Below are positions 1 through 64,000 of a stretch of DNA of 64,000 nt, one piece after another. Source of the stretch: Halomonas sp. I5-271120. GTDB taxonomy: Bacteria > Pseudomonadota > Gammaproteobacteria > Pseudomonadales > Halomonadaceae. The DNA is taken from assembly GCF_030553075.1 (NCBI RefSeq), contig NZ_CP130701.1, forward strand, positions 2,108,001 through 2,172,000, read 5' to 3'. Under the pieces are notes generated by a model that was given only the letters and a program-made list of their open reading frames with translations, was not told the DNA's origin and made no database searches. The translations under genes and the position numbers were made by a program. Numbering within the stretch: position 1 is the first letter of the stretch; each line of letters begins with the position of its first letter.

Positions 1-1
1 A

Positions 2-397
2 ATGGGCCTGCGCGAGCACCTGCTGGATCAGCCGCTGGCCCAGCGCTTCACCTTCGATGCGGCAGAAGAGGTGTTCTTCATCAACTTCGAGAACCTGAAG
101 ATCAGCGCTCAAGCGGACATCGACGCCATCCGCGAGACCGTGGAAGCCTGGCTGACACCGCTTCAGCGCAAGGTCTATGCCATCGTCAATTACGACCACT
201 TCCGCATCGACGAGGACCTGCTGGGCGCCTACACGGAGATGGTCAGCGACCTGGAGGCGCGCTTCTATTCGAAGGTTACCCGCTACACCACCAGCGTATT
301 CCTGCGCATGAAACTCGGCGATGCCTTCGAGGCGCGCTCGGTCGCCGCGCATATCTACGAAAGCGCCGAGGAGGCCCGGGCGCACCTGAAGCCCTAG
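2..397 (+). CDS. C-terminal part of an acyl-CoA:acetate/3-ketoacid CoA-transferase-like protein (partial)
   Basis: Open from the window edge; the true start lies upstream, so the ATG at position 2 is probably internal. The 131 visible residues include FENLKI and a conserved tail (VNYDHFRID, LEARFYSKVTRYTTSVFLRMKLG) that I recognise from the C-terminus of YdiF-like fatty-acid/acetate CoA-transferases. Such enzymes move CoA between acyl-CoA and free acids in the cytosol. The catalytic glutamate region is outside the window, so activity cannot be judged. The gene converges on speA with a strong hairpin terminator between them. The family call is from memory and moderately sure. Confidence 0.6.
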   Translation: MGLREHLLDQPLAQRFTFDAAEEVFFINFENLKISAQADIDAIRETVEAWLTPLQRKVYAIVNYDHFRIDEDLLGAYTEMVSDLEARFYSKVTRYTTSVFLRMKLGDAFEARSVAAHIYESAEEARAHLKP

Positions 398-444
398 CAG
401 AGAGGCGGCCAGAGGGGACCAGAGGAGAGTAGGGCCCGGCCAAC

Positions 445-490
445 ACGACACCGCCCCGCCAGTGAGCTGCCACTGGCGGGGCGGTGTCGT
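445..490. terminator. Perfect 20-bp-stem hairpin between convergent genes
   Basis: Arms 445-464 and 471-490 are exact reverse complements around a 6-nt loop and are followed by TTT on the + strand. It sits between the convergent CoA-transferase-like gene and speA, so it probably terminates both directions. Confidence 0.8.
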
Positions 491-540
491 TTGCGATGGT
501 CTGATATGGGCAAGTCGCTCAAGCGGGGGCTGAACGGCGA

Positions 541-2442
541 TCAGCCCAGATAGGTATAGCTCTTGAGCCCGGCATGCAGGTCGTCGAGGAAGGCGCGGCG
601 CTGCGCTTCAGGTAGGCCGCTGGCCTCGAGCTGGCGGCTCAGATGGCGGCGCAGCACCTCGGCATCGAAGTTGACGTAGCCGAGCACCTTGGCCACGTCG
701 TCACCCTGGATCGGCTCGGAGAGCACCCAGTCTCCGTTGGCGTCCAGTGCGGCATCCACCGAGTCGGTGTCGCCGAACAGGTTGTGCAGGTCGCCGAGGA
801 TTTCCTGATAGGCGCCGACCAGGAAGAAGCCGAGCAGTTTCTCGTCGTCGTGCTGCCAGTCCGGCAGCGGCAGGGTGGCCTCGACGCCCTGGCCGTCGAC
901 GTAGCTGTCGATGCGCCCGTCGCTGTCGCAGGTGATGTCCTGCACCACGGCGCGGCGGGTTGGTTCCCGGTCGAGCCCCGAGAGTGGCAGCACCGGGAAG
1001 ATCTGCTGAATGCCCCACACGTCGGGTACCGACTGGAACAGCGAGAAATTGACGAACAGCTTGTCGGCGAGCTTCTCTGCCAGCTCGTCGAGGATCTCCC
1101 GGTGAGCGCGGTTGCGGGCATCGAGCTGGCCACGCAGCCGGCCACAGGCGGCGAAGTAGACGGCCTCGCCCTCGGCGCGGGCGGTGATGTCAGCAAGGCC
1201 CAGCACGAAGCGGTCCTGCAGCTCGGCCATCGCCTGCACCAGGTCGTGGTAGGCCTCGACCAGACCACGAGGCTCCTGGCTGGCCGCCAGCTGGTCGTGC
1301 ACTCGCCACAGCTCCTGCACTTCGCCGTCCTGAGACGTGCGCGACGCCGGGGGCGCCTCACCGATGCGCTCTTCGCCGATCACGTTGGTGATCAGCACCG
1401 CGTGGTGGGCGGTCAGGGCGCGGCCGGATTCGCTGATCAGGTGCGGGTGGGGCAGGCCCTCGGCATCGCAGGCCTGGCGGAAGGCGGCCACCACGTTGCC
1501 GGCGTATTCGCGCATCGAGTAGTTGATCGAGCATTCGCTGCGTGAGCGGGTGCCCTCGTAGTCGATGCCGAGCCCGCCGCCGACATCGACGGTATCCACC
1601 GGCGCGCCAAGCTCACGCAGGCTCTGGTAGAAGCGGGCGCACTCGCGCAGGCCGCGCTGGATGTCGCGGATGTTGGCGATCTGCGAGCCCAGGTGGAAGT
1701 GCACCAGCTGCAGGCTCTCGAGAGAGTCGGCCTCGCGCAAGCGCTCGACCACCTCGAGGATCTGGCTGGCGGTGAGGCCGAACTTGGACTTCTCGCCGCC
1801 GGTGTTCTGCCACTTGCCCTTGCCCACCGAGGCGAGCCGGGCACGCAGGCCGATGCGCGGCGTGATCTCGAGGCGGCGAGCCTCTTCAAGAATCAGCTCC
1901 AGCTCTGAGAACTTCTCGACCACCAGGTAGACCTTGTGGCCAAGCTTTTCGCCCATCAGTGCCAGGCGCACGTACTCGCGATCCTTGTAGCCGTTGCAGA
2001 CGATCAGCGAGGGGCCGTCGCCGGAGAGGGCGAGCACCGCGAGCAGCTCTGGCTTGCTGCCGGCTTCCAGACCGACGCGGCCGCGCCCGCGCTCCTGGGT
2101 GGCGAGAATCTCCTCGACCACCCGGCGCTGCTGGTTGACCTTGATCGGGTAGACGGCGGTGTAGCCGCCGCCGTAGGTCTCGTCCTGCATCACGGAGTCG
2201 AAGGCCGCGCAGAGCTGTTCGACCCGGTCGTGAAGGATATCGGTGAAGCGCACCAGCACCGGCAGGCGCAGGCCTGCCGCGCGCAGCTCGTCGACCAGGC
2301 CGTCCAGCGGCAGGCTGGGGCCTTCCACCTCGCTGCCCAGCGGGCGCACCAGGGCATGGCCCTGGTCATCGACGTCGAAATAGCCGCTGCCCCACTGGTC
2401 GATGTTGTAGGTGCGTCGTGCCTTGGCGGCGGGTGAGGTCAT
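541..2442 (-). CDS. speA: Biosynthetic arginine decarboxylase
   Basis: PLP enzyme that decarboxylates arginine to agmatine in polyamine synthesis. The start chosen is the ATG at 2442 (MTSPAAKARRTYNIDQWG) because AGGAG lies just upstream; an in-frame extension to 2592 encodes a low-complexity Gln/Arg stretch and is rejected. The product is 633 residues, close to the roughly 650 usual for SpeA. The PLP lysine is K101 in GGGYTAVYPIKVNQQ; HFHLGSQ, DVGGGLGIDY and the C-terminal ITCDSDGRIDSYVDG block are all present. It lies 76 bp downstream of an ArnT-like gene on the same strand and could be co-transcribed with it. Family call is very secure. Confidence 0.96.
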   Translation of the reverse strand: MTSPAAKARRTYNIDQWGSGYFDVDDQGHALVRPLGSEVEGPSLPLDGLVDELRAAGLRLPVLVRFTDILHDRVEQLCAAFDSVMQDETYGGGYTAVYPIKVNQQRRVVEEILATQERGRGRVGLEAGSKPELLAVLALSGDGPSLIVCNGYKDREYVRLALMGEKLGHKVYLVVEKFSELELILEEARRLEITPRIGLRARLASVGKGKWQNTGGEKSKFGLTASQILEVVERLREADSLESLQLVHFHLGSQIANIRDIQRGLRECARFYQSLRELGAPVDTVDVGGGLGIDYEGTRSRSECSINYSMREYAGNVVAAFRQACDAEGLPHPHLISESGRALTAHHAVLITNVIGEERIGEAPPASRTSQDGEVQELWRVHDQLAASQEPRGLVEAYHDLVQAMAELQDRFVLGLADITARAEGEAVYFAACGRLRGQLDARNRAHREILDELAEKLADKLFVNFSLFQSVPDVWGIQQIFPVLPLSGLDREPTRRAVVQDITCDSDGRIDSYVDGQGVEATLPLPDWQHDDEKLLGFFLVGAYQEILGDLHNLFGDTDSVDAALDANGDWVLSEPIQGDDVAKVLGYVNFDAEVLRRHLSRQLEASGLPEAQRRAFLDDLHAGLKSYTYLG

Positions 2443-2518
2443 GTCGCTCTCCTGAGCTGGCCTGAGCCGGCGCGATGACGGAAACGGAGCCGCATTATGA
2501 CGCGGGGCAGCGCGACTG

Positions 2519-4222
2519 TCAGGGGCTTGCGGCCTCATCCGGTGTCGTTGTCGTTGTCGTTGCCTTTGTCCCTGTCCCTGTCGTGGGTGCAACGGGCTCG
2601 GCAGCCGCGGCGGCCTCGTCGGGCGGTGTCGCCGGCTCCAGCGCTATGTAGTGGCCGCGGTAGGTGAAGACCGTCGATTGCTCGGGAGCATCCTCCTTGT
2701 TGCGGATATGCAGCACCACCAGGCCATCGGGGTGGGCACGCCGCCAGGCGGGAATATCCTTGTCGTCGAGCTGTTCGAGAGGCTCGGTGAAGCGTCCGGC
2801 GAACTGGAAGGTCGCCTGATAGCTCATGTTGTCCACGCCCACCGGGCCGCGGTTGGCCTGCCATTCGGCGATCAGGCGTGCGGGCGGGGCCACATCGTAG
2901 GCCGACCACAGCGGCGCGAGCATCACATGCACGGTGGCCACGAAGGCCAGGCCGTTGATCAGCACCAGGCCGCGCAGCGCCGCCTGGAGCGACGTCCAGC
3001 GCCAGGCCAGCGCGCCGGCGGCAATGGCCATCAGCAGAGCGGCGCCCAGCGGGTCGACATCGCCGTTAAGCGGCGGCTTGCCGAACAGCCACAGCCCGAA
3101 GCCGACTGCTGCCAACAGGCCCCAGCCCACGCCAAGCCCCCATAGGCGGGTCGGCGCCTTGCTGGCGCGGCCCAGCGCCTGAGCGGCGATCAGGGCAAGC
3201 CCCGGCAGCAGCGGCATCAGGTAATGCACCTGCTTGGCGCTGATCAGGGTGAAGATGGCGAAGCCGCCCAGCGCCCACAGCCAGGGCAGGCGCGCCAGGC
3301 GCGGGCTGACCGTGGTGGGTGCCGAATCGGTATCAGGCTCGGCATCGGGTGATTGAGAGCCGGACAAGGTGGATGCGGCCCGACGCCGCGGATACAAGCG
3401 CTGCCAGAATACGGCGGGAAACAGCAGCAGCGGCAGGCAGTACAGGTACCAGTACCAGGGGCGGGCGTGGTCGAAGGCGTTCACCATGCGATCGGCGGTC
3501 TGGCCCCACAGCAGCATCCGTGCAAAGGCTTCACCGCCCTGCCAGGCGGCGGGCAGCGCCCAGCACAGCAGCATCAGGATGCCTACACCAAGCGCCATTG
3601 TGCCGCCGCGCCACCAGCCTCCCGGCGTCTTTTCACGCCACAGCGGAGCGCTGAGGAACACGATGCCCCAGGTGAGCAGCGCCACAGGCCCCTTGGTCAG
3701 CAGCGCAAGCCCCAGCCACATCCCGGCGGTGAGCCACTGCTTGCGACCGGGCACGCTGCCATCGGCGCTGATCAACGGCACGATGGCGCCCAGGATGCAG
3801 GCGGTGAGCAGCACATCGAACATCACCACGCCGCTGTAGGTCACCCACAACAGCATTGCCCCCAGAATCAGGGTGGCGCGCCAGGCGAACTCGGCGGTAC
3901 CCATGCGCCGCGCCAGGCGATAGAGGTGAAAGTGAGCGAGCAGGGCCGCCAGCGGCATGATCAGCTTGGGCCAGACGCCGTTGACGTCGCTGACTGTCCA
4001 GCCGAGATGCATCAGCCAGAACAGCAGTGGCGGCTTGTGGGAATAGGTCTCGCCGTTCATGTGCGGTACCAGGAACTGGCCCTTGTCCCACATTTCCCAG
4101 GCCACGCTTAAATAGCGGGTCTCATCGATCGGGATATAGGGCCGGGCGAGGGCGGCCAGCGTCACCAACAGGTAGAGGCCAAGCAGCGTCAGCGCGTTGC
4201 CAAGCTGGGGGGATCGTGTCAT
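2519..4222 (-). CDS. ArnT-like PMT-family glycosyltransferase, integral membrane
   Basis: 567-residue polytopic membrane protein. The N-terminal helix is followed by RPYIPIDETRYLSVAWEM, the acidic periplasmic loop (D33-E34) typical of the ArnT/PMT GT-C family that transfers sugars from polyprenyl-phosphate carriers in the inner membrane. SHKPPLLFWL also fits this family. The start at 4222 has AAGGAG six bases upstream. The last ~30 residues are a low-complexity Ala/Thr/Pro tail with a run of threonines, absent from typical ArnT. No other arn genes (arnB, C, A, D) are nearby, so Ara4N as substrate is not implied; it may glycosylate another lipid or protein. Specific function unknown. Confidence 0.82.
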   Translation of the reverse strand: MTRSPQLGNALTLLGLYLLVTLAALARPYIPIDETRYLSVAWEMWDKGQFLVPHMNGETYSHKPPLLFWLMHLGWTVSDVNGVWPKLIMPLAALLAHFHLYRLARRMGTAEFAWRATLILGAMLLWVTYSGVVMFDVLLTACILGAIVPLISADGSVPGRKQWLTAGMWLGLALLTKGPVALLTWGIVFLSAPLWREKTPGGWWRGGTMALGVGILMLLCWALPAAWQGGEAFARMLLWGQTADRMVNAFDHARPWYWYLYCLPLLLFPAVFWQRLYPRRRAASTLSGSQSPDAEPDTDSAPTTVSPRLARLPWLWALGGFAIFTLISAKQVHYLMPLLPGLALIAAQALGRASKAPTRLWGLGVGWGLLAAVGFGLWLFGKPPLNGDVDPLGAALLMAIAAGALAWRWTSLQAALRGLVLINGLAFVATVHVMLAPLWSAYDVAPPARLIAEWQANRGPVGVDNMSYQATFQFAGRFTEPLEQLDDKDIPAWRRAHPDGLVVLHIRNKEDAPEQSTVFTYRGHYIALEPATPPDEAAAAAEPVAPTTGTGTKATTTTTTPDEAASP

Positions 4223-4413
4223 TAGGGCTCCTTGGCGCTAGGCCTCTCTGTTCGCGATGCAATGCGATATGTAACGCACTCGACATGGGCCGCATGGGTG
4301 ACGGCGTGGCGTCCTGGATAAGCGGCGAAACACCTTATCGGCCATGACTTAACGCAACCTTAGCGTTTTCCGGACAGCATGCCGAGCGGTGAGGGGGTGA
4401 CGCCGCAAACGAC

Positions 4414-4442
4414 GATGCCCGCCAAATCCGTCGGCGGGCGTC
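4414..4442 (-). terminator. Hairpin downstream of thrB
   Basis: Arms 4414-4423 and 4433-4442 pair over 10 bp with one G-T wobble, 38 bp past the thrB stop; read on the minus strand only a short TTT follows. Plausible but weak terminator. Confidence 0.45.
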
Positions 4443-4480
4443 ATGGGGCTGACTCGAGTTCGTGCGTCGCCGGTGTGCGA

Positions 4481-5428
4481 TCAGGCCGGCAGCGGCAGGG
4501 CACCCTCGAGGCGCTGGCCGAGGATGGTGCGGAAGCGCTCGGGATCGTGGGGCGTGAGGTCGTGAGCCGGCGGGTCCACGTAGACCACCAGCAGCCGCGA
4601 GAGCCAATAGCGCAGTGCGGTCATGCGCAGCATCATCGGCCAGGCATCCCGCTCGTTGCTGGTCAGCGTCCGGCGGGCCTGATAAGCCGAGAGGATGGCG
4701 TCGTGGCGCTCCTTGTCCAGGCGCCCGTCGTCGTCGGTGGCCCAGTCGTTGATGACGATCGCCAGATCGAAGAGCAGGTCGCCGGTGCAGCCGTTGTAGA
4801 AGTCGATGAGGCCACCCAGCCGCTCGCCGTCGAACAGGGTGTTGTCGCGGAACAGGTCGCCGTGGATGGCGCCCTGGGGCAGGTCGGGCGCATCGCCGAA
4901 GAAGACCTGGTAGGCGTCGATCTCATCGCTCATCAGCGTCTGGTCTTCAGGAGAGAGGTAGGCCAATACCCGGTGGTGCATGGGGACCAGCCAGTGCAGG
5001 TCGCGGGGGTTGGGGCGCTGTCCCTCAAAGTGGCGCGACACGGCGTGCATGTGGCCGAGGGCATCGCCGAGTGCACTGCACTGCGCGGTGCTCGGCGCGC
5101 TGGGGTGCTTGCCGGGCAAACGCGGAAACAGCAGCGCGGGCTTGCCGGCGAGGCTCTGCAAGGCGACCCCATCGCGGTCGTGAAGCGGGCCGGGCACCGG
5201 CAGGCGGTGCTCGTCCAGGTAGTCGAGCAGGTCGACGAAGAACGGCAGTTCCTCGTGCTCGCCCTGCTCGAACAGCGTCAGTACCAGCTCACGGGAGTCG
5301 GTGGTCACGAAATAGGTGGTGTTCTCGGTACCGCTGGCCACGCCCTTCAGCCCCGTCAGGGAGCCTGCCTCGAAGCGTGTCAGGAAGTCCGCGACCTGCG
5401 CGTCGTCAAGCGGGGTGAATACGGCCAT
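4481..5428 (-). CDS. thrB: Homoserine kinase, APH-fold type
   Basis: Phosphorylates L-homoserine to O-phosphohomoserine in threonine synthesis. This 315-residue protein belongs to the aminoglycoside-phosphotransferase-fold ThrB found in pseudomonads and relatives, not the GHMP-type ThrB of E. coli. Catalytic loop AIHGDLFRDN gives H189, D191 and N196; IDFYNGCTGDLLFDLA carries the metal-binding D209. MAVFTPLDD...FLTRFEAG is the typical N-terminus. A DUF2782 gene lies 144 bp upstream on the same strand, and polA is divergent beyond it, an arrangement I recall from Pseudomonas. Confidence 0.93.
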   Translation of the reverse strand: MAVFTPLDDAQVADFLTRFEAGSLTGLKGVASGTENTTYFVTTDSRELVLTLFEQGEHEELPFFVDLLDYLDEHRLPVPGPLHDRDGVALQSLAGKPALLFPRLPGKHPSAPSTAQCSALGDALGHMHAVSRHFEGQRPNPRDLHWLVPMHHRVLAYLSPEDQTLMSDEIDAYQVFFGDAPDLPQGAIHGDLFRDNTLFDGERLGGLIDFYNGCTGDLLFDLAIVINDWATDDDGRLDKERHDAILSAYQARRTLTSNERDAWPMMLRMTALRYWLSRLLVVYVDPPAHDLTPHDPERFRTILGQRLEGALPLPA

Positions 5429-5572
5429 GTCTCTCTCGCCCGGAATGCCAAACGGAACATTGTACCGGCTTGCCGGCGCGATGCACGGCCCACGTCATCA
5501 GTCCTTCGGCTGGGGCAAGTCCTGTGATTGAAACAGGCTCTTAAGCCAACAGGTTCTGTGCCGAGCGCCGAC

Positions 5573-5926
5573 CTACCACTCGACCAGCACCCAGCTGGGG
5601 ATCGCGACCTGATCGCCGGATTGGCGGGCGAAGTTGCCATCACCGTCTTCATCGATCAGGAAATAGGACGGCCCCACCTTGGGCGTGATTTTGATCGCAT
5701 AGAGCTGGCCATTGACCCGGTATTCCTCGATGGTGCGATCTTCCTGCTGGCGGATGGTGACGTCCGGTTCGACATCGGTGGACTGGGCGAGTGCCGGGGC
5801 CGCAGCGGCCAGGCTTAAACACAAGCACAGGCTCAACATCAGCGGCAGTCCAGCGCCGGAGACGATCTTGTGGCCGTGTTTGAGAGCAAGGTTAAAAAGG
5901 TTCGAACGACGTGACATGGCGGGCAT
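5573..5926 (-). CDS. DUF2782 family secreted protein
   Basis: 117 residues with a signal peptide (hydrophobic core LPLMLSLCLCLSLAAAAPALAQ, likely cleaved near residue 48) followed by a small domain: EPDVTIRQQEDRTIEEYRVN, then YAIKITPKVGPSYFLIDEDG. This matches DUF2782, a short protein commonly encoded between polA and thrB in gammaproteobacteria. Function is not known. GAGGAG just upstream supports the ATG at 5926; the ATG at 5917 is an alternative. Probably periplasmic. Divergent from polA, with the shared promoter region at 5927-6107. Confidence 0.85.
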   Translation of the reverse strand: MPAMSRRSNLFNLALKHGHKIVSGAGLPLMLSLCLCLSLAAAAPALAQSTDVEPDVTIRQQEDRTIEEYRVNGQLYAIKITPKVGPSYFLIDEDGDGNFARQSGDQVAIPSWVLVEW

Positions 5927-6107
5927 GGAGGGCTCCTCGCGTAAGTCAGTACACGTAGCAGTACGCGCACTGGCAGACTATTAGCGAAACAGTGTTCACG
6001 TTTCTATCGCTAGTGTAGGTCAGCTCGCTAGCGCCAGGCGAGCCTGACGTGATGCAGGGAGCTGCGTATCATGGGTGGCAGTGATCTTGCTCAAGGAATC
6101 GGTATTT

Positions 6108-8897
6108 ATGGCCACCCCGCCCATCGTCCTCGTCGACGGCTCCTCGTACCTGTACCGCGCCTTCCATGCCCTGCCGCCGCTGACCACCTCCAAGGGCCAG
6201 CCGACCGGGGCCGTGAAGGGCGTGCTCAACATGCTCAAGAGCCTGATCAAGCAGTACCCGGACAGCCCGATGGCGGTGGTCTTCGATGCCAAGGGCAAGA
6301 CCTTCCGCGACGAGATGTTCGAGCAGTACAAGGCGCACCGGCCGCCGATGCCGGATGACCTGCGCAGCCAGGTGCAGCCCCTGCACGACTGCGTGAAGGC
6401 GCTGGGTCTGCCGCTATTGTGCATCGAGGGCGTCGAGGCCGATGACGTGATCGGCACCCTGGCGCGCCATGCCACCGAAGCCGGGCGCGACGCGGTGATC
6501 TCCACCGGCGACAAGGACATGGCCCAGCTGGTGAATGCCCACATCACCCTGGTCAACACCATGAAGGGCGAGACCCTCGACGTGGGCGGGGTCAACGAGA
6601 AGTTCGGCCTGCCGCCGGAGCTGATCATCGACTTCCTGGCGTTGATGGGTGACAAGGTCGACAACATTCCCGGTGTGCCGGGGGTGGGAGAGAAGACGGC
6701 GCTTGGTCTTCTGCAGGGCATGCAGGGCGGCCTCGACACCATCTACGGTGATCTGGAGCGCATCAAGACGCTGAGCTTCCGCGGCGCCAAGACGCTCGGT
6801 AAAAAGCTCGACGCGCACCGCGACGAGGCCTACCTCTCGCATAAGCTCGCCACCATCAAGACCGACTGCGAGCTGCCGGTGGGACTTGATGATCTCGACA
6901 TTGCCCACCCGGACCGCGAGGCGCTGACCGAGCTGTACCGGGAGATGGAGTTCAAGGCCTGGCTCTCTGACCTGCTCGAAGGCAAGGACGACGCTGCCGA
7001 AGGCAAATCGGCCACCGCCGGTTCGGGCGCGTCTGACGAAAGCCAAGAGGATGACCAAGACGAAGCCGAGTCCGACACTCCCTCGTCGCAGCGCGTGGAT
7101 CAGGTGATTCTCGAACAGGCCGACTTCGATGCCTGGCTTGAGCGTCTCGAGGCCAGCGAGGCGTTCTGCTTCGATCTCGAGACCACCAGCCTCAACTACA
7201 TGGAGGCCGAGATCGTCGGCGTCGGCCTGGCGCTGGAAGCCGGCGAGGCCGCCTATATCCCGCTGGCGCACGACTACCTCGATGCCCCCGCCCAGCTCGA
7301 TCGCAAGGCGGTGCTCAAGGCGCTGACGCCGCTGCTGGAGGATGCCAGCAAGGCCAAGATCGGCCAGAACCTCAAGTACGACATCTCGGTGCTGGCCAGC
7401 TACCACATCAAGGTGGCCGGGCCGCTGCACGACACCATGCTCGAATCCTACGTGCTCAACTCCACCGCCACCCGCCATGACATGGACTCGCTGGCGCTGA
7501 AATACCTGGGCGAGAAGACGGTGAGCTTCGAAGAGATCGCCGGTAAGGGCGTCAAGCAACTGACCTTCAACCAGATCGCTCTCGAACAGGCCGCCCCCTA
7601 CGCCTGCGAGGACGTCGATATTACCCTGCGTCTGCACCACGAGCTGCGCCCGCGCCTCGAGCAGGAAGGGCGCGTCGCCGAGGTGCTGGACGCCCTCGAA
7701 CGCCCGCTGATTCCGGTGCTCTCGCACATCGAGCGTACCGGCGTGGCCCTGGACGCCGAGCGCCTGCACACCCAGAGTCGCGAGCTTGAGACGCGCATCC
7801 GCGAGCTCGAGGCCCGCGCCCACGAGCTCGCCGGTCGCGAGTTTAACCTGGGCTCGCCCAAGCAGCTTGCCGAGATCCTCTTCGAGGAGCAGAAGCTGCC
7901 GGTCAAGAAGAAGACCCCCAAGGGCGCGCCTTCCACCGCCGAGGCGGTGCTCGAGGAGCTGGCGCTGGACTTCCCGCTGCCCAAGGTGATCATCGAGCAT
8001 CGCGGGCTTTCCAAGCTCAAGTCGACCTACACCGACAAGCTGCCGCTGCTGGTCAACAAGGCCACCGGCCGGGTGCACACCAGCTACCACCAGGCGGTCA
8101 CCGCCACAGGTCGGCTGTCATCGAGCGATCCCAACCTGCAGAACATTCCGATCCGCACCGAGGAAGGGCGCAAGATCCGCCAGGCCTTCATTGCCCGGCC
8201 AGGCTACAAGATCGTCGCCGCCGACTATTCCCAGATCGAGCTGCGCATCATGGCGCACCTCTCCGAGGATGCAGGCCTGCTCGAGGCCTTCGCCGAGGAT
8301 CGTGACATTCACGCCGCTACTGCCGCCGAGGTGTTCGGCGTCGAGCTCGACAAGGTCTCCACCGAGCAGCGGCGCAGCGCCAAGGCGATCAACTTCGGGC
8401 TGATCTACGGCATGAGCGCCTGGGGGCTCGGCAAGCAGCTCAACATCGAGCGCAACCAGGCGCAGACCTACATCGACCGCTACTTCGACCGCTACCCCGG
8501 CGTTGCCCGCTACATGGAGGGCATTCGCGCCCAGGCTGCAGAAGACGGCTTCGTCGAGACCGTGGCTGGCCGCCGGCTCTACCTGCCCGAGATCAAGGCG
8601 CAGAACCAGGGACGCCGCCAGGCCGCCGAGCGCACCGCCATCAACGCGCCCATGCAGGGCACCGCCGCCGACATCATCAAGCGCGCCATGATCGACGTGC
8701 ACGCCTGGCTGATGGAGGGCGAAATGGATGCCTGGATGGTCATGCAGGTGCACGACGAACTGGTCTTCGAGGTGAAAGACGAGCAGGTCGATGACTTCAT
8801 CGATGCCGTGAAGGCGCGCATGCGTGACGCCGCCGACTTGAGGGTGCCGCTAATCGTCGAGGCCGAAAGCGGCATCAACTGGGATGAAGCCCACTGA
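6108..8897 (+). CDS. polA: DNA polymerase I
   Basis: 929-residue repair and Okazaki-fragment-processing polymerase. The start at 6108 (MATPPIVLVDGSSYLYRAF) is chosen because AAGGAA lies nine bases upstream; an earlier in-frame ATG at 6075 lacks one. Domains in order: 5'-3' exonuclease (about 1-290; VEADDVIGTLA, GDKVDNIPGVPGVG), an acidic linker (about 300-330), 3'-5' proofreading exonuclease (about 335-515; FDLETTS with D356 and E358 intact), and polymerase (about 550-929; motif A AADYSQIELR with D706, motif C QVHDELVFEV with H882-D883-E884). All three activities look intact. A hairpin terminator follows. Confidence 0.97.
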   Translation: MATPPIVLVDGSSYLYRAFHALPPLTTSKGQPTGAVKGVLNMLKSLIKQYPDSPMAVVFDAKGKTFRDEMFEQYKAHRPPMPDDLRSQVQPLHDCVKALGLPLLCIEGVEADDVIGTLARHATEAGRDAVISTGDKDMAQLVNAHITLVNTMKGETLDVGGVNEKFGLPPELIIDFLALMGDKVDNIPGVPGVGEKTALGLLQGMQGGLDTIYGDLERIKTLSFRGAKTLGKKLDAHRDEAYLSHKLATIKTDCELPVGLDDLDIAHPDREALTELYREMEFKAWLSDLLEGKDDAAEGKSATAGSGASDESQEDDQDEAESDTPSSQRVDQVILEQADFDAWLERLEASEAFCFDLETTSLNYMEAEIVGVGLALEAGEAAYIPLAHDYLDAPAQLDRKAVLKALTPLLEDASKAKIGQNLKYDISVLASYHIKVAGPLHDTMLESYVLNSTATRHDMDSLALKYLGEKTVSFEEIAGKGVKQLTFNQIALEQAAPYACEDVDITLRLHHELRPRLEQEGRVAEVLDALERPLIPVLSHIERTGVALDAERLHTQSRELETRIRELEARAHELAGREFNLGSPKQLAEILFEEQKLPVKKKTPKGAPSTAEAVLEELALDFPLPKVIIEHRGLSKLKSTYTDKLPLLVNKATGRVHTSYHQAVTATGRLSSSDPNLQNIPIRTEEGRKIRQAFIARPGYKIVAADYSQIELRIMAHLSEDAGLLEAFAEDRDIHAATAAEVFGVELDKVSTEQRRSAKAINFGLIYGMSAWGLGKQLNIERNQAQTYIDRYFDRYPGVARYMEGIRAQAAEDGFVETVAGRRLYLPEIKAQNQGRRQAAERTAINAPMQGTAADIIKRAMIDVHAWLMEGEMDAWMVMQVHDELVFEVKDEQVDDFIDAVKARMRDAADLRVPLIVEAESGINWDEAH

Positions 8898-8924
8898 GTC
8901 GATAGCAAGTATCAGCCCACAAGC

Positions 8925-8950
8925 ATCAGCCCGGCCAAGGCCGGGCTGAT
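8925..8950 (+). terminator. polA terminator hairpin
   Basis: Arms 8925-8936 and 8939-8950 are perfect 12-bp complements with a tight loop, followed by TTT. It lies 27 bp after the polA stop and also faces the convergent YkgJ-type gene. Confidence 0.7.
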
Positions 8951-8996
8951 TTGGGCAAGGGGGAAGCTTTGGCTGGATAAGCTGTTCTTGAATGCG

Positions 8997-9290
8997 CTAC
9001 ATGCTGGCCGCGCGCTCGGCGAGGCATTCATCGGAGGCCACTTCAAATTCCCGGCAAATCAGCGGCCGATTCTCGTAGATTGAGCACATCAGGGTGTCGC
9101 GATCCAGCGCCGAGCACCAGCCATCGTCCAGGCGACGCATCGTCTCCCCGCCCCACTCGTCCACTTCGATGTGGCGTTCCGGCACGCCGGTGTCGGTCAA
9201 GATGACCACCTCCAGCCGGCAGCAGCAGGCCTGACAGTTCGAGCAGGCGACCTCGGAGACCGGCAGATTTTTCGCTTCGATGGGCGTCAT
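8997..9290 (-). CDS. YkgJ-family cysteine-cluster protein
   Basis: 97 residues with a cysteine pattern typical of the YkgJ/CxxCxxCC family: VACSNCQACCCRLE near the N-terminus, then WCSALD, LMCSIYENRPLICREFE and a final DECL. The family is annotated as putative iron or zinc chelating; no biochemical role is established. Cytosolic, no signal peptide. A TATAAT-like hexamer for the minus strand at 9321-9326 may be its -10 box. It converges on polA. Confidence 0.85.
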   Translation of the reverse strand: MTPIEAKNLPVSEVACSNCQACCCRLEVVILTDTGVPERHIEVDEWGGETMRRLDDGWCSALDRDTLMCSIYENRPLICREFEVASDECLAERAASM

Positions 9291-9749
9291 GGAGATCCGA
9301 TGTGGGGGGAATCTTCAGCCATTATACGCTATATTTTCGACTTTTTTATTGCGTGTTCGATGCAGCAAGGGACTAAGGCGTTAACGCCATCTTGCAGGAT
9401 GCCAGTGCAGTAGCAGCTCTCGGCTAGAAGTGACATTCGGGAGCCGCGAAGCGGTGGAAGGGCAGTATGCCACCAGTGTTTTTTTAGGTATTTGCTAGAT
9501 GGAAAAAGCTACGATATTTTTTTATTGGTGTTAACGATGACGTGATCAAGTTATTTCCCCGTATAAATTCAGGTTATCATTTTCGCTCCAGTCAGAAAAT
9601 ATAATGCTGGTTTTTATATAGGTGTTCATGAAGATAACATGTGTTTTTTAATGTTAATTTTTTCTGAAAAGAACTGGCGCCTAACATTTTGTATAGCCGG
9701 AAGATGATTTCCAGGAGTCGGGGAGCTGTGGGCGTGGCTCCGGGACCCT
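9291..9749. other. AT-rich intergenic segment, no gene seen
   Basis: Much less GC-rich than the flanks, with long T and A runs between about 9485 and 9670. The first part (9300-9350) holds a likely minus-strand promoter for the YkgJ-type gene. I see no convincing coding frame, tRNA or transposase remnant. Base composition suggests the left edge of acquired DNA. Confidence 0.5.
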
Positions 9750-10280
9750 TTAATCGGCAATGTCAGGTTTCGCGACGTCAAATGAAGAGAAGGGGATGTC
9801 CATGGCTTCGCTCTTTCCGTCGCCGAATCCGAGATTCTTCGAGTTTTCAGCATCCTCGGAATTTAACTCGTAGATCAGCCTTATAATTTTCGCCTCTTCC
9901 TCTGGTGACAAGCTGATTCCCCGGTCCAAGAAATTTCTCCGGGTCTTGGCAATCACAGCTTCCATCCGCTCGACGTCCAGTGAGGGCTTGACGGATACGG
10001 ACTTTGGTTGTTTTTCAGGCAGCTCTTGGCCAGTAGCCAACCATTCCAGGCTGACGCCCGTCTCGACGGCTAGAATGAGCGCTTTGTCCAGGCCGGGTAG
10101 CGAACCGGTGAGGTATTTTCTGATCAGGCTGTCACTCATCCCGCAGGACTTGGCGATGGAATGAATGGAGCGGTTGCCAATCGCTTGCTTGAGGCGCTTC
10201 GAAAACCCTCTCTCAAGTTCCAATATCATGCCTGAGTGTGAGCCCTCGGGTGCCGATTTTTCTCTAATGTCTTTTTTCAT
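9750..10280 (-). CDS. XRE/CI-like helix-turn-helix regulator
   Basis: 176 residues. Residues about 25-85 form a helix-turn-helix of the phage-CI N-terminal type: FSKRLKQAIGNRSIHSIAK, GMSDSLIRKYLTG, then VSLEWLATGQELPEK, wording common to CI-like repressors in Pseudomonas and Halomonas. The C-terminal half (ERMEAVIAKTRRNFLDRG, SLSPEEEAKIIRLIYEL) is helical and lacks the Ser-Lys protease of classical CI, so RecA-induced self-cleavage is not expected. No phage genes adjoin it. The start is uncertain: ATG 10280 or ATG 10229. It is divergent from the KaiC-like gene, so it could act on the 280-bp region between them. Confidence 0.75.
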   Translation of the reverse strand: MKKDIREKSAPEGSHSGMILELERGFSKRLKQAIGNRSIHSIAKSCGMSDSLIRKYLTGSLPGLDKALILAVETGVSLEWLATGQELPEKQPKSVSVKPSLDVERMEAVIAKTRRNFLDRGISLSPEEEAKIIRLIYELNSEDAENSKNLGFGDGKSEAMDIPFSSFDVAKPDIAD

Positions 10281-10560
10281 ACTGAACGTTCTGCAATGGG
10301 GTAGCCCTTCAAGAGCAGGTTTCTTCAGGATCGCCTAATCATTGGTGGATGACGCCGCGATGTTGAAGGCCTTTCTCTCAGGTGTTATTTTTATCACTAA
10401 AGAGGTGGTTTTTAACTCTATAGTTTCTAGGCTGGTCGAAAGTATAAATCATACCATGAAATGCTAGGGGGCCGTGCGAAAGACCTGTATCAGGGGGCTT
10501 AACTTATGTAGTGCAATTTGATGGTAGCAATTAGAGTGACTTTCAACGCGGGAGAAAGAC

Positions 10561-12012
10561 ATGCCCCCCTTAACTGATGGCCGCATTCGCACTGGCGTTC
10601 GAGGTTTCGATGAAATTCTCCGGGGAGGGGTGATCCCCCAGCGCACCTACCTGATCCGAGGTGGTCCTGGCTCGGGCAAAACCACTCTCGGCCTCCACTT
10701 CCTGATCAATGACTCCCAGTCGGGCAGCCTGTTCGTCAGTCTTGGCGAATCTGAGCAGCAGCTGCGCGAAAACGCGAAGCGCAGTGGTTTGTCGATGGAC
10801 GGCGTGGATGTGCTGGACCTTTCGCCAGGACAAGAGGAGTCCGGCGACACGTATACCCTGCTGGAGAGCTGGGACGTGGAAGGCAATAGTATCCACGACA
10901 GCATTCTAAGCTACGTTCAGGAGCACCAGCCAAAACGCATTCTGATCGACTCTCTAAGTCAGATGCGCTATCTCTCGGCCGATACTTTCCTGTTTCGCAA
11001 GCAGGTTATGTCACTGTTGCGAAAGCTTACGGCTGAGGGGGCGACGATAATGTTCACCTCGGAACAAGAGCCAGGCGACAATGATGACACTCTTGCTTTT
11101 CTTAGCGACGGTGTCATTACTCTGGAACAAACCGAAAGCGAGCGTCAGTGCCGGGTTACCAAGTTGCGTGGCTCTTCGTTTGCCAATGGCGCGCACTATT
11201 TTAGCCTGGGTGACGGGGGCATAACGCTGTATCCGCGCCTGGAGCCCAGCCATCATGGCCGGCAGGTAGAACATACTCCTCTTGGATCTGGGCTGCCGGA
11301 ATTTGATGCCCTCACCCACGGCGGGATTGAGCGGGGAACAGTAACTCTGTTGTCAGGGCCTACCGGGGTGGGCAAGACCACTCTCGGTGCCCAGTTGATG
11401 AGTGAAGCCGCCAAGCGCCACGAGCGCTCGGTGATCTACTCCTTTGACGAAGGCGCTTCGACATTTTTTGCTCGATGCCGGCAAGTTGGTCTGCCTGTGC
11501 AAGAAATGATCGCCGCTGGCCACCTGAACTTTGAAACAGTCGAACCACTGCATTACAACCCGGACGAATTTGCCGCCCGTGCACGTGTCGAGATTGAAGA
11601 GTTCGGCACGACCATGGTGATGATCGACAGCCTTTCCGGCTATCAACAGTCGGTGCGGGGTGACGAACTGCAGCAGCGTGTCCATGCCCTATGTCGCTAC
11701 CTCGTCAACATGGGGGTGACCGTACTTCTGATCAACGAGGTCTTTGCGATTACCGGCCAGCAGGCTCGGGTGACGGAGTACGGACTCAGCTATCTCGCAG
11801 ACAATATCATCATGCTCCGTTACATCGAGCTTGATAGCGAACTACGCAAATCGATTGGTGTATTGAAGAAACGCGCTGGCGGTTTCGAAAGAACTCTGCG
11901 CGAATTCGAAATTGCCCCTGAAGGACTGAGAGTCGGCCAGCCGTTTCATGGGCTGCGGGGCATTCTGGGCGGCGTGCCGGAAGTGATGACCAACACCCAG
12001 GATGCCACGTGA
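10561..12012 (+). CDS. KaiC-like tandem RecA-fold ATPase
   Basis: 483 residues with two KaiC/RadA-type domains. CI-like domain: TGVRGFDEILRGG, Walker A GGPGSGKTT (G34-T42), then a glutamate site reading G62-E63 where cyanobacterial KaiC has Glu-Glu. CII-like domain: SGLPEFDALTHGG, Walker A SGPTGVGKTT (K272), D296-E297 at the matching site. The phosphorylation segment reads VTEYGLSYLAD: T405 and S410 align with KaiC T426 and S431, while T432 is Tyr (Y411). It is somewhat shorter than the 519 residues of cyanobacterial KaiC, and no kaiA or kaiB is present. GGAGA precedes the start. It overlaps the downstream GGDEF-EAL gene by four bases. A signalling ATPase is likely; clock function is not implied. 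Confidence 0.9.
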   Translation: MPPLTDGRIRTGVRGFDEILRGGVIPQRTYLIRGGPGSGKTTLGLHFLINDSQSGSLFVSLGESEQQLRENAKRSGLSMDGVDVLDLSPGQEESGDTYTLLESWDVEGNSIHDSILSYVQEHQPKRILIDSLSQMRYLSADTFLFRKQVMSLLRKLTAEGATIMFTSEQEPGDNDDTLAFLSDGVITLEQTESERQCRVTKLRGSSFANGAHYFSLGDGGITLYPRLEPSHHGRQVEHTPLGSGLPEFDALTHGGIERGTVTLLSGPTGVGKTTLGAQLMSEAAKRHERSVIYSFDEGASTFFARCRQVGLPVQEMIAAGHLNFETVEPLHYNPDEFAARARVEIEEFGTTMVMIDSLSGYQQSVRGDELQQRVHALCRYLVNMGVTVLLINEVFAITGQQARVTEYGLSYLADNIIMLRYIELDSELRKSIGVLKKRAGGFERTLREFEIAPEGLRVGQPFHGLRGILGGVPEVMTNTQDAT

Positions 12013-14339
12013 CTGCACCTAATAGCTCTCATCAAGAGTCCCCGCGAATCGCCGTAGCCCTGGCAAATCCGTCAAATGGAGAATTGCTCGAACGGCTGCT
12101 GGGCCAGGCATTCCATCTGAAACACGGCTTCTTCGGAGGCCATGAATCTCTTGCTCAAGAGGTAGATCTAGTGGTGATTGATGTCGCATGCTTGCGGCAA
12201 CATTACAAGCTGATCCGTGACCTTCGCCGTCGTGCCAATCCTATGGTGCTGCCGGTATTGCTGGTGGTCGAGAGCCGGGGAGCCCCCCACCCTCAAGTTG
12301 CCGACGAACTGGGCAAGAGTGTCGATGACATTTTGCGTATTCCTACTAGCCAAGTGGAGTTGCAAGCCCGAATCAACAACCTGCTGCGCCTGAGGACTCT
12401 GGCGAGAGAACAGGACGACGCTAGACGACAATTAGTCGGTGTGGTCAGCGCCCTGCGGACCCTGAGTGCCTGCGACAGTATCGTGGTGCGCTCAGAATCC
12501 GAAAGTGAGCTAATCAGGTCCCTATGCCAAACCATTGTTGATGAGGATGGTTACAACCTGGCGTGGATTGGTTTCAATGGCGAGCAGAGCGATTCTGCAT
12601 TTGAAATCTGTGCCTGGGCCGGCCCTTCTCGAGCTTTCGTCCCAGACTTAAGGCAGAACCTGAGCAAGCCATCACCATGCGCTGACACTATCTCTTGGTG
12701 CATTCGCACCAACACAACTCATGTTGTCAATGATATTGCCGATATGCTCCCCTTTTCCCCCCTGAGCGAACGCGCAATAACGCACCAGCTTGCTGCAGCC
12801 ATCATGCTGCCGTTGAAGACTGAATCTGGCCCGTCGGGTTGCCTCACCATCTACTCCAATCGAACGGACCACTTTGACCACAAAGAATGCCAGTTGCTGG
12901 AGCGTCTCGCCGCCAATCTCGTGTTCGGATTGGATTCATTGCGCACTCATAGTGTCCGCGAACAGCAGGCTGCCGAAATCCACTATCTTGCCTATACCGA
13001 TGCGTTAACCGGACTCCCCAACCGTCGCCATCTGATCCATTATCTGGATGACATTTTATCGACTCCTGAAACAGGAGCGACCGAATACGCCATTCTGTTC
13101 ATCGATCTTGATGGCTTCAAGCCAATCAATGACGCCTTGGGTCACGAGGTGGGCGATGAGGTCCTGCGACAACTTGCCCAGCGCTTACAAGCTTCGGTGC
13201 GCGATTCCGACCTGGTGGTCCGCCAAGGTGGTGACGAGTTCCTTGTGGTAATTAGCGGTGCGGTACGCAATGGCCCCCAACAGGATTTCGTGAAGATTGT
13301 CGATATCGCTCATCGTCTAGCCAACAGGATTATCGCCCACTTGGGCGAACCGCTGACGGTGGGTGGCTACACTCATCATCTGAACGCTAGCGTGGGCATC
13401 ACCCTGATTCCGGAGCATGGCCGTGATCCCACCCTTCTGATCGAGAATGCTGACAAGGCAATGTATGAAGCGAAGCGCCAGGGAGGTGGGCAAAGCTATT
13501 TGTTTTCAAAGGATATCGCGGACAGTCATCAGCAACGCTTCTCTTTGGAAACAAGGCTGCGCCAGGCAATGGAGCAGCAGCAATTCGAGCTCTATTACCA
13601 GCCGATATTCGAGCTCAGCTCCTGCCGAATTGTTGCGGCCGAAGCACTGATCCGCTGGCCCCAGGACGATGGTGAGGTCCTGTCGCCAGGCACGTTCATG
13701 CCACTGGTAGAAAAAATAGGGTTGATCAACCCCATCGGCGACTGGGTACTGGAAACGGCTGCCCGCCAGCTGCGCGCTTGGCATAATCAGGGGTTAGAAC
13801 TGAGCATGGCGGTCAATCTCAGCATCAATCAGCTCTACCCGAACGGAGATGCCGAACACTTCGCCGGCTTGGTTAAACCTTATGTCGACCCATCCTGGAT
13901 ACACTTGGAGGTCACAGAGAATGCCCTGATGGAAGATCCGGCAAAGACCGAAGCATTGCTAAAAGCGCTGAACGACCAAGGGTTTCAGCTTGCCATTGAC
14001 GACTTTGGTACCGGCTATTCTTCACTGAGTCGGTTACAGCACCTCTCTCTCCAGTCCCTGAAGATTGATCGCAGTTTCGTCAACGAGCTGGATCGGCCGG
14101 ATAGCAAGGGCGAAGCCTTGGTCGCCATCATTCACCAGATGGCGAGTAGCCTTAATCTTCACACCATCGCTGAGGGCATCGAAACTGAACACCAACGTCA
14201 GCTGTTGCTCGACATGTCCACGGGAAAGGCTTGGGGGCAGGGGTACTGGTTCAGTCCTCCCATTCCAGCGCACGAATTCGAGCGATTGGCAAAGGCCAGG
14301 GCTCGATTGTCGTCCAGGGATGAGATGGTCCCCTTTTGA
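12009..14339 (+). CDS. REC-like/GAF/GGDEF/EAL cyclic-di-GMP protein
   Basis: 776 residues, starting at a GTG that overlaps the KaiC-like stop (GTGA). Domains: a degenerate receiver (about 10-125) keeping a possible phospho-acceptor D58 (LVVIDVACL) but lacking the usual N-terminal acidic pair and with RIP in place of the Lys-Pro motif; a GAF-like domain (about 150-310); GGDEF (about 330-495) with an intact signature G407-F411 and an I-site RxxD (R398-D401); and EAL (about 515-765) with EAL at 545-547, DDFGTGYSSL (D664-D665) and TIAEGIETEHQ. Both diguanylate cyclase and phosphodiesterase motifs are intact. Cytosolic. Coupling to the KaiC-like ATPase suggests that protein controls it. Confidence 0.95.
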   Translation: MTAPNSSHQESPRIAVALANPSNGELLERLLGQAFHLKHGFFGGHESLAQEVDLVVIDVACLRQHYKLIRDLRRRANPMVLPVLLVVESRGAPHPQVADELGKSVDDILRIPTSQVELQARINNLLRLRTLAREQDDARRQLVGVVSALRTLSACDSIVVRSESESELIRSLCQTIVDEDGYNLAWIGFNGEQSDSAFEICAWAGPSRAFVPDLRQNLSKPSPCADTISWCIRTNTTHVVNDIADMLPFSPLSERAITHQLAAAIMLPLKTESGPSGCLTIYSNRTDHFDHKECQLLERLAANLVFGLDSLRTHSVREQQAAEIHYLAYTDALTGLPNRRHLIHYLDDILSTPETGATEYAILFIDLDGFKPINDALGHEVGDEVLRQLAQRLQASVRDSDLVVRQGGDEFLVVISGAVRNGPQQDFVKIVDIAHRLANRIIAHLGEPLTVGGYTHHLNASVGITLIPEHGRDPTLLIENADKAMYEAKRQGGGQSYLFSKDIADSHQQRFSLETRLRQAMEQQQFELYYQPIFELSSCRIVAAEALIRWPQDDGEVLSPGTFMPLVEKIGLINPIGDWVLETAARQLRAWHNQGLELSMAVNLSINQLYPNGDAEHFAGLVKPYVDPSWIHLEVTENALMEDPAKTEALLKALNDQGFQLAIDDFGTGYSSLSRLQHLSLQSLKIDRSFVNELDRPDSKGEALVAIIHQMASSLNLHTIAEGIETEHQRQLLLDMSTGKAWGQGYWFSPPIPAHEFERLAKARARLSSRDEMVPF

Positions 14340-14814
14340 TATTCGGCTGACCGCCTGATCAATGGCTATTCACTGCCTTGGTTATTGTGCAATTTATATC
14401 CGCGTTGCCATGCCCAGAAAGTTTTAATACTTCGGTAAGGTTTTCGTTTAATGCAGCGTGTCATCCGTACCCCCAATCTGCTGGTTTTGGGGGCGGATGT
14501 ATATCTTGACAGGATGGCACCAATCATTGTGCATGCATAACGTGGATGAAGGAGCATGCAGCATTTTCCAAGACGATATTTCCGGGCCTAAACAAGCTCG
14601 TTGTCATATGCTCCAACTCTAATGCTGTATCTGAACTGTGCCTAATCACGTGGGCGGAGAAACAGAACTTTCCTTTTTCCTCTTTAGACTGGTAGATAGA
14701 GCTAGTGACGATACCTAGGCCGACGTCGAGCCCCGGCTGGACGGCTAGGCCACTGTGGGTGATAACGGGGCGAGGGATATCAATCAACGACGAGGATCAT
14801 GAAAGGGGGCAGTG
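14340..14814. other. Intergenic segment without a supported gene
   Basis: About 475 bp of mixed composition. A minus-strand frame of 87 codons (14524-14787) has no recognisable domain and no clear ribosome site, so I do not call it. The end nearest the dehalogenase carries the purine-rich AAAGGGGG ribosome site. Probably the right edge of the lower-GC segment. Confidence 0.4.
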
Positions 14815-15519
14815 ATGGAAGCAGGACAAGATACTGAGGTGCTGGCCTTCGATGTCTTCGGCACGGTGGTCGACTGGTATGGCTCCATCGCCCGCGAGGT
14901 CGATGCGCTGGGGCTGGGTGTCGATGGCGGCGAGTTTGCGCTGGCCTGGCGGGCAGGCTATAAGCCGGCGATGCAGCGGGTGCAGTCCGGCGAGCTTGGT
15001 TGGACGCGTCTCGATGACCTGCATCGTGGCATTCTCGATGAGCTGCTTGAGCGCTTCGCCATTACCTCACTTTCCGAAGCCGACAAGCGCCACCTCAACC
15101 GGGTATGGCACCGGCTCGACCCCTGGCCCGATGCGGTGGAAGGGCTTACGCGCCTAAAACGCCGCTTCACGCTCTGTACGCTCTCCAACGGCAACCTGGG
15201 TCTGCTCACCAACATGGCCAAGCGTGCCGGGCTTCCCTGGGACTGCATCTTATCTGCCGAGGTGTTCCGCCAGTACAAGCCGCATCCCGCTACCTATCTT
15301 GGCGTTGGCGAGGTGTTCGATGTGCCGCCTGCGGCGGTGATGATGGTGGCAGCCCATCAAGAGGATCTCGACAGTGCACGTCGCCACGGGCTGCGGGCGG
15401 CCTACGTGGAGCGCCCACATGAGTTCGGGGTGGCAACCTCCAAGGATGCACCTGGTGCGCTCGATAACGACTTGCATACCACGTCGTTGATCGACCTGGC
15501 GGAGCGGCTCGGCTGCTGA
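14815..15519 (+). CDS. Type II haloacid dehalogenase-like hydrolase
   Basis: 234 residues of the HAD superfamily. Motif I AFDVFGTVVDWYG gives nucleophile D13; motif II is TLSNGN; motif III has FRQYKPHPATYLG; motif IV region is MMVAAHQEDLDSARRHGL. The pattern (FDVFGTVVDW, SNGN, KPHP, VAAH..DL) is that of L-2-haloacid dehalogenases, which hydrolyse 2-haloalkanoates to hydroxyacids. The real substrate may be a different phosphate or halo-compound. GTG 14812 and ATG 14815 are adjacent; the ATG is better spaced from AAAGGGGG. Monocistronic. Confidence 0.88.
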   Translation: MEAGQDTEVLAFDVFGTVVDWYGSIAREVDALGLGVDGGEFALAWRAGYKPAMQRVQSGELGWTRLDDLHRGILDELLERFAITSLSEADKRHLNRVWHRLDPWPDAVEGLTRLKRRFTLCTLSNGNLGLLTNMAKRAGLPWDCILSAEVFRQYKPHPATYLGVGEVFDVPPAAVMMVAAHQEDLDSARRHGLRAAYVERPHEFGVATSKDAPGALDNDLHTTSLIDLAERLGC

Positions 15520-15903
15520 ACCTGCGAGATAGTCGACTAATTTATTAGCAATGGCAGGATTATCGAGAAAAAACTTGTCGTCTTTTCGGCTATAGCTACT
15601 ATGGGAACAGTGCTATAAATCAGCTGTTTTCTTTACCGCCAGTTCATTTTGGTGGTCTGGCATTGAAAATGAAGGATGCGAGGTCTGTCCTGCGCTCTAA
15701 GCAGGCGAGATCGTCGTGATCATGGTGTCGTGTGATTGGGGGTAATCACAGTAGTTATGATGGTTACAGCCTGCCCTAGTGGTCTTTTTAGGGGGTAGGG
15801 TATGCTGCAGTAGGGATTTTTAATGCTTTCACTGCTCGCCCCGGAGAATTCACGCGCGTGGTGCTGAATCCATGTAGATAAGGTCAGATAAGACGAGGGA
15901 CGC
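15520..15903. other. Leader region of the small Cys-motif gene
   Basis: 384 bp with no coding frame I can support. It contains the dyad TGTGATT-N6-AATCACA (15731-15750) and a possible -10 TATGCT at 15801-15806, both upstream of the 108-residue gene. Confidence 0.4.
15731..15750. promoter_or_regulatory. Perfect 7-bp-arm dyad, candidate operator
   Basis: TGTGATT (15731-15737) and AATCACA (15744-15750) are exact inverted repeats with a 6-bp spacer. The half-site resembles part of a CRP site, but the spacing does not fit CRP (TGTGA-N6-TCACA). The cognate regulator is unknown. Confidence 0.4.
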
Positions 15904-16230
15904 ATGGAGCGTGTTTTGCTAGGGGCGGGGCCTCATGAAAGTTATATCATCATGTGCTCATGTGGTGCGATCGAGGTCACACGGGAGCCGCGTGAGTGGC
16001 GTCGGTTCACGCCTTACCACCATTCGGTGCGCTGTTATTGTGAAGAGTGCGGCGAAATCAATAGCATGGAGATTCTTGAGGAGAATTTCGATGGATCAGG
16101 TGCCCAGGCAGTGCTTCAGGCTATGGATGCTGCATCCGGCTCGACAATGCCCCCTGCTGCGCTCGTCACTCGCGACAATGTGATCGTGGCATTCCCTGGT
16201 GCTGGTCGCGATGCGGATATGCCCAAGTGA
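15904..16230 (+). CDS. Small protein with CxC...CxCxxC motif, possibly GFA/Mss4-like
   Basis: 108 residues I do not recognise as a named family. It shows MCSCGAIEV followed about 25 residues later by VRCYCEECGE, i.e. CxC...CxCxxC. This resembles the zinc-binding face of GFA/Mss4-like proteins (CxCG...CxCxxC), but the rest of that fold is missing, so zinc binding is inference. The C-terminal part (VTRDNVIVAFPGAG) has no cysteines. No signal peptide. A 24-bp-stem terminator follows, and a dyad lies about 155 bp upstream. Confidence 0.6.
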   Translation: MERVLLGAGPHESYIIMCSCGAIEVTREPREWRRFTPYHHSVRCYCEECGEINSMEILEENFDGSGAQAVLQAMDAASGSTMPPAALVTRDNVIVAFPGAGRDADMPK

Positions 16231-16307
16231 ATCATTTAGTCGAGACGAAGCTCGTCGCAGGTTGCGGGAAAGCTCGATTCTGACCTAGGTCACCTGGCGA
16301 AAACGAG

Positions 16308-16356
16308 ACAGACACAAGAAGGCCCGTGGCACTGCCACGGGCCTTCTTGTGTCTGT
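16308..16356. terminator. Perfect 24-bp-stem hairpin terminator
   Basis: Arms 16308-16331 and 16333-16356 are exact complements; the GC-rich core GGCCCGTGGC/GCCACGGGCC is flanked by AAGAA and TTCTT, giving U-rich tracts on both strands. It separates the Cys-motif gene from the efflux leader. Confidence 0.85.
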
Positions 16357-16417
16357 GACCTGTCGACATCGTCACCTTTGCGCCACGCCGAGCAGGCATT
16401 CGACTTGGTGTGGTGGG

Positions 16418-16561
16418 TTATCTTGTTAGCCTGAAAACTATATACTCGCTATTTTTAGCGTTGGGCGTACGTCCCCGCTCGCCCCACACGGGGAATGCGG
16501 TTCCACCCGGCCCCTTCGGTGTTTTTCTATCTCTGCGGCCTGCGCGATGCCGGCCGTTTTT
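16418..16561 (+). promoter_or_regulatory. Candidate attenuating leader RNA upstream of the emrB/emrA-like pair
   Basis: A possible promoter (TTATCT 16418-16423, 17-bp spacer, TATACT 16441-16446) opens a leader that can fold two exclusive ways: GGGCG 16463-16467 with CGCCC 16480-16484, or TCCCCG 16472-16477 with CGGGGA 16489-16494. Two terminator-like hairpins follow, each before a T5 run: CACC/GGTG (16504-16521) and GCGGCC/GGCCG (16535-16556). The pump ORF begins about 270 bp later. The layout fits a riboswitch or attenuator; no known class is recognised. Confidence 0.4.
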
Positions 16562-16731
16562 CATCTGCTAACACCGCTAAAACCGCGTCATGCGAGGCGC
16601 CGGGAAGTGCTTCCAGGGGTGCTAGAGCGCCCAGGTTGGGCCTGCCTAACGATGACAGCAGGCAGCTCGATCGCCATGAAGACGGCGATCACGGCATTCG
16701 GCGCGTCATTTATCACGTCATTACTCACGTT

Positions 16732-16787
16732 ATTGATTACTCATGTCATTGATTACCCACAGGGGGAGCGTCGCTTGTTCGAACAAG
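16732..16787. promoter_or_regulatory. Repeated ATTGATTAC sites and a 14-bp palindrome before the MFS pump gene
   Basis: ATTGATTAC occurs at 16732-16740 and again at 16748-16756 (16-bp period). Just downstream CTTGTTC|GAACAAG (16774-16787) is a perfect 14-bp palindrome, the size of a TetR- or MarR-type operator. It lies 44 bp before the pump start. The regulator is not encoded nearby. Confidence 0.45.
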
Positions 16788-16830
16788 ACACTGACATTCG
16801 CGCGCCGTGGCGGTGCCATGGCGGGGCACC

Positions 16831-18384
16831 ATGAGCCAGGTAGACCTGCTGTTCGAGCGCTATGGTCCCCGCTACAAGCTGTGGGTGACCCTCACCGTGA
16901 TGCTCGGTCTGGTGGCGCTGGGGATGTCGATTACCATCGTCAACGTGGCGATTCCCTACATCAAGGGCGCCTTCGGCATGAGCAACTCCCAGGTGCAGTG
17001 GCTCTCCACCGGCTTTCTGGCCTCGACCACGGTGTCGCTGTTGATCGCGCCCTGGCTGGTATCCGCGGTTGGTCAGCGCGCCACCTTCATCGGTCTGCTG
17101 GTGGTGTTCATGGTTGCCTCGATACTGGGTGGCCTGGGGCAGGGCATGATGGCGCTGATCGGCGCCCGGGTCGTGCAGGGCGCGATGACAGGACTGATCC
17201 GGCCGGTGGCCATGCAGGCGCTGTTCGCCGCCTACCCGCCCCAGGAGCGGGGCATGGCCGTGGCGATGTACGGCATGTGCCTTGGGCTACCGCTGACCCT
17301 GGCCACCGTCATCGGCGGCTGGCTGGTCGAGAGCTTCACCTGGCGCTATGTGTTTTTCATTACCCTGCCGATCTGTCTTGCGGCGGCGGTGATGGGGTAT
17401 TTTTTCCTGCCGGCCCGCGAGCAAAAAGGCCCGCGCCCGCCCTTTGACTGGGCCGGCGTGGTGCTGCTGTTCGCTGCGGTGTTCGCGCTGCTGACGGCGT
17501 TGTCCAATGGCCAGCGCTGGGGGTGGTACGACCCACGTATTCCCGCACTGGTGCTGCTCTCGCTGACCTGTGCCGGTGTCTTCGTGGTCTGGCAGAAGCG
17601 TACCGCTCACCCGCTGCTGGATCTGTCGATATTTGGCTATCGCATCTTCCTGGTCGGCACCCTGGCGATGTTTCTGTTCGGCGGGACCTTCTACGGCATC
17701 ATGTACTTGCTGCCCCAGTTCGTGCAGTCGGTGCTGCACTACAGCCCGGTGAGCGCCGGTCAGATCTTCCTGCCCTCCACCGCGGTGCTGGGCATCCTGG
17801 TGCCGATGGTGGGCTGGCTCAGCGATCGCTACCCGCCGCACTGGATCACCTTACCGGGGCTGGCCTGCACGGTATTTTCGGCCTGGCAGATGGCGCAGAT
17901 GGACTGGAACACCTCCTTCGCGTATCTGGCCACGGCGATGGCAGTGCTGTCGGTGGGCATGGCGTCCTTTCCGCCGCCGACCCTGTCGAAGGCGATCTCC
18001 GGCCTGCCACGACATCTCACCGGCTATGGCTCAGGGGCGATCAACTTTGCCATGCAGCTGGGCGGCGCCATGGGGACCGCGGGCCTGGTGATTCTGCTCG
18101 ACCGACGCTCCGCGCTGCATGGCCAGCAACTCAACGCTGGCGTTACCGCGGGCAACGACATGGCCCAGCAGCAGATGAGTCAGCTCGTTGAACTGGTGGG
18201 TCGCCTGGGCGTGCCCGCCAACCACCAGCAGGCCATGGCCGGCTATTTGACGGGCCGGGTCGAGGCGATCTGGGCCTCAATCCTCGCCTATCAGGACGGC
18301 TTCTGGCTGCTGGTCGCCAGTCTGCTGGTGGTCGCGATTCCCTCGATCCTGCTGAGCCGCTGGCAGCGCGCGCCCTACACTTGA
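16831..18384 (+). CDS. EmrB-like DHA2-family MFS efflux pump
   Basis: 517 residues, about 14 membrane helices. The N-terminal half has the DHA2 signatures MSITIVNVAIPYIKGAF and GARVVQGAMTGLIRP (motif C type), identifying a drug:H+ antiporter of the EmrB/QacA family in the inner membrane. ATG 16831 (MSQVDLLFERYG) is preferred over GTG 16807 because GGGG lies just upstream. The downstream gene encodes an HlyD/EmrA adaptor, so the two should form an EmrAB-type tripartite pump with an outer-membrane channel encoded elsewhere. Control probably acts at the structured leader and palindrome upstream. Confidence 0.92.
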   Translation: MSQVDLLFERYGPRYKLWVTLTVMLGLVALGMSITIVNVAIPYIKGAFGMSNSQVQWLSTGFLASTTVSLLIAPWLVSAVGQRATFIGLLVVFMVASILGGLGQGMMALIGARVVQGAMTGLIRPVAMQALFAAYPPQERGMAVAMYGMCLGLPLTLATVIGGWLVESFTWRYVFFITLPICLAAAVMGYFFLPAREQKGPRPPFDWAGVVLLFAAVFALLTALSNGQRWGWYDPRIPALVLLSLTCAGVFVVWQKRTAHPLLDLSIFGYRIFLVGTLAMFLFGGTFYGIMYLLPQFVQSVLHYSPVSAGQIFLPSTAVLGILVPMVGWLSDRYPPHWITLPGLACTVFSAWQMAQMDWNTSFAYLATAMAVLSVGMASFPPPTLSKAISGLPRHLTGYGSGAINFAMQLGGAMGTAGLVILLDRRSALHGQQLNAGVTAGNDMAQQQMSQLVELVGRLGVPANHQQAMAGYLTGRVEAIWASILAYQDGFWLLVASLLVVAIPSILLSRWQRAPYT

Positions 18385-18496
18385 GCCTTTTGACCTGGCC
18401 GCTTGAAGGACTGTTGAAGTGCTGACTCAAGGACTCATTCAAGGACTCAGCCAAGTCCTCATCCAATGATTTTTTCAATTACCTTTTCAAGGACTT

Positions 18497-19660
18497 ATGC
18501 CCATGACGTCGTCGACTTCCACGCCTCGCCGCCTCACCGGCAGGGCCACGTTCAAGCTGGCCGCGCTGGCAGTCGTGGTCGCGCTCTGCCTGGCCTGGGG
18601 TGGCATGGCGATCCTGCATCGCCTCAGCCATGTCAGCGTTCAGGATGCTCGGGTGATGGCCAATCAGGTCACCGTCAGCAGCCGACTGTCGGGCTGGGTG
18701 ACCGATTTCAGCATTATTGAAGGTGACCGCCTCGAGCGGGGCGATGCGGTGGCCAAGCTCTACAGCGAACCCGATGAACAGAAGCTTGCCACCCTGCAGG
18801 CCAGCGTCGATGCCATGCAGGCACGACTCGATCACCAGGAAGCGCGGCTGGCGCTGGCCAACCGGCAATTTCAGGGCGGCCTGAACATCGCCAACCAGCA
18901 GCTCGAGGCCAGCAAGGCGGCCGAGCAAGCCGCTCAGGCGCGACTGGAGCAGGCCCGAAGCGACTACACGCGCTCGGACGAACTGCTCAAGCAGCATTCG
19001 GTGTCGCAGCAGCAGCGTGATCGCGACTACTACACCCTTGAGGCTGCCCAGGCGGAAGCCCACCAGGCCAGCCAGGAAGTCGCGGTCAATAAGGCCCAGG
19101 CCGACAATGCCCACCTTGGCTTTCTCAATGGCGTGCAGGCGCCGCTGCCCAACCCCGAAGTGCTGCGTTTCCAGCGCCAGGTGGCACGAAAGGAGCTGGC
19201 GCAGGCCAAGGCCAAGCTGAACCAGGAAACGCTGCGGATCGCCGATCTGCAGGTGCCCAGCCCGATCGCCGGTGTGGTCAACAAGACGCTCATCGATCAG
19301 GGCGAGTATGTCGGCGCCGGCCAGCCGATCCTGATGATGCATGATCCGGATAAGCTGTGGGTGGAAGCCCGAATCAAGGAGACCGACATCAGCGAGCTGC
19401 GCATCGACCAGCCGGTCGCGATTGCGGTAGATGCCTTCCCGGACGAGACGTTCTCGGGCCATATCACCAACATCGGGCGCGCGGCCACCAGCCAGTTCGC
19501 CCTGCTGCCGGACCCCAACCCCTCGGGCAATTTCACCAAGATCACTCAGCGCTTGCCGGTGCGTATTGCCTTCGACGAGGGGCCCACCGACCTGATCGGG
19601 CCGGGCATGATGGTGAACGTAGATATCGACGTGAGCGGCGCCGGCCCGCGTCACGGCTAA
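18497..19660 (+). CDS. HlyD/EmrA-family membrane fusion protein
   Basis: 387 residues. A single membrane anchor (about 18-38, LAALAVVVALCLAW) is followed by a barrel-sandwich/lipoyl half (VSSRLSGWVTDFSIIEGD), a long Gln/Glu/Ala-rich coiled coil (about 90-215), the second lipoyl half (VPSPIAGVVNKTLIDQGE), and a beta-barrel (LWVEARIKETDISEL). This is the periplasmic adaptor of an EmrAB-type pump. AAGGA precedes ATG 18497; ATG 18503 is an alternative start. It lies 112 bp after the pump gene, in a gap containing two copies of TCAAGGACTCA. A hairpin terminator follows. Confidence 0.92.
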   Translation: MPMTSSTSTPRRLTGRATFKLAALAVVVALCLAWGGMAILHRLSHVSVQDARVMANQVTVSSRLSGWVTDFSIIEGDRLERGDAVAKLYSEPDEQKLATLQASVDAMQARLDHQEARLALANRQFQGGLNIANQQLEASKAAEQAAQARLEQARSDYTRSDELLKQHSVSQQQRDRDYYTLEAAQAEAHQASQEVAVNKAQADNAHLGFLNGVQAPLPNPEVLRFQRQVARKELAQAKAKLNQETLRIADLQVPSPIAGVVNKTLIDQGEYVGAGQPILMMHDPDKLWVEARIKETDISELRIDQPVAIAVDAFPDETFSGHITNIGRAATSQFALLPDPNPSGNFTKITQRLPVRIAFDEGPTDLIGPGMMVNVDIDVSGAGPRHG

Positions 19661-19829
19661 GCGGGGCCTTCAGCGGCCCGGGTTTGATGGGTGAGAGTGA
19701 GTCATGAGTGTGAGACGTGAGCTTGAGACGAGCGCTGGATACGGACGCCATGCGAGTGCCGTAGAGAGATGGCTTCATCGAAACGCTTCACCTAGACGCT
19801 TTACCACCTGGACGCTTCACCAACACACA

Positions 19830-19856
19830 AAGGCCCGCAGCCATGCTGCGGGCCTT
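19830..19856. terminator. Hairpin between convergent efflux and iron-transport genes
   Basis: Arms 19830-19841 and 19845-19856 form a perfect 12-bp stem with a CAT loop, followed by CTTG. The 3' arm shares CGGGCCTTCTTG with the terminator at 16308-16356. Confidence 0.75.
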
Positions 19857-19938
19857 CTTGCGACTATGGTCTGTCCGCATTGGTATCGATAGCGGTACCT
19901 GTCAGCCGAATGATGGCGTCAGGCCAACCGGCCGGGGC

Positions 19939-20967
19939 TTAGCGCCAGCCGACGCGGTCGAAGATCCGCACCGCCTTGGGGTTGTTCTCGCCCAGCACGC
20001 TGACGTTCAGGTCATCCCGCTTGAAGTCGCCCCAGGAGGCCAGTACCTCGTCGATCTCGACGCCGTCGACCACCGGGAACTCGTGGTTACCCTTGGAGAA
20101 CATCTCCTGGGCTTGGTCGGAGGCCAGGAATTCCAGGAATCGCTGGGCATTTTCCGGGTGCGGAGCGCCCTTGATCATGCCGGCACCGCCGACGTTGATA
20201 TGCGCGCCGCGGCCTTCCTGATTGGGGAACAGAATGTTGATCGACTCGGCGGCCTCGCGCTCGGCGTCGTTGTCGGACTCGAGCATGCGCACGTAGTAAT
20301 AGTGGTTGGCCACGGCCACGTCACACTCGCCGCTGGCTACGCCCAGCAGCTGGTCGGTGTCGCCGCCTTCCGGGTCGCGGGCCATGTTGTCGACCACGCC
20401 CTGTGCCCATTCCTCGGCGCCGTCCTCACCGTGGTGAGCGATCATCGAGGCCAGCAGCGACTGGTTGTAGATGTTGTTCGAGGAGCGCATGCACACTCGC
20501 CCCTCGAGTTTCGGGTCGGCGAGGTCTTCATAGGTCGAGATGTCGCTTGGGTCGATGGCGTCCGGGTTGTAGAAGATGGCGCGCACGCGCTGGCTGAAGC
20601 CGAACCACTTGCCTTCGGGGTGGTGCATGGAGGCGGGCAGGCGCTCGTCGAGCACCTCGGAGTCGACCGGGGCGAAGATGTCTTCCTTTTCGGCGCGCCA
20701 CAGGCGGCCGGCGTCTACGGTCATCATGATGTCGGCGGGGCCGGCCTCGCTCTCCAGCAGGATGCGCTGAATCAGCTGGTCGGAGTTGCCCTCGAGCACG
20801 TTGACGTCGATGCCGGTCTTCTCGGTGAAGGCGTCATAGAGCGCCTGATCCGAGTCATAATGACGCGCCGAATAGATGTTCACGGACTCTGCCAGGGCCT
20901 GGCTGGCGAAGGCGGAACCGGCCACCAGGGCGGCAAGGGGCAGAACGTGAAGGCGTTGCAGGGGCAT
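19939..20967 (-). CDS. Iron(III) ABC transporter periplasmic binding protein, FbpA/FutA type
   Basis: 342 residues. A signal peptide (LAALVAGSAFASQALAE, cleavage near residue 26) is followed by VNIYSARHYDSDQALYDAF, the standard start of ferric-binding proteins, and by VANHYYYVRML, whose tyrosines coordinate Fe(III) in this family. ADIMMTVDAGRLWRAE and GAGMIKGAPHPENA are further family blocks. It delivers ferric iron to an inner-membrane permease. It is divergent from the ATPase gene, with a Fur-box-like site in the shared 286-bp region. AGGTG precedes the ATG. Confidence 0.93.
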   Translation of the reverse strand: MPLQRLHVLPLAALVAGSAFASQALAESVNIYSARHYDSDQALYDAFTEKTGIDVNVLEGNSDQLIQRILLESEAGPADIMMTVDAGRLWRAEKEDIFAPVDSEVLDERLPASMHHPEGKWFGFSQRVRAIFYNPDAIDPSDISTYEDLADPKLEGRVCMRSSNNIYNQSLLASMIAHHGEDGAEEWAQGVVDNMARDPEGGDTDQLLGVASGECDVAVANHYYYVRMLESDNDAEREAAESINILFPNQEGRGAHINVGGAGMIKGAPHPENAQRFLEFLASDQAQEMFSKGNHEFPVVDGVEIDEVLASWGDFKRDDLNVSVLGENNPKAVRIFDRVGWR

Positions 20968-21001
20968 CGGACACCTCGTGGATAGCGAGAACCTGAAATA
21001 G

Positions 21002-21021
21002 AATGATAATGCGTTGCATTA
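21002..21021. promoter_or_regulatory. Fur-box-like site between fbpA- and fbpC-like genes
   Basis: AATGATAATGCGTTGCATT (21002-21020) matches much of the 19-bp Fur consensus and contains the exact dyad TAATGC-GTT-GCATTA (21007-21021). It is 35 bp upstream of the binding-protein start. Iron-dependent repression of the locus is inferred. Confidence 0.65.
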
Positions 21022-21253
21022 ACCTGCTGCCATTGAAGCGCTTGGGGGAAGCTTCGTCAACTGACATTGCAGCCGTCTTGCGCCGTCCTTGATCGCGATC
21101 CGGGAAAACACGACGCGCGACTGACCCAGATCATGGGGCGATGGCGTGCGTAGGGGCCCACAAACCGAGTAAACTGGAATGCACTTAGGACGCATTCCCG
21201 CTTTCACGCTGCGGCGCAGGCCGTAGACGTACGAGATGAGACGACGAGCTTCC

Positions 21254-22396
21254 ATGACCTCCCAAGCGATCCCGACTGACGTTGACCGCCAGGTTTCCCA
21301 CGAGGCCCCCGTCCTCGCCATGCACCACATCCGCCATGCCTACGGCAAGCACCAGGCGGTTGAGGATGTCAGCCTCTACGTCGAGCAGGGCGAAGTCGTC
21401 TGCCTGCTGGGCCCCTCGGGCTGTGGTAAGACCACGCTGCTGCGCATTGTCGCCGGCCTCGAGACCGTGCAGGAAGGGGGCGTCGATCTGGGCGGCCGCC
21501 CCATTGGCCGGCCCGGCAAGGCCCATGTGCCCCCTGAGAAGCGCAATGTGGGGCTGGCCTTCCAGGACTCGGCGCTGTTCCCGCACCTCTCCGTGCTCGA
21601 CAACGTCGCCTTTGGCCTCGAGTCGCTGCCCGGCAAGCAGCGCCGGGCGCGGGCCATGGAGCTTCTCGAGCAATTAGGCATGGAAGGCTATGCCAAGAGC
21701 TACCCGCACACCCTGTCCGGTGGCCAGCAGCAGCGTGTGGCCCTGGCCCGTGCACTGGCGCCGGCGCCGTCACTGATGCTGCTCGATGAACCCTTCTCGA
21801 GTCTGGATGCGCGGCTTCGTGATCGCATCCGCGACGATACCCTGCACGTGCTGAAGCGGGTCGGCGCAGGCGCCCTGCTGGTCACCCACGACCCGGAAGA
21901 GGCGATGTTCATGGCCGATCGCATCGCGCTGATGCGCGATGGGCGCATCGTGCAGATGGGCACGCCGCTGGAGCTCTACTGCGCGCCGCGGGACCCCTTC
22001 GTGGTGACCTTCTTCGGTGAGGTCAACGAGATGGCCGGTGAGGTGCAAAGTGGCCGGGTGACGACCCCGGTCGGCGAAGTGCCGGTGGACGATATGGCTG
22101 ACGGCAGTCAGGTGCGGGTGCTGATCCGCCCAGAAGCGCTCAAGATCGTGACCCTCGACGAGCCGCCGGCGACCTCCCACAGCCATGAGGGCCACAGCCA
22201 TGTAGTGATGGCCAAGCTACTGGGGCGCTCAAGCCTTCTACATATCTGCGCCCACGGCGCGGATGGTTGGGAAGCCCACCTCCACGCCCGGGTGCCGGGC
22301 GTGTTCCTGCCCGAAGAGGGTCAGCCGGTGCTCATCCAGCTCGACCCGTCACAGGTCTTTGTCTTTCCCGCCGATGGCACCGCTGCCGGGGCGTGA
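21254..22396 (+). CDS. Iron ABC transporter ATP-binding subunit, FbpC type
   Basis: 380 residues from ATG 21254; ATG 21236 is an alternative, neither with a strong ribosome site. Walker A is GPSGCGKTT, the Q-loop region is LAFQDSALFPHLSV, the ABC signature is LSGGQQQRVALARAL, Walker B is SLMLLDEPFSSLDARLR and the H-loop is LLVTHDPEEAM. The C-terminal ~130 residues carry a TOBE-like regulatory domain (GEVPVDDMADGSQVRVLIRPEA). It powers import with the adjacent binding protein and permease. Its 3' end overlaps the convergent permease gene by 48 bp. Confidence 0.92.
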   Translation: MTSQAIPTDVDRQVSHEAPVLAMHHIRHAYGKHQAVEDVSLYVEQGEVVCLLGPSGCGKTTLLRIVAGLETVQEGGVDLGGRPIGRPGKAHVPPEKRNVGLAFQDSALFPHLSVLDNVAFGLESLPGKQRRARAMELLEQLGMEGYAKSYPHTLSGGQQQRVALARALAPAPSLMLLDEPFSSLDARLRDRIRDDTLHVLKRVGAGALLVTHDPEEAMFMADRIALMRDGRIVQMGTPLELYCAPRDPFVVTFFGEVNEMAGEVQSGRVTTPVGEVPVDDMADGSQVRVLIRPEALKIVTLDEPPATSHSHEGHSHVVMAKLLGRSSLLHICAHGADGWEAHLHARVPGVFLPEEGQPVLIQLDPSQVFVFPADGTAAGA

Positions 22397-24060
22397 GCCC
22401 CGGATCGCCAGGCTCAACAGAATCACCGGGATGATCCCCACCGCCACGATGGTCAGCGAGGCGGTGGAGGCCTCGGCGAGGCGCTCGTCCGCCGCCAGGT
22501 TGTGCGCTCTCACCGCCAGGGTGTCGAAGTTGAAGGGCCTCAGGATGATGGTCGCCGGCAGTTCCTTCATTACATCCACGAACACCAGGATCGCGGCGGC
22601 CAACAGGCTGCCGCGGATGATCGGCGTGTGTACCTTGCGCAGGGTGCCGCCGGCGGTCTGACCCAGAGTACGGGCCGCGGCGTCCATGCTCGGCGTCACC
22701 TTGCCAAGGCTCGCCTCGATGGCGTTGAAGGATACCGCCAGGAAGCGCACCACATAGGCATAGATCAGGATGAAGGCGGAGCCGCTAAACAAGAGCCCGA
22801 CCATCATGCCGAACTGCTCGTCCATGAAGCCGTTGATGCGTTGATCGAGCCACGAGAAGGGAATCAGGATGCCGACCGCTACCACCGAGCCGGGCACCGC
22901 ATAGCCGATGGCGCCGATGCGGGTGGCCAGACGAGTGACCGGGCGAGGATTGAGTCGCGCGCCATAGCTCAGCACCAGCGCCAGGCCCACCGCGACCAGG
23001 GCGGCGATGGTCGCCAGCACCAGGCTGTTGCCGGCGAATTCCAGAAACTGGGCCCCGAACAGGTCATCCCCGCCCTGCACCGAGAGATAGGTCAGCAGAC
23101 CGCTGGGAATCAGGAAGCCCACCATGATCGGCGCCAGGCAGGCGAGGCAGGCCGCCACGCCCCGCCAGCCGCGCAGGTGAAATTCGGGCAGCTGCTGATA
23201 GCGGCCCGAGGTGTGAAAGTAGCGCCTCTTGCCTCGCGACCAGCGCTCCAGCAGCACGAAGATGATCACGAAGGCCAGCAGGCAGGCCGCCAGCTGGGCG
23301 GCGGCAACCTGCTCGCCCATGCCGAACCAGGTGCGGTAGATGCCGGTGGTGAAGGTATCGACGCCGAAGTACTGCACCGCGCCGAATTCGTTGAGGGTCT
23401 CCATCAGCGCCAGCGACACGCGCCGCCGACGATCGCCGGCCGGGCCAGCGGAATCGCCACGCTGGTGAACAGCCGCCAGGGCCCGCGCCCCAGGGTGCGG
23501 CCCACGTCCAGCACGCACACCGACTGCTCGAGGAAGGCCGCCCGGGTCAGCATGTAGACGTAGGGGTAGAGCACCAGGGTGATCAGCGTCGCGGCGCCGC
23601 CCAGCGAGCGGATATCGGGGAAGAAGTAGTCGCCGCGGCCCCAGTCGAAGACCTCGCGAAGCCAGGTCTGCACCGGGCCTGCGTACTGCAGGAAGTCCGT
23701 GTAGGCGTAGGCGATCACATAGGTCGGTACCGCCAGCGGCAGCAGCAGCGCCCATTCGAACAGCCGTCGTCCGGGGAAGCGGCACATCACCACCAGCCAG
23801 GCCGTGCCGGTGCCGATCACGAAGGTGCCAAGCCCCACCGTCACGACCAGGAACAGGGTGTTGCCGAGATAGCGACCCAGCACGGTGCTGGCCAGGTGCT
23901 GCCAGATGCCGTCAGTGGGCACCAGAATATGCGCGAGCACCACGATCACCGGCAGCGCCACGATCAGCGCGATGCCGATGGTCAGCACGCTCCAGGCGCT
24001 GAAGTGCAGCGATAGGCGACGAGCCAGGCTGGCCGGTCGAGAACTGGTGGAACGGAACAA
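22349..24060 (-). pseudogene. Iron ABC transporter permease (FbpB type), frameshifted
   Basis: The two halves of one two-domain permease lie in different frames. The N-terminal part runs from ATG 24060 to about 23420 (FRSTSSRPASLARR..., DFLQYAGPVQTWLREVF, IPLARPAIVGG). The C-terminal part continues in the next frame from about 23419 to 22349 (VSLALMETLNEFGAVQYFG, DTFTTGIYRTWFG, TLGQTAGGTLRKVHTPIIRG). Together about 570 residues, the normal size for FbpB, with roughly 12 helices. The break lies at 23419-23424 in GGCGGCGCGTG; one missing base (or two extra) explains it. The rest is well preserved, so it is either a recent mutation or a sequencing error. The true status needs raw reads. Confidence 0.85.
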
Positions 24061-24245
24061 GCGGTGGACTCCTTGCGGTGCTCGGGCCGGCAGTCAGGGC
24101 CTGCGGGAAGAAGCCCTGTCACCTGCCCAATGCGATGGGGTCACGAGTGAGACCAGCAACGGGCGAGAATACTATCAGTTGGGGTCTGTCACTGCAGCCT
24201 GCCGCGAACGCATCGTCACGCTCGGCAGGCCGCAAGCCGGTCGCC

Positions 24246-25994
24246 TCAGACCTGTGCGGGGCGGCGCTCCTCAAGCCAGCGCAGGGCCACGGTCCTGGCG
24301 CGGGCCAGGCTCGCGCAGTGCGTAAGCTCGCCGGCGGCGGTGCGAATCCCAACGCGGCGCAGCTTGACGATCTGACGGGGCGACAGGCCGATCAGAATCA
24401 GTGCGACATTCTGGCGGCGCATCTCCTCGACCATGCGGCGCAAGGCGACGAGCGCAGTGCCGTCGATGCTCGGCACGCCGTGCATGTCCACCATCACGAT
24501 GCGGATGTCGGGGTCGACCATCTGCAGCGACGACAGGGCCTTCTCGGCGACGCCGAAGAACATGGGGCCGTTGATGTCGTAGAGCGCCACTTGAGGCGGC
24601 AGGTCCTGCACCTCTGGGTGGCGGTCGAGCGGACGAGCCTTGGTCTGAGTTACCTGCGTCATGCGGCGGATGAACAGGGCAGCGGCCAGGCCCATGCCCA
24701 CCGATACCGCCAGCACCATGTCGAACAGCACCGTCAGCGCGAAGCAGATCGCGAGGATAGCCACATCGCCCGAGGGAGATGAGCGCAGGGTGTGTACGAA
24801 CATCCGTGCCTCACTCATGTTCCAGGCGATGATGAACAGCAGCGCGGCCAGCGAGGTCATCGGTACCAGCCCCAGCAGCCCGGCCAGCGCGATCACCGCC
24901 AGCAAAACTACCAGTGCATGCACTACGGCTGCGATCGGCGAGCGCGCGCCGCTGCGGATGTTGGTGGCGGTGCGCGCCAGGGCGCCGGTGGCGGTGATGC
25001 CGCCGAAGAAGGGTACGGCAATGTTGCCAAGCCCAAGGCCAATCAGTTCGGCATTGGGGTCATGTCGGGTGCGGGTCATGCCGTCGGCGACCACCGCACA
25101 GAGTAGCGACTCGATGGCCGCCAGCATGGCAATGGCGAAGGCCGGGCCGAGCAGCGAGCGGATCAGGTCGAAGCTCACCGCCAGCGGTTCGCCTTCGGCG
25201 TTGGGCATATGCCAGGGCAGGGCGAAGCTCGGGGCGATTGGCGGAATGCCGACGCCGCTCTCACCCTCGGCGTGCCATTGAAAGCGCGAGGCGATGGTGG
25301 CGATGTCGCCCCCCAGCCAGTGATTGGCGACGTAGGCGGCCAGCGCCCCGGCTACCAGTCCGACCAGCGGCGCGGGCACCGGCGAGCGCAACCGCGGCCA
25401 CAGCAGCAGCACCGCCAGGGTGATCACGCCGATAGCAAGCTCGGCAGGGCGAGTCTCGGGCAGCGCGGCCAGGATATTCGTCAGGCTTTCTGTGAAGTGC
25501 TCGCCCCGTGCCACCTCCAGGCCGAGGAAGTCCGGCACCTGCAGGGTGGCGATGACCACCGCGATGCCGGCGGTAAACCCAAGCACCACCGGGTAGGGCA
25601 CGAACTGGATCAGCGCGCCCAGGCGGGCGAGTCCCAGGCCGACCAGGATCATTCCCGCCATCAGCGTGGCAATCAACAGCCCGCCAAGCCCATAGTGCTG
25701 GACGATTGGCAGCAGGATCACCACGAAGGCAGCGGTGGGGCCCGACACGCTGAAGCGCGAACCGCCGGTGAGCGCGATCACGATGCCGGCGACGATGGCG
25801 GTATAGAGCCCGTGCTGGGGCGCCACCCCGGTGGCGATCGCCAGCGCCATCGATAGCGGCACTGCCACGATGCCGATGGTCAGGCCGGCCAGGATGTCAT
25901 GGCGCAGGTCCCCGAACCCATAGCCCGCCTTCCAGGCGGCGAGCAGACCGGTGCCGAGGCGAGGGCGATGCGCAGGCGAAGAGGGGAGCGCCAT
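24246..25994 (-). CDS. SulP-family anion permease with STAS domain
   Basis: 582 residues from ATG 25994, with AAGGA seven bases upstream; the longer frame to 26075 lacks a ribosome site. About 12 membrane helices include DILAGLTIGIVAVPLSMALA and GPTAAFVVILLPIV, hallmark SulP motifs, and a C-terminal STAS domain (about 460-570; DPDIRIVMVDMHGVPSIDGTAL). The family moves sulfate, bicarbonate or C4-dicarboxylates (DauA); size and order resemble DauA, but the substrate cannot be read from sequence. Divergent from a sigma-54 activator gene. Confidence 0.88.
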   Translation of the reverse strand: MALPSSPAHRPRLGTGLLAAWKAGYGFGDLRHDILAGLTIGIVAVPLSMALAIATGVAPQHGLYTAIVAGIVIALTGGSRFSVSGPTAAFVVILLPIVQHYGLGGLLIATLMAGMILVGLGLARLGALIQFVPYPVVLGFTAGIAVVIATLQVPDFLGLEVARGEHFTESLTNILAALPETRPAELAIGVITLAVLLLWPRLRSPVPAPLVGLVAGALAAYVANHWLGGDIATIASRFQWHAEGESGVGIPPIAPSFALPWHMPNAEGEPLAVSFDLIRSLLGPAFAIAMLAAIESLLCAVVADGMTRTRHDPNAELIGLGLGNIAVPFFGGITATGALARTATNIRSGARSPIAAVVHALVVLLAVIALAGLLGLVPMTSLAALLFIIAWNMSEARMFVHTLRSSPSGDVAILAICFALTVLFDMVLAVSVGMGLAAALFIRRMTQVTQTKARPLDRHPEVQDLPPQVALYDINGPMFFGVAEKALSSLQMVDPDIRIVMVDMHGVPSIDGTALVALRRMVEEMRRQNVALILIGLSPRQIVKLRRVGIRTAAGELTHCASLARARTVALRWLEERRPAQV

Positions 25995-26391
25995 AATAAA
26001 TCCTTCAAGCAGATGAGTGAGGGTCGCCAAGTGCGCGCAGGGCAAGCTCCTGGCCAGGCTGGCGTGCCTGGCCACCAGATAGCCGGGCCGCCAGCTAGAT
26101 TGTGCGCCTGCCGAGCGTGCGATGAGACGATTTCCTTATATATGATCCCGGAAATCGGCGGTGAAGGAAAAGAGGCCTTTTGCCGCATTTCTGTCTCAGT
26201 TGTCTCAGTTGTATCAGTTGTCGCAGTAGGCGCCTAAGCCGATCTCCATAAGCTGGCCGTCATAAGCAAGACTCGCACAAGTCGTCGGCTGGCGGCGCGA
26301 CGGTGCGCGGCTTCTACGCCCAAGGTCCTCTTGTTGCGGCATCCCCCAGCGTTAATGCTGGGGGAATATTCTTCGCAAGGGAACGACGTCC
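25995..26391. other. Divergent intergenic region with short tandem repeats
   Basis: 397 bp between the SulP and sigma-54 activator genes. It holds four 9-bp tandem units (GTCTCAGTT-like, 26193-26228) and a 9-bp-arm hairpin (26342-26365). No supported coding frame. Confidence 0.5.
26342..26365. promoter_or_regulatory. Inverted repeat TCCCCCAGC-N6-GCTGGGGGA before the sigma-54 activator gene
   Basis: Arms 26342-26350 and 26357-26365 are exact complements, 27 bp ahead of the activator start. It could be an autoregulatory operator or a 5'-leader hairpin. It does not match the GTCCG-N6-CGGAC sites downstream. Confidence 0.35.
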
Positions 26392-27786
<1,395 letters not shown>

Positions 27787-27789
27787 GGT

Positions 27790-27880
27790 GTCCGGTTTTC
27801 CGGTCGTCGTCCGGTTTTGCGGACACCCATTAGCTGCCCTTTACGTGAGGTGAAACCTGAGAGCGTCCGAAATACCGGAC
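27790..27880. promoter_or_regulatory. Three GTCCG-N6-CGGAC operator copies (candidate upstream activating sites)
   Basis: Site 1: 27790-27805 (right arm CGGTC, one mismatch). Site 2: 27809-27824 (perfect). Site 3: 27865-27880 (perfect). Sites 1 and 2 are 19 bp apart centre to centre; site 3 is 56 bp further. All lie about 100-190 bp upstream of the sigma-54 promoter at 27980, normal for bEBP enhancers. Site 3 is inside a 14-bp-stem hairpin (27856-27889). Confidence 0.6.
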
Positions 27881-27889
27881 GCTCTCAGG
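27856..27889. terminator. 14-bp-stem hairpin after the activator gene
   Basis: Perfect arms 27856-27869 and 27876-27889 around a 6-nt loop, 70 bp after the activator stop. There is no T-run, so it is a weak terminator candidate; its core is also operator site 3. Confidence 0.4.
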
Positions 27890-27979
27890 CCATGGTGTGA
27901 CGTCTTTCGGCCGCTCCTGGTCAAGCAAGGCGTTCGGTGTTTTATTTAAATTTATGAAAATAAAGGGTTTTGTCTTCCA

Positions 27980-27994
27980 TGGCGCCGATCTTGC
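27980..27994 (+). promoter_or_regulatory. Sigma-54 (-24/-12) promoter of the TRAP operon
   Basis: TGGC at 27980-27983 and TTGC at 27991-27994 give GG-N10-GC, the invariant spacing of sigma-54 promoters. It is 80 bp upstream of the DctP start. An AT-rich stretch at about 27935-27965 between it and the operators could allow bending. Confidence 0.7.
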
Positions 27995-28073
27995 GCCTGG
28001 TTCCGACGCCAAGGGTTCCATGCGACACCGCTGGAATAACCGCCTGTAATAAGAACAACGCAAGGAGTCATTC

Positions 28074-29159
28074 ATGCCAAGCCCGAACTTCCCACGTACG
28101 CTGCTCGCTGCCGGCATCGCCGCAGCCATGACCGCCGGGGTCGCCCTGCCGGCCATGGCTGACGGGCCCGAGCGCCTCGATGTCGCCAGTACGTTCTCGA
28201 CGAAGAACTTCCTGGGGGCCGGTGCCGAGCACCTGTCCGAGGAGCTGCAAACCGCTACCGGTGGCGCCGTCAGCCTACGCGTTCACGAGCCGGGCGACCT
28301 GGTGCCGGCCTTCGAAGTCTTCAACTCCGTGTCTTCGGGCGCCATCCAGGCCGGCTGGGACTGGATGGGCTACTGGGCCGGCACCGTGCCGATCACCAAC
28401 CTCTACGGTGCGCTGCCGTTTGGTCCGTCTCCGGAAGCCTTCATGTCCTGGATGTGGTCCGGCGAAGGCACCGAACTGCTGCAGACCGAGTACGACAAGT
28501 ACGGCGTCAAGGTCCTGCCCTGCTTCATCTCGCCCCAGGAGACCGGCGGCTGGTACAACAAGGAGATCAACAGCCCCTCTGATTTCGATGGCCTGTCGAT
28601 GCGCATCTCCGGCCTCGGCGCCAAGGTGCTCAACCGGCTCGGCGCATCCACCCAGCTAGTGCCGGGCGGCGAGATCTATCTGGCGCTGGAACGTGGCCGT
28701 GTCGATGCCACCGAGTTCTCGGTGCCGCAGGTCGATGCCGCCATGGGCTTCGACGAAGTCGCCAAGTATTACTACTTCCCGGGTTGGCACCAGAGCGCCA
28801 GCTGGTTCTCGCTGCTAATCAACCAGGCGGTCTGGGATGAGTACAGCGATGAGCGCAAGGCACAGTTCGAAACCGCCTGTCGCTCCACCCTGCAATGGGC
28901 CATGGCCGAAGCGCCGCCTGAGCAGGTGCGTACCATCCATGCGCTGGAAGAGAAGGGTGTGGAAGTGCGTCGCTTCCCGGACGAGGTGCTCGATGCCCTG
29001 CAGCAGTCGTGGGTCGAGGTGCGCAAGGAAGAGATGGAAAACAACCCGGCCTTCGCCAAAGCGTATCGCTCGCTGATGAAGCATGCTGGCCTGATCGACG
29101 AATGGTATGAGCTGCAGGCCATGCCGGCGATCATCCCGCTCGACGAAGGGGATAGCTGA
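28074..29159 (+). CDS. TRAP transporter substrate-binding protein, DctP/TakP-like
   Basis: 361 residues. Signal peptide to about residue 29 (AAAMTAGVALPAMAD), then a DctP-family ligand-binding protein: the conserved LSMRISGLGAKVLNRLG segment holding the carboxylate-binding Arg, and FSVPQVDAAMGF with YYYFPGWHQ. The last part resembles TakP, which binds 2-oxo acids, but ours reads HQSASWF rather than HEPG, so the ligand may differ. AAGGAG precedes the start. It binds an organic acid in the periplasm for the DctQM permease encoded next; the ATG of the small subunit overlaps its stop by one base. Confidence 0.92.
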   Translation: MPSPNFPRTLLAAGIAAAMTAGVALPAMADGPERLDVASTFSTKNFLGAGAEHLSEELQTATGGAVSLRVHEPGDLVPAFEVFNSVSSGAIQAGWDWMGYWAGTVPITNLYGALPFGPSPEAFMSWMWSGEGTELLQTEYDKYGVKVLPCFISPQETGGWYNKEINSPSDFDGLSMRISGLGAKVLNRLGASTQLVPGGEIYLALERGRVDATEFSVPQVDAAMGFDEVAKYYYFPGWHQSASWFSLLINQAVWDEYSDERKAQFETACRSTLQWAMAEAPPEQVRTIHALEEKGVEVRRFPDEVLDALQQSWVEVRKEEMENNPAFAKAYRSLMKHAGLIDEWYELQAMPAIIPLDEGDS

Positions 29160-29797
29160 TGACACGCGCCACTCTCGCGCCCTGGCGTGAGCGTGGCGCG
29201 GCCGTGTGCGCCGCTCTGGGCCGACCGCTGGTCGGCCTGGGGCTGGTGGTTGGCCGACTCTCCAGCTGGCTGGTCATGCTGGTGATGTTGGCCGTGCTCA
29301 CGACCGTGCTGCTCAACGCCCTGGGCGTCAATGAAATCGGCCACTGGGACACCAAGATCCTGCTGTTCGGCGATGCCCTGACCATCAACAGCATCACCGA
29401 GCTGCAATGGCATCTTTTCGGCATCCTGACGCTGCTCGGTGGCACCTACGCCCTGCACCACGATACCCACGTGCGGGTCGACCTGGTCTATCACCGCCTG
29501 TCTCTTCAGGGCCGGGCGATCATCGACGTGATCGGGCATCTGCTGATGCTGATTCCCTTCTGCCTGTTGATTGCCTGGCTCTCCAAGCATTTTGTGACCA
29601 TGTCTTATATCTCTAACGAACAATCCAACTATGGCGGTCTCACCGACCGTTATCTGATCAAGGCCATGCTGCCGATCGGGCTGGTCTTTCTGGCGGTGGG
29701 CGCACTGGGTCAGGTCTTCGCCAAGCTTGCTGTGATCCTCGACCCGCGCAGCGCCGCCGCTGATTCCATCGCCGACGAAGGGGCGACCCATGGCTGA
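29159..29797 (+). CDS. TRAP transporter small permease, DctQ type
   Basis: 212 residues with four predicted helices and the family's NALGVNEIGHWDTKILLFGDALT region plus GTYALHHDTHVRVDLVY. This small membrane subunit pairs with DctM in Na+-driven organic-acid import. It is translationally coupled: it overlaps DctP by one base and DctM by eight. Confidence 0.9.
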   Translation: MTRATLAPWRERGAAVCAALGRPLVGLGLVVGRLSSWLVMLVMLAVLTTVLLNALGVNEIGHWDTKILLFGDALTINSITELQWHLFGILTLLGGTYALHHDTHVRVDLVYHRLSLQGRAIIDVIGHLLMLIPFCLLIAWLSKHFVTMSYISNEQSNYGGLTDRYLIKAMLPIGLVFLAVGALGQVFAKLAVILDPRSAAADSIADEGATHG

Positions 29798-31142
29798 ATT
29801 CCTGAGTGAATACGCCCTCGCCCTGCTGATGGTCGTGACCCTGCTGGCGGGTATCTTTAGCGGCTACCCGGTTGCCTTCCTGCTCGGCGGCCTGGGCATC
29901 GTCTTCGCCTTCATCGGTGACATACCCGTGCCGTTTCTGGGCACCGTCGGCTCGCGGATCTTCGGCGGGGTGATCGAAAACTGGCTGATGATCGCCATTC
30001 CGCTGTTCGTGTTCATGGGCCTGATGCTCGAACGATCCGGGGTAGCCAAGCGCCTGCTGCTGACCCTGCAGCGACTCTTCGGGCGCACACACGGCGGGCT
30101 TGCCGTGTCGGTGGCGATCCTTGGCGTGATCATGGCCGCCAGTACCGGCATCATTGGCGCCTCGGTGGTGATGCTGGGTCTGCTGGCGCTGCCGGTGATG
30201 ATGAAGCAGGGCTACCGGGCCGAGATGGCCTGCGGGGTCATCGCCGCCTCGGGCACCCTGGGCATTCTGATTCCGCCCTCGATCATGCTGGTGCTGATGG
30301 GCTCGATCCTGCAGATCTCGGTGGGCGCGCTGTTCAAGGCCGCCCTACTGCCGGGGCTGCTGCTCGGCGGGCTGTACATCGCCTACCTGCTGATCACCGC
30401 ACGCATCCGCCCGGATTGGGCGCCGCTTGCCGACATGGACGACGTCGACCCGACACCGTTGCCGATCGCGCTGCTGCGCGACCTGCTGGGCCCCTTCGTG
30501 CTGATCTTCGTGGTGCTGGGCTCGATCATGGCCGGCATCGCCACCCCCACCGAGGCCGCGGCCATCGGGGCGCTGGGCAGCCTTTTGCTGGCGCTGGCCA
30601 TGCGTAGCCTGGACTTCGCCACCCTGCGCGAGGCGGTGCGTGATACCTCGCGTACCTCGGCGATGATCCTGTTTGTGGTCATTGGTGCCACCTGCTTTTC
30701 GGTGGTCTTCAAGCGCCTGGGTGGTGACTACATGATCGAAGAACTGATCACCGGCACTGGCCTGGGTCCCTATGGCCTGATGCTGCTGATCATGGGCCTG
30801 ATCTTCGTGCTCGGCTTCTTCCTCGAGTGGATCGAGATCAGCTTCGTGGTGCTGCCGCTGGTCGCCCCGGTGGTCGAGGTGCTGGACTTCGGTTACGGGC
30901 TCTCCGGTCAGGGGCTGCTGGTGTGGTTCGCGATTCTGGTGGCCATCAATTTGCAGACTAGCTTCCTGACGCCACCCTTCGGCTACGCGCTCTTCTACCT
31001 CAAGGGCATCACCGAAGGCCAGGTGAGTATCATGACCATCTACCGCTCGATCATTCCCTTCGTGCTGCTGCAGGTGACGGGGCTGGTGCTGTGCATGGTC
31101 TTCCCGGCGCTGGTGCTGTGGTTGCCGGGGCTGATGCCCTGA
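29790..31142 (+). CDS. TRAP transporter large permease, DctM type
   Basis: 450 residues, about 12-13 helices. AASTGIIGASVVMLGLLALP, ASGTLGILIPPSIMLVL and FLTPPFGYALFYLKG are the DctM hallmarks. It forms the transport channel with DctQ in the inner membrane. Last gene of the sigma-54-controlled operon; the SDR-like gene that follows starts 51 bp downstream and may be part of it. Confidence 0.94.
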   Translation: MAEFLSEYALALLMVVTLLAGIFSGYPVAFLLGGLGIVFAFIGDIPVPFLGTVGSRIFGGVIENWLMIAIPLFVFMGLMLERSGVAKRLLLTLQRLFGRTHGGLAVSVAILGVIMAASTGIIGASVVMLGLLALPVMMKQGYRAEMACGVIAASGTLGILIPPSIMLVLMGSILQISVGALFKAALLPGLLLGGLYIAYLLITARIRPDWAPLADMDDVDPTPLPIALLRDLLGPFVLIFVVLGSIMAGIATPTEAAAIGALGSLLLALAMRSLDFATLREAVRDTSRTSAMILFVVIGATCFSVVFKRLGGDYMIEELITGTGLGPYGLMLLIMGLIFVLGFFLEWIEISFVVLPLVAPVVEVLDFGYGLSGQGLLVWFAILVAINLQTSFLTPPFGYALFYLKGITEGQVSIMTIYRSIIPFVLLQVTGLVLCMVFPALVLWLPGLMP

Positions 31143-31193
31143 GCCCACAGGTGAGCGTGGGGCGGGCGTGAGGGCGGTTTTGAGGAACAAGGC

Positions 31194-31772
31194 ATGCGCA
31201 AGCGGGTACTGATCGCCGGCGCCGACGAGATGCTCGAGGCCCTGGCGAGGGTCTTCCTCGAGGAAGGCGCCACTGTGGCACTGCTGACGCCGGATGCGGC
31301 GAGCCTCGAGTCGGTGCTGGACGGCCTGGGTGGCGAGCAGGCCGACCGCTTCGGCCTGGTGGCCGGGGAGGGCGCCCTCGATGAGCTGCTGGGACGGCTG
31401 GGGCGACTCGATGTGCTGGTCTGTGCCCCGCGCACGTTGCCTCCCGGCGAGCCGCTGGCCCGCAAGCTCGACGAGCAGGTGGTCGGCCCCTCGGGGCTTT
31501 TGCAGGTCGCCAGGGCCTGGATGCAGAGCCGTGGGGGCGGGCGGCTGGTCGCCGTAGCCCCGGATGGCGACAGCCAGGCGGCCAGCATGGTGCGTGAGGC
31601 CCTGGGAGCGCTGGTGCGCCGCCTCGCCGATGGCGGAGGGCCGGCGATTCGCGTCAACCTGCTATGCCCTAGGGGCGCCTCGAGCGCCTCCGTTGCCGAC
31701 TGCACCCGCTTTCTGGCGGGTGGCGCCGGGCGAGCCATTACAGGCCAGGTGCTGCGCCTGTCCGATACCTGA
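31194..31772 (+). CDS. Short SDR-fold protein lacking the usual catalytic motif
   Basis: 192 residues, shorter than the ~250 of classical short-chain dehydrogenases. The start RKRVLIAGADEMLEALARVF resembles an SDR Rossmann beta-alpha but without the TGxxxGxG glycines, and the end (RAITGQVLRLSD) resembles the SDR C-terminus. I cannot find the YxxxK catalytic pair. It could be a pseudo-enzyme or a truncated, diverging copy. GAGG and AAGG precede the ATG. It directly follows the TRAP operon on the same strand. Confidence 0.6.
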   Translation: MRKRVLIAGADEMLEALARVFLEEGATVALLTPDAASLESVLDGLGGEQADRFGLVAGEGALDELLGRLGRLDVLVCAPRTLPPGEPLARKLDEQVVGPSGLLQVARAWMQSRGGGRLVAVAPDGDSQAASMVREALGALVRRLADGGGPAIRVNLLCPRGASSASVADCTRFLAGGAGRAITGQVLRLSDT

Positions 31773-31938
31773 GCGCCGCTACTGCCAGCGTTGCGCCTTT
31801 AGCCAATGCCTTGCCAACCTCATCTTAAGAACTAACGGCCGCCTCCAGGGGGCCGGCGAGCTCCATGGCGTGAAGGTAGATTACGTCGAGCACATCCAGG
31901 GCTGGCCCCGCGATGGCGCTTGTCGCATGCTGTGCGCC

Positions 31939-34299
31939 ATGACCATCCCGCTCGACATTCCTGACCCCATGACGCTTATCGACCCGCCAAGCCGTGAGAC
32001 ACTCGTGACCTTGCTTGGCCACCTCGCGGCCCGGCGCCACCGTGGCCTGCTGTGGATAGCCGCGCCTCAGACCCTTGCCGTCTCCCGCGCCATCTCGCTT
32101 TGGCAGGCCGTCGGCTGGGCCGAGCCCTTGTGGCTGGGAACGCCCCAGGCGAGCCTCGAGGCGGCAGGCATTGACCCACTGCCTGCCGCCAAGGCGCGCA
32201 CTCGGCTGGGCGGCGAGCAAGACCTGGTGGTAATCGATGCCGTTTCTGCACAGGCCGGCTTCGACCCCGAGGCCTTCGGCGCGGTTTCCGGCACCCTGCG
32301 TGCCGGCGGCTTATTGGTGCTGCTGACGCCGCCTGACTGGGGCTCTCGGCCGGATGGCGACTATGCGCGCCTTGCCGAGCATCCCTATCAGGCCGAGGGG
32401 CTGAGTTCGCGCTACCTGGCGCGCCTTGCCCGGCTGCTTTCGGCCTCGCAGGAGATTGCGATCTGGCCGCCTGATGGCCGCCTGCAGCTTGCTGAGCCGC
32501 TGGCTCAGGCGATGGAAACGGCGTTAGCAACGGAGAAAGGGACGGATGCGTCGACCGGTGATGCCAGCGAGGCGGCGCCAGAGGATGCCGACTGCGCCAC
32601 CGCGGATCAGGCCAGAGCGGTTGGGCGTCTCATGCGGCTGAAGCGCCGGCGCCCACTGGTGCTCACCGCCGACCGGGGCCGGGGCAAGAGTGCGGCGCTG
32701 GGCATCGCCTGTGCCCGGCTGCTCGCCGGTGGTGAAACACAGATTCTGATCACCGCGCCGCGCCCGGCGGCGGTGGAGGCGCTCTTCGAGCGCCTGGCGG
32801 TGCTCTGCCCCAGTGGGCGGCGGCAGGCCAACGTCTTTGCACTTGAGGCGGCACACGAGGCAGCGGACTCGCCCTGCGTGCGCTTTATCGCCCCGGACGC
32901 CTTGGTGGAGTTGGCCCTGGCCGGCGAGCAGGGCGGGGCCGGCGCGCTGCTGCTGGTCGACGAGGCGGCGGCGATTCCCGCGCCGCTGCTGTCGAGGATG
33001 CTGGCCGCCTTCCCGCGCATCGCCTTCGCCACCACCGTCCACGGCTACGAGGGCTCGGGCCGCGGTTTCGCGCTGCGTTTTCGTGAGCATCTGGATCGCC
33101 AGACCCCTGGCTGGCAGGGCCTGCATCTGGCGACACCGATCCGTTGGGCCGCGGATGATCCCCTGGAGCGGCTCACCGACAGGCTGCTGATGCTCAACGC
33201 CGAGCCTGACGAGGCAGATGACAAGGCCGAGCCTGACGCCAGCTCGAGAGCAACAGGTGAATCGTCGATCATCGAGTGCTCCCGGGACGCTCTGGCGGCT
33301 GACGAGTCGCGACTCAGAGCGCTATTCGGCCTGCTGGTCCAGGCCCATTACCGCACCCAGCCAAGTGACCTGCGCCGGCTGCTCGACGGCCCCGGCGGCC
33401 GGGTGGTGTGCCTGGGTGAGCCGCACACTAGGGCCGTGGCCCTGACCGTGGACGAAGGCGGCTTTGCGCCTGATCTGGCCGAGCAGGTGGCCCGCGGCGA
33501 ACGGCGTCCTCGCGGTCACCTGCTGGCGCAATCCCTGGCGGCTCACGCCGGCAGCCGAGGCGCGCTGACCTCACGGGTTCGGCGCGTGATGCGCATCGCC
33601 GTGGACCCCCGCGCTCGGCGTCTCGGCCATGGCCGGGCGATGCTGGCTGCTGAGCTTGCCAAGGCAAGCGAGGAGGATATCGATCTGTTCGGTGCCAGCT
33701 TCGGCGCCGAGGCGGGGCTGATGGCCTTCTGGCAGCAAAGCGGCTTTCGTGCGGTGCGCCTGGGCCTGACTCGCGAGGTGTCCAGCGGCGAGCACGCGCT
33801 GATGGTCGCTCGGGCCACCAGCGCCCGTGGCGATGAGCTGCTCTCTGGTCTCGCCGCGAGTTTCCAGGCGCTGCTGCCGAGCCTGTTGGCCTTCGAGCTC
33901 AAGGATTTCGACCCGGCCCTGGCGGCAGACTTGCTGGCCGAAGGGCCGGTGGCCGAGCTGGATGTTGCCATGCTCAGGGACATCGACGACGTGGCGCTGG
34001 GGCACCGGGCGCCGGCGCTGGCACGCCCGGCCCTTCAGGCCCTGGTGCGTCGCGGGCTTGCGCTGCAACGCCAGGGCGGCGATGCAGTCGCGCGCCCCTC
34101 AGCAGATCTGCGCGATGAGACAGGCGTTGCGGAAGCTGCTGACGAGGATGCCTGGATGCTGGTCGCCGTGCTCTTTCAGGGCCGAGACTCAGCTTGGCTG
34201 GCTCGACGCCTCGGCCTGCCCGGTCGGCGTCAGGTCGAATCCCGCCTGCGCCAGACGCTGGGTCGCTGGCGCCTGCTGTTCGCGCCGCCCAAGGGATAA
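31939..34299 (+). CDS. tmcA: tRNA(Met) cytidine acetyltransferase
   Basis: About 786 residues from ATG 31939 (start uncertain; ATG 31927 is also possible and no ribosome site is strong). It makes N4-acetylcytidine at the wobble position of elongator tRNA(Met). Domains: N-terminal DUF1726-like part (about 1-190), an ATPase/helicase-like core with Walker A DRGRGKSAALG (K250) and Walker B region LLLVDEAAAIPAPLL, the TVHGYEGSGRGF motif, then a GNAT acetyltransferase (VRRVMRIAVDPRARRLGHG) and a C-terminal tRNA-binding part. It is longer than E. coli TmcA (671), mainly through an insert near residues 415-440 and a long N-terminus. Confidence 0.9.
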   Translation: MTIPLDIPDPMTLIDPPSRETLVTLLGHLAARRHRGLLWIAAPQTLAVSRAISLWQAVGWAEPLWLGTPQASLEAAGIDPLPAAKARTRLGGEQDLVVIDAVSAQAGFDPEAFGAVSGTLRAGGLLVLLTPPDWGSRPDGDYARLAEHPYQAEGLSSRYLARLARLLSASQEIAIWPPDGRLQLAEPLAQAMETALATEKGTDASTGDASEAAPEDADCATADQARAVGRLMRLKRRRPLVLTADRGRGKSAALGIACARLLAGGETQILITAPRPAAVEALFERLAVLCPSGRRQANVFALEAAHEAADSPCVRFIAPDALVELALAGEQGGAGALLLVDEAAAIPAPLLSRMLAAFPRIAFATTVHGYEGSGRGFALRFREHLDRQTPGWQGLHLATPIRWAADDPLERLTDRLLMLNAEPDEADDKAEPDASSRATGESSIIECSRDALAADESRLRALFGLLVQAHYRTQPSDLRRLLDGPGGRVVCLGEPHTRAVALTVDEGGFAPDLAEQVARGERRPRGHLLAQSLAAHAGSRGALTSRVRRVMRIAVDPRARRLGHGRAMLAAELAKASEEDIDLFGASFGAEAGLMAFWQQSGFRAVRLGLTREVSSGEHALMVARATSARGDELLSGLAASFQALLPSLLAFELKDFDPALAADLLAEGPVAELDVAMLRDIDDVALGHRAPALARPALQALVRRGLALQRQGGDAVARPSADLRDETGVAEAADEDAWMLVAVLFQGRDSAWLARRLGLPGRRQVESRLRQTLGRWRLLFAPPKG

Positions 34300-34388
34300 T
34301 AGGGTCTGTGCGACACGCCGGGGAACGATGATCAGGCGGCGGCACGTGTGGCGCCTTGTTTTGAGACCGAAACCGAGAGCGACACCGA

Positions 34389-34416
34389 GACAGGGCCGGC
34401 CATGGCCAGCCCTGTC
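34389..34416. terminator. Interrupted palindrome between tmcA and the His-rich gene
   Basis: GACAGGGC/GCCCTGTC arms with inner GGCC-AT-GGCC and one mismatch. It lies 90 bp after the tmcA stop and between convergent genes. No T-run. Confidence 0.5.
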
Positions 34417-34498
34417 TGGTAGGCGTCGCGCAGAGCGACGAGATGGATGTGCTGGTCGAGAGTGGGTGTGCCAGCAGCGTGGAGGGGTCGCCTGGGGC

Positions 34499-34822
34499 TC
34501 AGTGACCGCCCAGAGTGACCAGCGGGTAGCCGTCGACGGTGACCAGTGGCACACCGCCCGAGTGGTGACGCTCCTCGCGAACGATCACCCGTCGCTCGAT
34601 CACGCGGGTACGGTCGTGATGCCGGCGCGCCTGATAGTGTTTGTCATGGTGACGGCGTTCGTGATGCCGTTGCCGATGGTGATGCCTATCGCCATGTCCG
34701 CCGTGGCCACGGTGGTCATGGCCCTGGTGGTGATGACCGCGGTGCTCGCGATCGGCCATGGCTGGAGTGACAAGGCTCAAGCCAAGCATAAGGGTCAGTG
34801 TCAGTAAGAGAGGATGGCGCAT
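34499..34822 (-). CDS. Secreted histidine-rich protein
   Basis: 107 residues. A clear signal peptide (LLLTLTLMLGLSLVTPAMA, cleavage near 23) is followed by a mature part of about 84 residues of which 21 are histidine, in runs such as HRGHHHQGHDH and RHHHRQRHHERRHH, then VIERRVIVREE and a Gly-rich end (GVPLVTVDGYPLVTLGGH). AGGAG lies eight bases before the ATG. The composition suggests periplasmic binding of Ni, Cu or Zn; the tail faintly recalls RcnB-like proteins. No metal-transport gene adjoins it. The next gene on the same strand is dps, which ends in its own terminator. Confidence 0.75.
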   Translation of the reverse strand: MRHPLLLTLTLMLGLSLVTPAMADREHRGHHHQGHDHRGHGGHGDRHHHRQRHHERRHHDKHYQARRHHDRTRVIERRVIVREERHHSGGVPLVTVDGYPLVTLGGH

Positions 34823-35054
34823 GGTGTCGACTCCTGGGTGGGGGAACTGCGCTCCCCTTAAGTTATCTGCAGGGTTCCCTGAGTCGCAGTATATCGGCGC
34901 CCGCCGACGAGTCGAACAGCGTTTCCTAATCTATGGCCGGCTTCCTTGCTCTCTTCACAATTCCTATCTTCTACGAGCCAGTGGGGCCACCTTCCCCGCC
35001 GACCATACTTTGTACCTACAATTTTCACCTACACAAAGCTGTGCACATACAAAA

Positions 35055-35077
35055 ACGCCGCCCGATAGGGGCGGCGT
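35055..35077 (-). terminator. dps terminator
   Basis: Nine-bp GC stem (35055-35063 with 35069-35077). Read on the minus strand it is followed by TTTTT, a textbook intrinsic terminator 39 bp after dps. Confidence 0.85.
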
Positions 35078-35115
35078 GTGTTTAGCCTTGCGATGTGACT
35101 CCTTGGCGGCAGGGA

Positions 35116-35589
35116 TCAGCCAAGGTAGGCGTTGAGCATCCAGACGGTCTTTTCCTGCTCGCGGATGTAGTCACCCACTTGGGCGGCGGTGCCTTCATCA
35201 TCGGCATCGGAGGCCAACGAGAGAATCTCTCGTTGCAGGCCGATCAACGACTGATAGCCCTGCAGAATGCCGCGCACGCAGGACGTGCCATCGTGGATGT
35301 CCTTGTCTTCGGCGATGTCCGACATCTTCACGTAGTCGCTGTAGGCGTGCACCGGAGTGTGGCCCAGGGTCAGAATGCGCTCGGCGACTTCATCAACCTT
35401 GAGCAGCAGGTCGGTGTAGTACTCCTCGAACTTGGTGTGCAGTTCGAAGAACTGGTTACCCTTTACGTTCCAGTGATAGCCACGAACGTTCATGTAGAAG
35501 ATCTGATAGTTGGCCAGCAGGGCGTTGAGGCGCTCGGCAAGCTGGCTGGCGCTGCTCTCGTGTAGCCCGATGGCATTGGTATCGGTCAT
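35116..35589 (-). CDS. dps: Dps-family DNA-binding ferritin-like protein
   Basis: 157 residues, the normal Dps length. Ferroxidase-site motif RGYHWNVKGNQFFELHTKFEE and the following DEVAERI helix are intact. Dps forms 12-subunit shells that oxidise and store iron and protect DNA under peroxide or stationary-phase stress. The N-terminus is short and only weakly basic. Monocistronic, with its own strong terminator. I saw no clear OxyR site in the 200 bp upstream. Confidence 0.94.
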   Translation of the reverse strand: MTDTNAIGLHESSASQLAERLNALLANYQIFYMNVRGYHWNVKGNQFFELHTKFEEYYTDLLLKVDEVAERILTLGHTPVHAYSDYVKMSDIAEDKDIHDGTSCVRGILQGYQSLIGLQREILSLASDADDEGTAAQVGDYIREQEKTVWMLNAYLG

Positions 35590-35789
35590 GGATACCTCCT
35601 TGATCTCAAATGAGTTTGTATGGCTTCATCGTATGATGTCGCGCTGTATCGCGATAACGAAATCTCGCCATCATCACCATAGTGCTGCCCTATGACATGC
35701 CGGCGACGGCGGCCTTTTTCAAGGTCTTGCTGATGTACTCGCCGGTGAGTCCTCTCATGCACTCTCAAGGCACGGTCTAAAGAGCGCCC

Positions 35790-36944
35790 TTATTTATTGC
35801 CGGCCAGAGGCGTTGGCCAGGCCGCCAACAGGCGCGCCAGGCTGCCGGCGCGGTCGGCGAGCAGCGTCGGCGTGCGTGCCAGGGCTTCATCGAGGGTCAT
35901 CGGGCCGTCGGCCAGGGCGAAGGCGGCGCTGATGCCCTCTTCATGAGCGGCTTGCCAGCCGTCGCCAAGCCGTCCTACCAACGCGACCACCGGCACGCCC
36001 TTGGCGCGGGCGGCACGTGCGATGCCTACCGGGGTCTTGCCGGCCAGGCTCTGGCCGTCGAGCTGGCCTTCACCGGTGATCACCAGGTCGGCGTTGTCGA
36101 GCAGGGCGTCAAAGCCCACCTGTTCCATCACCAGGGTGATGCCGGGGCGCAGGTCGGCGCCGAGGAAGGCGCGGGCAGCGAAGCCCATGCCGCCGGCGGC
36201 GCCGGCACCGGGTAGCTCACGATGATCGTCACCGAGCTGGCGGGCGGTGAGGTCGGCGAAGTGGCCAAGCGCCGCATCCAGCGTTTTTACGTCGGCGTCG
36301 CTGGCGCCTTTCTGGGGGCCGAATACGGCGCTGGCGCCGTTCTTGCCCAGCAGCGGGTTGTCGACGTCCACCGCGGTCTCGACCGCAAGCCCGGCCAGTC
36401 GAGAGTCCAGGCCGTCCAGATCCAGGGTGGCGAGTGCAGCGAGTGCTGCCCCGCCAGGGGGAAGGGGCTGGCCCTGAGCATCTAGCAGGCGCGCGCCGAG
36501 GGCGGCCAGCATGCCCGCGCCGGCGTCGTTGGTGGCGCTGCCGCCGATGGTCAGAAGCAGCCGCTCGGCGCCAGCATCGAGTGCCGCGAGGATCAGCTCG
36601 CCAACGCCAAAGGTGGTGCTGTGCAGGGCGCTGCGCTCCTGGCGTTCCAGGTGCTGCAGGCCACTGGCTTCGGCCAGCTCGATGAAGGCGGTGCGGGTCT
36701 CGGCCTGATAGCCCCAGGCCGCTTCACGCGGCCGGCCAAGGGCATCCTGTACCCGGGTCAGGTGGCGCTCGGCGCCGGTGGCGGCGAGCAGGGCATCCAG
36801 AGTGCCTTCGCCGCCGTCGCCCATCGGGCAACAGTGGGTCTCGGCATCGGGCAGGGCCTTGAGAATGCCCCGGGCCATGGCCTCGGCGGCGTCGCGGGCG
36901 GGCAGGGCATCCTTGTAGCTGTCGGGCGCGATCAGGATCTTCAT
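35790..36944 (-). CDS. Glycerate kinase, GarK/GlxK family
   Basis: 384 residues. MKILIAPDSYKDALPARDAAEAM, LTIGGSATNDAGAGML and DLVITGEGQLDGQSLAGKTP are signature blocks of the GarK/GlxK glycerate kinases, which phosphorylate D-glycerate (to 2- or 3-phosphoglycerate) in glycerate/glyoxylate use. Cytosolic. GAGAG precedes the ATG. No glyoxylate carboligase or tartronate genes are nearby. Divergent from the lipoprotein pair. Confidence 0.95.
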   Translation of the reverse strand: MKILIAPDSYKDALPARDAAEAMARGILKALPDAETHCCPMGDGGEGTLDALLAATGAERHLTRVQDALGRPREAAWGYQAETRTAFIELAEASGLQHLERQERSALHSTTFGVGELILAALDAGAERLLLTIGGSATNDAGAGMLAALGARLLDAQGQPLPPGGAALAALATLDLDGLDSRLAGLAVETAVDVDNPLLGKNGASAVFGPQKGASDADVKTLDAALGHFADLTARQLGDDHRELPGAGAAGGMGFAARAFLGADLRPGITLVMEQVGFDALLDNADLVITGEGQLDGQSLAGKTPVGIARAARAKGVPVVALVGRLGDGWQAAHEEGISAAFALADGPMTLDEALARTPTLLADRAGSLARLLAAWPTPLAGNK

Positions 36945-37115
36945 CGAGGCTCTCGCAGTGGCGGAACGATCCTCTGATCATCCTCGACGCTTGCGTAAAA
37001 GGCCACCCTCCAGCCGTTGACGGGCAGTCGCCGGCGCTGTCTACGCAATCCATCTGGCGACATACACTGTAAGGAGCAAGACGGCGAAGCGGACAAGGCG
37101 AAGCAGGTGCGGAGC

Positions 37116-37739
37116 ATGGAGCGACAAGGTGTGGGGAAACGTTGGCTAGGTGTATTGAAAAGCATAGGAACGGTCGGGATGGCAGCAATGCTGCTTGCCG
37201 GCTGTGCGAGCGGCCCGCCCCGGCTGCCCGATCACGCGAACTTGCCTGCCGCGGCCTGCCAGTGGACGGCCCCCGAGGCGGGGTCGTTCGACTACCTGCG
37301 ACGGGTGATTGCCGCCCTCGAGGCGGATGATTTCGTGATCGTCGAATCCGAGGCCCGGCTTGGGCTGGTCACCGCCCAGCGCAGTCGAATACTGGCCGGT
37401 TATGGAATGCCCGGGTACCAGCCGCTGCCGTTCGGGCTATCGGGCTTCTTCGGGCTGGGAGGAGGGCATCATAGCGCCGGCATGGCGATCAATCTGAATC
37501 GCAGCTTCGGTGACGACCCCACCCAAGTCGAGCGCGTCTCCGTGCTCGCCCGCGACGCCCAGGTCAAGACCACACGGGATATTCAGGTCGTCGAGGCCGA
37601 TGGGCGTTTGCGCAGTGGCCGGGTGGTCGCCAGCGACGAGTTCTGCCGCGCGCTGCATGAGGCCATCGACCGCCTGTCAGATCTTCAGCCTTCAGGTTTC
37701 CAGCCGCCAGACTTCAGACCAGAGGAGCGCACGCCATGA
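37116..37739 (+). CDS. Putative lipoprotein (first of a pair)
   Basis: 207 residues from ATG 37116 (GGAG directly upstream; other starts possible). A signal region GTVGMAAMLLAGCASG ends in a lipobox (LLAGC), so it is probably lipid-anchored. The core FDYLRRVIAALEADDFVIVE...ARLGLVTAQRSR is an alpha/beta pattern similar to that in the next gene, followed by a Gly-rich loop (GFFGLGGGHHSAG) and RVSVLARDAQVKTTRDIQVVE. No named family recognised with confidence. Overlaps the next gene by four bases (ATGA). Confidence 0.7.
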   Translation: MERQGVGKRWLGVLKSIGTVGMAAMLLAGCASGPPRLPDHANLPAAACQWTAPEAGSFDYLRRVIAALEADDFVIVESEARLGLVTAQRSRILAGYGMPGYQPLPFGLSGFFGLGGGHHSAGMAINLNRSFGDDPTQVERVSVLARDAQVKTTRDIQVVEADGRLRSGRVVASDEFCRALHEAIDRLSDLQPSGFQPPDFRPEERTP

Positions 37740-38281
37740 GCCTTGACCAAGGGGTGAAAGGCCATGGATCAAGGCGTTATGTGGCGCCCTGGTGGCGGCT
37801 GATCGCCATTCTGGTGATGGCGGCGTTTGCCGGCTGTGCCAGCTATCCCGAGCCACCCGAGGCCCGCGACGTGGTGGTGGCCGCTTCGCCCCGGCAGGTG
37901 CTAGCCGAGGGGCTGGCAGTGCTGATCGAGCGCGGTTTCGTGATTCGCCATGCCGATCTGGACCTTGGCCGCCTGGATGCGATGCTGGCGACCTGGCCGG
38001 GCTATCGGCTGCGTCTGGATGCCTTGGCTAATGGTGAGGGCGCGACCCGGCTGTCGGTCAGTGGCTACCGCGGCCGCCAGCCGCTGGCGCCCGAGAGTCT
38101 CGATGCCTTGCTGGCCGAGCTGTTGGCTAAGTTGCAGGCGCGGCGGCCTGCGGATATTCAGTTCCTGTTACCGTTGGCCATGCCGCTGACCAGCGGCCTT
38201 GACCCCAGCGGCACGGACACGAGAGGCGTACCATTGCTTGACGGCCCGAGGCCTGAAACCGCTTCGTCCTTCGGCGGCTGA
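37736..38281 (+). CDS. Putative lipoprotein (second of a pair)
   Basis: 181 residues. A membrane segment (WWRLIAILVMAAFAGCAS) ends in a lipobox, although it starts unusually deep (about residue 20). The domain has RQVLAEGLAVLIERGFVIRH...DLGRLDAML then LRLDALANGEGATRLSVSG, which parallels the preceding gene (a helix, a strand ending FVI, an acidic patch and a Gly-Leu turn), so the two are probably distant paralogues. Translationally coupled; they may work together at the outer membrane. Function unknown. Confidence 0.65.
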   Translation: MSLDQGVKGHGSRRYVAPWWRLIAILVMAAFAGCASYPEPPEARDVVVAASPRQVLAEGLAVLIERGFVIRHADLDLGRLDAMLATWPGYRLRLDALANGEGATRLSVSGYRGRQPLAPESLDALLAELLAKLQARRPADIQFLLPLAMPLTSGLDPSGTDTRGVPLLDGPRPETASSFGG

Positions 38282-38296
38282 ACCCGATGTCGCGGC

Positions 38297-38719
38297 TCAG
38301 CTCAGTCCGCTTTCCTTCAGACAATTCTCGAGGCACGCTCGCATCGCCGCTTCCTGCGTGGGGTCATAGGCAAGGGCGCTGCCTTGTCCCCACACCGGCC
38401 CCGGCCAGGCATCATCGCCTTGGTGGCGCACGATCACGTGCAGATGCAGCTGAGGCACCATGTTGCCGAGTGTGGCCAGGTTCAGTTTGTCCCCTTTCCG
38501 GGCGGCCATCAGCGCCTTGCCCAGCGCGGTCGCTTCCTTCCATAGCTGGGCCTGATCATCCGCCGACAGCTCGTAGACCTCGCGGATATCGCCGCGGCGT
38601 GGCACCAGCACCAGCCAGGCGTAGCGGGCGTCATTCATCAGTCGCACCTGGCACAGCGGCAGGTCGGTGATGGGCAGAGTGTCGGCGGCAAGCCGCGGGT
38701 GCAGGGTGAAGTCGCTCAT
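38297..38719 (-). CDS. HIT-family protein
   Basis: 140 residues of the histidine-triad superfamily (nucleotide hydrolase or transferase). The signature is MVPQLHLHVIVRHQGD, i.e. QxHxHxI: the first His of the usual HxHxHxx is Gln. I recall the same NMVPQLHxH form in a pseudomonad subfamily, so it may be active despite the change. WPGPVWGQG is a second family block. It converges on the lipoprotein gene. Confidence 0.85.
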   Translation of the reverse strand: MSDFTLHPRLAADTLPITDLPLCQVRLMNDARYAWLVLVPRRGDIREVYELSADDQAQLWKEATALGKALMAARKGDKLNLATLGNMVPQLHLHVIVRHQGDDAWPGPVWGQGSALAYDPTQEAAMRACLENCLKESGLS

Positions 38720-39222
38720 CGCTCTCTCGATTCAGTGGAGGTGGCGGCATTCGTCATCCGCGATCAACGGCGGGGAATGCCGCCTTGGACGGGCTCACGC
38801 GCAAGCGGCCGGAGATTGTCATGTATCTCGATGTCGATCAAGTGATCCAGGTGCTGCCCTGGCGGCCCTGAATGGCGACGTCACCCGATGCCTGCATGCG
38901 CCTTTATATCACCGCCTGACGCTGGCCGAGCGCCAGGGGCTCTCAAGCAGCCCGCGGCCTGTCATGGCGCCGGTGAAACCCTGGTCATGGAGCTGGCTCT
39001 CTACCGGATGAGCGGCTTACCGCGGCGATGAGTGGAATAGACTTGACTGGCGTTCTCCCGGGATAAGGCCGTAACCTGATAAGAGCAGGTCACAACTCTG
39101 TGGCGTAAACGGCGTGCGCAACCTGAGTCGGGACGCCTAAGCTAGTTAACGGTCTTTTGAAAAACGAAAACAACCGAGCTGTCGTGTCGACGTTGCGCAG
39201 CGGCTGATATGGGAGAACGACG
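38720..39222. other. Intergenic region before putA, no convincing gene
   Basis: 503 bp. The left two thirds (about 38780-39030) stay GC-rich and look coding-like, but each frame is broken by stops, suggesting decayed sequence; I cannot name an ancestor. The last 100 bp probably holds the putA promoter. Confidence 0.4.
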
Positions 39223-42200
39223 ATGAATGAAGTGACAACGCCCCAGGACGGTAACGTGAGCGAGTTGCGCTCGCGCATCCGTGCCCACTATGCGGCCGAC
39301 GAGGCTGCCGTGCTGGGCGGGCTGGTCGAACGTATCAAGTTGTCGGAGGATGATCGCCGCAAGGTGGCTGCCGTCGGTGCCAACTATGTGGAACGGGTGC
39401 GCAAGGAAACGTCGCCCTCGATGATGGAGGCGTTCCTCGCCGAATACGGCCTCTCGACAGAAGAAGGCGTCGGCCTGATGTGCCTGGCCGAGGCGCTGCT
39501 GCGTGTGCCCGACGCGGAGACGATCGACGATCTGATCCACGACAAGATCGAGCCGTCCGACTGGGGCGCTCACCTGGGCAAGTCCTCTTCATCGATGGTC
39601 AACGCCTCCACCTGGGCGCTGATGCTGACCGGCAAGGTGCTGGAAAATGATCCCAAGGGGCCGGTGCGGGCCCTGCGCGGTCTGGTCCGCCGGATGGGCG
39701 AGCCGGTGGTGCGCACGGCGGTCGGTCAGTCGATGAAGATTCTTGGCCGTCAGTTCGTGCTGGGCCAGACCATCGAGGAGGGCATGAAGAATGCCCGCGA
39801 GCTCGAGAAGCAGGGCTATACCTACTCCTACGACATGCTGGGCGAGGCGGCGCGCACCGACGAGGATGCGGTGCGCTACCACAAGGCCTACGCCAACGCG
39901 ATCGCCGCCATTGCCAAGCGGGCCAAGGGCGATGTGCGCGGAAGCCCGGGCATCTCGGTGAAGCTCTCGGCGTTGCATCCGCGCTATGAATACACCCACC
40001 GTGAAACGGTGATGGCCGAGCTCCTGCCCCGCGCCCAGGAACTGGTGAGGCAAGCGGCCAAGGCCAATATCGGCTTCAACATCGACGCCGAGGAACAGGA
40101 CCGCCTGGACCTGTCGCTGGATGTGATCGAGGAGCTGTTGGCCGACCCGAGCCTCAAGGATTGGAACGGCTTCGGGGTCGTGGTGCAGGCCTACGGGCGT
40201 CGTGCCGCGCCGGTGATCGAAGCACTCTACGAGATGGCTGAGCGCTACGACCGCAAGATCATGGTGCGACTGGTGAAGGGCGCCTACTGGGATACCGAGA
40301 TCAAGCTGGCGCAGGAGATGGGCGTCGACACCTTCCCGGTCTTCACCCGCAAGGTCAACACCGATGTCAGCTACATGGCCTGTGCTCAGTTGCTGCTCGA
40401 TCGTCGTGACCGCATCTATCCGCAGTTTGCCACCCACAACGCGCATACCTGTGCCGCCATCGTCGCCATGGCGGGTGACGACAAGGACAGCTACGAATTC
40501 CAGCGCCTGCATGGCATGGGCGAGTCGCTGCACCACATCGTCAAGCAGTCGGAAGGCACGCATTGCCGCCTCTATGCGCCGGTCGGCGCCCACCGTGATC
40601 TCCTGGCCTACCTGGTGCGCCGCCTGCTTGAGAACGGGGCCAACTCCTCGTTCGTCAACCAGGTGGTGGACGACTCGATTCCCGCCAGCGAGGTGTCAAA
40701 TGACCCCGTTGCCGAAATGCAGGGCCTGGGCGAGACCATCGCCAGCCCGTCGATTCGCCAACCCGGTGAACTCTTTGCGCCCGAGCGCAAGAATTCACGC
40801 GGCTTCCGCATCAACGAGCCTGCCTCGATTCAGTCGCTGATTGCGGGCCGTGAGGCGTTCGCCGATACCACCTGGACCGCCGCGCCGATGCTTGCCGGCA
40901 GTCCAGCGCCGCAGGGGCCTGGCCGCGATGCGCTGTCCCCCGCCGACGCGTCGCGTGTGGTCGGCCAGGTGCATGAAGCGACCCCGGACGAGGTGGCGTC
41001 TGCTCTCGACGCTGCTGAGGACGGCTTCCGCGACTGGTCAGAGCGGCCGGCCTCCGAGCGCGCCGCCGTGCTGCGCCGTACCGCCGATCTCTACGAGGAA
41101 CACTTCGCCGAGCTGACCGTCATCACGACCCGCGAAGCCGGCAAGATGATCTTCGATGGCATCGCCGAGGTACGCGAGGCGGTGGATTTCCTGCGCTACT
41201 ATGCCAATGACTGCGAACGGCTGGAGGCGGAAGAGCCCGGCAAGGCACGTGGCATTTTCGTCTGCATCAGCCCGTGGAACTTTCCGCTGGCCATCTTCAC
41301 CGGCCAGATCGCCGCAGCGCTGGCGGCTGGCAACGCGGTGCTGGCCAAGCCCGCCGAGCAGACGCCCCTGATTGCCGCCCGTGCCGTCGAACTGATGCGC
41401 GAGGCCGGCCTGCCGGAGGCGGCGCTACAGCTGCTGCCGGGCGATGGGCCGACGGTCGGCGGACCGCTGACCAGTGACTCGCGGATCGCTGGCGTGTGCT
41501 TCACCGGTTCGACCGAAGTGGCACAGATTATCCACAAGGCGCTGGTGCAGAACGCGGGGCCGGATGCGGTGCTGATCGCCGAGACCGGCGGCCTGAATGC
41601 GATGATCGTCGACTCGACGGCGCTGACCGAGCAGGCGGTGCGCGACATCCTGATTTCATCCTTCCAGTCGGCCGGCCAGCGGTGTTCGGCGCTCAGGATG
41701 CTCTATGTTCAGGAAGAGGCGCGAGAGCGGCTCTTGTCGATGCTCGATGGTGCCATGGATGCGCTGGTTATCGGCGACCCGTGGAACACCGACACCGACG
41801 TCTCGCCGGTGATCGACGCCGACGCTAAGGCCGAGATCGGCGGTTATCTGGACGCGCAGGAAAAGGCCGGCAAGGTACTCAAGAAGCTGCCGGTGCCGAA
41901 CGATGGCACCTTCGTCAGCCCGGCGGTCGTCGAAGTCGGTGGCATCGAGGATCTCGAACGCGAAATCTTCGGCCCGATCCTGCACGTGGCCACGTTCAAG
42001 GCGCGGGATATCGACAAGGTGGTCGACGCGATCAACGACCGGGGATACGGGCTGACCTTTGGTCTGCATACCCGCATCGACGACCGCGTGCAGCAGATCG
42101 TCGGGCGCATCCGGGTCGGTAACGTCTACGTCAACCGCAACCAGATCGGCGCCATCGTCGGCTCCCAGCCCTTCGGGGGTGAAGGCCTCTCGGGTACTGG

Positions 42201-42888
42201 GCCCAAGGCCGGCGGCCCGCTCTATGTCAACCGCTTCCGCCGCACGGCCGCCGCCGAGCGCCTTGAGGCACCCAAGGGCGAGGCCGTATCCCTTGGGGCG
42301 CTGCAGTCGGCCCTCGACGGCCTGGATGCGCGTAACTGGGCGGCGCGACCCGACCGGGTCGAAGTGCTGCGCAAGGTGCTCTCCGGCAAGGGGGGCGTGA
42401 TCCGCAAGGCGCTCTCCGAGACCGCTTCCCTGGACATGACCCCGCAGACGCTGCCGGGGCCGACAGGCGAGAGCAACCGGCTGGCGATGTATGCGAAGGG
42501 CCCGGTGCTGTGTCTCGGGCCGACCCTCGATATCGCCATCGCTCAGGCGGTTCAGGCGCTCGGCGTGGGCTGTCCGGCGGTGATCGTGGTACCCGGCGCG
42601 ACGCAGGCCGTGCAGGCGCTTAAAGAGGCCGGCGTGCCCGTCGCTGCGCTCGACGGCAGCATCGCGGCCGAGACGCTGAGCAAGGTCAAGGGCATCGCGG
42701 CCGTGGCCGCCACCGGTGCCAGCGACTGGAACCGCGAGCTGCGCCTTGCGCTTGCCCAGCGTGAAGGCCCCATCGTAACGCTCGAGACGCAGACCATCGC
42801 GCCGGAACGCTACGTGGTGGAGCGCCACCTGTGCATCGACACCACCGCTGCGGGCGGTAACGCCAGCCTGCTGGCGACGGCCGAATAG
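39223..42888 (+). CDS. putA: Bifunctional proline dehydrogenase / P5C dehydrogenase
   Basis: 1221 residues that oxidise proline to glutamate in two steps, with channelling. The PRODH part (about 180-490) shows VRLVKGAYWD, YEFQRLHGMGE and RRLLENGANSSF (R466-R467). The P5CDH part (about 580-1040) shows ISPWNFPLAIFTGQ, ETGG with E787, and SAGQRCSALR with catalytic C821. Residues past 1040 form the extra C-terminal ALDH-like domain (RLAMYAKGPVLCLGPT). The N-terminus begins directly with SELRSRIRAHY and lacks the ribbon-helix-helix DNA-binding domain of E. coli PutA, so it should not be a self-repressor. A membrane- and FAD-linked enzyme. Confidence 0.96.
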   Translation: MNEVTTPQDGNVSELRSRIRAHYAADEAAVLGGLVERIKLSEDDRRKVAAVGANYVERVRKETSPSMMEAFLAEYGLSTEEGVGLMCLAEALLRVPDAETIDDLIHDKIEPSDWGAHLGKSSSSMVNASTWALMLTGKVLENDPKGPVRALRGLVRRMGEPVVRTAVGQSMKILGRQFVLGQTIEEGMKNARELEKQGYTYSYDMLGEAARTDEDAVRYHKAYANAIAAIAKRAKGDVRGSPGISVKLSALHPRYEYTHRETVMAELLPRAQELVRQAAKANIGFNIDAEEQDRLDLSLDVIEELLADPSLKDWNGFGVVVQAYGRRAAPVIEALYEMAERYDRKIMVRLVKGAYWDTEIKLAQEMGVDTFPVFTRKVNTDVSYMACAQLLLDRRDRIYPQFATHNAHTCAAIVAMAGDDKDSYEFQRLHGMGESLHHIVKQSEGTHCRLYAPVGAHRDLLAYLVRRLLENGANSSFVNQVVDDSIPASEVSNDPVAEMQGLGETIASPSIRQPGELFAPERKNSRGFRINEPASIQSLIAGREAFADTTWTAAPMLAGSPAPQGPGRDALSPADASRVVGQVHEATPDEVASALDAAEDGFRDWSERPASERAAVLRRTADLYEEHFAELTVITTREAGKMIFDGIAEVREAVDFLRYYANDCERLEAEEPGKARGIFVCISPWNFPLAIFTGQIAAALAAGNAVLAKPAEQTPLIAARAVELMREAGLPEAALQLLPGDGPTVGGPLTSDSRIAGVCFTGSTEVAQIIHKALVQNAGPDAVLIAETGGLNAMIVDSTALTEQAVRDILISSFQSAGQRCSALRMLYVQEEARERLLSMLDGAMDALVIGDPWNTDTDVSPVIDADAKAEIGGYLDAQEKAGKVLKKLPVPNDGTFVSPAVVEVGGIEDLEREIFGPILHVATFKARDIDKVVDAINDRGYGLTFGLHTRIDDRVQQIVGRIRVGNVYVNRNQIGAIVGSQPFGGEGLSGTGPKAGGPLYVNRFRRTAAAERLEAPKGEAVSLGALQSALDGLDARNWAARPDRVEVLRKVLSGKGGVIRKALSETASLDMTPQTLPGPTGESNRLAMYAKGPVLCLGPTLDIAIAQAVQALGVGCPAVIVVPGATQAVQALKEAGVPVAALDGSIAAETLSKVKGIAAVAATGASDWNRELRLALAQREGPIVTLETQTIAPERYVVERHLCIDTTAAGGNASLLATAE

Positions 42889-43210
42889 CCACCTAGCAGG
42901 GGCGGCCCGCTGGGGTCGCCCCATTTCCCCCAACGCATTTCTCCCTTCCAAAAGCTCCCGTATGACGCCAAGGCGCATACGGGAGCTTTTGCGCGCCTTG
43001 TTGGCCCCGGCACTCTTGCCACGCACGCGTTTCAGCACGCCGGTCAGACCACCGCTGCCGGTTTGTCTGGTGGTGCCGGCACCGTCTGAGTGCGATACGC
43101 TCCTTTGTCGATTCGTGTCATCATTTGCCCAGATTTCGCGACGATAATTCCTAACGGCCTTTCCTCAGGACAACCCCTAACGACACTGCGATCGTCACAG
43201 CGGAGGTGAC
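42889..43210. other. Intergenic region after putA
   Basis: 322 bp. It contains the putA terminator (42950-42990) and the leader of the TauE/SafE-like gene with AGGAGGTGAC-like spacing just before its ATG. No extra gene seen. Confidence 0.5.
42950..42990. terminator. putA terminator
   Basis: Arms 42950-42964 and 42976-42990 are exact 15-bp complements with an inner CGCC/GGCG pair, flanked by AAAA and TTTT. Strong bidirectional intrinsic terminator. Confidence 0.9.
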
Positions 43211-43969
43211 ATGACGGCATTCCCAAGCCTTTACGATGCCCTGGCCCTGATTGCCCTTGGCGGTTTGGCCGGTTTCATCAACGTGCTCTCGGCGGGCGGC
43301 TCGATGCTGACGCTGCCGCTGCTGATGTTCCTGGGGCTGCCGCCGCAGGTCGCCAATGGCACCAATCGGGTGTCGATCGTCTTCCAGAGTCTTTCGGCGG
43401 TGGGCAACTTTCGACGCGCCGGGGCCAGTCAGGTAGGGCTCAGCCTGCGCCTGGCGGTACCGGCGGTGGTAGGATCGCTGCTCGGCGTCTGGCTGGCGCT
43501 GCAGGTCAGCGATGCGCTCTTCGAGGCGGTGCTGATTACGGTGATGGCGGCCAGTGCCCTGATGATGCTGCTGCCCCAGCCGCAGCTCGAGACCCGGCCA
43601 CTGACCCGCGAACGTCTGACGCCGCTGGTCTACCTTGCGATGTTCGCGATCGGCGTATACGGCGGCTTCATCCAGGTCGGGGTGGGTGTGCTGTTCATCG
43701 TCGTGCTCTACCGGCTGCTGAAGATCGACCTGGCCCAGGTCAACGTCTTCAAAGTCTTCATTATCCTGATTTACACCCTGCCGGCGCTGGCGCTGTTCCT
43801 GTATCACGACCAGGTGCGCTGGAGCTATGGCCTGCTGTTGGCGGTGGGTAGCATGAGTGGTGCTTGGCTTGCGGTGCGGGTCAACATGGGCCCTCGCGGG
43901 GCGCTATGGGTCCGCTGGCTGACGCTTGCGATGATCGGGGCCATCATTGTGCGTCTGGTGATTGGCTAG
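43211..43969 (+). CDS. TauE/SafE-family membrane permease
   Basis: 252 residues, about eight helices in two related halves: LGGLAGFINVLSAGGSMLTLP and GVYGGFIQVGVGVLFIVVLY carry the GxxGG repeat of this family. Members export sulfite, sulfoacetate or other small organosulfur anions, but most are uncharacterised. The ribosome site GGAGG precedes ATG 43211. Neighbours do not suggest a substrate. Confidence 0.88.
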   Translation: MTAFPSLYDALALIALGGLAGFINVLSAGGSMLTLPLLMFLGLPPQVANGTNRVSIVFQSLSAVGNFRRAGASQVGLSLRLAVPAVVGSLLGVWLALQVSDALFEAVLITVMAASALMMLLPQPQLETRPLTRERLTPLVYLAMFAIGVYGGFIQVGVGVLFIVVLYRLLKIDLAQVNVFKVFIILIYTLPALALFLYHDQVRWSYGLLLAVGSMSGAWLAVRVNMGPRGALWVRWLTLAMIGAIIVRLVIG

Positions 43970-44074
43970 CACTGTTGGATCTAGCACGGTCGTATGGGGT
44001 GCGCGCTGTAAAGAGTGCTAATGTAGTAGCGATAGCTTGCGAATTTACCCATGCCACTCGATGAGGACATCACG

Positions 44075-44209
44075 ATGACACGATTGATTGCCCTGACGTT
44101 CCTGACCCTGTTCTCCGTGTCACTGCTGGCCGGCTGTAACACCATGCGCGGTGCCGGCGAGGACATCCAGCAGGGTGGCCAGGCGATCGAGGACGCGGCC
44201 GAAAGCTAG
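44075..44209 (+). CDS. Entericidin-like 44-residue lipoprotein
   Basis: A very short gene, MTRLIALTFLTLFSVSLLAG then the lipobox Cys at residue 21 (LLAGC), followed by NTMRGAGEDIQQGGQAIEDAAE. This is the pattern of EcnA/EcnB entericidins (C-N-T-x-x-G-x-G-x-D). GAGGA is nine bases before the ATG and a terminator follows. In E. coli EcnB is a bacteriolytic toxin and EcnA its antidote; here only one copy is visible, so either a toxin or simply a small envelope lipoprotein is possible. Confidence 0.85.
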   Translation: MTRLIALTFLTLFSVSLLAGCNTMRGAGEDIQQGGQAIEDAAES

Positions 44210-44271
44210 GCCACGCATCGATAGCGGTAGCCATGACGCTGACGGCGAGCGAGATCGTCATGATGAGCGAC

Positions 44272-44310
44272 AACCAAGCGGGGCAGGCCATGAGCCTGCC
44301 CCGCTTGGTT
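44272..44310. terminator. 17-bp-stem hairpin between convergent genes
   Basis: Exact arms 44272-44288 and 44294-44310 with a 5-nt loop, between the entericidin-like gene and the thioesterase. Serves both directions. Confidence 0.8.
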
Positions 44311-44329
44311 GTGTGGACCGGAAACCTGG

Positions 44330-44872
44330 TTACGTAGCGGACGTACGAGAAGCCTTCAGGGCCGCCTGACGCTCGGCGTAATAGCTTTCCTGGGTTTGGC
44401 GTGCCTCTTCCTCGGCCTGTTTGCGCAGCTTCTTGCGCAGTGCGGCCTTCTCGAAGCGCAGCTGCTGGATCGGGGTTTCCAGCGGTAGCGGCGGTACCTC
44501 GGCCGGCTTGCCGTCGCCATCGACGGCCACCATGGTCAGGTAGCAGCTGTTGGTATGACGGATCAGTCGTTCCTGGATCGATTCGGCGACCACCTTGATG
44601 CCGACTTCCATCGAGGAGCGGCCGACGTGGTTGACCGACGCCAGGAAGGTGACCAGCTCGCCGACGTGGATCGGCTGGGAAAACTTCACCTGATCCACCG
44701 ACAGGGTCACCACATAGTGGCCGGAATAGCGGCTGGCACAGGCGTAGGCGACCTCGTCGAGCTTCTTGAGGATGGCGCCGCCATGCACCTTGCCGCTGAA
44801 GTTGGCCATGTCGGGGGTCATCAGCACGGTCATCGAGAGTTCGTGCTGGCGGGGTAGGTCGTTGTGACTCAC
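44330..44872 (-). CDS. Hotdog-fold acyl-CoA thioesterase, YciA type
   Basis: 180 residues from a GTG at 44872 (VSHNDLPRQHELSMTVLMTPDMANFSG) with GGAG six bases upstream; the longer frame to 44962 runs through a hairpin and is unlikely. GGAILKKLDEVAYACASRYSG is the active-site helix of acyl-CoA hydrolases, and RSSMEVGIKVVAE follows. The C-terminal 40 residues are Lys/Glu/Arg-rich and probably helical. It hydrolyses acyl-CoA in the cytosol; chain-length preference is unknown. Confidence 0.88.
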   Translation of the reverse strand: MSHNDLPRQHELSMTVLMTPDMANFSGKVHGGAILKKLDEVAYACASRYSGHYVVTLSVDQVKFSQPIHVGELVTFLASVNHVGRSSMEVGIKVVAESIQERLIRHTNSCYLTMVAVDGDGKPAEVPPLPLETPIQQLRFEKAALRKKLRKQAEEEARQTQESYYAERQAALKASRTSAT

Positions 44873-44886
44873 TGTGGGCTCCAGGG

Positions 44887-44920
44887 GATGGGAGGCAGAA
44901 TGCTTATTCTGCCTCCCATC
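44887..44920 (-). terminator. Perfect 15-bp hairpin between the AtoE-like and thioesterase genes
   Basis: Arms 44887-44901 and 44906-44920 are exact complements with a GCTT loop. It lies 118 bp after the AtoE-like stop and 15 bp ahead of the thioesterase start. No T-run on the minus strand, so it could instead be a 5'-leader hairpin or operator. Confidence 0.45.
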
Positions 44921-45037
44921 ATAGCGTGTTGCCCCCGTGCACAGGTAGGTCACCCTTGGCACGCCTAGCGACCGAGCCTGGCCCTTGGCCTTGGCAAGGG
45001 TGGGCGGGCCCTAGCGAGTGGCGATCCTATGTGGCTC

Positions 45038-46348
45038 CTACAGGTAGGTGAGGCCCAGCGCGATGATGGCGCCGCTGATGAACAGCTGGATCAGGCAGTA
45101 GCCCATGATGTCCTTGGCCTTGAGGCCGGCGATGGCCAGCACCGGCAGCGCCCAGAAGGGCTGCAGCAGGTTGGTCCAGGCGTCGCCCCAGGCCACTGCC
45201 ATGGCGATGCGCGGCACATCAGCACCAAGCGCCGCCGCTGCCGGCAGCATTACCGGTGCCTGAACCGCCCACTGGCCGCCGCCGGAAGGCACGAACAGGT
45301 TGACCACGCCGGCGCTGATGAACGACCAGAAGGGCAGCGTCTCGGCACTGGCGAAGGAGACGAAGGCTTCCGACAGGGTCTGGGCCAGGCCTGACTGCAC
45401 CATGATCGCCATGATGCCCGCATAGAAGGGGAACTGGATGACGATGCCAGCGCCGCCCTTGATGGCTTCCTGAAGGCTGGCGAGCAGCCGGCGCGGCGTG
45501 CGATGCAGCACGATGGCCAGGAACAGGAACAGGAAGTTGACCACGTTGAGGTTGAGGCCGCCGCCGCGCAGCACGAAGTGGTCAAGCAGGAACAGCAGCC
45601 CGGGAATGCCGACCAGCCAGGCCAGGGCGCGGCTGTTCTCGAGGCGCTCGGCCGGGCGAGTGATGCGCACGCGGGTTTCCTGCTCTTCCTCCAGCAGCGC
45701 CGGGTCGACGTAAACGCTCTCGTCTTCGCTTGGCAGCATCAGGCGGTTGACCAGCGGCACGCTGACCAGCAGCACGGCGACGATCGCCAGATTGAACCAG
45801 GAGAAGATAGTCTCGGAGGTGGGGATGACGCCGATCTGCTCGACGCTGAAGTGGCCTTCGGTGGCGATGGTCAGCGGGATCGAGCCGGCAAGCCCTGCGT
45901 GCCAGATCAGAAAGCCCGAATAGGCACTGGCCACCAGCAGGCGGTAGTCGACGCGGACCTGGCGAGCCAGCTCCTTGGCGAACAGCGCCCCCACCACCAG
46001 GCCGAAGCCCCAGTTGATCCAGCTGGCCAGCAGCGAGACCACGGTCACCAGCACGATGGCGCTGCCGGCGTTCTTGGCCTTGCCGGCGAGCCCTGACAGT
46101 ACGCGCTTGACCGGCGGCGTGTTGGCGAGCATGAAGCCGGTGATCAGTACCAGCAGCATCTGCATCGAGAAGGTCAGCAGGTTCCAGAAGCCGTCGCCCC
46201 AGAAGCGCAGCACGTCCAAAGGTGTCTGACGTTCGACCGCGATGGCCGCTACGGCGGCAACCAGCGTCAGCAGCAGCACGAAGATATACGGATCCGGCAG
46301 GTAGCGCTCGACCAGCTTGACGGCCGGCCGCGAGAGAAACTTGAGCAT
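45038..46348 (-). CDS. AtoE-family short-chain fatty acid transporter
   Basis: 436 residues, about 12-13 helices. LPDPYIFVLLLTLVAA at the N-terminus, ASWINWGFGLVVGALFA, FPFYAGIMAIMVQSGLA and NLFVPSGGGQWAVQAPV are AtoE hallmarks. The family imports butyrate-like acids in the inner membrane. The adjoining thioesterase could act on the resulting acyl-CoA, but no CoA-transferase is adjacent. Its upstream gap holds a 17-bp tandem repeat. Confidence 0.9.
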   Translation of the reverse strand: MLKFLSRPAVKLVERYLPDPYIFVLLLTLVAAVAAIAVERQTPLDVLRFWGDGFWNLLTFSMQMLLVLITGFMLANTPPVKRVLSGLAGKAKNAGSAIVLVTVVSLLASWINWGFGLVVGALFAKELARQVRVDYRLLVASAYSGFLIWHAGLAGSIPLTIATEGHFSVEQIGVIPTSETIFSWFNLAIVAVLLVSVPLVNRLMLPSEDESVYVDPALLEEEQETRVRITRPAERLENSRALAWLVGIPGLLFLLDHFVLRGGGLNLNVVNFLFLFLAIVLHRTPRRLLASLQEAIKGGAGIVIQFPFYAGIMAIMVQSGLAQTLSEAFVSFASAETLPFWSFISAGVVNLFVPSGGGQWAVQAPVMLPAAAALGADVPRIAMAVAWGDAWTNLLQPFWALPVLAIAGLKAKDIMGYCLIQLFISGAIIALGLTYL

Positions 46349-46364
46349 GATCGTGGTCTTCTTG

Positions 46365-46415
46365 TTAGTGGGTGTAGTCAGTTAGTGGGTGAAGTCAGTT
46401 AGTGGGTGTAGTCAG
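46365..46415. repeat. Three 17-bp tandem repeats
   Basis: TTAGTGGGTGTAGTCAG at 46365-46381, 46382-46398 (one base changed) and 46399-46415, just upstream of the AtoE-like gene. A likely slippage-prone array in the leader. Confidence 0.85.
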
Positions 46416-46465
46416 TGAGTTAGCGAATTAGGTGCACCACGGTAGCGGATTAGGCGGCGAAGGGA

Positions 46466-47800
46466 CTATCGACTATGGTCGCCCCCGGCGATCCAGACAT
46501 AGCGACGGTAATGCAGGTAATAGGCGCCCAGAGTGGCCGAGCGCACCAGCATGAAGGTACTGAAGGCAAGCCATAGCCCGTGATTGCCCATCGGCTGGGT
46601 GAGCCACCATAGCGGCAGGTAGACGGCGAGGCCGACGAAGATGCTGTTGCGCATCTCTCGGGTGGCGGTGGCGCCGATGAAAACGCCATCCAGCAGATAG
46701 CTCCATACTGCGAGCAGCGGCATCAGCACCATCCAGGGAAGGTAAGTGGCCGCCGTGGCCCGCACCTCGGGCAGGTCGGTGAGGAGCGCGATTAGTGCCT
46801 CGCCGCCCAGCGCGAACGCCAGCATGGCAGCGGCGGCGATGGCCAGCGAAAAGCGCCCGGCGCTGCGTACCGCGGCGGCGAACTCGTCCCAGCGCGCCCT
46901 TCCTACGGCACGCCCGGTAAGCGCCTCGGCGGCATGGGCGAAGCCATCCAGGCCGTAGGAGGTGAGCATGATGAACTGCAAAAGGACCGCATTGGCCGCC
47001 AGCACCGTATCCCCTTGGCTGGCGCCCTGGGCGGTAAAGAAGGCCATCGCGAACAAAAGGCCCAGCGTGCGCAGAAACAGCTGGGCATTGACCGCGAACA
47101 GCGCTTGATAGGCGCTGAGGGCGACCAGCCGCGCACGATCGAGCTGCCCGCCCAGGGCGCCGAGCTGGCCCCTCACCAGCCACAGGCCCGCGATCAGCGC
47201 CGTGTAGTCGGCGATCACCGTGGCCCAGGCCACGCCGTCGCTGGTCATGCCTAGCCCCACCACGAACCACAGGTCGAGCGCGATATTTACACTGTTGGTC
47301 AGCACCATCAGGATCAGGGTGACCCGCGAATTCTGCTGGCCGAGAAACCAGCCAAGGATCGCGTAGTTGGCCAGCACCGCAGGCGCGGAGAGGATGCGAA
47401 TGCCCGCGTACTCGTGGGCGAGTGCGGTGGCCTGGGCGCTGCCGTCGAGCAGCATCAGGCCCAGCTTGATCAGTGGTGTCGAGAACAGGATCAGCCCCGC
47501 GCCGATCACCGCGGCCATCACCAGTGACTGGCCGAGCAGGGTGCGCACCTCGGTATCGTCTTCCCGGCCAACCGCCTGGGAGGTCATGCCGGTGGTGCCC
47601 ATGCGCAGGAAGCCAAAGCCCCAGTAAAGGAAGCTGAACAGGGCGGCGCCCAGCGTCACCGCCGCCAGATAGCGGGAGTCCGGCAGGTGACCGACCACTG
47701 CGGTATCGACCAGCCCCAGCAGCGGGACGGTGATGTTGGAGAGGATGATCGGCCAGGCCAGGGGCCAGATGCGCGGCGCAGCGGTGCGTTGAGTGGACAA
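46466..47800 (-). CDS. MATE-family efflux transporter, DinF subfamily
   Basis: About 444 residues. IWPLAWPIILSNITVPLLGLVDTAVVGHL is the family opening of DinF (in E. coli NITTPLLGLVDTAVIGH), and 12 helices follow. A TTG at 47800 is preferred because AGGA precedes it by six bases; ATGs at 47836 and 47872 extend the frame but lack a ribosome site. Proton- or Na+-driven export of drugs or organic compounds is expected; the substrate is unknown. Divergent from the 112-residue gene. Confidence 0.88.
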   Translation of the reverse strand: MSTQRTAAPRIWPLAWPIILSNITVPLLGLVDTAVVGHLPDSRYLAAVTLGAALFSFLYWGFGFLRMGTTGMTSQAVGREDDTEVRTLLGQSLVMAAVIGAGLILFSTPLIKLGLMLLDGSAQATALAHEYAGIRILSAPAVLANYAILGWFLGQQNSRVTLILMVLTNSVNIALDLWFVVGLGMTSDGVAWATVIADYTALIAGLWLVRGQLGALGGQLDRARLVALSAYQALFAVNAQLFLRTLGLLFAMAFFTAQGASQGDTVLAANAVLLQFIMLTSYGLDGFAHAAEALTGRAVGRARWDEFAAAVRSAGRFSLAIAAAAMLAFALGGEALIALLTDLPEVRATAATYLPWMVLMPLLAVWSYLLDGVFIGATATREMRNSIFVGLAVYLPLWWLTQPMGNHGLWLAFSTFMLVRSATLGAYYLHYRRYVWIAGGDHSR

Positions 47801-47981
47801 ACCGTTTCCTCGATCGAACCAGTGGGTCGGCAGCATACCCCAGGTGCTGGCATGCCTCAGTCCTGACAGCATACCTTGGTGGTTAGCAGGCCATCTCGAC
47901 CGCTAGTCAGGCGGGCAACCGTACTACACTGCGGGTGGTTCTATCATTCGCAACGCTGGCTGATACGAGGAGCGACTCAGC

Positions 47982-48320
47982 ATGCACAAGATCAGGACGA
48001 TACCCGGTGTGATGCCCGCAGTGATGGCCCTGGCACTCCTGCTGGGCCCTATCCTTGGGAGCGAGGCGGCGCAGGCGGTAGAGCCTCGCCTGGAGCAACA
48101 GCCAAGTGGCGGGGCGATGGTCGCGGATGCGCTGGTGGCCCGGCCGCTGCTGGCGGTGGCCACCGTGGGCGGAGCCGCGGTGTTTCTGGTGTCGCTGCCG
48201 TTTTCGGCGCTGGGCGGCAACGTGGATGAAGCGGCCAAGACGCTGATACTGACGCCCGCCGAGGCGACCTTCCGGCGCTGTCTGGGGTGTCGTATCAGCA
48301 AGCGGCGCGACGAATTCTAG
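47982..48320 (+). CDS. Small membrane protein with signal peptide and GGNVDEAAKTL motif
   Basis: 112 residues. Signal peptide (MPAVMALALLLGPILGSEAAQA), one further hydrophobic helix (PLLAVATVGGAAVFLVSLPF), then SALGGNVDEAAKTLILTPAEATF and two cysteines (RCLGCRISKRRDEF). I have met the GGNVDEAAKTL...PAEATFxRCLGC pattern in other gammaproteobacteria, loosely named multidrug transporter, but the function is unknown and it is far too small for a pump. GAGGAG supports the ATG. Confidence 0.75.
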   Translation: MHKIRTIPGVMPAVMALALLLGPILGSEAAQAVEPRLEQQPSGGAMVADALVARPLLAVATVGGAAVFLVSLPFSALGGNVDEAAKTLILTPAEATFRRCLGCRISKRRDEF

Positions 48321-48389
48321 CCAGTGACGAAGCCTGGCATCGCCCCTGGCATCGCCCCGGGCATTGCCCTTGGCACATTGCCACAACGC

Positions 48390-48423
48390 AAACGCCCCGC
48401 AGGGCGGGGCCTGCAGGGCGTTT
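48390..48423. terminator. Hairpin between convergent genes
   Basis: AAACGCCC-c-GCAGG pairs with CCTGC-a-GGGCGTTT around GCGGGG. Flanked by A and T runs, so it can terminate both the 112-residue gene and the ferredoxin gene. Confidence 0.75.
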
Positions 48424-48450
48424 GGGAAAGTCAGATAAATTCGGGCAAGC

Positions 48451-48729
<279 letters not shown>

Positions 48730-48766
48730 TCAGGAGCGTGGGCCGGCTAATATCCGAGTAAAACGC

Positions 48767-51201
<2,435 letters not shown>

Positions 51202-51417
51202 GCCGCTTACCTCATTGTGCTGATGGCGCCTGGGCGCTCATGTTTCCTTCATTTACGGTTGATAATATCACCGCGGCCGCTACCCCGTCATGCGGGCCTT
51301 GGCTACGCAGGCGGTGGTTTTCATCTTCTTGTCATGAACGGATGTTTGAATCTGCGCCTGGTCGACCGGCCCTGCTAGAATACCGGGTTCCTTCGTTCAC
51401 CCGGCTACCGGACGCCC

Positions 51418-52104
51418 ATGCACGCCAATTCCCGAGCCATCGTTACCAATCAGCCTGGCCCCCATCAGGAACTCGCCCGCCGCGTTTCCCGTGCTCTTGC
51501 CCATCCGCTCAAGAAGCCGATTGCCGAGCACACGCGCAGCGCCTTCGCCGAGGCCGACGCATGGCTGTCAGCACGGCCTCGGCCGCTGATTCTCGATGCG
51601 GGCTGTGGCGTGGGACTCTCGACTCGTCAACTGGCCGAACAGTTCCCCGATCATGTGGTGATCGGTGTCGATCGCAGTTCCGATCGCCTGTCGCGGGATC
51701 ATGGCGAGCTAGCGGACAACGCTCTGCTGGTACGGGCCGATCTGGTGGACTTCTGGCGGTTGGCGCTGGCGTCGGGCTGGCAGCCAGCGCGCCACTACTT
51801 GCTCTACCCGAACCCCTACCCCAAAGCCGCCCATCTCAAGATGCGCTGGCACGGCCACCCGGTGTTTCCGGCCATTCTGGCACTTGGCGGACGACTCGAG
51901 CTGCGCTCCAACTGGCGCCTGTATGTCGAGGAGTTCGCGCTGGCCATCGAGCAGGCCACCGGCGAGGTCGTGCAGGCTGAGGTTCATCAGCCGGACGGTG
52001 ACTTCCTGACGCCTTTCGAGCGCAAGTATCACGCCAGTGGCCAGTCGCTCTGGCGGCTTCAGGTCGAGCTTCCGCTGGCTCTCGAGCTGCTGCCCACACC
52101 CTGA
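51418..52104 (+). CDS. TrmB-like SAM-dependent methyltransferase
   Basis: 228 residues. LILDAGCGVGLSTRQLA is the SAM-binding motif I, VVIGVDRSSDRL follows, and YLLYPNPYPKAAHLKMRWHG resembles the FPNPWPKxRHxKRR block of tRNA (guanine-N7) methyltransferase TrmB. The PYPK wording and HGHPVFPAI are atypical for canonical TrmB, so this may be a paralogue with another target. It converges on a LysR gene with only 13 bp between stops. Confidence 0.8.
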   Translation: MHANSRAIVTNQPGPHQELARRVSRALAHPLKKPIAEHTRSAFAEADAWLSARPRPLILDAGCGVGLSTRQLAEQFPDHVVIGVDRSSDRLSRDHGELADNALLVRADLVDFWRLALASGWQPARHYLLYPNPYPKAAHLKMRWHGHPVFPAILALGGRLELRSNWRLYVEEFALAIEQATGEVVQAEVHQPDGDFLTPFERKYHASGQSLWRLQVELPLALELLPTP

Positions 52105-52117
52105 AACCGCCGCTGAC

Positions 52118-53011
52118 TCAGCGGTCCTCGCGCCCGCGAAACCCCTGCCCCAGCGATTGACGAAGCCAGCGCGCGACTGGGCCCTGGGCGCTGTCGCGGC
52201 GGGCGATCATCTCCACCTCGATGCGCGGCGCTACCCCAAGCGCCTCACCGGTCAATGTGGTCAGGTGATCGCGAAAAGGCGGGTAGCTGGCGATATGCTG
52301 CGGTACCAGTGCCCAACCGAGCCCGCGGGTGGCGAGCTCCGCCATCGAGTAAAAGCTGTTCAGACGCCAGAACCTCGCGCTGGTGGCTTGCCCCCCTGCG
52401 CTACCGGTGCGCGAGGCAATCACCAGCTGGCGATGGCTTGCCAGGTCAGTGAGGTCGGGCGCCGGCAGCCTGGCCAGCGGATGATCCCGGGCCACCACCA
52501 GTAACTGCTTCAGGTGAGCGATGCGCTGTCCTTCCAATAGCGGGCCTCGGGCCTGCTGGCTGAGCAGAATACCGATGTCGGCGGTGCGATCCTCGACCCA
52601 ACCGGCGATGTCGCCCTGGGCGCCGTAGAGTAGCGTCAGCTGCAGTGCCGGATAGCGATGGGCCAGCGCCTCGAGGGTGGTATCCACCGGCGGCATTTCG
52701 ACCAGCGCTTCGTCGATGGCCATGACCAGGCTTGCCTCCTCGCCCTCGGCGATGGCCCGGGCCCTGGCATCCAGTCGCTGGCATTGATTCAGCACCGCTC
52801 GGGCCTCGTGCAGCATTGCCTCGCCGGCCGCCGTCAGTTGCGGCAGTCGTCCCTGGCGGTCGAAGAGCATGAAGCCCAGATCGTCCTCCAGGTGGCTGAT
52901 GGCGGTGCTGATCGCCGATTGGGCACGCTTCAGCCGGCGCGCCGCGGCAGAAAACGAGCCCTGCTCGGCGGCGGCAATCAGGCATTCCAACTGATCCAGG
53001 GTCCAACGCAT
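52118..53011 (-). CDS. LysR-family regulator
   Basis: 297 residues. N-terminal winged helix (about 1-62: LDQLECLIAAAEQGSFSAAARRLKRAQSAISTAI) and effector domain (about 90-290). Divergent from a PACE efflux gene with a 190-bp gap, the same arrangement as AceR/AceI; it probably activates that pump in response to a ligand. The effector cannot be guessed. Confidence 0.9.
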   Translation of the reverse strand: MRWTLDQLECLIAAAEQGSFSAAARRLKRAQSAISTAISHLEDDLGFMLFDRQGRLPQLTAAGEAMLHEARAVLNQCQRLDARARAIAEGEEASLVMAIDEALVEMPPVDTTLEALAHRYPALQLTLLYGAQGDIAGWVEDRTADIGILLSQQARGPLLEGQRIAHLKQLLVVARDHPLARLPAPDLTDLASHRQLVIASRTGSAGGQATSARFWRLNSFYSMAELATRGLGWALVPQHIASYPPFRDHLTTLTGEALGVAPRIEVEMIARRDSAQGPVARWLRQSLGQGFRGREDR

Positions 53012-53060
53012 TCAGGCCTCCTGTGAAACGGGGGGATGGCGGCGGATTGATTGGCCGAGC

Positions 53061-53100
53061 TATCAGAATATCAGATGGAATCTAACTGGATGCTATCTCT
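53061..53100. promoter_or_regulatory. Candidate LysR binding region
   Basis: ATCAGA repeats at 53061-53066 and 53070-53075, and a short dyad AGAT-GGA-ATCT lies at 53072-53082, between the LysR and PACE genes. The position suits a LysR operator but the match is weak. Confidence 0.3.
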
Positions 53101-53202
53101 GCTGCGGTTAGAATGGCCGCCGTTGTCGGGGCATTCGTTACGCCCATGCAGCATTTCCATCGGTATGTACATGAACGGGTAGAAACATTTGGGGAGGAGG
53201 GC

Positions 53203-53622
53203 ATGCGCTCGGTAAAGGAAAGGCTCTTGCACAGCGCCCTGTTCGAGGCCGGTGGCCTGGTCCTGGTCACGCCGCTCGCCAACCTGGTTAGCGGCCATGG
53301 CCTGGGCAAGCTGGGGACGCTGGGGGTGGCCCTGGCTACCGTGGCCATGGGCTGGAACCTGATCTGGAACCGACTCTTCGATCACTGGGTGCCGAGTCGG
53401 CGGCGCAGCGTCTTTGAGCGACTCGCCCAGGCGCTGGGCTTCGAGGCGGGCCTGGTGGTGCTGACCCTGCCCGGCGTGGCCTGGTGGCTTGAGATCGGGC
53501 TCGCCGAGGCGCTGTGGCTCGATATCGGTTTCGTGGTGTTTTTCCTGGCCTATGGCCTGATCTTCAATACCCTTTTTGATCGAGCGATGCGCCGTCACCT
53601 GGCGCGGGGAGGTAGCTCATGA
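53203..53622 (+). CDS. PACE-family efflux protein
   Basis: 139 residues from ATG 53203, with GGAGG upstream; an in-frame extension to 53113 lacks family residues. Two tandem bacterial transmembrane pair halves: ERLLHSALFEAGGLVLVTP with the conserved Glu, WNLIWNRLFDHWVP, then RLAQALGFEAGLVV and YGLIFNTLFDRAM. This matches proteobacterial antimicrobial compound efflux (AceI-like) proteins, which export biocides such as chlorhexidine and short diamines. It overlaps the SMR gene by four bases. Confidence 0.88.
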   Translation: MRSVKERLLHSALFEAGGLVLVTPLANLVSGHGLGKLGTLGVALATVAMGWNLIWNRLFDHWVPSRRRSVFERLAQALGFEAGLVVLTLPGVAWWLEIGLAEALWLDIGFVVFFLAYGLIFNTLFDRAMRRHLARGGSS

Positions 53623-53948
53623 CCTATGTATTCCTGGCGTTGGCCATCATTGCCGAAGTCGTTGGCACCACCGCTCTCAAAGCGTCCGAGGAGTTCTCGC
53701 GGTTTTGGCCGAGCGTGCTGGTGGTCGTCTGTTATGGGCTCGCTTTCTATTTGCTGTCGCTGGCGCTGCGCACCCTGCCGGTGGGGATCGCCTATGCCTT
53801 CTGGGCAGGTCTTGGCATCGTGCTGGTGACCCTGATCGGCATCGTGGTTTATGGCGAGCGCCCCGACCTGCCGGCGGTACTGGGGCTCGGAATGATCATT
53901 GGCGGCGTGGTGGTGATTCAGGTATTTTCCAGCGTGTCGTCTCACTGA
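53619..53948 (+). CDS. SMR-family multidrug transporter, EmrE type
   Basis: 109 residues, four helices. IAEVVGTTALKASEEFSRFWP places the essential Glu in the same context as EmrE E14, and AYAFWAGLGIVLVTLIG is the conserved third-helix region. It is translationally coupled (ATGA) to the PACE gene, so both pumps are likely co-expressed. It exports cationic compounds by proton exchange, or guanidinium in Gdx relatives; the sequence fits EmrE better than Gdx. Confidence 0.93.
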   Translation: MTYVFLALAIIAEVVGTTALKASEEFSRFWPSVLVVVCYGLAFYLLSLALRTLPVGIAYAFWAGLGIVLVTLIGIVVYGERPDLPAVLGLGMIIGGVVVIQVFSSVSSH

Positions 53949-53956
53949 GGCCAGGT

Positions 53957-54052
53957 GCCGCCTCGTTATCGAGGCCCGAAGCCGGCTCTTTATCGAGGCC
54001 CGAAGCCGCCTCTTAATCGAGGCCCGAAGCCGCCTCGCACGAAGAGGCCCAA
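53957..54052. repeat. 24-bp tandem repeat, three full and one partial copy
   Basis: Units at 53957-53980, 53981-54004, 54005-54028 and a degenerate fourth to about 54052. The first unit contains GCCTCG-TTAT-CGAGGC, a 6-bp hairpin. It lies between the SMR gene and dacB and may serve as a terminator. Confidence 0.85.
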
Positions 54053-54124
54053 CGCTATCTCGTCACATAAGGCGAGCCATGAAACCAGAGGCCTGCATGG
54101 CCTCGTCTGCTGTCGGATTGCTCA

Positions 54125-55573
54125 ATGCCCTCTTTGTCGCTGCGTTTATTGCTGGTTGTGCTGCTGTGCTGTGTTCTGGGGGCGCCGATGGCATCGGCGG
54201 CGGGTTTCGAACGCCTTTCCGCCCTGGAGGATCAGGGCTTTCTGATCGGTGCCGAGGCGCGTCTGCTGGACAGCGGCGAGGTGCTCGGCGAGATCACGCC
54301 CGACCTTGAGCTGTCGCCGGCGTCGGTCTCCAAGCTCTACATGGCCGCCGCGGCCCTTGACCGCTGGGGACCCCAGCACCGCTTCACCACTCGACTGGTG
54401 ACACCAGGCACGCTGTCTGGCGATGGCGTGGTGACAGGCGACCTGGTCTTCGAGGGCGGTGGCGATCCGGCATTGGTCTCAGAAGATCTCTGGCGGCTGG
54501 TGCAGCAGCTTCGTCAGCAGGGCGTGACCCGAGTAGACGGGGCGCTCGAGATCAATCAGTGGCGCTATGGCCCGGTGCAGTGCATTACCACCGACCGCTG
54601 CGAGGCCCGTCGCCGTGGCACCAACGCCTATAGCGCGCTCTTGTCGGCGGCGGGGGTGGATTATGGCAGCTGGTGTCTAGTGGTCCGCCCCGGGCCTGCT
54701 CTTGGTGAGCCTGCGCGGGTTGCCAGCTGCTCAAGCGGCGCGCTGCTGACGCGTCTCGATAACCAGATTCAAACCGCCCGCGCCGATGGCCGGACCCGCC
54801 TGGATGCCGAACGCCTGACCGACGGCCAAGGCGATCGCATGCTGCTCACGGGCACCATCGCCATGGGTGACGGGCCGCGCTACGTTTACCGCGCCAGCTC
54901 CGACCCCGCCGAGCAGACCGCTAGCACCCTGGCATCGCTGCTTGATCAGGCCGGCATCGCCGTGACCGGTGGCGCTCGGGTGGTCAGCTCGGCGCCGCCG
55001 TCGGCGGTCACCGAGCTCGCTTCCGTGCAGGGCAAGCCGCTGCAGGAACTCTTGCAGCGCACCCTCAACTACTCGAACAACTTCATGGCCGATGTGCTGG
55101 CCCTCGATTTGGTCGGTTCGCCACGAGCGACTCTCCCTCAGGCCGGCGATGCGGTGGAGGCTTTTGCCCTGACGATTCCCGGCCATGGCCCGCTGACCCT
55201 GGAGAGTGGCAGCGGCCTGACCACCGGCAATCGCACCACGGCGCGCGGCGTTACGGCGTTGCTCGAACACATGTACCAGCGCCCGGCGCTGTTCCCGAGC
55301 TTCATCGCCGGCCTGCAGTCGCCCACCAACGGCGCCATGCGCTTCCTGCGCCGCGGCAGCGACACCTTTCAGGAAAACGTGATGCTCAAGACGGGTACCC
55401 TCAATCAGCCATTCTCGGTGCGCTCCACCGGCGGCTACTTCCGCACCCAGAGCGGTCGCTGGGGCGTGTTCTCGGTGCTGGTCAATGGCACGGCCAGCAC
55501 GCCCTACCTGGCCTGGCGGCAGGTGCTTGAACCGCTCGCCGATGATCTTGAGTCGATGATCCTGAGTCACTGA
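54125..55573 (+). CDS. dacB: D-alanyl-D-alanine carboxypeptidase/endopeptidase (PBP4)
   Basis: 482 residues, typical of PBP4. Signal peptide to about residue 25 (LLLVVLLCCVLGAPMASA), then penicillin-binding motifs in order: SxxK at S67-V-S-K70, SxN at S317-N-N319 (LNYSNNFMADVLA), and KTG at K422-T-G424. The wide gap between the first two motifs is the normal PBP4 insertion. It trims and cleaves cross-links in periplasmic peptidoglycan. Start ATG 54125 has no strong ribosome site. A 12-bp repeat (CAGTCACTGAGA) surrounds the stop. Confidence 0.95.
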   Translation: MPSLSLRLLLVVLLCCVLGAPMASAAGFERLSALEDQGFLIGAEARLLDSGEVLGEITPDLELSPASVSKLYMAAAALDRWGPQHRFTTRLVTPGTLSGDGVVTGDLVFEGGGDPALVSEDLWRLVQQLRQQGVTRVDGALEINQWRYGPVQCITTDRCEARRRGTNAYSALLSAAGVDYGSWCLVVRPGPALGEPARVASCSSGALLTRLDNQIQTARADGRTRLDAERLTDGQGDRMLLTGTIAMGDGPRYVYRASSDPAEQTASTLASLLDQAGIAVTGGARVVSSAPPSAVTELASVQGKPLQELLQRTLNYSNNFMADVLALDLVGSPRATLPQAGDAVEAFALTIPGHGPLTLESGSGLTTGNRTTARGVTALLEHMYQRPALFPSFIAGLQSPTNGAMRFLRRGSDTFQENVMLKTGTLNQPFSVRSTGGYFRTQSGRWGVFSVLVNGTASTPYLAWRQVLEPLADDLESMILSH

Positions 55574-55841
55574 GACAGTCACTGAGACAGTCACTGGCAG
55601 GGCATCGGGCTGATTGATTGGACTGGTTTATAGGCTGGTTTATGGAGCGCCAGTCAGTGGCGATGAATTCACACCGGGGTAAGTGAGACCTCCAGGCACG
55701 GCGAGGGGGCGCGCTCAGCGGCGCAAGAAGTCCTTCTCATGCATGAATGTCATGTGCAGCCAGGGTTGAAAATGGCGCCTGAATCATCACAGATTCAGGT
55801 AGTAGATAGCATCCTTAGCATCGCCATGGAGACAGCCCAAG

Positions 55842-56525
55842 ATGTCATTAGATCAGCTGCAGACATTTATCGATTCCTGGGTCGGGCTTGGCGTGTGGCT
55901 CGCCCTGGTGGCCGCCAGCGTAGCCTGGGTGGCCTATGACTTGCGCACCAAGAACAGCCACATGGCCTCGATCATGCAATGGGTCTGGATCTTGACGGTG
56001 TTGTATTCCGGTCCCATTGGCGTATTGATTTACCGTTACTCCGGACGTCGCCAGATTCCAGCGGATAACCTAAAGCGCAAAGGGTTCCGGTCAGTGGCCC
56101 ACTGCTATTCTGGCTGCGGCATCGGTGAGATCCTCGGCGTCATAATCGCGGTGGGTATTTTTGCCGTTGGCAACGCCTGGACAGCGGCCATCACGTTTAT
56201 CTTGGCCTATGTTTTCGGGTTCGCGCTTAACCTCGGGCCGATGATGCAGTCGGGAGTGCCCTTCATGCAGGCACTCAAGGGTGCGTTTCTGGCAGAAACC
56301 ATCAGCATTGCGGTGATGGAGTTCGTGGCGATCACCGTGGATATTAATCTGGGGGGGCAGTCCACTATGAGCGATGCGCTTTTCTGGGCGTCTCTTTACA
56401 TTTCCCTGAGCCTTGGCCTTTTTGCGGCCTGGCCGGCCAACCTGTTGTTGATCAAATTTGGCCTCAAGGGAGGCATGGCCGATCCCCGGGATACGGAAGC
56501 GGCGGCCAGCGGCCATTGTCACTAA
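55842..56525 (+). CDS. DUF4396 integral membrane protein
   Basis: 227 residues, about six helices. The family block SVAHCYSGCGIGEILGVIIAV and LGPMMQSGVPFMQALKGAFLAE identify DUF4396; function unknown. Conserved Cys-His pairs in the HCYSGC motif suggest metal or redox chemistry, which is inference. The His-Cys-His end is minor. Upstream, a 260-bp gap after dacB contains no supported gene. Confidence 0.85.
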   Translation: MSLDQLQTFIDSWVGLGVWLALVAASVAWVAYDLRTKNSHMASIMQWVWILTVLYSGPIGVLIYRYSGRRQIPADNLKRKGFRSVAHCYSGCGIGEILGVIIAVGIFAVGNAWTAAITFILAYVFGFALNLGPMMQSGVPFMQALKGAFLAETISIAVMEFVAITVDINLGGQSTMSDALFWASLYISLSLGLFAAWPANLLLIKFGLKGGMADPRDTEAAASGHCH

Positions 56526-56677
56526 TGGTGTCAGCGGCCGGGCGTTTTCGCGAGGAGCCTGGCCCATCCCGAGTTCCAAAATATGCCCGGTGTGGGTGAC
56601 ATGCCACGACTCGCTTTCATATTCGGCTGCTAGAATCGGCGACCGTCACCCATCCTCCGACATGCAGGAACGACTCG

Positions 56678-57049
56678 ATGAAGCCTGGGCACACCGGCTG
56701 GCGCCACCTGATCCATTCCACCCGCTATTCCATCAAGGGGCTGAATGCCGCCTTTCGCAACGAAGCCGCCTTTCGTCAGGAGCTGGGCCTGTGCCTGGTG
56801 CTGGTACCGCTGGCGATCTGGCTCGGGCACTCACCCGTCGAATGGATTCTTCTGATCGGCAGCTGCCTGCTGGTGCTGATCGTCGAACTGCTGAATACCG
56901 CCGTGGAGGCGGTGGTCGACCGCATTGGTCCCGAACGCCATGAGCTTTCCGGGCGGGCCAAGGACATTGGCTCGGCGGCCGTGATGCTGGCGCTGATGAT
57001 CGCCGGGATGACCTGGGGCCTGTTGGCCTGGCAGCGCTTCTTTGGCTAG
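56678..57049 (+). CDS. dgkA: Diacylglycerol kinase
   Basis: 123 residues, the normal size for the small bacterial enzyme (E. coli 122). Three helices; RNEAAFRQEL and VELLNTAVEAVVDRIG carry the catalytic Glu and Asn. It recycles diacylglycerol from osmoregulated glucan synthesis to phosphatidic acid in the inner membrane. AGGAA precedes the ATG. Confidence 0.95.
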   Translation: MKPGHTGWRHLIHSTRYSIKGLNAAFRNEAAFRQELGLCLVLVPLAIWLGHSPVEWILLIGSCLLVLIVELLNTAVEAVVDRIGPERHELSGRAKDIGSAAVMLALMIAGMTWGLLAWQRFFG

Positions 57050-57141
57050 GCCTTCCCGTGTGACTGGGCTGAGTTATCCGCAGGGCGCAGACAGTAGGGC
57101 GGCGGCTTCGCTATGCTTGGGGAAATGACAAGGAGACGCCC

Positions 57142-60100
57142 ATGGCGCTGCCCGACGGCTTCCTGCCGCTGATCGAGATTCCCCATTGCCTGCACGCCTC
57201 GCTTGGCGAGACCGCACGGCGTCTGGATGAGGCGCTGGAGCGCGCCGATGCCCGTGCGCGCCAACAGCAAAGCGACCCGCTGAGCGAGACCTGGCGAGCG
57301 CTCGGCGAATCGCGTCGCGAGCAGCTGGCGAAGGTGCTTGCGGTCTCGGCGTTCGCCGCCGATACGCTGGTCCACTATCCGGACTGGCTGACAAGCCTGG
57401 ACGCCAACGGCGAGCTTGAGAGTGCGCCTTCACCTCGCTTGCTCGATCAGTGGCTGAGTGAGGTCCTTGGCGAGGCCACCGATGAGGCGACCATGCAGTC
57501 GGCGATTCGGCGTTTTCGCCGCGAGCGCATGCTGGGCATTGTTTGGCGGGACCTGACCCGCCCCACCGGCACATCCATGTGGGAAACCGCCGGCGCCGTC
57601 TCACGTCTCGCCGAGGCCTGCCTGGAAGGTGCGCTTGGCTGGCTCGAGGCGCATTTCGAGGCCCGCTGGGGCCGGCCGGCGCCGCGCGCCGACGGCAGTC
57701 CCCAGCGCCTGGTGGTGCTGGGCATGGGCAAGCTGGGGGCTGGCGAGCTCAACCTCTCGTCGGATATCGACCTGATCTTCGCCTTTCCCGAGAAGGGCGT
57801 GACCCAGGGCGGCAAGCGTGAATTCGAGCATCAGGAATACTTCACCAAGCTTGGCCAGAAGCTGATAGGGGCACTGGACGCGATCACCGCCGACGGTTTC
57901 GCGTTTCGCGTCGACATGCGTCTGCGCCCACTGGGCGACGGCGGTCCGCTGGTTGGCAACTTCGCCATGTTGGCAAGCTATTACCAGGATCAGGGCCGCG
58001 AGTGGGAGCGCTACGCAATGCTCAAGGCCCGGCCTGTCGCCGGCGATATCGATGCCGGCTGTGAGCTGCTGGCGGGTCTCAGCCCCTTCGTCTATCGCAA
58101 GTATCTCGATTTCGGCGCCATCGAATCGCTGCGCGAGATGAAGTCGATGATCAACCGCGAGGTCAAGCGCCGCGGCATGGACGACAACATCAAGCTCGGC
58201 CGCGGGGGAATCCGTGAGGTCGAGTTTGTCGTTCAGGCCTTCCAGTTGATTCGCGGTGGCCGCGATACCGAGCTGCAGGTCACCTCGCTAAAGACGGCCC
58301 TCGAACGCCTGCCCGAGCTTGGTCTGCTGCCTCAGCAGGTGGTCGATGAGCTGACGCCGGATTACGTCTTTCTGCGCGACCTGGAGCATGCCATTCAGGC
58401 CCTCGAGGATCGCCAGACCCAGGCGCTGCCCCATGATGATGCTCAGCGCGAACGCATCGCCCTGGCGATGGACATGGAAGACTGGCCGGCCCTCATGGCG
58501 CGCCTCTCTGAGCTGCGCGGCCGGGTGCGCGGGCATTTCGATGCGGTGATCGCCGATCCCGAAGAAGAGGCCGATGGCGTCGATGATGATGACAGCTCTG
58601 CCTACGCCGAGCTGCGTGCTCTGTGGCGCGGCGAGCTGTCCGAACAGGAAGCCAAGGCGCTGCTTGAAAATGCCGGCTTCGCGGATCCCGCCCGGGGTGA
58701 CCGGCGGCTCAAGGCCCTGCGTCAGTCCCGGGCGGTGCAGGGCATGCAGCGCATCGGCTTCGAACGTCTCGACGCGCTGATGCCGTTGCTGCTCGAAGCG
58801 GTGATCGACAGCGAGTCGCCGGACACGGTTCTCGAGCGGGTGCTGCCCTTGATCGAGTCGGTATTGCGGCGCACCGCCTATCTGGCGCTGCTGCGCGAGA
58901 ATCGTGATGCGCTCGGCCACCTGATGCGACTGTGCGGGGCGAGTCCCTGGATCGCCGACCAGATCGCCCGCCACCCCATCCTGCTCGACGAACTGCTGAC
59001 CCCCTCGACGCTGTATACCCCCGCCGACAAGTCGCGGTTGGCCGATGAACTGCGCCAGGCCCTGGGGCGGATTCCCGAGGACGACGAAGAAGCCCAGCTC
59101 GAGGCGCTGCGGGTGTTCAAGCATGCCCAGGTGCTGCACGTGGCGGCGTCCGATATCGTCGGCACCCGGGCGCTGATGAAGGTCAGCGACTACCTGACCT
59201 TCATCGCTGAGGTGGTGCTGGAACAAGTGCTGGCGATGGCCTGGAAACATCTGACCCGCAAGCATGGCTATCCCAAGCGCCGGGACGGCAGTCACGGCGA
59301 GACCGACTTCATCATCGTCGGCTATGGCAAGCTTGGTGGCATCGAGCTTGGCTACAGCTCCGACCTGGACCTGGTGTTCATCCACGATGCCGCCTCTCAG
59401 GGCAGCACCGACGGCGAGCGTCCGATCGACAATCCGGTGTTCTTCACCCGCCTCGGCCAGCGCATCATCCACCTGCTGACCGCGGTTACCCCTGCCGGCG
59501 CCCTGTATGAGGTCGACATGCGCCTGCGGCCTTCGGGTAACGCTGGCCTGTTGGTGACCACCCTCGAGGCCTTCGCCGACTACCAGCGCCGCGAGGCCTG
59601 GACCTGGGAGCATCAAGCGCTGGTGCGGGCGCGGGCCGTGGCTGGCGATACTGGCCTGGAGCAGCGATTCGATACAGTGCGCCGCGAGGTGCTCGGCCAG
59701 GTGCGCGACCTCCCGGCGCTGCGCGAGGAGGTGATCAGGATGCGCCACAAGATGCGCGATCACCTGGGGAGCTCGGCGGTGGCCAAAGAGGCCGGTGCCT
59801 TCGACCTCAAGCAGGATGCCGGTGGCATGGTCGATATAGAGTTTCTGTGCCAGTACGCGGTGCTGGCCATGGGACATGACTGCCCGGCGCTGCTGGTCTA
59901 CAGCGACAACATGCGCATCCTCGAGACACTGGAAGAGCACGAGCTGCTGCCCGCCGAGGATGCCAGCGCGCTGCGCGAGGCCTATCTGGCCTACCGCAAC
60001 GCCTTTCATCGTTCGGCGCTGACCAAACAGGTCGTCGAGGCCGATTTCAGCGCTCAGCGCGAGCTGGTCAGTCGCCTGTGGCAGCGCTTGCTGGAAGACG

Positions 60101-60150
60101 ACGACGCCTCCACGCCCCCCGACATTTCACATCAGGAGACGCCTCAGTGA
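57142..60150 (+). CDS. glnE: Bifunctional glutamine synthetase adenylyltransferase/deadenylase
   Basis: 1002 residues, slightly longer than E. coli GlnE (946). Two nucleotidyltransferase domains with [20 protein letters not shown] (D208, D210) and [20 protein letters not shown] (D741, D743), both with metal-binding acidic pairs intact, separated by a regulatory linker. It adds and removes AMP on glutamine synthetase in response to PII. AAGGAG precedes the ATG, and it overlaps aroQ by four bases (GTGA). Confidence 0.97.
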
Positions 60151-60584
60151 GCCAAGGCAAGGTACTCGTACTGCATGGTCCCAATCTCAACCTGCTCGGC
60201 ACCCGCCAGCCGGAGATCTACGGGCGAGAGACCCTCGACGACATCAACAACGGCCTCTATGAGCGGGCGGCGCTGAATGACTGGGATATCGCCTGTCACC
60301 AGAGCAACCACGAGGGCGCACTGATCGACGCTATTCACCGCGCGCGACTCGATGGCACCACCGCGATCATCATCAATCCCGCGGCCTATACCCACACCTC
60401 GGTGGCCATTCTCGACGCCCTGAATGCCTTCGAGGGCAAGGTAATCGAAGTGCACCTGTCGAACGTGCACAAGCGCGAATCCTTCCGCCACCATTCCTAT
60501 GTCTCGCTGCGTGCCGACGGCGTGATTGCCGGACTTGGCAGCCATGGCTATCGGGCGGCGCTGGACGCGCTGATCAACGCCTGA
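60147..60584 (+). CDS. aroQ: Type II 3-dehydroquinate dehydratase
   Basis: 145 residues from GTG 60147 ([26 protein letters not shown]), with AGGAGA upstream; the start overlaps the glnE stop. Catalytic Tyr lies in EIYG, and [12 protein letters not shown] and [16 protein letters not shown] (catalytic His and Arg) are intact. It dehydrates 3-dehydroquinate in the shikimate pathway. The accB/accC pair that often follows aroQ is absent here; a small gene follows instead. Confidence 0.95.
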
Positions 60585-60640
60585 CGACATCTCGTGCCCG
60601 CCGGGGCGGCAGTGCCTCGGTGGACATCCAGATGTGGTGA

Positions 60641-60656
60641 TTAGACTAAAGTCTAA
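60641..60656. promoter_or_regulatory. Perfect 7-bp-arm palindrome, candidate repressor operator
   Basis: TTAGACT-AA-AGTCTAA. If the promoter is TTAGAC (60641-60646) with TATCAT (60665-60670), the dyad covers the -35 box, a repressor position. The regulator is unknown and not adjacent. Confidence 0.5.
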
Positions 60657-60708
60657 ATACTGGGTATCATGGGGTCACTATCCTTAAGTCATATAGGTCC
60701 GTTATCCC

Positions 60709-60864
60709 ATGAATACTTCGACCTCAGCTGCTTCTACTGCTACCCAACAGCTTCCGCTGATCAAGCGCATCGGCCAGCTGGCCTACCGCGCACTCGAGAG
60801 CATGACCGAGAGCTCCTATCAGGGCTTCATCGCTCGCCAGGGCTATCGTTACGCCTACATCTGA
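60709..60864 (+). CDS. Small hypothetical protein, 51 residues
   Basis: MNTSTSAASTATQQLPLIKR, then IGQLAYRALESMTESSYQGF and IARQGYRYAYI. A Ser/Thr-rich start, then an amphipathic middle and a Tyr/Arg-rich end. No signal peptide, no membrane helix and no family I recognise. The support is indirect: AGG upstream, a perfect operator-like dyad 53 bp ahead of the ATG, and coding-like composition. It could be a regulatory or stress peptide. Low confidence on the role. Confidence 0.5.
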   Translation: MNTSTSAASTATQQLPLIKRIGQLAYRALESMTESSYQGFIARQGYRYAYI

Positions 60865-61262
60865 TCGGTTGGTTGCAGGGCATGGTGCGCTCACCCGCCC
60901 CGGCCCTGCCAACTCCCTTCGCTCTATCCCTTCCGCTTTTCCAAGCCGCGCTGCGTCGCCGGCCATGAGCATGCCTGTGTTCCCTGGTCTCCTTCGGCGT
61001 AAATCGTACGCACTTGCCTGACGTCTCTCCCCTGTCTCTATAAGTTGCACCGAGTGGAAATGATGGAGCCCGCTTCGCTGGCTCATTCGCATCACCCGTT
61101 CGCGTGTCGTAGCATGCGCCGTTATTCAACGCGGCATCGCCTGATGCGGCGTCGTTCGAAGCCGCGACATGTATAGGCACGACATGTATAGGCACGACAT
61201 TCAATGCACGTGCATTGCCATGCTGACTGACAGGGAGCTCTCGCCGTTGCGGGAGAATCGTG
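60865..61262. other. Intergenic region before the channel gene
   Basis: 398 bp with no supported gene. It holds a 15-bp tandem pair (61166-61195), a 14-bp palindrome AATGCACGTGCATT (61203-61216) and GGGAG before the channel ATG. The first 150 bp resemble coding sequence but carry stops. Confidence 0.45.
61166..61200. repeat. 15-bp tandem repeat GACATGTATAGGCAC, two copies plus a partial
   Basis: Exact units at 61166-61180 and 61181-61195, then GACAT. Adjacent to a 14-bp palindrome that precedes the channel gene. Confidence 0.8.
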
Positions 61263-62366
61263 ATGCGACTGATTCACATGCTGCGCCGGCGCTCGACGTG
61301 TCGGCAGCTAACGCAGCAGCTCAACATCGACATGCGTGCGCGACTAAAGCGGGCCTTCCTGTGGCTGTTGGTGCTCACCGTCTTGCACACCCTGGCGATG
61401 GTCGCTTTCGAGTCAATGGGCGGGGGCGATGCACTGTGGCTGACGCTGACCACCATGACCACGGTGGGCTATGGCGACCTCTCGGCGGCGACACCGCTGG
61501 GGCGTGCCGCTACGGTGCTGCTGCTGTACGTCGCCGGCATCACCCTGCTCGCGCAGCTGGCAAGCGACTACATCGACTACCGCCTCAAGCGGAAAGAATC
61601 CATGATCAAGGGCCGCTGGAGGTGGCAGATGAACGACCACGTGCTGATCATCAACAGTCCCGCTAATAACGCCGCGGTCTACTTCGACCGACTGGTGCAA
61701 CAGCTGCGCGCGACCCGGGAGCTTCACGACACACCGGTGCAGATTCTTACCGAGGCCTTTCCGGACGGGCTGCCCGACCATCTTCGCGAGCAGGGCGTGG
61801 TGCATCACCACGGCGAGCCTTCCGACCCTCAGGCGCTGGCCGCCGTGACGCCGGAAAGCGCCCGAGTGATCATTGTGCTGGCAAGCGACGAATACAGCCG
61901 CGTCTCCGACAGCATCACGCTGGACGTGCTGACCCAGCTCCGGGATCTGTGTGGGACGTCGCTGCCCTATACCGTCGCCGAGTGCGTGCACGAGGACAGC
62001 CGACGACGCCTGGAGCTGGCCGGTGCCAGCACTAGCCTGCGGCCGATCCGCGCCTATCCGGAGATGCTGGTGCGCTCGCTGGTGGCGCCGGGGGCCGAGA
62101 AAATCCTCGAAAACCTCTTCACTCATCATGACGACCACGCCATGCGCTATTCGGTGTCGCTCGAGGACGCCGTCTGGTCCGACGTGACCTGTCGCCTGAT
62201 GGCCTCCGGCATGGGCACCCTGATGGCCTATGTGGGCAAGGACGGCCAGATCGTTTGCCACCCGGCTCACGACCACCGCTTCAACGCCACCGCCCTGATT
62301 CTGATGGTACGGGAGGAGTTCGTGCCGAGCACGGCAGACATCGAGGCATGCCTGGGCGAAGGGTAG
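61263..62366 (+). CDS. Potassium-channel-like protein with degenerate Rossmann domain
   Basis: 367 residues. Two transmembrane helices flank the pore with a K+ selectivity filter TTMTTVGYGDLS (T67-V-G-Y-G-D72). The cytosolic part begins VLIINSPANNAAVYFDRL (near 126-150), where TrkA/RCK domains would have GxGxxG; here that glycine motif is missing, so nucleotide binding is doubtful. RVIIVLASDEYSRVSDSITLDVL keeps the fold's later strands. It is probably an inner-membrane cation channel. GTG 61260 and ATG 61263 are adjacent; GGGAG supports the ATG. Confidence 0.85.
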   Translation: MRLIHMLRRRSTCRQLTQQLNIDMRARLKRAFLWLLVLTVLHTLAMVAFESMGGGDALWLTLTTMTTVGYGDLSAATPLGRAATVLLLYVAGITLLAQLASDYIDYRLKRKESMIKGRWRWQMNDHVLIINSPANNAAVYFDRLVQQLRATRELHDTPVQILTEAFPDGLPDHLREQGVVHHHGEPSDPQALAAVTPESARVIIVLASDEYSRVSDSITLDVLTQLRDLCGTSLPYTVAECVHEDSRRRLELAGASTSLRPIRAYPEMLVRSLVAPGAEKILENLFTHHDDHAMRYSVSLEDAVWSDVTCRLMASGMGTLMAYVGKDGQIVCHPAHDHRFNATALILMVREEFVPSTADIEACLGEG

Positions 62367-62403
62367 GGGAGGGGCCACCGTCGTCGATGGCACCCGCTCG
62401 GCG

Positions 62404-62772
62404 CTATTTCTTCTCCCGGTACTCGCCTTCCAGTACCTCGTGCTCCTCAAGACGGCCGCTGCTGGAGCGAGACTCGCGGTCCTGGGTGTCACGGTGGTAA
62501 TAGCCGCCACCGATATCCTCGGCCTGCTGGGCACGCATCTGCTCCATGCGCTTTTTCATGCGATGGCGCAGGAAGGGCAGCATGGCCCAGCCGATCAGCA
62601 GGAAGAAGAGACCAAGGATGGTGCCGACGATCATCAGCACGCCGAACATCAGCCAGGTCAGCACCAGGCGTGGTCCGCTCATGCCCTGGCGTGGCCGCGC
62701 CTGGCGAGCCCGTTCCTTCCATTGATGGGCCGCCTGCCAGGCGGCATTGCGTTGACGATCTTGATCATTCAT
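62404..62772 (-). CDS. Small hypothetical membrane protein
   Basis: 122 residues with one long hydrophobic stretch (about 35-68; VLTWLMFGVLMIVGTILGLF then LIGWAMLPFL), flanked by basic regions, and a hydrophilic Glu/Arg C-terminal half. I know similar unnamed proteins in Halomonas but no function. GGGAG is seven bases before the ATG. Convergent with the channel gene. Confidence 0.7.
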   Translation of the reverse strand: MNDQDRQRNAAWQAAHQWKERARQARPRQGMSGPRLVLTWLMFGVLMIVGTILGLFFLLIGWAMLPFLRHRMKKRMEQMRAQQAEDIGGGYYHRDTQDRESRSSSGRLEEHEVLEGEYREKK

Positions 62773-63017
62773 GAACTGCTCCCGAGGGGAGGTGGGTGGT
62801 GATTGCGTTGACGATAATCTCTTCGATGGTAAATCGAAGGTCAGGTTCCGTGATCTCGGCGGTCATGTTGAGGCGCGGGGTTACAGGCAAGCGTGGCACG
62901 CCGCGGCACTGGTGTCATGCAAGCGAGCACGCCGGTCATGAAGGGTGGCCGTTGTGCATTGCCGGCAGGCTTGCGATGATCCTTGGCACAGATGACCAAC
63001 GGGAATGATGCGATTAC

Positions 63018-63971
63018 GTGGACAAGTTTGAGCAACGATTGGACCAGGCAGCGCGCGCAGCCTGGCTTTCCTATGTAGGGGGGCGCACTCAGGATGAGAT
63101 CGCCAGCCAGCTCGGTGTCTCGCGCCCCGGGGTGCAGCGCCTGCTGGCCCTGGCGCGGCAGGAAGGGCTGGTCAAGGTGCACATCGATCATCCCATTGCC
63201 ACCTGCATGATGTTGTCCCAGCAGATTTGCGAGCGTTTCGATCTGGACTTTTGCGACGTGGTGCCCGTCGATACCGGTGCCGCCGACAGTAGTTACCAGT
63301 ACCTGGCCGTTGCCGGGGCCGAGCGACTGGAACGCTATATCGAGCGCATCGCGCCGCTGACCCTCTCGCTGGGGTCGGGTCGGACGGTGAGAGCCATGGT
63401 CGAGGCCCTGAGCCGTCTCGATCGTCCCCAGCATCGCTTCGTCTCGCTGGTCGGCAATGTCGCCCGTGACGGTTCCTCGAATCGCTACGACGGGATCATG
63501 GTGCTGGCCGACAAGACCGGCGGCGAGCGCTTCCTGCTACCCGCGCCTGTGGTGGCCGGTTCGGTGGAAGAGAAGGACGCCATGCTCGGCCAGCGGCTGT
63601 TCCATGCGGTGACGGATGTGGCCCTTAAAGCCGAGGCGGCCTTCATTGGGGTAGGGCGCATCGACCGCCAGGCGCCGCTGTTCCAGGATCACTTCATCAA
63701 CGAGAGCGAACTTGATGAACTGCTCGCCATGCAGGCGGTGGGAGAGTTGCTCGGTTGGCCGATGAATCAGGACGGCGAGGTCATCGACTGTTCGATTACC
63801 CATCGCGTCACCAGCCTGCCGCTCGAGCTGCTTCGTGATCAACAGCTGGTCGCGCTTGCCGGTGGCCGTGAGAAGGCGCCGGCGATTCTTGCGGCGCTGC
63901 GCGGTGGGTGGCTGAAGGGCCTGGTTACCGACGAAACCGCGGCGCGCTTCATTCTCGATGCCCGGGAGTGA
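63018..63971 (+). CDS. SorC/DeoR-family sugar-responsive regulator
   Basis: 317 residues from GTG 63018. N-terminal HTH (about 20-50: GGRTQDEIASQLGVSRPGVQRLL) and a sugar-phosphate-binding domain with SLGSGRTVRAMVEAL, FIGVGRIDRQAPLF and GWLKGLVTDETAA, all typical of SorC-type regulators. It likely controls a polyol or sugar operon lying beyond the window. The effector is unknown. Confidence 0.92.
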   Translation: MDKFEQRLDQAARAAWLSYVGGRTQDEIASQLGVSRPGVQRLLALARQEGLVKVHIDHPIATCMMLSQQICERFDLDFCDVVPVDTGAADSSYQYLAVAGAERLERYIERIAPLTLSLGSGRTVRAMVEALSRLDRPQHRFVSLVGNVARDGSSNRYDGIMVLADKTGGERFLLPAPVVAGSVEEKDAMLGQRLFHAVTDVALKAEAAFIGVGRIDRQAPLFQDHFINESELDELLAMQAVGELLGWPMNQDGEVIDCSITHRVTSLPLELLRDQQLVALAGGREKAPAILAALRGGWLKGLVTDETAARFILDARE

Positions 63972-64000
63972 CCCGAACTCGGCTGTTATGGCGTTCCTTT

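Follow-up and report, generated by a model that had tools for sequence, protein, structure and literature searches.

Relatives of KaiC occur widely beyond the cyanobacteria; to our knowledge the targets of most of them are not known. Where such a KaiC is strictly paired with an enzyme whose product, c-di-GMP, can be measured, the pairing offers a direct biochemical read-out of its action. The initial annotation of the locus reported here described the pairing of a KaiC with a GGDEF-EAL protein as little studied, which is fair, but KaiC genes near GGDEF/EAL genes have been in print since 2011, in the Ramlibacter tataouinensis genome paper (PMC3164672). As that paper outlines them, the "first" and "third kaiC contexts" resemble our locus in that kaiC adjoins a GGDEF/EAL gene; kaiB is present in the first, and the third is described as diverse. 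The main-text section on kaiC contexts mentions neither a pseudo-receiver head on a GGDEF/EAL protein nor clade-wide linkage, and we found no account in the literature of clade-wide pseudo-receiver linkage or of a three-gene variant. Additionally, passages of PMC5847659 report KaiC-REC fusions from archaea, and the pseudo-receivers of CikA and KaiA are presented in PMC12632262 as parts of the cyanobacterial clock.

The DNA analysed is a stretch of 64,000 nucleotides, referred to here as the window. The observation as a whole is confirmed: the window encodes a KaiC-like ATPase whose gene overlaps that of a GGDEF-EAL protein, and the four-base GTGA overlap announced by the initial annotation is seen exactly where the two reading frames meet.

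9750..10280, - strand: CI-repressor-like helix-turn-helix gene, divergent, an optional companion
10561..12012, + strand: kaiC-like gene, 483 aa, ATG start (ORF call, Pfam, solved-structure match)
12009..12012, + strand: GTGA overlap, kaiC stop and GTG start of the partner (ORF coordinates)
12009..14339, + strand: pseudo-receiver, GAF, GGDEF and EAL gene, 776 aa, GTG start (ORF, Pfam, motifs, AlphaFold2 model)

The CI-repressor-like gene, also found upstream of kaiC in L059 (75%) and L082 (53%), is a possible local regulator. A scan for promoters and terminators gave a signal no greater than in shuffled sequence, and Rfam had no match within 8500-16000.

The KaiC-like protein matches the Pfam family KaiC (PF06745) twice, in two stretches (246 bits), and its closest solved relative is the KaiC 8zn5_B, aligned over residues 8-474.

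10660..10683, + strand: Walker A of domain CI, GGPGSGKT, residues 34-41 (alignment columns)
10738..10755, + strand: CI catalytic segment SLGESE (alignment columns and alignment to KaiC)
10939..10959, + strand: Walker B of CI, ILIDSLS (alignment columns)
11356..11379, + strand: Walker A of domain CII, GPTGVGKT, residues 266-273 (alignment columns)
11440..11457, + strand: CII catalytic segment SFDEGA (alignment columns)
11620..11637, + strand: Walker B of CII, MIDSLS (alignment columns)
11788..11793, + strand: Ser410-Tyr411, aligned with the KaiC phosphorylation sites (alignment)

Two ATPase domains with their P-loops and Walker B motifs place the protein in the double-domain KaiC superfamily, and the full-length rows of its clade retain all of these motifs. 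The glutamates of KaiC have a catalytic role, and of the two, the CI segment SLGESE retains the second alone. The profiles for circadian KaiC score below their cut-offs (TIGR02655, 172 bits versus 546; NF006799, 249 versus 408). Ser410-Tyr411 occupies the position of the Ser431-Thr432 phosphorylation sites, so that the pair of clock KaiC is replaced by Ser-Tyr; the compared rows carry [ST]Y there, apart from L049 and L050 with Asn-Tyr. The C-terminal tail is about 19 residues shorter than in the best solved relative. As the initial annotation had proposed, neither clock partner was found: KaiA (PF07688) and KaiB (PF07689) have no match at E <= 0.001 in the whole genome, while the same searches both match in Synechococcus elongatus, and that for KaiB also in five other controls.

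The partner is ordered as a degenerate receiver, a coiled coil, GAF, GGDEF and EAL.

12045..12395, + strand: pseudo-receiver (REC*), residues 13-129 (hhalign and model)
12495..12932, + strand: GAF domain, residues 163-308 (Pfam)
12990..13487, + strand: GGDEF domain, residues 328-493 (Pfam)
13200..13241, + strand: I-site RDSD and GGDEF signature, residues 398-411 (motif table)
13554..14261, + strand: EAL domain, residues 516-751 (Pfam and motif table)

Pfam recognizes GAF_2, GGDEF and EAL, bearing out the GAF-like domain that had been proposed, and has no match in residues 1-150. The degenerate receiver named by the initial annotation lies in this stretch and is upheld by two approaches: profile comparison matches it to ordinary receivers (hhalign E 2e-9), and an AlphaFold2 model gives this N-terminal stretch a receiver-like order of strands and helices. 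Asp58 is kept, and is invariant in 42 of 42 sequences; the acidic pair and the lysine are lost. By profile and model, the head of the partner is thus a pseudo-receiver, a predicted receiver fold lacking the residues for phosphotransfer and presumably the function that goes with them. The c-di-GMP motifs and the I-site are all present, as claimed (RDSD-x5-GGDEF, EALIRW, DDFGTGYSS, KIDRSF, AEGIET). With GGDEF, I-site, EAL, DDFG and the catalytic K and E in place, the sequence is that of a bifunctional diguanylate cyclase/phosphodiesterase, and the partner is apparently capable of both making and degrading c-di-GMP. In a motif table compiled without L041 and L054, both motif sets are complete in 21 of 22 partners of subgroups A and B, the exception being the second copy in the same genome, which has a stop inside EAL and is cut before DDFG; subgroup C partners have intact EAL motifs (9/9) and a degenerate GGDEF.

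The linkage is conserved. The KaiC protein search used the best 120 of 3396 matches; from the phylum matches listed, 40 new loci were taken in and the weakest left out, and L062 and L063, repeats of L041 and L059, were removed before counting. When the same pair was sought in other genomes, as the initial annotation had advised, the partner was found at 33 of the 34 sites of the window's KaiC clade. The host genome has 36 GGDEF matches and two KaiC genes of this kind, each followed by a GGDEF-EAL gene; set against those 36, the pairing of both KaiC genes and of nearly all clade sites is more than chance. The reverse search led to the same place: across 201 host-family genomes, every one of the 23 top pseudo-receiver matches (E <= 6.4e-7, a cut-off chosen after seeing a break in the match list) sits just downstream of such a KaiC; in 22 cases it is the next gene, and in one (G177) a small receiver-like gene comes between. 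No KaiC-partner fusion occurs among 43 pseudo-receiver proteins (candidates of 0.55-1.75 times the query length), all of which have 742-780 residues and, in precomputed Pfam annotation, both GGDEF and EAL. Downstream of a distant KaiC (L096), at 69 bases, stands a receiver-GGDEF-EAL gene whose receiver is of the ordinary kind.

The initial annotation had staked its case in part on conservation of the overlap, and the outcome goes against it only in part: the overlap is strict in the close subgroup and looser elsewhere, where the genes nonetheless stay linked. With start codons picked by rule (a start at -4 if any, otherwise the first at or after -12), all 13 sites examined in the closest subgroup have the start codon of the four-base overlap, which is not available throughout the clade. 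In the most distant, subgroup C, the linkage outlives the overlap, and a small receiver-like gene stands between kaiC and partner at 6 of 9 sites; we considered whether KaiB was hidden in this gap of about 400 bases, and rejected it, as the gap holds that small gene. The six genomes with copies of two subgroups have every KaiC beside a partner of its own subgroup. Seven of the 27 host-family sites look truncated or interrupted, and the module is therefore dispensable.

The trees of KaiC and partner largely agree, both splitting A/B from C, bar one long-branched KaiC row. The KaiC tree was built without L041, L061, L062, L063, L039, the second L037 site and L059 (under 380 residues), and without L115, where the script detected no downstream gene; the partner tree was built without L041, L051, L061, L062, L063 and L054, the last on a contig that stops short of EAL. 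Rank correlations between KaiC and each partner domain are 0.89-0.91 (25 gene pairs, without species-tree control). Because all partner domains track KaiC equally, and without that control, this test of joint evolution does not single out the pseudo-receiver.

A sister KaiC clade, with [ST]Y at the phospho-site as in the window's KaiC, extends the comparison. All 44 of its loci have, where kaiC ends, a same-strand frame that fits the profile of another degenerate receiver, built from 31 of those loci; the proteins tested include six hybrid histidine kinases and four HWE kinases. The window's KaiC falls outside this kinase-linked clade in the KaiC tree, and its partner is a GGDEF-EAL protein rather than a histidine kinase. 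Thus the pseudo-receiver head stays and the output changes, so the plan, as read from these sequences, is a KaiC with a pseudo-receiver-headed client of exchangeable output. A single special adaptor family uniting the GGDEF-EAL pseudo-receiver with the N-terminal domain of the kinases was considered and rejected. The two kinds match each other at hhalign E 5e-4; against a set of ordinary receivers, made up of 28 C-terminal ones from these kinases and six others, they reach 2e-9 and 4e-11. Being nearer to these than to each other, they do not support one inherited docking domain.

Adjacency, near-exclusive co-occurrence and largely congruent trees make a functional link between the KaiC-type ATPase and c-di-GMP turnover well supported, and this part of what the initial annotation proposed stands. 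The evidence suggests direct control of c-di-GMP by the ring ATPase as the best reading. The KaiC-like protein would most likely form an ATP-driven hexameric ring, an ATPase and possibly an autokinase at Ser410, and would take its input from energy or nucleotide state, not from the time of day. The pseudo-receiver heading the partner would dock onto the ring, whose state, in nucleotide or in phosphorylation, would pass through the coiled coil and GAF to set the balance of c-di-GMP synthesis and breakdown. Direct physical wiring is plausible, considering the pseudo-receiver-headed neighbours in both sister clades and the archaeal fusions that PMC5847659 mentions. Counting against this reading are a 2026 cyanobacterial study, which in the relevant passages reports no direct action of c-di-GMP on Kai proteins (PMC13001216), the damaged sites of a dispensable module, and the profile distance between the two kinds of pseudo-receiver. 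We give about an even chance to the two-gene signalling module in which a KaiC-like ring governs the c-di-GMP balance of its partner through a docked pseudo-receiver. Were the ring to set c-di-GMP, the energy state of the cell would be linked to the motile/sessile switch, and the recurrence of pseudo-receivers beside KaiC genes would be explained.

Control could run in reverse, with the GGDEF-EAL protein, or c-di-GMP at its I-site, as input and the KaiC ring as effector on other targets. The GAF domain and I-site are possible inputs of the partner's own, and in E. coli the c-di-GMP sensor BcsE combines a predicted RecA/KaiC-like domain with a c-di-GMP-binding REC*-GGDEF* tandem, as PMC7439463 describes it. 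However, BcsE has no detectable sequence relation, the full GGDEF and EAL motifs of nearly all A/B partners point to an enzyme output and not a sensor alone, and subgroup C keeps EAL motifs while its GGDEF degenerates; we regard reverse control as unlikely. Equally improbable in our judgement is mere co-expression, the genes answering the same stress and the proteins making no contact. Short overlaps are common in bacterial operons, and the products of adjacent genes often act in the same pathway without touching, but the absence of any pseudo-receiver match at the cut-off away from KaiC in the 201 genomes, the subgroup-faithful pairing in the six two-subgroup genomes and the linkage that subgroup C keeps after losing the overlap all speak against it. 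The timer of the initial annotation, as a KaiA/KaiB-less hourglass or circadian device gating c-di-GMP, is not supported and very improbable, given a genome without KaiA or KaiB match, a Tyr replacing Thr432, a shortened tail, a patchy and often damaged locus and a host that we take not to be photosynthetic. In its favor are the KaiC ancestry of the ATPase, by Pfam and solved relative, and the remark in PMC3164672 that an hourglass is debatable for a related KaiC with a histidine kinase partner.

Returning to control by the ring, a broader reading can be offered only tentatively: in bacteria without KaiA and KaiB, KaiC rings may act as general energy-sensing hubs, gripping clients of interchangeable output by an N-terminal pseudo-receiver. 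The outputs would be a hybrid or HWE histidine kinase in the sister clade and a c-di-GMP cyclase/phosphodiesterase in the window's pair, with subgroup C as a three-part relay of KaiC, small receiver and pseudo-receiver phosphodiesterase. On this reading the state of an ATPase ring would feed into c-di-GMP signalling, as an input distinct from both two-component phosphorylation and small-molecule sensors.

Among known systems, the cyanobacterial KaiABC clock has the same doubled KaiC architecture, P-loops and Walker B motifs included, and differs from the window's system, which has no KaiA or KaiB match, a Ser-Tyr site and a shortened C-terminus. We know of no pseudo-receiver head and no KaiC partner in MorA and PA0575, GGDEF-EAL proteins of Pseudomonas aeruginosa. 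Their structures (4rnh, 5m3c) are the nearest solved for the GGDEF-EAL half. BcsE likewise brings a RecA/KaiC-like domain, a degenerate receiver and a GGDEF fold into c-di-GMP signalling; unlike the window's pair, it is a single polypeptide, probably without ATP binding, and its GGDEF is inactive, according to the account in PMC7439463. The idea that BcsE is a fused descendant was rejected, since there is no sequence signal, and the parallel is architectural only. A further likeness in plan is with the KaiC and Nt-HK pairs of the "second kaiC context" in PMC3164672, whose description fits our sister clade. As set out there, those pairs have a two-domain KaiC, no kaiB gene and a close downstream neighbour with a receiver-like start, as in the window, but the output is a histidine kinase, where the window's pair has a GGDEF-EAL enzyme.

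The kaiC pair represents two genes in direct succession, which lie in the window as follows.

10561-12012, gene 1: KaiC-like protein of 483 residues with two KaiC domains (PF06745, 246 bits)
12009-14339, gene 2: GTG start overlapping the stop of gene 1; GAF_2, GGDEF and EAL domains by Pfam

The N-terminal stretch of gene 2 receives no match from Pfam, but it is a degenerate receiver: the profile built on 71 sequences of this domain aligns with ordinary receivers at an hhalign E of 2e-9. The AlphaFold2 model (mean pLDDT 84; pTM 0.49, at which relative domain placement is unreliable) gives the head strands at 13-17, 36-39, 54-58, 83-87 and 107-110 with helices between, followed by a long helix (115-161) into the GAF domain and a further helix (291-329) into the GGDEF domain. 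Among the residues known to be important in receivers, Asp58 at the phospho-acceptor position is invariant in 42/42 pseudo-receiver sequences; the acidic pair that follows strand 1 is missing, as is the lysine before the strand-5 proline.

The association of this head with KaiC is nearly constant. KaiC proteins of the window kind (E <= 1e-40) occur in 20 of 201 host-family genomes, at 27 sites, and a pseudo-receiver-headed gene lies downstream at 26 of them, at three after a small receiver-like gene. The single exception is genome G183, in which KaiC is reduced to a remnant carrying three stops and nothing matches the partner. Beyond the host family, 293 order and 369 class genomes yielded seven sites, all with the partner. 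Overall, linkage is found at 33 of 34 KaiC sites, counting locus L054, whose contig stops after the pseudo-receiver; 28 of the 34 were placed by a tree and the others assigned by identity. In the reverse direction, a search of these 201 genomes that used only the pseudo-receiver as query returned 43 matches at E <= 1e-4. The top 23 (E <= 6.4e-7, a cut chosen after the list was inspected) are all just downstream of such a KaiC; 22 follow it directly, and in the other case (G177) the small receiver-like gene intervenes. The remaining 20 (E 3.7e-6 to 8e-5) include two downstream of KaiC (G168, G121) and 18 elsewhere, 16 of which fall within open reading frames 226-285 residues long, the size that would be expected for ordinary response regulators. 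In the protein database, all 43 proteins found with the pseudo-receiver domain carry GGDEF and EAL.

The conserved feature is therefore the linkage of kaiC and partner and not their overlap, which is strict in the closest subgroup of the clade, A, and relaxed in B and the most distant, C. A start codon at the four-base overlap, which the initial annotation noted as GTGA in the window, is present at 13/13 subgroup A sites. In B, our selection rule places 2/11 starts there (-8 or -11 at five more, uncertain at four), and in C the figure is 1/9. At six of the nine subgroup C sites, kaiC is separated from the EAL gene by a receiver-like gene of 123-135 residues, which overlaps each of its two neighbours or lies no more than 46 bases away. 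Its protein retains the Asp and Lys-Pro, and scores below the Pfam receiver cut-off (16.7-23.9 bits against 30.2, five tested). These loci (L056, L057, L058, L071, L085 and L086) read kaiC, small stand-alone receiver-like gene, and a pseudo-receiver gene whose GGDEF is degenerate and whose EAL is intact.

On the enzyme side, R-x-x-D with five residues before GGDEF, and EAL, are found in 22/22 A/B partners of the motif table, and DDFG in 21; the second copy of the own genome stops short of that motif. In subgroup C, the partners' GGDEF is degenerate and their EAL and DDFG are intact (9/9). KaiC retains both of its P-loops and both Walker B motifs across the full-length rows compared. By cyanobacterial KaiC numbering, the first of the CI glutamate pair is substituted (Gly in the window protein), CII has DE or EE, and the phospho-site is Ser-Tyr in the window and [ST]Y across rows, except for Asn-Tyr in L049 and L050. 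A near-identical 18-base direct repeat lies at the two P-loops of kaiC (10674-10691 and 11370-11387); in L059, from the relative G048, the two domains have collapsed in frame into a kaiC of 263 residues, with the junction approximately at this repeat.

A quick tree of 99 KaiC proteins unites the 28 rows whose partner is of the pseudo-receiver-EAL kind (support 98) and places 43 others as their sister group. In this sister, kinase-linked clade, 44/44 loci (the 43 plus L115) show, at the kaiC end and on its strand, a frame matching the clade's own N-terminal-domain profile, which was built from 31 of them and not from the other 13; in 4/44 the mechanically called frame starts well inside kaiC. 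Pfam identifies six of these neighbours as hybrid histidine kinases and four others, which are shorter, as HWE kinases; therefore, in the ten proteins tested, the head is constant and the output varies here too. The HWE kinases with the receiver-like head (L104, L109, L118, L130) have 346-386 residues and are encoded beside kaiC. Five Duganella loci (L064-L068) have a GGDEF gene directly upstream of kaiC, and their downstream neighbour carries the head of this clade. The more distant KaiC of L096 is followed, after 69 bases, by an ordinary receiver-GGDEF-EAL gene, so the association with GGDEF-EAL probably arose more than once.

KaiC distances correlate with those of each partner domain at 0.89-0.91 (25 gene pairs, without species-tree control). 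In all six genomes with two subgroups (the own genome G000 and G059, G048, G092, G168, G455), each KaiC has a neighbour of its own subgroup. The long-branched L038 has a KaiC grouping with A/B (support 89) and a partner grouping with C.

The location suggests that the pair is cargo in a variable spot, since G034 and G070 have other frames there and the G048 pairs lie on contigs different from that of the HAD gene. Both G034 and G070 keep polA, the YkgJ-like gene and the HAD gene in window order, with a YkgJ-like to HAD spacing of 2.2 kb and 1.0 kb, respectively, against 5.5 kb; different open frames occupy the spot (9291-14811, YkgJ-like gene to HAD hydrolase). A divergent CI-repressor-like helix-turn-helix gene (9750-10280, minus strand) adjoins kaiC, with a relative upstream of kaiC in L059 and L082 and unmatched at other sites outside the species. 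Seven of the 27 host-family sites are apparently damaged or cut, any single one possibly through assembly error: the partner is interrupted in G059:C6 and in the second copy of the own genome, and KaiC is interrupted in G189, G183 and the second site of G168; G178 lacks the first half of KaiC and has a short partner (691 residues), and G048:C9 shows the CI/CII collapse. In the own second pair (L051, G000:C1, about 243-246 kb), the EAL domain of the partner is broken by an in-frame stop. G059, of the same species, has this second copy whole (L061) and the ortholog of the window partner split in GAF (L041). The KaiC of Onishia taeanensis (NZ_QLSX01000006.1), a species formerly classed in Halomonas, is 100% identical to that of the window.

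Many salt-loving genera appear among the named hosts of the closest pairs: Halomonas, Chromohalobacter, Pseudidiomarina, Aquisalimonas, Natronospira, Saccharospirillum, Halofilum and Marinobacter. A salt-related role is worth considering. Pseudomonas KaiC-like proteins are reportedly, by the title of a 2023 paper, involved in stress resistance and biofilm formation. Among the mostly open-access papers searched, none was found that studies a KaiC and its GGDEF-EAL partner by experiment. A 2011 study describes three kaiC contexts, including one adjoining histidine kinases whose N-terminal domain is receiver/KaiB/SasA-like and one near GGDEF/EAL genes (PMC3164672). The proximity of kaiC and GGDEF/EAL is thus already in print; the pair is conserved, clean and testable.

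The best reading is control of the c-di-GMP enzyme by the KaiC ring through the pseudo-receiver, which would relay the state of the ring. The initial annotation had proposed a timer or state switch wired to c-di-GMP; a timer is unlikely, and KaiC stands here without KaiA and KaiB. Because of this, the ATP/ADP state may be the input to the ring. Cyanobacterial Kai reactions showed no consistent change on addition of c-di-GMP (PMC13001216), which counts against a general direct action of c-di-GMP on KaiC. Docking of the pseudo-receiver on KaiC is plausible, because pseudo-receivers recur beside KaiC, archaea have KaiC-REC fusions (PMC5847659), and KaiA and CikA of the cyanobacterial clock carry pseudo-receivers (PMC12632262).
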